A stretch of 23,665 nt of DNA from Streptomyces sp. NBC_01571. GTDB lineage: Bacteria; Actinomycetota; Actinomycetes; Streptomycetales; Streptomycetaceae. Under the pieces are notes generated by a model. That model did not search any database and had not been told where the DNA came from. It saw only the letters and a program-made list of their open reading frames with translations. The stretch is from assembly GCF_026339875.1 (NCBI RefSeq), contig NZ_JAPEPZ010000010.1, positions 1 to 23,665 on the forward strand, in the 5' to 3' direction. How positions within the stretch are numbered: position 1 is the first letter of the stretch; each line of letters opens with the position of its first letter. This document shows positions 1 to 23,665 of this stretch, piece after piece. The position numbers and the translations under genes were made by a program.

Positions 1-1711
1 GGAGCGTGTCTCGGTAACGAGCAAGGGGCTCGCTGGCCGTGATCGATGGGATCGGTCGCGGCCGTTTCGTGTGCACCTGTGAGGCCGTGGTTGGGTCCTT
101 CCCGGCTGTTGTTCGGCTGGTAGGGCCTGTGGCGTGGGCCGGGGGCCTGGCTGGTCAGCCGGCCTGGGCGGCGAGCCCGGAGTGTCGGAAGATCTTGCGG
201 AGGTTGTGGCAGGCGGCGAGCAGTCGCCACTCACCGCGGGCGCCGTCCTCGCCACGCAGGAGGAGCTGGCGGCCGTTCTGGCAGGTCATGACCTGTCCGA
301 AGACAGGTTCGACGATGGCTTTGCGGCGGCTGTATGCCTTCCGGCCGGGTTTGGTCCGCAGTTTGCGGGCCATGCGCTCCTTCAGCGTGGCGTCCTTGGG
401 GATGCGTCCGCGTGGAGCGGGCGGGACCTGCTCGTCGTGGGCGAGTCGGCCGGTGGCCATGAAGGTGTCGGTGCCGCAGGCCAGTTGGCGCTCGTTCGCG
501 GCTTCGAGGTTGGTCTCGGAGCAGTACCCGGCGTCGACCAGGGCCTGCTTGGGGTGGATGCCGGTGTTGTGGGCGGACTGGTCGAGCATCGTGGTGTAGT
601 TCAGTGCGTCGGAGGGGTTGGTCGTCACGTCGGCGGCGGTGATGACCTGGTGTTCTTCGTCGACGACGGCCTGGGCGTTGTAGGCCTGGATGTAGGCGCC
701 GTCGCTGTTCTTCATGATCCGCGAGTCGGGGTCGGTGAAGTTGGCCTGGGCTTTGGGCTTGGGACGGGCCTTGGCGGCGGCCGCTTCCCCGGCGTCGGTG
801 ACGGCCTGCTCGTCGCTGCTGGCGGCACGTTCCTGACGGCGGCGTTCCTTGTCCTCGGCGTGGGCGCGGGCCTTGGCGGCGGCCTCGGCCTCGATCTGCG
901 CGCGGGCGGCCTGCAGCTTCGCCAGGCGTTTCTCACGCCGGTCCAGCTCGGCGGGCAGGTCCGCCTCCTTGCCGTCCACGCCGAAGGTGTCGTCCTCGGC
1001 TTCGTCGGCGGCCTCGGCGTCGGTCAGCAGGGCGTGGGCCTTCGCTTCCAGAGCGGCGATCTCGGCCTCTATCCGCTCTTCCTTGTCGACCAGGCGGCCG
1101 TAGCTCATCGCCTTGTGTTTGGAGGCGCTGGCCTCCAGTTTCGTGCCGTCCAGCGCGACGCGTCCCATCTTGACCATGCCGAGTGTCTGTGCGAGGTGCA
1201 GGGACTGGGTGAACAGACCGGCCAGCGCGTCGAGGTGGCGGCGGCGGAAGCGGGCGATCGAGCGGAAGTCCGGTTCCTGGCCGGCGGCCAGGAACCGGAA
1301 CGCGACATCGTCGGCCAGGCGGCGCTCGATCGCCCGGGAGGAGCGGACGCCGGTGGTGTAGCCGTAGATCAGCAGTCGTACCATCAGCCGCGGATCGTAG
1401 GGCGGGTAGCCGCGCTTTTCGGTGTAGTCCGCCAGGACCGGTCCGAGGTCGAGCACCTCATCGACCAGGTCGGCGACGAACCGGGCCAGGTGGCCCTCGG
1501 GCAGCCAGTCGTCCAGCGACGGCGGCAGCAGCAGGACCTGATGCGGATCGAAGGGCCGAAACGTCTTGTCCACCGCCGCCAGCTGACCCTGCGGCCGCTT
1601 CTTCCCGACCGGCTCGACCTCGAACAGCCCCTCGCCACCACGCATACCGTGATCATCCCGTATGAATAATCACGAACCGCAGGCGGGTTGCCGGTTACTG
1701 AGACACGCTCC
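1..1711 (-). mobile_element. IS1182-type insertion sequence, complete
   Basis: The element is bounded by terminal inverted repeats at 1-24 and 1688-1711, which match at 21 of 24 positions; the outer 12 bases (GGAGCGTGTCTC) are identical. One transposase gene fills the interior on the minus strand. The window begins on the first base of the repeat, so the left target duplication cannot be seen. To the right, a reading frame continues directly out of the element (1712-2187), so it sits inside a former gene. Starting exactly at an IS end is also what a contig broken at a multicopy IS would look like. Confidence 0.9.
155..1645 (-). CDS. IS1182-family DDE transposase
   Basis: The 496-aa protein cuts and joins the ends of the surrounding element. 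It has an N-terminal DUF772-like region (about residues 25-140, with DWLPEGHLARFVADLVDEV and a PYDPRLMVRLLIYGY stretch), then a DDE domain. The likely catalytic acids are the D of DGTKLEA (residue 166), the D of LVDAGY (near 375) and the E of EPVFGQV (near 450). A charged Ala/Glu/Lys-rich insertion, probably coiled coil, lies between the first two. The ATG at 1645 is the first good start inside the right terminal repeat; its ribosome site is weak, which is common for transposases. Length and motifs look intact, so it may be active. It is not closely similar to the second IS1182-type transposase near 18-19 kb. Confidence 0.92.
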   Translation of the reverse strand: MRGGEGLFEVEPVGKKRPQGQLAAVDKTFRPFDPHQVLLLPPSLDDWLPEGHLARFVADLVDEVLDLGPVLADYTEKRGYPPYDPRLMVRLLIYGYTTGVRSSRAIERRLADDVAFRFLAAGQEPDFRSIARFRRRHLDALAGLFTQSLHLAQTLGMVKMGRVALDGTKLEASASKHKAMSYGRLVDKEERIEAEIAALEAKAHALLTDAEAADEAEDDTFGVDGKEADLPAELDRREKRLAKLQAARAQIEAEAAAKARAHAEDKERRRQERAASSDEQAVTDAGEAAAAKARPKPKAQANFTDPDSRIMKNSDGAYIQAYNAQAVVDEEHQVITAADVTTNPSDALNYTTMLDQSAHNTGIHPKQALVDAGYCSETNLEAANERQLACGTDTFMATGRLAHDEQVPPAPRGRIPKDATLKERMARKLRTKPGRKAYSRRKAIVEPVFGQVMTCQNGRQLLLRGEDGARGEWRLLAACHNLRKIFRHSGLAAQAG

Positions 1712-2187
1712 TAGCCATCGCAGGGGCTGGGGTATGGCAGAGCGCAGCGAACGACAAGCAGGAACAGCAGTACAAGGAGAAGGCAGCCGCCTATAAGGGC
1801 GTATCAGTTACACAACTGAACATCGATGGGGTCAAGACCGAAGCCGCAGCGTCATGGAGCAGAGAGGGCCGGTCCGTTGTCCTGTCGGTGTGGGTCGACT
1901 GGCGAGAGAAGCCGAAGCTCGTCCGTATCGACTCCGGCAACCAGACGGCGAAGGAGCAGACGCAGCCGCTCGAGTCGGGGCAGTTTCCCATGCCCATTCA
2001 TCTGGAAGTGAAGGTGCCGGTCAAGGACCGCTACCAAGCGGTCCGGCTGATTGTCGCAGTGGGCGGGTCCCAGTGGAAAAAGGACTCCCGGGCCCCGCAC
2101 CGTGCGATCGAGTTTCACCCGGACCGGACGGCCATCGACACCGAAACTGGTAAGCACCTCAAGCAGTACTATTCGCGGCTGCTTTGA
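1712..2187 (+). pseudogene. 3' remnant of a membrane-protein gene cut by the IS1182-type element
   Basis: The frame is open from inside the IS border to the TGA at 2185-2187. It starts with a hydrophobic stretch (AIAGAGVW) that looks like the end of a membrane helix. A charged Lys/Gln/Glu stretch follows (QEQQYKEKAA), then about 125 residues of soluble, beta-rich sequence including LSVWVDWREKPK and EFHPDRTAID. An internal GTG at 1888 could give a 99-aa product, but the reading frame clearly continues upstream of it. The 5' part is not in the window. I do not recognise the family; single-pass proteins of this shape occur near conjugation genes of actinobacterial plasmids, which is only a suggestion here. 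Confidence 0.72.
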
Positions 2188-2264
2188 CCACTCTGGTACG
2201 CGCAGCTGGCACTCTGCTGCTGATGCTGACTGCCCTCACAGGCCACCTGCAACGCGCTTCTATC

Positions 2265-2302
2265 GTCTACGGCCCGCTCCCTTCAAGGTGCGGGCCGTAG
2301 AC
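2265..2302 (+). terminator. Hairpin terminator after the IS-truncated gene
   Basis: A perfect 13-bp inverted repeat (GTCTACGGCCCGC, 2265-2277, pairing with 2290-2302) has a 12-nt loop. It begins 78 nt after the stop at 2187. No strong T-run follows, as is usual in Streptomyces. Its position suggests it ends transcription of the truncated gene. Confidence 0.7.
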
Positions 2303-2334
2303 GTGTCTGCACAATTTCCGGGTGTTCCGCCTGG

Positions 2335-2368
2335 TCCTCGCCCACCGCCACGGCACGGTGGGCGAGGA
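2335..2368 (+). terminator. Second hairpin, 5' of the small membrane protein gene
   Basis: A 13-bp inverted repeat (TCCTCGCCCACCG, 2335-2347, pairing with 2356-2368) has an 8-nt loop, and the stem can extend with a few more pairs. It lies 58 nt upstream of the GTG at 2426. It could be part of a double terminator or a leader hairpin of the next gene. Confidence 0.5.
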
Positions 2369-2425
2369 CTGGACAGGCCGCCCGGCCGCAGCACCATCCC
2401 CGCCAACCCGAAGGAGAGATCTCGC

Positions 2426-2647
2426 GTGGCAAAGGGCCCCGCCGTCATAGGTGTCCTGACCGAACCCCCGAGACCGACCTGGTGGCGCCTCAACCGCCAC
2501 AAGGCGCTATTGGTCGTCGGCTTGCTGGTCGGTTACTGGATCGGAACCCACCTGCACGGCACTGCGGAACCACAGCCGGACACCCCGAGCCCGGGCCGCA
2601 CCGCTCCCGGCTCGCAGCACACGCACACCGCCCCCGGCCCGGCCTGA
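2426..2647 (+). CDS. Small single-pass membrane protein, unknown function
   Basis: The 73-aa product starts at GTG 2426, chosen because AAGGAGAG lies 8 nt upstream. A short cytoplasmic segment with several Arg/Lys/Trp residues (PRPTWWRLNRHK) leads into one membrane helix, about residues 27-40 (ALLVVGLLVGYWIG). A Pro/Thr/His-rich tail follows. Hairpins flank it on both sides (2335-2368 and 2670-2709), so it looks like its own transcription unit. Its neighbour is a RRQRL zinc protein; such proteins accompany transfer/spread genes on Streptomyces mobile elements, so a role in plasmid spread is possible but not shown. A longer frame reads through from 2051, but it crosses two hairpins and is not supported. 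Confidence 0.68.
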   Translation: MAKGPAVIGVLTEPPRPTWWRLNRHKALLVVGLLVGYWIGTHLHGTAEPQPDTPSPGRTAPGSQHTHTAPGPA

Positions 2648-2669
2648 CCTCACACCCAGGGATTCCCTC

Positions 2670-2709
2670 CTGCGCCCCGCCCCGCCGCTCCTGGCAGGGC
2701 GGGGCGCAG
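2670..2709 (+). terminator. Strong GC hairpin terminator
   Basis: A perfect 13-bp stem (CTGCGCCCCGCCC, 2670-2682, pairing with 2697-2709) has a 14-nt loop. It lies 22 nt after the stop of the small membrane protein gene, the expected place for an intrinsic terminator. Confidence 0.82.
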
Positions 2710-2744
2710 TCCTGTCTGCCCATCGACGTCTGGAGGACCTGCCC

Positions 2745-2852
2745 GTGCTCATTCCTCGCCCGCGCCGCCGGATCGGCCGGCCCCGCCCGCAGCGCCCCGG
2801 CCCCCGCTACCCGCAGCGTCCCGTCCGGCTGCCCGACGTCTGGAGTCGGTGA
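2745..2852 (+). CDS. 35-aa arginine/proline-rich peptide
   Basis: GTG 2745 has a good ribosome site (GGAGGA, 2732-2737, 7 nt upstream). The 35-aa product is very basic and proline-rich (it opens MLIPRPRRRIGRPRPQ) and ends in DVWSR. Its TGA (2850-2852) overlaps the ATG of the next gene by one base, a TGATG junction that suggests translational coupling. It could be a real micro-protein or a leader that delivers ribosomes to the RRQRL gene. I know of no assigned function. Confidence 0.5.
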   Translation: MLIPRPRRRIGRPRPQRPGPRYPQRPVRLPDVWSR

Positions 2853-3274
2853 TGGGCGGCATCAGCGGCGTCACCTTCAAGGATCACGAGCTGCTTTCGG
2901 CGTACGACTGGGGAACCGCCCCCGAAGGCTTGGCTACCCGCCGCCAGTTACGCGCCCTCGGGCTGCGCCCCGCAGGGCAGGAGCCGATCGTGCTGCGCTG
3001 CCGCCCGTGCGGGTTCTGGCCTGGCCGCATCTGCACCCGGCCGACGTACCTGTACCGGATCGACCGCGCCAAGCCGGTCCGGCCGATGACCCTCGCGCAG
3101 GAGCGGGCCCTGGACAAGGCGATGGAAGCACGGACGCGTTGCCCCAAATGCCGTCGCCGTTACCACCACTGCATCCCGCTGCGCACCCTCGGCAGCTGCC
3201 TGGAATGCCACGACGGAACCCCCGCCGACCCCACCACCTACATACCCGCGCCCGCCCACCAGCTCGCCGCCTGA
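2852..3274 (+). CDS. RRQRL-motif zinc-binding protein
   Basis: The product has 140 aa from ATG 2852; a GTG one codon earlier is also possible. The ATG is preferred because GGAG lies 6 nt upstream and the start overlaps the stop of the 35-aa ORF. After a short N-terminus comes the family motif TRRQLRALGLRPAGQEP (about residues 29-46). Next are two zinc-ligand groups: CRPC (near 50), then CPKC with CLEC further on (about 97-121). The family is common on Streptomyces conjugative plasmids and integrative elements and in phage-like regions; its biochemical role is not established. It is intact, unlike the three damaged genes downstream. Confidence 0.8.
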   Translation: MGGISGVTFKDHELLSAYDWGTAPEGLATRRQLRALGLRPAGQEPIVLRCRPCGFWPGRICTRPTYLYRIDRAKPVRPMTLAQERALDKAMEARTRCPKCRRRYHHCIPLRTLGSCLECHDGTPADPTTYIPAPAHQLAA

Positions 3275-3294
3275 CATCCGAGAAGACGACCGAC

Positions 3295-3584
3295 ATGAGG
3301 ACCGCCCCTCGGCTGCGCACCGTCCTGATGCTCGCTGCCACCCCGGCCGCGGTCGTGGCGACGGCCGCGGTGCTCACCGCCGGGCACCGGTCGCTGTACG
3401 CCGACCGGCACCGCATCGAGCTGGCCCCCAGGCCCCGCCGCTCCTGCCCCGGCTGCTGGGGCGCCGGCGGCTGGTGGACCAGCGCCCGTTCCCGGAGATG
3501 GAAGCGTGCGGCTTGCCGTGCTGCACAACTCATGACCATCCTGGACACGTCCTTGCGCACCTCCCGCGCCAGGACATCTGCTGA
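3295..3584 (+). pseudogene. Small membrane-anchored CPGC-motif protein, apparently frameshifted
   Basis: ATG 3295 opens a product with an N-terminal membrane or signal segment (about residues 10-27, LMLAATPAAVVATAAVLT). It is followed by HRSLYADRHRIEL and CPGCWGAGGWW. At the C-run 3485-3487 the original frame becomes Arg-rich and unconvincing. The other frame continues as PFPEMEACG, which fits the CPGC...GGWW...PFPEMEACGC pattern I recall from small Streptomyces proteins. One more C there would give a continuous ORF of about 96 aa ending at TGA 3582-3584. It follows the RRQRL gene by 20 nt and was probably cotranscribed with it. Function unknown. Confidence 0.55.
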
Positions 3585-3602
3585 CCATCGCCCACAACGT
3601 AC

Positions 3603-3758
3603 GTCACGGGGGTACCAGTCGGCGAAGTCCTCGTCGTCCCACAGCCCGTCCAACCGGTCTCTCACCCACATCGCCGTAGTGCCACCCGGGTTGCTCGCCC
3701 GTGCAATCCGTGCGGTCAGAGAGGGGACTTGCTCACCGGAACGGGGGCGGAGCGACAA
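3603..3758 (-). pseudogene. 5' fragment of an IS1182-family transposase
   Basis: Read on the minus strand, the segment gives LSLRPRSGEQVP, then ARIARASNPGGTTAMWVRD, then RLDGLWDDEDFADWYPRD. This is the start of a Streptomyces-type IS1182 transposase. After WYPRD the similarity stops abruptly at about 3603. The usual initiator before SLRPR is TTG here. No catalytic part and no inverted repeats are visible, so it is a relic of about 52 residues. It differs from both complete IS1182-type transposases in the window. Confidence 0.65.
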
Positions 3759-3801
3759 CGGGCACCTCGACGATTCCATCGGTCACCGGAACAGCCCGAG
3801 C

Positions 3802-4154
3802 ATGCCCGTTGATCACGCTGCCGCACTGAGAAACTCCAAGATCCCCGACAGAGTCAAGCTCAGCGACCGCATCGGGGCAGCCTCAGCCGACCTGATCGAC
3901 GAGCAACCAGAAAACTACAATGATCTGCTGGCCAGAGTCACTGACGTCATTAAGCAGCCGCACCCGCTGTGGTCCGATCCGGCACGTGCCGACCAGATGA
4001 AGGCGATGCTGGACACGCTGCACCTGCGGAGTATCTACCTTGCCGACGACGTCCGCGTGGTCAATCCGGGCGGCTACAAGGAGAGAGCACACGGCGCGAG
4101 ATCGACTACGCCCACAGCCTCGGCAAGCCCATCCGCTACACCGAACCAGCCTGA
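3802..4154 (+). pseudogene. Frameshifted DUF4406/deoxyribosyltransferase-like protein
   Basis: ATG 3802 opens a frame with MLDTLHLRSIYLADDVRVV and NPGGY, which then degenerates after 4080. The next frame continues correctly as GESTRREIDYAHSLGKPIRY and stops at TGA 4152-4154. The combined motif (LADDV..VNPGGY.GESTRREIDYA..GKP) is typical of small DUF4406-like proteins related to nucleoside 2-deoxyribosyltransferases, where the GES/T loop and a downstream Glu line the nucleotide site. Restoring one G at 4080-4081 repairs the frame. The N-terminal half is not recognisable as the family's usual first strand, so the 5' part may also be rearranged. Confidence 0.6.
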
Positions 4155-4163
4155 CACACGACA

Positions 4164-4203
4164 ACGCCCCGGCCCCGCCGACTCAGTCGCGGGGCCGAGG
4201 CGT
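4164..4203 (+). terminator. Terminator after the DUF4406-like gene
   Basis: A 15-bp stem with one mismatch (4164-4178 with 4189-4203) has a 10-nt loop and is followed by CTTTG. It starts 10 nt after the stop at 4154. The stem base ACGCC.CGG resembles that of the hairpin at 9000-9044. Confidence 0.8.
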
Positions 4204-4412
4204 CTTTGAGTTCCGGAGGCGGAGGCAGGTCAGACCGGCTGCTGCTCTTCCTTCAAGCAGGAACGCCCGATCCTCCTCAGGATGCTGCCTGCGAAAGGTC
4301 GTCAGCCAGGTAAGCCCTCCGAGCCTGATCAACCTCGGGGTGATGGTCAGCACCTTCACCCCCAGACCGACCAAGCCGAGTGCAGTGAGCCGGGCTTTGG
4401 GCTCCTAGGGGG

Positions 4413-4796
4413 TCAGGCCGTGTCGTAGTGGAAGTCGGTACATTCCTGCGGTCCGTCAGAAGTGCCGAGGCATGCCTGGTACGCGACCTGCGTCCCCTCC
4501 TTGATCGCGTAGTTCACCGTGACCGGGCTGCCGGCGTAGCCGTTCCTGTTGACCACCTCGGGATATCGGGACCAGGTGCCGTTGAGCAGCGCCCACAGGT
4601 ATCCGGCCGTAGCCCTGCCGTCGGCCTTGTAGTCGTGCACGGTGAAGTGCTCGCCGTACGAGGCGAAATCCACCGCCGCCTCTCCACCGGCCGTCGCCAC
4701 GGTCCCACTGGCAGACGCCGGACCAGCGGTCACCAGCCCCGCTGTGCAGGCAAGAGCCGTCGCCCCGAGCGCCATCCCTACCTTCCAAGTCTTCAT
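4413..4796 (-). CDS. Small secreted protein with signal peptide
   Basis: The 127-aa product starts at ATG 4796, supported by GGAGG 7 nt upstream (a longer frame to 4814 lacks one). The signal peptide is about residues 1-30: basic MKTWK, a hydrophobic core (MALGATALACTAGLVTA), and an ASA-type cleavage site near SASG. The mature part of about 95 aa has two Cys (ACLG and QECTD) that could form a disulfide, plus YGEHFTVHDYKADG and VTVNYAIKEGTQVAYQACLG, suggesting a beta-rich secreted fold. A 6-bp hairpin (4814-4828) lies just upstream of the ribosome site. I do not recognise a family; similar small secreted proteins of unknown function are frequent in Streptomyces. Confidence 0.8.
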   Translation of the reverse strand: MKTWKVGMALGATALACTAGLVTAGPASASGTVATAGGEAAVDFASYGEHFTVHDYKADGRATAGYLWALLNGTWSRYPEVVNRNGYAGSPVTVNYAIKEGTQVAYQACLGTSDGPQECTDFHYDTA

Positions 4797-5349
4797 GTCG
4801 GTTCCTCCCGCCACTGCGGAAACCGCAGGGACACACTCGATAGTTGGGGACGGCCCAGGGGACCAAGCCGCCCGGCTTGCTCACCCAGATTCGGGGGAAC
4901 TGGCGCCAACTGCCCAGGAAGCGAGCCGAATTGAGGACCTCGTGGGACGGCCCGCCTTCTGACCTGCAAGAACAGCGCTGTATTTGAAGCGCGGCCGAGA
5001 CGCGACGGGACGAGCCAGTACCAACCCAGCTCGATCCGAAGTTCGGAAGGGTCGCCGTCCGCGAGGCACGGCCCACCCGCGGCACCATCGAATCCCATCA
5101 GGCACCGGTTGCCGACGACACAGCCCCCGCCAGACCTGGCTTTCTGGCCTCTACACACTCGACTTCACGGTGTGACCGCTGGCCGGCCCCCCGTTGGGCT
5201 CGCGCCGCGCCGCGGACCGACGCCACCGGCCGGACTCCTACCGCTCCGCAACCTGGTACCCCGCGTGAGGTGAACAACAGCGGGTACGCCCACTTACTTG
5301 CAGGTGGTCGGCAAGAAGTGGCCTGTCAGTACGCGGCCACTCGGCACAA
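4797..5349. other. Long gap without a convincing gene
   Basis: About 550 bp. Next to the secreted-protein gene is a 6-bp hairpin (CTGCGG, AAA, CCGCAG at 4814-4828) in its leader. Open frames on both strands lack ribosome sites and recognisable motifs. The segment must hold the promoter of the 4413-4796 gene; no clear -35/-10 pair could be assigned. Confidence 0.5.
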
Positions 5350-5378
5350 GAGAGACCGGGAAGCCTTCACGCACTCGA

Positions 5379-5396
5379 TGTTGTCCGCGGACAACA
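5379..5396. promoter_or_regulatory. Palindrome copy 1, putative ParB site
   Basis: A perfect 18-bp palindrome, TGTTGTCCGCGGACAACA, in the parB-like duplicate. It is the shortest of six copies and defines the shared core. The parS/operator role is inferred from its exclusive association with parAB sequence. Confidence 0.65.
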
Positions 5397-5447
5397 AACC
5401 ACCTGCTCGTCCCCCTCCCCCGGTTCCTCCTGGAGTGCACCCAGCCC

Positions 5448-5471
5448 GTTTGTTGTCCGCGGACAACAAAC
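5448..5471. promoter_or_regulatory. Palindrome copy 2, putative ParB site
   Basis: A perfect 24-bp palindrome: the shared 18-bp core extended by GTT on the left and AAC on the right. Its centre is 72 bp from that of copy 1. Confidence 0.68.
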
Positions 5472-5480
5472 CGTCGTCCG

Positions 5481-5823
5481 TCCACGCCCGCCTGCCGATC
5501 CGAATACTGAAACAGCCCAGGGCTCCAGGAAGTGCTCGTGCACGACGAGCGCCCTCAGAAGTTCTCCGATGTCGATGGGCGGCGGCCGATGGCCTGTGTG
5601 TGCGCGCACCAACGGACCACCATGATCCCGATGGCGACCCGTGACAACCTCAGGTCGTAGCCCGGGCACGACGCGCCGAACCGGGGCGGTCGTGACCTCA
5701 GATTGAGCTGATCTCAGCCACCGGCCCGGGCACACTCCCCGACGAGTCCTGCTTAGGATCGATCCTGACGAAGAATCGAACAGATCGAACGACCCTTGCA
5801 TTAGACGTGGTTGCCGCGAAAGA
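5481..5823. other. Gap between the parB-like duplicate and the XRE pair
   Basis: About 340 bp without a supported gene. A minus-strand frame runs through it but changes character repeatedly and has no ribosome site. Around 5756-5792 there are several GATCGA-like words (GGATCGATCC, AATCGAAC, GATCGAAC) of unknown meaning. Confidence 0.4.
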
Positions 5824-5849
5824 CCGATGTTCCACATCTCCGACATCGG
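5824..5849 (-). terminator. Hairpin after the DUF2690 gene
   Basis: A 7-bp stem (CCGATGT with ACATCGG) has a 12-nt loop and lies immediately beyond the stop codon at 5852. On the minus strand it is followed by TCTTT. Probable terminator of the XRE pair. Confidence 0.55.
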
Positions 5850-5851
5850 GC

Positions 5852-6709
5852 TCAAGGCACAGGTCTCAGCCGGAAGCACTCTGGGTGCCGGCCCGACGGT
5901 TCGTAGCAGGCTTCAAGACGGCTGAGTTTGCTGCCGTTGAGCATAGGAGTCGTGACGGAACCTTCATCCATGTCCCGGACTTGCACTCGTTGAGAGCCAC
6001 CACCCTGACCTGAGATCTCGATTACGTCTCCGATGCCCGCTCGCCACAGCATCGCCCACACTGCATGGCACTGGGCGCTGTACCTGAAGCCCAGCAACGC
6101 ACCCACAGACGTCCGATACGGCTCCTCAGAGCCGATGTCCTCGACCTCTCCGGATGCCGCGCAGCCCATCATCAACGGATCCCGCCCTGCACACGTCTGG
6201 CCTTCGCAGCTCTGAGCCGGCGGCACGGAGTGTGCAGACTGCCGTGTGGGAGCCTTCGCACCCGTGCCAGGCATGGCTGTCACCACTGTCGCCGCAGCAG
6301 CGAGACCCAGCACGGCCGCCGCGGCAAAAGCCCACCAACGCCAACCGAGGTTCCACTTCGTCTCCTGGCTGACAGCAGCGCGATCCGCGGAAACGCTGCC
6401 AGTGGCTGGCCGCCTGTCCCCCTCCCCCGGCATCACCGTGGGCGCTGCCGCCTGCGCGCGCCCACTCCACTCCTGGTCGGCCAGTTCCCACAGCGCCAGC
6501 AACCGCCCCGGTGGCTCCCCCGCCACGGAACACAGGGCAACGACAGCTGCGCGCGGGGCGAGCTGATTTCCGTTGAGATAGCGCTGCCAGGACGACTTGC
6601 TGTACGCGGTGCGCTCTGCCAACATCGCCATGCTCAACCCGGTGCGAGCCTTGAGTTCCTGCAGTGCTTGCGCCAGCCGGGCACAGGCCGGTCGTGTGCT
6701 GTCTGTCAT
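5852..6709 (-). CDS. Membrane-anchored XRE-type HTH protein with DUF2690 domain
   Basis: The product has 285 aa from ATG 6709, whose ATGA overlaps the stop of the upstream gene. Residues of about 10-70 form an XRE-like helix-turn-helix (LKARTGLSMAMLAERTAYSK, then SSWQRYLNG). A linker follows, then one membrane helix near 125-147 (WWAFAAAAVLGLAAAATVV). The extracytoplasmic part has the DUF2690 signature: Cys pairs in CEGQTCAGRDP and MMGC, then GFRYSAQCHAVWAML and a C-terminal Cys pair (ACYEP, PECFR). The layout suggests a cytoplasmic DNA- or protein-binding head tethered to an external sensor-like domain; this is inference. Its head resembles that of the neighbouring gene product, so the pair probably arose by duplication. 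Confidence 0.85.
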   Translation of the reverse strand: MTDSTRPACARLAQALQELKARTGLSMAMLAERTAYSKSSWQRYLNGNQLAPRAAVVALCSVAGEPPGRLLALWELADQEWSGRAQAAAPTVMPGEGDRRPATGSVSADRAAVSQETKWNLGWRWWAFAAAAVLGLAAAATVVTAMPGTGAKAPTRQSAHSVPPAQSCEGQTCAGRDPLMMGCAASGEVEDIGSEEPYRTSVGALLGFRYSAQCHAVWAMLWRAGIGDVIEISGQGGGSQRVQVRDMDEGSVTTPMLNGSKLSRLEACYEPSGRHPECFRLRPVP

Positions 6710-7455
6710 TTCCGCAGGACCTGCCACGTGTGCAGCCCCACCACACCATCGGTGTACAGGCCGGCCTTCTTCTGCAGGAGCTTGACGGCCCGCGCGGTGT
6801 TCGCGCCGTAGACACCGTCCACGCCACCGGGGTCAAAGCCGTCGTGCTGCAGCAGGCACTGAACCTCCACGACGTCCCAGCCCTGCGACCCCTGCCCGAG
6901 TACTTTGACACGGGCGGTGCTGTGACCCGCGTACAGCTGCCCCTTCTGCCGCTTGAGTGGGCAGATATAGGTCTTGCCCGGCTGGTAGACGAACGCCGCC
7001 GCCGAGGCGGAAGCGGGCGCTGCCTCCTTCGTGCTTCCGTCCATATGGCTGCCGCCCTTCCAAGGAGCTGCCACCAGCAGTCCGGCGATGAGCGCGCCCA
7101 GGACTACCACAGTGCCAGTACCGATCAGTACTGCGGGACGGACGCCCCTCGGCTCGGAGACAGCCGGCTCAACTGACGTGCCGGCTACCGGCTGCCAAGC
7201 CTCCGCGGCCACCTCATGCAAGACCAGGACCCTCGTCGCATCGACGCCGGTCGCATGCGCCAACGCCTCCACCGCCTCCCGCGGCGGTAGCGCCCTTCCG
7301 TTGAGATACCGCTCCCAGGAGGAACGGCTGTACCCCGTCTTGGACTGAAGCGACGTCAGGCTCAGACCACTTCGGTCCTTCAGCCAGCGCAGCTGAACGA
7401 CCAGCTTCTGCGCTCGTTCATCGAGCGACGTCGGTAACGCCTTCCAACGCGACAT
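6706..7455 (-). CDS. Membrane-anchored XRE-type HTH protein with peptidoglycan-binding domain
   Basis: The product has 249 aa from ATG 7455; another ATG at 7467 is possible but has no ribosome site, whereas GGGGTGG precedes 7455. Residues of about 15-75 form an XRE-like fold (LKDRSGLSLTSLQSKTGYSR, SSWERYLNG), followed by one membrane helix near 107-130. The C-terminus (about 195-249) is a PG_binding_1 domain: VQCLLQHDGFDPGGVDGVYG, NTARAVKLLQKKAGL, DGVVGLHTWQVL. A cell-wall-binding exterior coupled to an HTH head could report on envelope state or position a complex at the wall. It overlaps the DUF2690 gene by 4 bp, so the two are almost certainly cotranslated. An IS3 element lies only 23 bp upstream of the start. 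Confidence 0.85.
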   Translation of the reverse strand: MSRWKALPTSLDERAQKLVVQLRWLKDRSGLSLTSLQSKTGYSRSSWERYLNGRALPPREAVEALAHATGVDATRVLVLHEVAAEAWQPVAGTSVEPAVSEPRGVRPAVLIGTGTVVVLGALIAGLLVAAPWKGGSHMDGSTKEAAPASASAAAFVYQPGKTYICPLKRQKGQLYAGHSTARVKVLGQGSQGWDVVEVQCLLQHDGFDPGGVDGVYGANTARAVKLLQKKAGLYTDGVVGLHTWQVLRK

Positions 7456-7509
7456 GTTCCACCCCATACGCGCTGAGCTGTCAATCCCCAGATTTCGTAG
7501 AGACGTTGG

Positions 7510-8451
7510 TTATGCGGCCCGGTCTTGTTGATCGGGCCGAGCTCGCGCTTGTTGGATGATCCGTTCGAACTCGACGGGTGGTTGCCCGCTGGCCGCGCTG
7601 TGGCGTCGTTTGGTGTTGTAGAAGTCCGCGATCCAGGTGGCGGTATTCAGTCGCGCCTCGGCGCGGGTGGCGAAACGGTGTCGGTGGACGTATTCGACCT
7701 TGAGGACCGAGTGGAACGACTCCGCGGCAGCGTTGTCCAGGGCGGAGCCGACACGGCCCATCGACTGCACCACGCCCCACCTGCCACAAAGCTGCCTGAA
7801 TGCCTCGGAGTTGTACTCCGATCCGCGGTCGGTGTGGAAAATGACGCCGTCCACTTGGCCGCCTCTGGTCGCGATCGCCATCTGCAGGGCGGCGCTGACC
7901 AGCGTCGTGTCGTGCCGGTCGCCCATCGCATAGCCCAGGGCCCGGCGGGAGAACGCGTCGTGCACGCTCGCGAGGTAGAGCTTGCCCTCGTCGGTGTCGA
8001 TCTCGGTCATGTCGCCCCACCACAAGATGTTCGGCGCGATCGCGTCGAACCTGCGCAGCACCAGGTCACGTGCCGTCTTCCGCTTCCCGGGACGGGTCAG
8101 CGAACGCCGGCGGCGTGGTGGCTTGCGGCCCTGCAGGCCGAGCTCGGCCATGATGTCGGCGACGGTGTTCTGCGATACCTGCCAGCCCTCCTCCCACAAG
8201 TCCAGCGTGATCCTCGGCGAGCCGTAGGTGCGGCCCGACCGGTCGAAGAAGTACGAGATCCGCTCGGCCAGCAGTGCCCGTCTGACCTCGCGTTTCGTCG
8301 GCTCGGACGGTCTGCGTCGCCACTTGTAGAACCACGCCTCCGACACCCCCAGGGCTCGACAGGAGGTGCGATGCGGAATCTTGAAATCGGTCCTCTGGTC
8401 GCTGATCACCCCGACGAGCGCCGCCGGGTCCGCAACAGCTACTTCACCCAC
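7510..8451 (-). CDS. IS3-family transposase OrfB (DDE catalytic subunit)
   Basis: The 313-aa frame starts at GTG 8451 and overlaps OrfA by 13 bp. A HTH_21-like region (GRTYGSPRITLDL) is followed by an rve integrase core. The catalytic triad is visible: D in WWGDMTEID, D in FHTDRGSEY, and E in AAAESFHSVLK, with FYNTKRRHSA after it. In this family the active enzyme is normally an OrfA-OrfB fusion made by programmed -1 frameshifting. The overlap is compatible with that, though I could not single out the slippery site. Confidence 0.92.
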   Translation of the reverse strand: MGEVAVADPAALVGVISDQRTDFKIPHRTSCRALGVSEAWFYKWRRRPSEPTKREVRRALLAERISYFFDRSGRTYGSPRITLDLWEEGWQVSQNTVADIMAELGLQGRKPPRRRRSLTRPGKRKTARDLVLRRFDAIAPNILWWGDMTEIDTDEGKLYLASVHDAFSRRALGYAMGDRHDTTLVSAALQMAIATRGGQVDGVIFHTDRGSEYNSEAFRQLCGRWGVVQSMGRVGSALDNAAAESFHSVLKVEYVHRHRFATRAEARLNTATWIADFYNTKRRHSAASGQPPVEFERIIQQARARPDQQDRAA

Positions 8452-8729
8452 AGGACCATGCAGCGTTTGAGGACATCACGCTCCATGACCAGCTCCTTGT
8501 TGTCCCGCTTGAGCTGGGCATTCTCCCGTCGCAACCGCGCAAGTTCCTCGCTCTCACCCGTCGGACCGGCCTTGCCGGCCGCCCGTGCCCTCGACACCCA
8601 GGTGGCCAGCGTCGTCTCGTTGATCCCGAGGTCCTTCGCGACCTGTGGGATCGGCTTGCTGGTCTCCGCCACGATCCGCACAGCCCCCTCACGGAACTCC
8701 GCGTCGAACTTCCGCCTCTTGCCCGCCAT
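8439..8729 (-). CDS. IS3-family transposase OrfA (HTH protein)
   Basis: The 96-aa protein starts at ATG 8729 (MAGKRRKFDAEF), with GAGGG just upstream; an earlier in-frame GTG at 8738 is less likely. It has the HTH_Tnp_1 fold (FREGAVRIV, then VAKDLGINETTLATWVSRAR) followed by a leucine-zipper-like coiled coil (LARLRRENAQLKRDNKELV). It recognises the element's ends and, fused to OrfB, forms the transposase. Confidence 0.92.
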   Translation of the reverse strand: MAGKRRKFDAEFREGAVRIVAETSKPIPQVAKDLGINETTLATWVSRARAAGKAGPTGESEELARLRRENAQLKRDNKELVMERDVLKRCMVLWVK

Positions 8730-8781
8730 GACCCTCAACTTCCCCTGCAGTCACGGTCTCTACGCTACGAGGGGAAGGTCA

Positions 8782-8856
8782 AGCCGACACCCGTACGTCA
8801 AGATCTACATCCACACCGTGTTCGACGACTGCAAGGGCTACATCCACCTCTACTGA
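8782..8856 (+). pseudogene. Possible C-terminal gene fragment next to IS3
   Basis: The frame HPYVKIYIHTVFDDCKGY...LY ends at TGA 8854-8856 and looks more protein-like than its surroundings. It runs back only to the IS3 border. Because the IS duplicated just 3 bp, the sequence to the left of the IS should continue it, but that is the upstream region of an oppositely oriented gene. This is probably an older fragment. Family not recognised. Confidence 0.25.
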
Positions 8857-8999
8857 CACATCGCGCCGACCGGCACGGAACCTCGCTGCGTCGCCGCAGG
8901 GAGAGTCGCGTACGGGCCCGGGAGCCGCTCGCTCGAAGCCCCAGCACCGTGCCGATCAGCGGTGCCTGGCAGCGCACCTGGCGACAGCGCCTCGCCATA

Positions 9000-9044
9000 C
9001 AGACGCCTCGGTCCCGTGACCACGTCACGGGACCGAGGCGTCTG
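9000..9044. terminator. Perfect 21-bp hairpin after parB
   Basis: A 21-bp inverted repeat (9000-9020 with 9024-9044) has a 3-nt loop, CAC, and begins CAGACGCCTCGGTCCCGTGAC. It lies 31 bp beyond the parB stop. It is the strongest hairpin in the window and would work as a bidirectional terminator. Confidence 0.88.
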
Positions 9045-9075
9045 AGCGTGTCAGAGCGAATGCCGAGGTGGCCGA

Positions 9076-10281
9076 TCAGCCAGAAGCGGCACCTGCAGAG
9101 ACGCGTTCCTCGAGCAACTGGGTCAGCTCCGCCAGCTCCTCAGCCGTCAGGTGTTCGGCCAGCTCATCGACGATCTGCTGAGGACTGCGGAGCACGATGG
9201 ACGGCGCCACGGGCGTGCTGCCTGCTTGCTGAGCAGGGACCGAGGGCGAGGAAGACCGGGAGGCCTTCACGCCCTGGTTGTTGTCCGCGGACAACAACGC
9301 CTGTGCAGGAGCAGCCTCTGGTGCCTCGGGTAGCGTTCCGTCGGGCGCGGCAGAGGAGGGGTTCTCTGCGTCTGGTTTGTTGTCCGCGGACAACAAACCG
9401 GTAGGCCCGTCATCCTCCCCCGGTTCCTCCTGGGGTGCATCCTGCTTGTTGTCCGCGGACAACAAACCGTCGCCAGCGCCGACCCCGTCGGCTGCTCGGA
9501 CGGCTTGTACGGCCGCGATTTCCTCGGCACGCTTGCGCGCGGCGAGATCCTTCAGGTCCTTGAGGTAATCGAGCAGGCCAGCCGCATCCACGCCTGGGTT
9601 TTCCTTGCCGTGCCGCGCCAGAGTCCGGCCATCGCGTTCCGGGAGCTCGCCGGAGCTGAGCATCGCCTGCAGCTCATCTGGGAGTTCGAGCAGACTCAGC
9701 TGGTTGGTCACCCACGACCTGTCCTTGCCGAGGCGTTCCGCGGCACGGGATCGCGCGCCGCGCTCAGACTGTTCCCCGCAGACGATGACGAGCGACCGGA
9801 CACCGCGCGCTCGTTCGATGACGTCGAAGTCTTCGCGCTCCAGGTTCTCCTGGAGGAGATGGTTTATGAACGCCTCGCGGCTGGAGGCCAGGTCGTCGCG
9901 GACAACGAAGTCCAGGGCGTCCATGCCGACATGGACGGCGCTGCGGAAGCGTCGCTCGCCGTTGACCAGGACGTGGGCAACCTCGCCGATCCGCTCGGCG
10001 TGGTCGGGCCACAGGGCGAGGTAGGCGGTGCGGGACACGGCGACGCACGCGGCGAGCTGGGCCTGGCGCAGTTCCTCGCCGAAGCGTGTCTTGTCCTCGT
10101 CGGTGCCGAAGTTGCGGCGCGGGTTGAGGGGAGTGGGGGAGACCTCGTCCAGCCGCAGCCGGACCAGCTCGTAGGTGGGCACGTCTCCCTGGGTCACCGC
10201 CTTCGCGCGACCGCGGGCGCTGCGGGTGCGCCGCGCTTCACTGAACGAAGATCCGGTTCCCAGCCGGTCGGCGACGCTCAT
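9076..10281 (-). CDS. parB: ParB-family partition protein with palindromes in its coding sequence
   Basis: The 401-aa product starts at ATG 10281, whose ATGA overlaps the parA stop. The ParB N-terminal domain has NPRRNF (53-58), NGERRFR (107-113) and HLLQENLERED (141-151). In this family the GERRxR motif belongs to the CTP-binding clamp. A helix-turn-helix follows at about 178-200 (SRAAERLGKDRSWVTNQLS). Residues 265-360 form an acidic, Pro/Ala-rich linker with three copies of LLSADNK/N at 273, 296 and 329, each encoded by a perfect 20-26 bp palindrome. The C-terminal 40 residues (SPQQIVDELAEHLTAEELAE...) look helical, for dimerisation. It would load on centromere sites and, with ParA, segregate the replicon. 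The HTH contacts and the meaning of the linker repeats are inferred. Confidence 0.92.
   Translation of the reverse strand: MSVADRLGTGSSFSEARRTRSARGRAKAVTQGDVPTYELVRLRLDEVSPTPLNPRRNFGTDEDKTRFGEELRQAQLAACVAVSRTAYLALWPDHAERIGEVAHVLVNGERRFRSAVHVGMDALDFVVRDDLASSREAFINHLLQENLEREDFDVIERARGVRSLVIVCGEQSERGARSRAAERLGKDRSWVTNQLSLLELPDELQAMLSSGELPERDGRTLARHGKENPGVDAAGLLDYLKDLKDLAARKRAEEIAAVQAVRAADGVGAGDGLLSADNKQDAPQEEPGEDDGPTGLLSADNKPDAENPSSAAPDGTLPEAPEAAPAQALLSADNNQGVKASRSSSPSVPAQQAGSTPVAPSIVLRSPQQIVDELAEHLTAEELAELTQLLEERVSAGAASG
9277..9298. promoter_or_regulatory. Palindrome copy 3, inside parB
   Basis: A perfect 22-bp palindrome: the shared 18-bp core extended by GT on the left and AC on the right. 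It encodes residues 329-335 (LLSADNN) of ParB. Its centre is 99 bp (33 codons) from copy 4. Confidence 0.7.
9374..9399. promoter_or_regulatory. Palindrome copy 4, inside parB
   Basis: A perfect 26-bp palindrome: the core extended by GGTT on the left and AACC on the right. It encodes ParB residues 296-302 (LLSADNK). Its centre is 69 bp (23 codons) from copy 5. Confidence 0.72.
9446..9465. promoter_or_regulatory. Palindrome copy 5, inside parB
   Basis: A perfect 20-bp palindrome, TTGTTGTCCGCGGACAACAA, encoding ParB residues 273-279 (LLSADNK). Confidence 0.7.
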
Positions 10282-11435
10282 CCGCTGATCCTCCGTGCGA
10301 TAGTCCGCATTGCTTCTGCCTGTTCGCAGTAGGGGGCGTGCGCGAGCAGGGGAGCCTTGACCCGCACTGCCTCCCGTTGGTCTTTCAGCTCCGGCACGAT
10401 GGCCAGCACCGGCGGCTCCCCGATCTTCTGCCACTGCTCGAGGGATGACGTCGCCACGTAGCCCTTGCGGCTGTCGTACATGTTGACCACGAAGCCGAGC
10501 TGGACGATGTCGACGTCCAAGTCCTCGACCAGGTCCTGGATTTGCTCCTCGAGCATGTCGTACGCATCGGCCGACGAGTCCTCGGACAACACGGGAATGA
10601 CGATGCCCGACGTGCCTGCCTCTTCGCCGTCCCGGGCACGGCAGTAGTAGATCGCCGTGTCCATGCTGTAGCCGAGGCTCGGAGGGCAGTCGACGACGAC
10701 GAAGTCGAAGTCCCCCTCCAGCGGCTCCAGCGCCTTCTCCAGCGCGGTCTCCTTGATACGCACCACGCGGCTGGTCGCGAGCTTGGCGTCCAGCAAGAAG
10801 GCGTCCTTGCACGCAGGGAGGAGCCAGAGATGGTCCTCGAAGTCGCCACCCCTTATCGGCACGAGCAGGTCCGCGAGCTCCCCGTCCTTGACCTCACCGA
10901 GCATGTGCTTCGCGAGGCTCGGGCTGTCGATCCCGATGAGCGGGTGACCGAGCTGCTTCGTCAGGTGCCCCTGAGGGTCGAAGTCGATCAGCAGAGTGCG
11001 GTGACCGGACTCCGCGAGAGCCTGGGCAACGCCCGCCGACACAGACGTCTTGCCGACCCCGCCCTTCTGGTTCCCGAAGATGATGCGCCGCGCGCCCGAG
11101 CTGCGCTGCGGCTTGGAACGCGGCGAGGGGTGTTCATCCAGCCACAGCCGGATCGACTGAGCGATGCCCTGGTTGTAGCTGATGCCGCGGGCCTTGCAGT
11201 CCTTCTTGAGCTTGTCGTACAGCCCAGCCGGCAGGTACGTCGCGAAGGACGTACCACCCGTGGTGTCGACGAGCGGCCGGCCCTTGGCCTTACGCCACGC
11301 ATCGACGCCCTGCGTCACGGCATCCTGAATGTCGGTATCTGCCTCGGCTGCGCGGACTTTCAACTCTTTGCGCAGCGCCGCAGGCAGCTTGGCGACTACC
11401 TTTTCCCGATCACTGGGGTCGTACGGAGCGGTCAT
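10278..11435 (-). CDS. parA: ParA-family partition ATPase with two N-terminal RHH-like segments
   Basis: The 385-aa product starts at ATG 11435. The deviant Walker A motif GNQKGGVGKT lies at 121-130 with the signature Lys (KGGVGKT). Then come LLIDFDPQGHLTKQLG and Walker B-like FDFVVVDCPPSLG. These mark a ParA/MinD ATPase that binds DNA and positions ParB-bound DNA. The first 105 residues hold two segments that look like ribbon-helix-helix units: KLPAALRKELKVRAAEADT (near 16-48) and ATYLPAGLYDKLKKDCKARG (near 65-98). They may let ParA bind its own promoter. parB follows with a 4-bp overlap. A palindrome at 11490-11515 lies about 55 bp upstream and probably serves as operator. The ribosome site is weak (AAGG). 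Confidence 0.93.
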   Translation of the reverse strand: MTAPYDPSDREKVVAKLPAALRKELKVRAAEADTDIQDAVTQGVDAWRKAKGRPLVDTTGGTSFATYLPAGLYDKLKKDCKARGISYNQGIAQSIRLWLDEHPSPRSKPQRSSGARRIIFGNQKGGVGKTSVSAGVAQALAESGHRTLLIDFDPQGHLTKQLGHPLIGIDSPSLAKHMLGEVKDGELADLLVPIRGGDFEDHLWLLPACKDAFLLDAKLATSRVVRIKETALEKALEPLEGDFDFVVVDCPPSLGYSMDTAIYYCRARDGEEAGTSGIVIPVLSEDSSADAYDMLEEQIQDLVEDLDVDIVQLGFVVNMYDSRKGYVATSSLEQWQKIGEPPVLAIVPELKDQREAVRVKAPLLAHAPYCEQAEAMRTIARRISG

Positions 11436-11489
11436 GGCGCTACCTTACTCACCCGACGTCCGGTATGACAGCAGGACCCCAGGTGTCTC

Positions 11490-11515
11490 GAGTTGTTGTC
11501 CGCGGACAACAACTC
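11490..11515. promoter_or_regulatory. Palindrome copy 6, upstream of parA
   Basis: A perfect 26-bp palindrome with the shared 18-bp core extended by GAGT on the left and ACTC on the right. It lies 55 bp before the parA start, where the parAB promoter should be; no clear -35/-10 pair can be assigned. Its position suggests an operator for autoregulation as well as a centromere site. Confidence 0.72.
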
Positions 11516-11749
11516 CCGATCGGTGAAGACGGATCCCGCGCGCCTCTCGGCAGAGGTCGCCCGATGCGAGACCAGAGCCGACACGAACGGCGTTCGAAGA
11601 CTTCTGGACACCTCCCGCTTGATGCGCTGACCTGCAGATGTCCTGAAAAAGCCCAAACAGTACATCGGATCCCAATACGGCTGATCCTTTGTCAGTGCCC
11701 GCCGCCAGCATGGTGATTCGACGAGACGAAGGACCTATGGGGGGATCAG

Positions 11750-12100
11750 ATGCCGTTTATTCGGCCCTATGTGCGATCCGACGGGACGCCTGTACGCGGC
11801 CATTCACGATGGGCACCGGGCGCACGCCGAGAGATGACCATCCTCGCCTGTGTAACCCTGGCCGTAGTCGCCTTCGGGCACAACGGAGGCCAAGCCGCGC
11901 AAGACACCGGCCCGCAGAAGTCGCCCGGCCACTACCCGGTTACCTCCAACCAGAGCACCGGTCACGCACCCCGCGTGGCCCAGCCGCGCCCCACGGTGTC
12001 GTACCCCATCAAGTTCAACACCGCGAAGACCAAGCGGAAGCGGCCCGCACCGGCCGTCTCCTACCCCATCGACTTCTCCACCCTTGGCAGCAGCCGGTGA
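11750..12100 (+). CDS. Single-pass membrane protein, partner of the Mrr-like nuclease
   Basis: The 116-aa product starts at ATG 11750, preceded by a G-rich ribosome site (GGGGGGAT, 3 nt away). A short basic N-terminus leads to one hydrophobic segment near residues 29-44 (MTILACVTLAVVAFG). A Pro/Thr/Lys-rich tail contains two similar blocks, PTVSYPIKFNTAKTK and PAVSYPIDFSTLG. Its TGA overlaps the GTG of the nuclease gene (GTGA, 12097-12100), so the two are translationally coupled. Function unknown; it may be a membrane partner or secreted accessory of the nuclease. The 234-bp gap upstream shows no gene and should hold the promoter. Confidence 0.68.
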   Translation: MPFIRPYVRSDGTPVRGHSRWAPGARREMTILACVTLAVVAFGHNGGQAAQDTGPQKSPGHYPVTSNQSTGHAPRVAQPRPTVSYPIKFNTAKTKRKRPAPAVSYPIDFSTLGSSR

Positions 12101-12798
12101 CCCGCCGGCCGCCCGCCCGGCGACCCGCACGCCGCCCAAGCCGGCGCCGCAAGCAACAGCAGGACACTCAGCTCGTCGCCGCAGGCGTGGCCGCGGCCGC
12201 CGCCATCGGCCTTGTGGTCGTAGTGGTGAACTGGTTGCTGGCGCACTGGTGGATCCTGCTCGCAGCCCTCCTGCTGGGGGCGTTGGCCGCCGGCGGATGG
12301 TGGCAGCAGCGCCAACAGCGCCTGGAGTGGGAGCGGGTCAAGCAGCGCGCCCTCCGGTACGCGATCTCGCAGCTCGACGCACTGACCCACCAGCAATTCG
12401 AAGTCGCCGTCCGAGACCTGATGCGACGCGACGGCTGCTCAGACGCCCTTCGCGTGGGAGGTAGGGGAGACCTCGGCGCCGATGTGAAGGCCACCGATCC
12501 TCACGGCCGACGCTGGGTCATCCAGTGCAAGCACCGCCGAAGCGGTAACGAGGGAGCCGCAGTCGGCACACCCGACCTCCAAGTCCTCAACGGAACCGGA
12601 CGCCCCGTCCACAAAGCCGACGTCGTCGTTTTGGTGACCAACGGGCGGATCACACAGCCCGGCCGTGACTTCGCACGCCAGCAACGCCTCCACCTGGTCG
12701 ACCGGCAGGTGCTGGCGCAGTGGGCCACGGGGAGCCGCCCTCTGTGGGAGCTCCTGCCGCTGATCCCGCCGCCACGAAGGCCGACAGCCCTTTCCTGA
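12097..12798 (+). CDS. Membrane-anchored Mrr-like restriction endonuclease
   Basis: The product has 233 aa from GTG 12097, in GTGA overlap with the upstream stop. An Arg-rich N-terminus is followed by two adjacent membrane helices (about 26-46 and 50-67). The cytoplasmic domain is an Mrr_cat-type PD-(D/E)XK nuclease: LTHQQFEVAVRDLMRRDG (97-113), GGRGDLGADV with candidate Asp 125/129, and IQCKH, where Q143-x-K145 replaces the classic ExK. VVVLVTNGRITQPGRDFA and LVDRQVLAQW complete the fold. Such proteins are widespread in Streptomyces. By analogy with Mrr it may cut methylated or foreign DNA at the membrane, but no target can be read from sequence. Confidence 0.87.
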   Translation: MTRRPPARRPARRPSRRRKQQQDTQLVAAGVAAAAAIGLVVVVVNWLLAHWWILLAALLLGALAAGGWWQQRQQRLEWERVKQRALRYAISQLDALTHQQFEVAVRDLMRRDGCSDALRVGGRGDLGADVKATDPHGRRWVIQCKHRRSGNEGAAVGTPDLQVLNGTGRPVHKADVVVLVTNGRITQPGRDFARQQRLHLVDRQVLAQWATGSRPLWELLPLIPPPRRPTALS

Positions 12799-13011
12799 AC
12801 CCTGACGCCGGCTGACCTCTTCCTACCGCGCCCGGCTTTCGATGTCCGAGCCAGCCACGAGCGTGAGCACATGCTGCGGCTTGCAGTAAGCCTGCCAACC
12901 CGGCCGGTCTGTACGGGATGACAGAAACATTCTGAAGGCGGTGAAGCCGGCGCGGCTCGTGGATGTCAGTGCCGTGGTTTACGGTCACCACGTTCCTGCG
13001 GGGACCGTTGC

Positions 13012-13048
13012 GCTCTCGCCTGGCCTCTTTGGCTGGCCAGGCGAGAGC
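13012..13048. terminator. 14-bp hairpin downstream of the nuclease gene
   Basis: A perfect stem GCTCTCGCCTGGCC (13012-13025) pairs with 13035-13048 across a 9-nt loop. It is the first strong hairpin after the nuclease stop, though 213 bp away. Confidence 0.65.
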
Positions 13049-13247
13049 GGCGATGCCCGTTTCCCCCAGTGTTCGGCACGAGGACGGGCCCTTCCGGATG
13101 GAAGGTCCGGAGGCTTACGCCGGTTACACCAGGCGTGGTTGCGAAGGTGACAGTGTCCCCGGGCCTCACCTCTAGCCCATGAGGAAGATCGTTCGGCTGA
13201 AGCCTCATGGAGCCTTTAGCCGCGTAGGCGACCGCCCTTCACAGTCA

Positions 13248-13296
13248 CGCATGTAGCCCCGGCCGGGACCGACACCGGACCGGGGCTGCATGCGTA
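13248..13296. terminator. 16-bp hairpin sharing a 24-bp block with the one at 17.7 kb
   Basis: ACGCATGTAGCCCCGG (13248-13263) pairs with 13281-13296, with one T-G position. Bases 13256-13279 are identical to 17714-17737, in another terminator. No intact gene ends next to it. Confidence 0.65.
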
Positions 13297-13547
13297 CGGG
13301 AGCGCAAGGTGGTGACCTGCCGTGCTCGGGGCGATGGCCAGGTGCAGTGGTGCCGGCGGTTGCGCACACCACGCCGCCCTTGGTGACGCGTTGCCGTCGC
13401 GGTGTTGCCCGGGCGCGAGAGTGAGATCTGTACTGGTACCTGGTGGCGTCCCGGAGAGTACGGGCGCCCCCGTGATCATCGGGACGTCCGGCGCTCACAG
13501 CGCAGCGCTGGTGCGCACCACCGACCTGGTCGCGGCCGGGGTGGTGT

Positions 13548-13580
13548 GGCCCGGAGCCGGATTCGTGCTGGCTCCGGGCC
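13548..13580 (-). terminator. Terminator of the EF-hand gene
   Basis: An 11-bp perfect stem (GGCCCGGAGCC with GGCTCCGGGCC) has an 11-nt loop. It lies 38 bp beyond the EF-hand stop on the minus strand. Confidence 0.75.
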
Positions 13581-13618
13581 GTCTGCTGTCCAGCGTGCGG
13601 TTGTCGGTTGCCGAGTGT

Positions 13619-14158
13619 TCAGTGTCCGAGCAGGGGTACGTCGATCTCGCCCAGGTGGTAGGCGCGGACGGCCTGGACGAGTTCGTCGACGGAGAGCTGG
13701 CCGTCGCCGTTGGCGTCGATCTGGCGGAAGGCGTCTGCCGGGGTGACGTTGGTGACGCCGATGGCGTCCAGCCACGTCTTGAACTCGCCGGGGTTGACCT
13801 GGCCGTCGCCGTCCACGTCCACCAGCTCGACCATGGCCCGGATGACCGGCTTGACGACCCGGCTGAAGCCGGCGCCGCCGTTTTCGAGGACGTGCTCCTC
13901 GGCGATGTGGTTGAACTGCTCGGGGGTCAGCGCGCCGTTGTGCTCGTCGATCCCGGCCTTGTCGGCGAAGAAGGCCCACATGCCCAGGTAGGCGTCGGTG
14001 AGGGAGCGGCCGGCCGGGGAGACGGGTGCCTCACCGAAGGCCTGCAGGATGCGCTTGGCCTCGGCGTCCCAGTCGGCGCGGTCGATCTGGCCGTCGCCGT
14101 TGACGTCCCAGCTGTCGAAGCGCTGCTGGATACGGTTGAGCTGCACGGAAGTGGTCAT
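13619..14158 (-). CDS. EF-hand calcium-binding protein (calerythrin/CabD-like)
   Basis: The 179-aa protein starts at ATG 14158 (MTTSVQLNRIQQRF), with GGGAG 9 nt upstream; a longer frame to 14260 has no support. Three canonical EF loops are visible: DVNGDGQIDRAD (18-29), DVDGDGQVNPGE (114-125) and DANGDGQLSVDE (148-159). A fourth, at about 66-80 (DKAGIDEHNGALTPE), is degenerate. Spacing and length match the soluble calerythrin-type proteins of actinomycetes, which bind Ca2+ as buffers or sensors. There is no signal peptide, so it is cytoplasmic. It stands alone, with its own terminator at 13548-13580. Confidence 0.9.
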   Translation of the reverse strand: MTTSVQLNRIQQRFDSWDVNGDGQIDRADWDAEAKRILQAFGEAPVSPAGRSLTDAYLGMWAFFADKAGIDEHNGALTPEQFNHIAEEHVLENGGAGFSRVVKPVIRAMVELVDVDGDGQVNPGEFKTWLDAIGVTNVTPADAFRQIDANGDGQLSVDELVQAVRAYHLGEIDVPLLGH

Positions 14159-14535
14159 CTCGGAGATCTCCCGGAGGTTCGTCCGGGCGGGGCCGGTCCA
14201 GGACAGGGCCGGCCCCGCCCGGGGACATGTGCGAAGCGCCCACAGCATCGGCTCGGGCACTGCATGTCACGGTAGTGACGCTTCGGGTGGCCTACCGGGT
14301 GTGCGGGCCCATGTGGGTGACGGCGTGGACGCGGTGCCGGTTCTGCCCCGGACAGCGTCCATTGGACGCAGTGAAAAGCGGCTGTCAGGAGTGGCTCAGC
14401 ACGTTGCCGCTCCTGGCCGCGTGGGTGACGCCGCCAACACGCTGCCTGGATGCGCAGCCAGTTGGTATGAACGGCCGACATGGTCGCGGTCGGGGTGGTG
14501 TGCCCGTTGGTGTGGCCGGGTAGGGAGTCGACCAT
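14159..14535. other. Gap upstream of the iterons
   Basis: About 375 bp with no supported gene. It contains the divergent upstream region of the EF-hand gene and a small hairpin (GTCAC, GGTA, GTGAC near 14267-14280). A plus frame at 14227-14523 has no ribosome site or motif. Confidence 0.4.
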
Positions 14536-14595
14536 TCCCCCTACCGTCTCCCCTACCGTCTCCCCTACCGATCCCCCTACCAACTCCCCTACCGG
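14536..14595. repeat. Five 12-bp tandem repeats (iterons)
   Basis: The core CCCCTACC occurs at 14538, 14550, 14562, 14574 and 14586, exactly every 12 bp, with unit consensus CTCCCCTACCGT. The middle units are nearly identical and the outer ones differ at one to three bases. They lie about 255 bp upstream of the replication-relaxation gene. Regular iterons next to a replication gene are typical of plasmid origins or of replication-protein autoregulation; which applies here is inference. Confidence 0.82.
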
Positions 14596-14850
14596 CACGT
14601 GTAGTAACCTCACGCGTGTTCGTGCAGGTCAGACCCCTTGACCAGGCCCGACCATGCGTCCCGACAACCCTCTCTCCTCTCCTCCTGCCCCTTGCCTTGT
14701 GTGTGATGTCAGCGGCAGGTGGCAGGGTGGTGCGGCGTCGAGTCGAGAGGGTCCGGCGGGTTCGCGTGGGTGCGCGGCCCGGCGCGGCCGGTCCGCGGCC
14801 CCGGGCGCCTGTCGGCGCCAGGGGCGGTGAGGCAGGGGCCGGGAGAGGAC

Positions 14851-16263
14851 GTGGGTGTGGGTGGTTCGTTGACGTATCCGTACGGGTCGACGAGTTCGGT
14901 GCGCGGTCACGTCCTCGCGGCGCTCGGTGTGCTGAAGGTGGCGAGCGCGGATCAGATCCGCCGGCTGATGTGTCCGGGGCACAAGGACAGCAAGGGCGTG
15001 CGCAACGCCTGCCTCGACTTGGCCAAGCACGGACTGACACTCTCGGAGGGCCACGCGCGGGACGGGCAGAAGCTGTGGGGCCTGACCCCGCTCGGCATCA
15101 CCGCCGCCGCGGAAGCACTCGGACGCCCGGCGGCGGACATGGGCGGCAACGCGCGCGGCGCGGCCCGCTCGGGCGCCCCGCACGCGATGGCCGTCAACGA
15201 GACCGTCATCGCCCTCACCGGCACCCAGCCCGCCCCCACCCGCCCGATCGCCCGCGCCAGGCCAACGACCGCTACAGGGACGCCAGCCGAAGCCGCCGCG
15301 CCTGCCGTCCCCACCGTGCCTGCTGTCCCGCCAGGGTTCGGGTCGGTGGCGTCGTGGGCGACGGAGGTGGTGCACAACCTGCCCGGTGTGAGCCGCACGC
15401 GTCCCTCGGTCCGTACGGACGCGGTCCTGCGGGCCCCGGAGGCCGGCCTGCCGGTGCTCCTGGTGGAGGTCGACCGGTGCACGGAGGCCGACGACGTCCT
15501 GGCGGCCAAGTTCGCCCGCTACCGCGAATTCTTCCGCGTGCAGGTGAAGGACCACTCGATCGCCGTGGCCCACGGGGGTCAGGGCGTCCCGCTGTGGCAG
15601 AGCTACTACCCGCCGACCGGCCGGGCGGGATACCCGCCGATCCTCGTGGTGTTCGACCCCGGCACCCGGCTGGGAGAACAGGCGCTGAAGAACCGGATGA
15701 ACCGGGTACTGGACCTGACCCGTGACCACTGGACGGGCACGTACAAGGGGTTTGGCACCTACGGCAGCGAACGGTCGGACGGCTACTACGACTACGACGA
15801 CGCCATCCCGATCCTGTTCACCACCCTCGACCGCATCCAGCAGTCCGGCCCGCTGGCCGCGGTGTGGTGGCGCTGCGGACACCGCCGCTGGGAAACCCTC
15901 ACCGACGCCCTGGACAACCCCAAGGACGCCCGCGCCTGGCGCCGCCGTGAAAAGGAACGCCACAAAGCCCAGCAAGCCCGGGAAGCGAGGGAGCGAGAGG
16001 AGCGCCGGGCGGTTGCCGACGAGGGCTGGGGCCGGCCGCGCGTGCCCGCGCAGCCCGAACCCGTGCTCCCGCCCTGTCAGACCTGCGGCGGCCCGCTCGG
16101 GGGGCTGGGCATTGACGATCCTTCCGCCTCGCCGCCGGACGGCCGCAACTGCGCATCCTGTCGCGACGTCGACGCAGCCATACAACCCCCGATGGGACTG
16201 TTCAAAGCCCTCTTCGGCCGCCCCGACAAGGACGCCCCGCCCCGGCCCCCAGCCGGGCTGTAA
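14851..16263 (+). CDS. Replication-relaxation family protein
   Basis: The product is about 470 aa from GTG 14851, chosen because GGGAGAGG ends 2 nt upstream; GTG 14857 is an alternative, and an upstream frame to 14719 lacks support. Residues of about 17-80 form a winged-helix domain (GHVLAALGVLKVASADQIRR, then LWGLTPLGI). An Ala/Pro-rich linker follows. The central domain has DAVLRAPEAGLPVLLVEVDR and LAAKFARYREFF, a nuclease-like D...ExD arrangement characteristic of Replic_Relax proteins. Next is a charged Arg/Glu helix. Last is a zinc ribbon (CQTCGG ... CASC) near residues 410-440. The family is tied to plasmid replication and transfer; the precise reaction is unproven. The iterons upstream suggest it acts at or near an origin. 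Confidence 0.82.
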   Translation: MGVGGSLTYPYGSTSSVRGHVLAALGVLKVASADQIRRLMCPGHKDSKGVRNACLDLAKHGLTLSEGHARDGQKLWGLTPLGITAAAEALGRPAADMGGNARGAARSGAPHAMAVNETVIALTGTQPAPTRPIARARPTTATGTPAEAAAPAVPTVPAVPPGFGSVASWATEVVHNLPGVSRTRPSVRTDAVLRAPEAGLPVLLVEVDRCTEADDVLAAKFARYREFFRVQVKDHSIAVAHGGQGVPLWQSYYPPTGRAGYPPILVVFDPGTRLGEQALKNRMNRVLDLTRDHWTGTYKGFGTYGSERSDGYYDYDDAIPILFTTLDRIQQSGPLAAVWWRCGHRRWETLTDALDNPKDARAWRRREKERHKAQQAREAREREERRAVADEGWGRPRVPAQPEPVLPPCQTCGGPLGGLGIDDPSASPPDGRNCASCRDVDAAIQPPMGLFKALFGRPDKDAPPRPPAGL

Positions 16264-16349
16264 AGGGAGCCTTGAACTGGCCGCCGGCAGACGGCCGTTG
16301 AGCGGCACACTCACGCACAAAGCCCCCGTGGCCTGTGCAACGATGATCC

Positions 16350-16376
16350 AGGCGCCCCACCCACCCAGGGGCGCCT
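16350..16376 (+). terminator. Hairpin after the replication-relaxation gene
   Basis: AGGCGCCCC (16350-16358) pairs with GGGGCGCCT (16368-16376). It lies 86 bp past the stop and is followed at once by a second hairpin. Confidence 0.65.
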
Positions 16377-16379
16377 CCT

Positions 16380-16423
16380 GCCGTGCGCAGTCGTTTCGCC
16401 CCCCGCCGGCGGCTGCGCACGGC
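16380..16423. repeat. Second hairpin of a double-hairpin module
   Basis: GCCGTGCGCAG (16380-16390) pairs with CTGCGCACGGC (16413-16423). Together with 16350-16376 it resembles the paired hairpins at 20291-20377. Confidence 0.6.
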
Positions 16424-16876
16424 GCCCCTGCAGCCCAGGCGACGCGGTGTCCGAACCCCTCGCCGGCCGCCAGGACATAATCACGCTGGCCGTGCGCAGC
16501 CCGCCCGTCGTCCGCTCTGGAGGGCTGCGAACGGTCCCCTGGCCGCTTGAAGCTGGTGAGCCGGGCCCCGGAGTGGGTTCCGGCGCCGGGACCCGGCTGG
16601 TGCGCCATCACAGGGAGGTGGTCTGGCCGCGCTCACGCGGGGCGTCGGAGCGGGGGGCGGTCGCGGTCGTCATGGTGAGGGCCCTGCGCGGACACGCCGT
16701 GGACTCCACGTCGGGAGCTTGCCTTCGCAATACACCTTACGGATTAACCGGCGGCATATGCCATGCGCGCCGCGGCAGGTGCCGCTGCGGAGAGTGCTTA
16801 CGTGGCGGGCGGTACGCAGGGCCCGGCTCGGGGCGCCCACCCTGCGCTTCGACCAACCGCGATGAAGGAGCAAGAC
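16424..16876. other. Upstream region of the secreted-protein gene
   Basis: About 450 bp without a supported gene. Near the right part a less GC-rich stretch (TTGCCTTCGCAATACACC and then TTACGGATTAACC, about 16720-16750) could contain the promoter, but spacing to a good -10 is poor. Confidence 0.4.
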
Positions 16877-17662
16877 GTGAAGTCTCTGTCTGGCGTGAAG
16901 CGGAAGATGGCGCTGGGGGTCACGACGCTGGCCGCGATCGCCGTCTCGGCCGTCCCGGGATCGGCGGCGCCCGCCCCCGGAACCCAAGGCGGTTCGGACC
17001 ACTGGGGAGTGATCACCCGCAACACGATCGGCTCACCCGTCGCCGCCCTGAGGAACGGCCCGTTCGGTTCCTTCGGCGTCACGGGCCCGTCGGCCAGGCC
17101 GCCGTACGGAACGGGCAGCCTCGGCATCGAGGTGGGGGACAACTCCACCTCCCTCACGCCGCCCAGTGAGAAGGTCGACTTCGGCAACGAGGTCGACTTC
17201 TACGGCAACCCGGTACTGGGGCTGACCAAGATCGGCTTCCACGTCTTCCAGACCGGCGAGAACACCTCGCACGGCGGCCCCGGGAACATGCCCAACATCA
17301 GGTTCGAGATCAACCCGCGCCTCACCGCGGCACCCGCCACCACCTACTCGTCAATGGTGTGGTCGCCGCCGGCCTCCCCGGTGACGGACCGCTGGAGTCC
17401 CTACCTGGACGCCACCACCACCGGCAAGTGGTTCCTCACGGGTGCGGCGGGCACCGCGACCGGCTGCAACCAGAGCACCCCGTGCACCTTCGCCCAGCTG
17501 AAGACCGCCCTCAACGACGGCGGATCGGCTCCGACCATCTACACCGCCGCCGTGGGCAAGGGCCGCGACAACCTGTGGGCCGGCGCCGTCGACGGCCTGC
17601 GGATCAACCGGAGCATCTACGACTTCGAAGCCAACGGAGTCAGGACTCTCCGCGCCAACTGA
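16877..17662 (+). CDS. Secreted protein, unknown family
   Basis: The product has 261 aa from GTG 16877, chosen over an ATG at 16862 because AAGGAG lies 6 nt upstream. The signal peptide covers about residues 1-32 (basic VKSLSGVKRK, then MALGVTTLAAIAVSAV, cleavage near GSAAPA). The mature part is rich in Gly/Asn/Thr: GPFGSFGVTGPSARPPYG, LGIEVGDNSTSL, FGNEVDFYGNPVLGLTKIGF, NMPNIRFEINP. It reads like an all-beta exported domain such as a jelly roll. Near 200-215 one Cys pair (GCNQSTPCTF) may be a disulfide. I recall similar uncharacterised secreted proteins in actinomycetes but no function. A terminator follows at 17713-17746. Confidence 0.82.
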   Translation: MKSLSGVKRKMALGVTTLAAIAVSAVPGSAAPAPGTQGGSDHWGVITRNTIGSPVAALRNGPFGSFGVTGPSARPPYGTGSLGIEVGDNSTSLTPPSEKVDFGNEVDFYGNPVLGLTKIGFHVFQTGENTSHGGPGNMPNIRFEINPRLTAAPATTYSSMVWSPPASPVTDRWSPYLDATTTGKWFLTGAAGTATGCNQSTPCTFAQLKTALNDGGSAPTIYTAAVGKGRDNLWAGAVDGLRINRSIYDFEANGVRTLRAN

Positions 17663-17712
17663 ACCGGCCCAGCACCGATTGGCTGCTGCCCCTTCGCGAC
17701 CACCCGCATCCA

Positions 17713-17746
17713 CAGCCCCGGCCGGGACCGACACCGGCCGGGGCTG
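17713..17746 (+). terminator. Terminator of the secreted-protein gene
   Basis: A 13-bp perfect stem (CAGCCCCGGCCGG with CCGGCCGGGGCTG) has an 8-nt loop, 50 bp past the stop. It shares 24 identical bases with the hairpin at 13248-13296. Confidence 0.85.
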
Positions 17747-17778
17747 CTCGGCAACGGCAGCAGTGCAGGCCCGTGGGG

Positions 17779-19615
17779 GACCCTGTTGCCCATTCGGGTT
17801 GTGGGCTGACAGCGGCTTGATTGTGCTGGCACGGTTGGTGCTGCGGCCGGTTCCTTCCTGATCCCCGGTCGCGGGGTGGGAGTGGTCGTGTCGTTGGAGC
17901 CGCGGTCGTGGCCGGAGCCGGATCCCGTGGTGACGCGGGCGGTCCGGGCGAAGAACTACGGACGCGCGGTGCCGTTGCCGGTGGCGGTGCGCGACCGGCT
18001 CGGGGAACTGTTCCCGGACGAGGAGTTCGCGGCTGCATTCGGCAAGACGGGGCCGGCGGGTTGGTCTCCGGGGCGCCTGGCGTTGGTGACGGTGTTCCAG
18101 ATGGCGGAGAACTTGACGGACCGCCAGGCCGCTGAGGCGGTGCGTGACCGGCTCTCGTGGGCCTACGCGTTGGGGCTGGGGCTGGAAGACACCGGCTTCG
18201 ACTTCACCGTGCTGTCCCAGTTCCGCACTCGGGTAGTTGAGCACGGTCTGGAGGAGAAGGTCCTGGACCTGCTGCTGACCCGTCTGAAAGCGCAGGGTCT
18301 GGTCGGGGCCGGGGGCAAGCAGCGCACCGACTCCACCCGTATCGTCTCCGCGGTGCGGGACCTGAACCGCCTGGAGCTGGCGGGTGAGTCGGTACGCGCG
18401 GCAGTGGAGGCGTTGACGGTGGCGGCCCCGCACTGGGTCGCCGGCGTGCTGGACGTGCCCGGCTGGTCGCGTCGCTACGACACCCGCATCGACACCTGGC
18501 GCATGCCCTCCTCCGCCACCAAGCGCGACCAGCTCGCGCTGACCTACGCCCGCGACGGCCTCGCCCTGCTCAGCTCCGTCTACGATCCGCGCTCCGAACC
18601 CTGGCTGCGCGAGCTGCCCGCGGTGCAGACCCTGCGCACCGTGCTGCTGCAGAACTACACCCGCACCACCGCGCAGAACGGACGCGAGGCGGTGGCCCGC
18701 CGCACCAGGACCGAGGAGGGCGGCGACGGGCTGCCGCCCGGCCATCTGCGCATCGCTTCCCCTACGACCTCGACGCCCGCTGGTCCGCCAAGCGCGACAC
18801 CTTCTGGAACGGGTTCAAGCTGCATGTGAGTGAGAGCTGCACGGATGCGCCCGAGAAGGAGCGCACCGCCCCGAACCTGATCACGAACGTGGCCACCACC
18901 GCCTCCACCGTCCCCGACACCAAGGCCCTGGACGGCATCCACCAGCAGCTTCAGCGCCGCGGCCTGCCTCCGGGCGAGCACTACCTCGACTCCGGCTACC
19001 CCAGCGCCGAACTGATCGTGAAGTCCCGCAAGACCTACGGCATCACGCTGATCACCCCGGTTCTGCTCGACCAGTCCCGCCAGGCCCGCGCCGCCCAGGG
19101 CTTCCAGGCCGACGCGTTCACCATCGACTGGAAGTACCAGCAGGTCACATGCCCCCAGGGACAGACCAGCTCCTCCTGGAGCCCGTGCACCCAGCACGGC
19201 CACCCGATGATCGTGGTCACCTTCACCAAGCCGACCTGCGGCCCCTGCCCGGTCCGCGAGTTATGCACCACCAGCCGCCGGGGCTTCCGGCAGCTCACCT
19301 TGAACCCTCGCCCGCTGACCGAGGCCCTGCGCACCGCACGCGCCGAACAGGCCGACCGGGACTGGCAGGACGCATACGCCCTACGCGCCGGTGTCGAGGG
19401 CACCATGCGACAAGCGATCGCCGTCACCGACAGCCGCCGGGCCCGCTACCGCGGCCTGGCCAAGACCCACCTCGAGCACGTCCACAGCGCCGTCGCCCTC
19501 AACCTTATCCGCCTGAACGCCTGGTGGAACGGCAGGCCACTCGACCGCCGCCACACCAGCCACCTCGCCCGACTCGAACTCAGCCTCGCCGCGTAACCGA
19601 ATGGGCAACAGGGTC
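17779..19615 (+). mobile_element. Second IS1182-type element with intact ends
   Basis: Perfect 19-bp terminal inverted repeats (GACCCTGTTGCCCATTCGG at 17779-17797 and its complement at 19597-19615) bound an 1837-bp element. The 6-bp direct repeat GTGGGG flanks it (17773-17778 and 19616-19621). One transposase gene fills it, split by a frameshift near 18760. The element sits between the secreted-protein terminator and the 3' end of the ANTAR gene, so it seems not to have broken a gene. Confidence 0.92.
17888..19596 (+). pseudogene. IS1182-family transposase with a one-base frameshift
   Basis: GTG 17888 (VSLEPRSWPEPD, with GGGAG 5 nt upstream) opens a frame with LALVTVFQMAENLTDRQAAE and DRLSWAYALGLGLEDTGFD, typical of the family. 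Catalytic residues are the D of QRTDSTRIVSAV, the D of YLDSGYPSAE and the E of AGVEGTMRQ; CGPCPVRELC is a zinc-like motif before the last. At the four-C run 18759-18762 the frame changes: the sequence would continue as SPYDLDARWSAKRD only after a -1 shift. One extra C restores about 570 aa. The cause is either a lost base or a sequencing error; programmed shifting is less likely in this family. Confidence 0.88.
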
Positions 19616-19637
19616 GTGGGGTGCGACCCGGCGCGGC

Positions 19638-20045
19638 TCATTCGCCGGCCGACTCGCGCGGTGCGTGCCGCAGGAGCTGCTGATCGAGCTCGGTGCGAAT
19701 GTCGGAGCAAAGCTGCCCGCTGCGGGCCCAACCGACGATCAGTTCCGCCACGTGCCCGAACTTGATACCGGCCCCCTCCGAGACGCCGCACAGCACATCC
19801 CGGCCCTGCTCCGGCGTCAGATGTGCCACTGCCAGGATGACGCCGACGGCCTGGTCCACCACGGCATGCGAACGCATCGCTTCCTCGAGCTGCGCATTCT
19901 CCCCCCGCAGCTCCGTCACGCGCCGGCCATCCCCCTGCCGCAGTTCCGTCACCCGCTGCGGGTTCTCCTTCGGCAACGTGCGCACGCGCTGCCCCCCACG
20001 CTTCCTCGGCGTGGTCGGCTCTGGCCCTTCGGGCTGGACGGTCAC
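19638..20045 (-). CDS. ANTAR-domain regulator
   Basis: The 135-aa product starts at GTG 20045, supported by GGAGG 4 nt upstream; a further 22 residues are possible from GTG 20111. A Lys/Arg/Pro-rich N-terminus and a short coiled coil (VTELRGENAQLEEAM) precede the ANTAR domain, about residues 65-120. That domain shows SHAVVDQAVGVILAVAHLTPEQGRDVL and the three-helix pattern. ANTAR domains bind paired-hexaloop RNA and prevent termination. No receiver or GAF domain is fused here, so it would need a separate signal or act constitutively. The IS1182-type element begins only 22 bp beyond its stop codon. Confidence 0.78.
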   Translation of the reverse strand: MTVQPEGPEPTTPRKRGGQRVRTLPKENPQRVTELRQGDGRRVTELRGENAQLEEAMRSHAVVDQAVGVILAVAHLTPEQGRDVLCGVSEGAGIKFGHVAELIVGWARSGQLCSDIRTELDQQLLRHAPRESAGE

Positions 20046-20290
20046 CGCGCCTCCACGTCTGCTCCTTCGCCTGGTCACCCCTTTCTGCTGCCCTGGCGTG
20101 CCGCCCGCCACCCGCAGAAAGAGGACTTCAGAGACCTAGATCACCACGTGCGAGCCGGCCTCGCGAGCGGACCGTAGCCAGCAACGCGCCAACGCCACGG
20201 GAAAAGGGGAGAACGCCTGGAAGCCCGGATCGGGCACCGGCCGCGCGCCGTGCAAGGCAGCGACTTCTGCTGCATGTCACCATCCCAGGT

Positions 20291-20377
20291 GGGCGCCCCG
20301 CCACGCACTGCACAGTCACCAGAGGCGCCCTTCATGCCGTGCGCGGCCTCCGCCCCCCCGAGCAGGCCGCGCACGGC
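20291..20377. repeat. Double-hairpin module similar to 16350-16423
   Basis: GGGCGCC (20291-20297) pairs with GGCGCCC (20324-20330). Right after it, GCCGTGCGCGGCCT (20336-20349) pairs with 20364-20377. The order GGCGCC-hairpin then GCCGTGCGC-hairpin, with C-rich loop and GCACGGCG exit, is the same as at 16350-16423. Confidence 0.6.
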
Positions 20378-20511
20378 GTCCCCTCACCCGGGCGGGCCCG
20401 CTGACCGCGAAACCGGGCTGCCAACTGCCCGCCAGGCGGCGCGCTGTTCACGACCAGCTCCAACGCGGCGAGAATCCCAGTCCGGCCGGTGAGGACCCTG
20501 TTGCTGCGCAT

Positions 20512-20559
20512 GTTGCTGACACAGCTGCGTACACCGTTGCTGACATAGCTGCTGTCACC
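20512..20559. repeat. Two 24-bp tandem repeats
   Basis: 20512-20535 and 20536-20559 share 20 of 24 bases (consensus GTTGCTGACAYAGCTGC then CACC). Partial units with GTTGC flank them on both sides. Possible protein-binding site; no function assigned. Confidence 0.6.
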
Positions 20560-20648
20560 GTTGCGCAGACTTTTGTCAAGCAGGAACGAAACGGCAGGTC
20601 AGCCTGCGCGCACGGACCGGTGTGGGGTCTGACATCCCCCTCAGCACT

Positions 20649-20690
20649 CTCCTTTCCCGTCCCTCCCAGATGGTCGGGACGGGAAAGGAG
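20649..20690 (-). terminator. Terminator of the helicase gene
   Basis: A perfect 15-bp stem (CTCCTTTCCCGTCCC, 20649-20663, with 20676-20690) has a 12-nt loop. It sits inside a wider imperfect stem with ATCCCCC/GGGGGAT at its base. It is 110 bp past the helicase stop. Confidence 0.75.
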
Positions 20691-20799
20691 CGCACCTCGG
20701 GGGATCGGGGCCCTCAAGGGGTGGGGCTGAGCGTCGGCCGGTGGCTCCGCGCTCCGGCAGGCAGTGCCTGCCACCACCGTTGACCGGCCGCCGGAGGCG

Positions 20800-23295
20800 C
20801 TACCAGCGCATGCCGAGGTCATCGAGCTCCGCACGGCGCTGCTCGCTCAGCTTTCCCGCCCTGCGGCGTGCGTTGTCGAGAAACGCTCCGAGCTTGACCT
20901 GCTCGCCCGCGACGTCCTCCACCGCCTTCCTCGGCACCCGCAGATGCCCCTCGCGAGCGCGGAACTGGCGGGCGGCGGCGACGTTGGCCGCCCACCGGTC
21001 GTCCTGGGTCCGCCGGACCGGCGCCACCGCCTCACCATCAGCCGGCGCTCCGACCCCAATCGATTCCAGCAGGAACCGCTGCGCGGGCATCAGCCGCTCC
21101 CACCCGACCCGCTGCGCCACGACCCACGCCCCCAGGTCCTCGCCCTGCACGACCAGCTCCCCACCCACACCCGGGAGCTCACCCCCGGCACGGACGTGAG
21201 CGAGAGCGAGCCTCAGACTGCGTTGCCACCCGATCTCCCACGCCGGACACCACCCCGGATCCACCTCCGCCAGAGCCTCCATACGGCCCTCAGACAGCTC
21301 CCCGGCATACGAGAGGCCCATCTCCCCCGCGAGGCGCCGTTCAGCGTTCTCCACCGCCTTCTTGGCCGCTGCACGCTGATTCTTGGCCCACACCCCCAGC
21401 GGGAACGCATCCCACACCACGGAAGCGGCGGGCAGGAAGTGCCCGTGCACGGCCGCGTACGCGCGGGCCACATCCAGGCCGGCATCCCACGCGGAAGCGT
21501 GCACCGACCAGACCATGCCCAGCCTCTCCAACTCCGCCACGCGTGAGGCCTCCAGCGTTCCGGCCGTGTAGTACCGCCGCTGGTCCGCGATCCACGCCCC
21601 GAGCGGATGCGACCCGACTGAGGACCAGTCCTCCGGTGTGACGTACGTGAACGGCACCCGCAGCTCCGCGCTGCCGGTCTCGCGTAGCCACCTGGTCGCG
21701 GCCTCGATGCCACGCCGCCAGTACGCGCCCTCGGGATCGATGACCCGCAGCTGCACGAACTGGGTGAGCGCGGCCGGGTCGCGTTCCTCGGTGAACCGCA
21801 GCACTCCCGCAGCCCGCGACGACACCCGCACCGCCTCCGAGTCGACGCCCTCCAGGACCTCGTCGGCCCCGTCCAACTCGCCGCCCTCAGCGTCCTGTTC
21901 GGCCGCCGGTCGGCTGTTGCGCAGACGAGGGTCCGCGAGCGCCTCGATCGTGTCCGCGTCGTGCGCCCGGAGGGCTCCGAGGACCTTGCTCAAGGTGCTG
22001 TAAGCATCCGAAGTGAGCAACGCATTCGGATCTTCACCCGGCCCGAGGAACACCGGAACCACCAGCGAGGCCAGTTTTCCACGCCCCGGATGCAACCGCA
22101 GCGCACGCCCCACCATCTGCACAATATCGACCATCGAACCGCGCGCATCCGAGAAAAGAACAGCATCACACTCGGCAGTATCGACACCCTCACCGAGAAC
22201 ACGAACAGACGACAAAACACGAAACTCGGCACGCACATTCTGTCCCTCGAATTCAGGACCACCGAGGTAATCGGAAGCGAATTCGTCCAACACCGCCCGG
22301 CGGTGCCCGGGAGCGTGCTCGCCATACAGCCACTCCGCCCACACCTGCTCCACAGGCGGGTACACGTCCGGCTCCTGCTCCGCTAGCCGGGCCGCGACCG
22401 CCGGCACTGACACGGCCATCGCCTCCGCCTCACCCACCCGACTGTGAAAGCTCAGCACACGGCGGAAGCGTTCCTCCACCGCCGCATGCATCAACCCCGT
22501 CTGCACAGCCGCCAACCGCGCGCCGCGCACCGCGTCAGAACCTGTGTCCTCGCTGGTCAAAGCCGCGTACAAGTCCGGGTCACGGATGTCCAGGCACAGC
22601 ACCTGATAGGGCGCCACGATCCCCCGGCTAACCGCCTCCGACAAGGTGAGCTTGTACGCCACCGGTCCGAAGACGGGCGAGCCATCCTCCATCGACGCCA
22701 CCAACCGCGGCCGCTCACCCTCCGCCTCCCACACCCGCGCCGTCGCCGTCATATACAACCGACGCTCCGCCGGAAGCTGCGCCTGGTCGTGCACGGCTGC
22801 CCAAGGCTTGAGGCCGTCGCCGCTTGTGCGGTGGGCCTCGTCCACCACCATCAGGCTCCATACGGGCAGACCAGCCGCGTGAGCGCGCTGGAGGATGCCC
22901 AGCCCGACGGACGCGTACGTCGCGAACACCGTGACCGTCTCCAACCCGGTCACCCACGCGAGGAGTTCGTCTGGGTCGGTCGTGCAGGGCAGGCCCTGGC
23001 TCTCCTCAGCCCTCAGCGAGCAGACGCCGATCATCGCTCCGGTCCGACCGGCACGTCGCCAGGCGCCGGCCATCTGCGTCAGCAGGTCCAGCGTCGGCAC
23101 CAAAACCAGCACCCGGCGGGCGGAAAGCCGGTTCGCAGACTCCACGCCGATCAGGGTTTTACCGGATCCTGTGGCGGCAATTACCTGTGTCCGCAAGCCA
23201 TCCGGAGGAATGCGCCCTCCGAGAGGAACGCCGAGAATGCGAGCGACGTTATCGACAGCCTCGACCTGATGCGGGCGCAATTCCATCTGAGTCAC
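20800..23295 (-). CDS. Telomere-adjacent DEAD/DEAH-type helicase with helicase-associated repeats
   Basis: The product has 831 aa from GTG 23295; ATG 23286 is an alternative, and neither has a strong ribosome site. The helicase core shows Walker A ATGSGKT (41-47), DEAH (152-155), TAT (183-185) and motif VI-like GRALRLHPGRGK (near 405), with VLGEGVDTAECDAVLF before it. The C-terminal third has repeated helicase-associated (HA) domains with W/G-rich signatures: LERLGMVWSVHASAWD, YAAVHGHFLPA, FPLGVWAKNQR, REGHLRVPRK, LGAFLDNARRR. Genes of this type lie next to the telomeres of Streptomyces linear plasmids and chromosomes, directed inward, as here; some are linked to conjugal transfer of linear replicons (ttrA-like). 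Assignment to that role rests on position and domain order. Confidence 0.9.
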   Translation of the reverse strand: MTQMELRPHQVEAVDNVARILGVPLGGRIPPDGLRTQVIAATGSGKTLIGVESANRLSARRVLVLVPTLDLLTQMAGAWRRAGRTGAMIGVCSLRAEESQGLPCTTDPDELLAWVTGLETVTVFATYASVGLGILQRAHAAGLPVWSLMVVDEAHRTSGDGLKPWAAVHDQAQLPAERRLYMTATARVWEAEGERPRLVASMEDGSPVFGPVAYKLTLSEAVSRGIVAPYQVLCLDIRDPDLYAALTSEDTGSDAVRGARLAAVQTGLMHAAVEERFRRVLSFHSRVGEAEAMAVSVPAVAARLAEQEPDVYPPVEQVWAEWLYGEHAPGHRRAVLDEFASDYLGGPEFEGQNVRAEFRVLSSVRVLGEGVDTAECDAVLFSDARGSMVDIVQMVGRALRLHPGRGKLASLVVPVFLGPGEDPNALLTSDAYSTLSKVLGALRAHDADTIEALADPRLRNSRPAAEQDAEGGELDGADEVLEGVDSEAVRVSSRAAGVLRFTEERDPAALTQFVQLRVIDPEGAYWRRGIEAATRWLRETGSAELRVPFTYVTPEDWSSVGSHPLGAWIADQRRYYTAGTLEASRVAELERLGMVWSVHASAWDAGLDVARAYAAVHGHFLPAASVVWDAFPLGVWAKNQRAAAKKAVENAERRLAGEMGLSYAGELSEGRMEALAEVDPGWCPAWEIGWQRSLRLALAHVRAGGELPGVGGELVVQGEDLGAWVVAQRVGWERLMPAQRFLLESIGVGAPADGEAVAPVRRTQDDRWAANVAAARQFRAREGHLRVPRKAVEDVAGEQVKLGAFLDNARRRAGKLSEQRRAELDDLGMRW

Positions 23296-23665
23296 GAGAG
23301 TCCAATGCTCGGAGTACGGAATGGTGACGGTTCTTGACCCCAGATTTCATCCAGTCTCCGGAATGACGACTTTCACCATCCGGGACACCGAGGAATGAGA
23401 GGCACCTAGCTATCATCCCAGAACCAAGCCAGCTTGATAAGTGACGCACGCGCGTTGACCGGAACCGATCGAACCTTACCGGGAGTGACCATCCGTCAGG
23501 CAACGCGCCCCCGCAGCGCCCTTCCCTGCTGCTGCGTCTTTCCTGGCGGGCCCGGAGGGTCCGTCAGGTCCGCCATATCGCGGAGCGATAGGGCCGGCCG
23601 GAACGGAGTTCCGGCTCCGCGCGGAGCGCGGTGAGTGCCGCGTAGCGGCACCGCGTCGAGTCTGC
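23296..23665. other. Telomere-like terminal sequence with GNA-loop hairpins
   Basis: No gene. Four close-packed small palindromes end the window: TATCGC-GGA-GCGATA (23576-23590), CCGGAAC-GGA-GTTCCGG (23598-23614), CCGCGC-GGA-GCGCGG (23617-23631) and GTGCCGC-GTA-GCGGCAC (23635-23651). A weaker one, GGGCCC-GGA-GGGTCC, lies near 23549-23563. All have three-base GNA loops on the plus strand, which at a right end would be the 3' overhang. Such compact loops are a hallmark of Streptomyces telomeres. The archetypal CCCGCGGAGCGGG end is absent, so the real terminus is divergent or lies just beyond the window. Confidence 0.72.

Follow-up and report, generated by a model that had tools for sequence, protein, structure and literature searches.

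Palindromes clustered at the partition genes of a Streptomyces contig

The partition locus of a Streptomyces sp. NBC_01571 contig (NZ_JAPEPZ010000010.1) carries six perfect palindromes. Judging from sequence, these are very probably (we estimate about 0.92) the centromere sites (parS) of a type I ParABS system whose ParB has a helix-turn-helix (HTH) and CTPase motifs, on a Streptomyces plasmid or plasmid-derived contig. The window, by which we mean the whole 23,665-nucleotide stretch analyzed, contains TGTTGTCCGCGGACAACA starting at 5379, 5451, 9279, 9378, 9447, and 11494. These copies form the centers of palindromes of 18, 24, 22, 26, 20, and 26 bp, in coordinate order, and all six that the first-pass annotation had reported were found again exactly. 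The features of the locus are as follows.

5353 to 5503, minus strand: degenerate stretch resembling the 3' end of parB rather than a gene (blastn to parB; repeat families D2 and D9)
5379 to 5396: palindrome within the decayed parB 3' copy (motif scan)
5448 to 5471: palindrome within the decayed parB 3' copy (motif scan)
9000 to 9044, minus strand: long hairpin 31 bp past the parB stop, possible parAB terminator (fold energy)
9076 to 10281, minus strand: parB, 401 aa, with ParB N-terminal region and HTH_ParB (Pfam HTH_ParB 7e-12 on a longer ORF)
9277 to 9298: palindrome, candidate parS in parB, read as LSADNN (motif scan)
9374 to 9399: palindrome, candidate parS in parB, read as LSADNK (motif scan)
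9446 to 9465: palindrome, candidate parS in parB, read as LSADNK (motif scan)
9694 to 9729, minus strand: codons for ParB residues 185 to 196 (GKDRSWVTNQLS), recognition helix (alignment to Caulobacter ParB chain 6t1f)
10278 to 11435, minus strand: parA, 385 aa, Walker-type ParA ATPase (AAA_31 8e-25, CbiA 5e-20)
11490 to 11515: palindrome lying about 55 bp before the start of parA; candidate parS, perhaps also an operator (motif scan; similar position in several relatives)

No seventh copy of TGTTGTCCGCGGACAACA exists in the window at up to three mismatches, which confirms that the sequence occurs nowhere else in this stretch. The rest of the 11.5-Mb genome (15 contigs) has no copy with zero or one mismatch, and two places match with two mismatches. 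Only 0.02 copies are expected per shuffled window, and none of 100 shuffles reached six. Likewise, the six are the only palindromes of at least 18 bp in the window, where the next longest is 14 bp; across 40 shuffles the mean number was 0.28 and the highest 2. Three lie within parB, one upstream of parA, and two in the decayed 3' copy. The earlier proposal that they are confined to parAB and a parB-like duplicate therefore holds for their location, but the duplicate is a degenerate stretch of about 150 bp rather than a gene (87% identity to the parB 3' end over 53 bp and 80% over 129 bp by blastn). The first-pass annotation also distinguished the palindrome from the chromosomal Streptomyces parS, whose core it gave as GTTTCACGTGAAAC. 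This distinction stands, and identity with the chromosomal ParABS was rejected, because the window has no match to that core at up to two mismatches.

The two genes have the features of a type I system. The parA Walker ATPase gene lies in an operon with parB, for which we took the ATG overlapping the parA stop (ATGA) as the start, and the palindromic candidate parS sites are nearby. In addition to its HTH, ParB carries G108 E109 R110 R111 (GERR) and E145 N146 R149 (ENxxR), the CTP-binding motifs of ParB proteins, which are invariant across 13 aligned ParBs. The closest PDB sequences are those of Spo0J/ParB/Noc.

Recurrence with homologous parAB genes

The palindrome is found again beside homologous parAB genes on Streptomyces and Kitasatospora replicons. 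Of 392 genomes from the genus, 23 contain its 18-mer; leaving the window genome aside, 17 of 22 encode a family ParB (56 to 78% identity) in the fetched stretch. This recurrence, along with the match between ParB helix residues and palindrome letters described below, strongly supports the earlier suggestion that the sequence is the likely centromere. Copies of the motif without parAB had been named as evidence against this suggestion; they occur in a minority, since 5 of the 23 genomes have the 18-mer without an A-type ParB (A denoting the window palindrome).

The search across Streptomyces plasmids that had been recommended as a check showed recurrence with related parAB. Among the motif matches listed (60 of 65) are 37 of the 59 plasmid records whose ParBs are nearest (H175 to H233), and in three of these 37 (L050, L051, and L067) both ParB and sites were read. 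None of the 20 records read from the other 22 has either the DRSW..N helix or an A site, and 19 of these 20 carry a different repeated palindrome, the exception being L061. The ParB relatives were drawn from a plasmid collection, and six loci duplicating an already included ParB were removed. Loci with A sites were mostly found through the motif, and thus their A sites are not independent evidence.

Some copies lie apart from partition genes. One orphan A site, on a replicon lacking an A-type ParB, precedes a predicted phage integrase gene by about 36 bp. In viral_contigs, no ParB relative was confirmed, and par genes were recognized in none of the seven stretches retrieved by the 16-mer; the best ParB match in phage records, from Streptomyces phage ZL12 (43%), belongs to dialect F. 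Furthermore, the matches listed from 384 genomes include isolated 16-mers of non-palindromic forms at scattered places, which means that a single 16-mer can be due to chance.

Palindrome dialects and the ParB recognition helix

Related ParBs are accompanied by altered palindromes, which we call dialects, that track a few residues of the recognition helix. A single helix-dialect table accounts for 52 of 54 ParBs (L177 included, L109 omitted, and the G row added after its sites had been seen), and no locus among the 54 mixes exact sites of two dialects, mismatched sites such as the L206 leftover described below being outside this count. For example, the base outside TTTACCG is G with TK helices (14 of 14 sites) and C instead with SA and SG helices (9 of 9). 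The table agrees with known contacts: in Caulobacter, R173 forms a bond to guanine 1 of parS and N178 also touches the site (available part of PMC7383237), and these residues align with R188 and N193 of the window ParB.

Dialects B, C, and D each form one clade. However, in a tree built without the helix (omitting L109, a wrong-frame match, and L177, which is short), ParBs only 50 to 54% identical to the window ParB keep DRSW..N and the A palindrome, whereas B, C, and D ParBs that are 70 to 77% identical have neither. Two contrasts cut across ancestry. The L206 ParB is 91% identical over 231 residues to that of L053, a C-dialect locus, yet it has H for N at position 193, and its sites are TTTTGACCG rather than the TTTTGTCCG of the C dialect, a change of one letter per half-site; L206 also keeps one leftover C-like site with a mismatch. 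The L063 ParB resembles ParBs of the A dialect (67%) more closely than those of the D dialect (59 to 61%), but its helix is of the D type and its locus carries five D-like sites. In one background the N-to-H replacement is accompanied by a change at -3, in another by one at -4, and thus no simple one-residue, one-base rule applies.

The rule was fixed before ten further loci were fetched, and all seven predictions that it gave were correct, with no prediction for the other three loci. These ParBs are 80 to 99% identical to earlier ones, so shared ancestry would give an equal result and the seven successes carry little weight by themselves.

The two exceptions to the table are L032 and L061. 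The L032 ParB (32%, helix TPAW..Q) is accompanied by one A site, which we doubt is its own parS because the end of its parB bears repeats of ATTAACCGGGTTAAC. No repeated site was found at L061 (helix SPAW..H). A dialect E of single palindromes, at first composed of L061 and L063, was withdrawn for L063, whose direct repeats are the five D-like copies with one mismatch; L061 is left without a dialect. We likewise doubt that the A sites at L044 belong to its ParT-like gene, given that two relatives have another in-gene palindrome.

Alternative explanations for the palindromes

Many sites lie inside the gene itself: 75 of 182 exact sites of dialects A to D are within parB, in a count that omits L109 and in which "down," "far," and "up_parA" are distance bins. 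The A sites there are read as the peptide LSADN, within a variable part of ParB that links the DNA-binding region to the C-terminal one. Conservation of this peptide, with the palindrome as a by-product of its codons, might explain why 64 of 65 in-parB A sites share a single reading frame. We consider this idea barely credible and rejected it on codon use. All 71 LSAD[NK] peptides use TTG-TCC, although TTG makes up only 141 of 1,790 Leu codons elsewhere in these genes (L109 again omitted). Moreover, the identical 16-mer also occurs outside parB, the peptide shifts with the helix in the D and C dialects (LTAVN and LSADKS), and exact 16-mers outnumber one-mismatch forms by 134 to 10. A replication-origin iteron or telomere element lying near parAB by chance would fit the repetition of the sites and the location of many relatives on linear plasmids. 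It is equally hard to credit, as the window ORFs scanned (20 of the 94 listed, and 9 in another scan) include no replication initiator family and the helix-dialect match points to ParB.

Another regulator might use the palindromes mainly as operators. One site is directly upstream of parA, and two HTH_31 protein genes are located near the sites (5852 to 7467); a similar pair, encoding DUF2690 and peptidoglycan-binding proteins, adjoins parB in NBC_01455. We judge this highly improbable, because so many sites are within or after parB, neighboring genes differ at loci of other dialects, and the dialect follows the ParB helix. Somewhat less remote, although still very unlikely, is that the sites act as RNA hairpins, either terminators or attenuators, whose long perfect arms were selected for transcription, with ParB recognition secondary. 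Arm complementarity outside the core exceeds chance, palindromes of at least 34 bp occur at 8 of the 20 sites located up to 150 bp past the parB stop versus 14 of 87 other non-coding sites, and three of the window sites are more stable as folded RNA than shuffled sequences are (z of -3.7, -4.5, and -2.3). Nevertheless, the core has fixed letters, which vary in step with the ParB helix, the long arm is missing at many sites, and a scan for T-run terminators found none at the sites. The hairpin that does follow the window parB (9000 to 9044; region 8985 to 9055 folds at -50.5 kcal/mol, z of -7.3) is devoid of the TGTTGTCCGCGGACAACA motif, and it also lacks a T run and so was not picked by the pattern scan.

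Proposed role of the sites

For parS sites read by this ParABS, we infer binding, CTP use, sliding, segregation, and regulation along the following lines. A ParB dimer would read two half-sites, TGTTGTCCG, through its HTH, with R188 of the recognition helix contacting the outer G and the remaining helix residues contacting the inner bases. Bound ParB would then close as a CTP clamp and slide, multiple sites would serve as repeated loading points, and a ParA gradient would move the ParB-coated region. The site upstream of parA may let ParB dampen parAB transcription. This site is plausibly also an operator; counted from the parB start, a site recurs at a comparable position (-1226 to -1236) in several relatives. 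Since the copies in parB are written in frame as LSADN, the plasmid would carry its centromere along with the very gene whose product recognizes it.

Comparison with known partition systems

Partition systems of Streptomyces plasmids are described as poorly characterized in the portion of PMC13245405 available. That source reports two type I systems with HTH-ParBs, ParABS1 and ParABS2, on the linear SCP1 plasmid of Streptomyces coelicolor, each ParB being specific for its own parS and three identical inverted repeats surrounding each parAB. As described there, parS1 is a 13-bp and parS2 a 19-bp (15-bp core) inverted repeat, unlike the even 18-bp palindrome of the window. The ParA-ParT-parS system of SCP2, another Streptomyces plasmid, resembles the window by description in having an 18-bp inverted-repeat parS that lies inside the gene for the binding protein itself. 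However, ParT is described as lacking a CTPase domain (PMC12260392, in part), whereas the window ParB retains GERR and ENxxR. Chromosomal ParB-parS and Noc-NBS are related in sequence to the window ParB and follow the same recognition-helix logic (R173 to guanine 1; PMC7383237, in part), but their site letters differ.

The parS consensus of alphaproteobacterial repABC plasmids, given as GTTNNNNGCNNNNAAC in the available part of PMC9040568, is fitted exactly by the GTTGTCCGCGGACAAC of the window. The RepB helices listed have D-K or D-R where the window ParB has D187-R188, although the two proteins are only remotely related, and no RepC was found among the 20 window ORFs scanned, parB neighbors included. 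The search covered at least 120 stretches in pieces of up to 8 kb, queried with a single RepA/RepB pair and with the ParA and ParB of the window. Among the matches listed, 46 of 127 stretches with the identical 16-mer have repA or repB and 66 were scored as "none," a class that includes chance 16-mers and sites whose genes lie outside the piece.

Significance

Although the kind of system, type I ParABS, is already known, no description of the window palindrome or its dialects was found in the open-access papers searched. A broader reading, possible but doubtful, is that at least six mutually exclusive dialects in one Streptomycetaceae plasmid family, set by about five helix residues (187 to 190 and 193), would define incompatibility groups. 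L206 would then be a switch caught midway, and orphan A sites would be hitchhikers, centromeres served by the ParB of a co-resident plasmid. The 16-mer shared with repABC suggests that remote ParB and RepB proteins likely converged on one palindrome. Within the single family, some ParBs are almost identical but have different palindromes, and others are distant but share one; together they make up a comparative set, and thus the evolution of centromere specificity and plasmid incompatibility becomes testable with few point mutants. Prediction of parS from ParB sequence would also become possible.

Palindromes and the parAB locus

All six perfect palindromes (18-26 bp) reported in the first-pass annotation are present, starting at positions 5379, 5448, 9277, 9374, 9446 and 11490. 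They are the only palindromes of at least 18 bp in the window, which spans the entire contig C10 (23,665 bp), and the only copies at zero or one mismatch in the 11.5-Mb genome. The relevant features are as follows.

Features of the parAB locus
11435-10278, minus strand: parA, AAA_31/CbiA ATPase domain
10281-9076, minus strand: parB, HTH_ParB domain, overlapping parA by ATGA
5353-5503: degenerate 150-bp copy of the parB end
between the degenerate copy and parB: two HTH_31 genes
between the degenerate copy and parB: an integrase-core transposase gene, which we read as IS3-like

The solved structures nearest to the window ParB are Spo0J, ParB and Noc, and its residues GERR (108-111) and E145-N146-R149 are invariant across 13 aligned ParBs. 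Three palindromes lie within parB, where they encode LSADNN, LSADNK and LSADNK, and one precedes the parA start by about 55 bp. The remaining two are inside the stretch that had been described as a parB-like duplicate. This stretch does carry palindromes and resemble the end of parB, but it is only the short degenerate copy. A 45-base hairpin that lacks the motif is found 31 bp past the parB stop.

Several neighboring features were also observed. A helicase with HA domains (20800-23295) is encoded close to the contig end, which suggests linear-plasmid surroundings because helicases of this kind have been annotated close to parAB on linear plasmids L055, L060 and L204 as well. A gene with an Mrr-type endonuclease domain (11689-12798) is divergent from parA, and restriction endonuclease genes are likewise annotated near parA in NBC_01455 and pSV2. 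At the contig start (1-1711), a DUF772/DDE transposase gene is flanked by inverted repeats (1-43 and 1669-1711), and the break in the assembly is probably at an IS element. A protein carrying three EF-hand motifs is encoded at 13619-14260. Elsewhere in the genome, a second, remote ParB gene (G000:C6:53656-54495; 33% identity; helix SSGWVTQR) probably represents another plasmid with another parS.

Recurrence in the genus and orphan sites

Within the genus, 23 of 392 genomes contain the 18-mer core of the window palindrome (the A site). The expected pairing with a related parAB holds in 17 of the 22 other genomes, where the fetched stretch encodes a ParB 56-78% identical to that of the window, whereas five genomes hold orphan sites, meaning A palindromes in a genome without an A-type ParB. 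Among these five stretches, L032 has a remote ParB (32%) and L043-L046 have no ParB within the stretch. At E <= 1e-15, whole-genome searches of G308, G335, G253, G088 and G345 gave ParB matches of only 31-41% identity, with no match genome-wide in G253. The five ParBs examined from orphan-site genomes have helices that differ from the A type.

Orphan A palindromes (locus stretch:position)
L043:9909
L044:12239 and 12323
L045:9894
L046:9922
L032:9955

Orphan palindromes measure 18-48 bp and therefore do not look like chance occurrences. One precedes a predicted phage integrase by about 36 bp, and another, a 48-bp palindrome, follows a parB of a different type at a distance of no more than about 35 bp. 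Separately, the end of the remote Streptomyces parB in L032 contains repeats ATTAACCGGGTTAAC (10156-10296), a candidate odd-length parS. In L028 (G128:C2:45500-65400), a parAB of plasmid type, accompanied by A sites, lies roughly 55 kb inside one end of a 12.3-Mb contig and may stem from fusion of a plasmid to a chromosome arm.

Palindrome dialects follow the ParB recognition helix

Of the 59 plasmid records whose ParBs are the nearest (H175-H233), 37 are among 60 of the 65 motif-list records and 22 are not. From this collection, we examined the loci of 3 of the 37 with the motif and 20 of the 22 others. The latter 20 carry other palindromes at comparable places, namely in parB, directly after it and further downstream; L061 alone has just a single unrepeated palindrome. 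Helix residues 187-190 and 193 were tabulated against the palindromes for 54 ParBs.

Recognition helices and half-sites by dialect
A: helix DRSW..N; half-site GTTGTCCG; 28 ParBs
B: helix DRSW..H; half-site GTTGTACG; 6 ParBs
C: helix SPSW..N; half-site TTTTGTCCG; 5 ParBs
D: helix S[RK]AW..N; half-site GTTGACCG; 6 ParBs, including L063 with one palindrome mismatch
G: helix SPSW..H; half-site TTTTGACCG or CTTTGACCG; 2 ParBs (row entered after its sites were known)
F: helix [ST][KAG]GW..Q; half-site TTTACCG; 5 ParBs

Only two of the 54 ParBs are unfitted, those of L061, which lacks a repeated site, and L032, which has one A site. At none of the 54 loci do exact sites of more than one dialect occur together in the 6 kb around parB. 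Most A loci were found via the motif, and for these only the shared helix is informative.

The helix rule was fixed in writing before ten further loci were fetched. All seven predictions (B, B, B, C, D, D, F) were right, and none of these loci had an exact site belonging to a different dialect; for the other three loci the rule gave no prediction (L206 and L208 proved to be dialect G, and L210 F). The ParBs of these seven loci share 80-99% identity with ParBs examined earlier, so this test alone would succeed by common descent too, and it is the contrasts across ancestry that carry weight. The L206 ParB is 91% identical over 231 residues to that of C-dialect L053; L206 has H at 193 and belongs to dialect G, which differs from C by one letter per half-site. 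A C-like site with one mismatch (a 14-bp palindrome at L206:6433) within this locus may be a remnant of a change in specificity. The L063 ParB has its nearest relatives in dialect A (67% identity) and matches D-dialect ParBs at only 59-61%, yet its helix is of the D type (SRAW..N) and its locus has five D-like sites. Within dialect F, the base directly outside TTTACCG is G with TK helices (14/14 sites; L065, L211) and C with SA or SG helices (9/9 sites; L064, L210, L213). With the helix columns left out, a 42-ParB tree groups B, C and D into one clade each. Outside the helix, B, C and D ParBs are 70-77% identical to that of the window, and A-dialect ParBs 50-100%, including a mainly Kitasatospora clade at 50-54%. 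These contrasts and identities argue that the palindrome goes with the helix more closely than with overall relatedness.

A report on the Caulobacter ParB-parS structure (PMC7383237) describes R173 bonding guanine 1 and N178 as one of the conserved residues contacting parS; these align with window R188 and N193. R or K at 188 accompanies G at the outer half-site position (dialects A, B and D, and F with TK helices), and P, A or G accompanies a non-G base (dialects C and G, and F with SA or SG helices). This correspondence is a comparison between sequences rather than a measured contact.

Constraint on the DNA of the sites

A sites within parB share one common frame in 64 of 65 cases. LSAD[NK] peptides use TTG-TCC codons in 71/71 instances; elsewhere in the same genes, TTG makes up 141 of 1,790 Leu codons. 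In A-dialect loci (<0.5 Mb), 134 16-mers are exact, and 10, 2 and 6 have one, two and three mismatches, respectively. Across 182 exact sites of dialects A-D, arm complementarity beyond the core exceeds that of mispaired-site arms for about five steps at sites in parB (75) and upstream of parA (22), and at all twelve steps examined for downstream and far sites (85). Palindromes of at least 34 bp occur at 8 of 20 sites directly after the parB stop versus 14 of 87 other non-coding sites, and a second role as terminators is therefore possible for some sites. Perfect palindromes of 48-72 bp centered on the site, far beyond the expected need for ParB recognition, were observed in L048, L034, L050, L031 and L028.

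Relation to other partition systems

A 16-mer scan of the genome collection returned at least 120 stretches, and with seven viral stretches 127 were classified. Among those listed, the best match was repA or repB for 46, Streptomycetaceae parAB for 15 and neither for 66. The repABC parS consensus given in PMC9040568, GTTNNNNGCNNNNAAC, includes the window 16-mer. The RepB helices among the matches listed are mostly VDKAALSK-like rather than DRSW..N, which favors convergence over a shared origin of the site.

The first-pass annotation knew of no description of the palindrome, and we likewise found none among open-licence papers on Streptomyces plasmid partition. The 14-mer and 16-mer cores had no match in the main text of open-licence papers, where at least nine papers have only a 10-mer inside them. 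Our literature search also found no paper on covariation between parS and the recognition helix. Among the papers searched, the closest work concerns SCP1 (PMC13245405) and SCP2 (PMC12260392), both compared by length, not letters. The SCP1 parS sites have odd lengths, unlike the window palindrome, which speaks against identity, whereas the SCP2 parS is also 18 bp and might be identical. By its title, PMC10954446 concerns one plasmid hijacking the parABS of another.

In other Streptomyces plasmids, operons encoding ParA and a protein that we read as ParT-like (no family match in a family search) contain in-gene palindromes, namely TGACTCCAATTGGAGTCA at L219:4246-4267 and L220:4248-4265, and ACTCGAATTCGAGT at L044:12780-12793. 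These are candidate parS sites of a ParA plus ParT-like family. The SCP2 parT gene likewise contains its own site, according to PMC12260392.

The window system is thus of the ordinary ParABS type, with a putative parS carried inside parB and no description found in the open-licence literature searched. Across its relatives, the correspondence between recognition helix and palindrome is clear at the level of sequence comparison.
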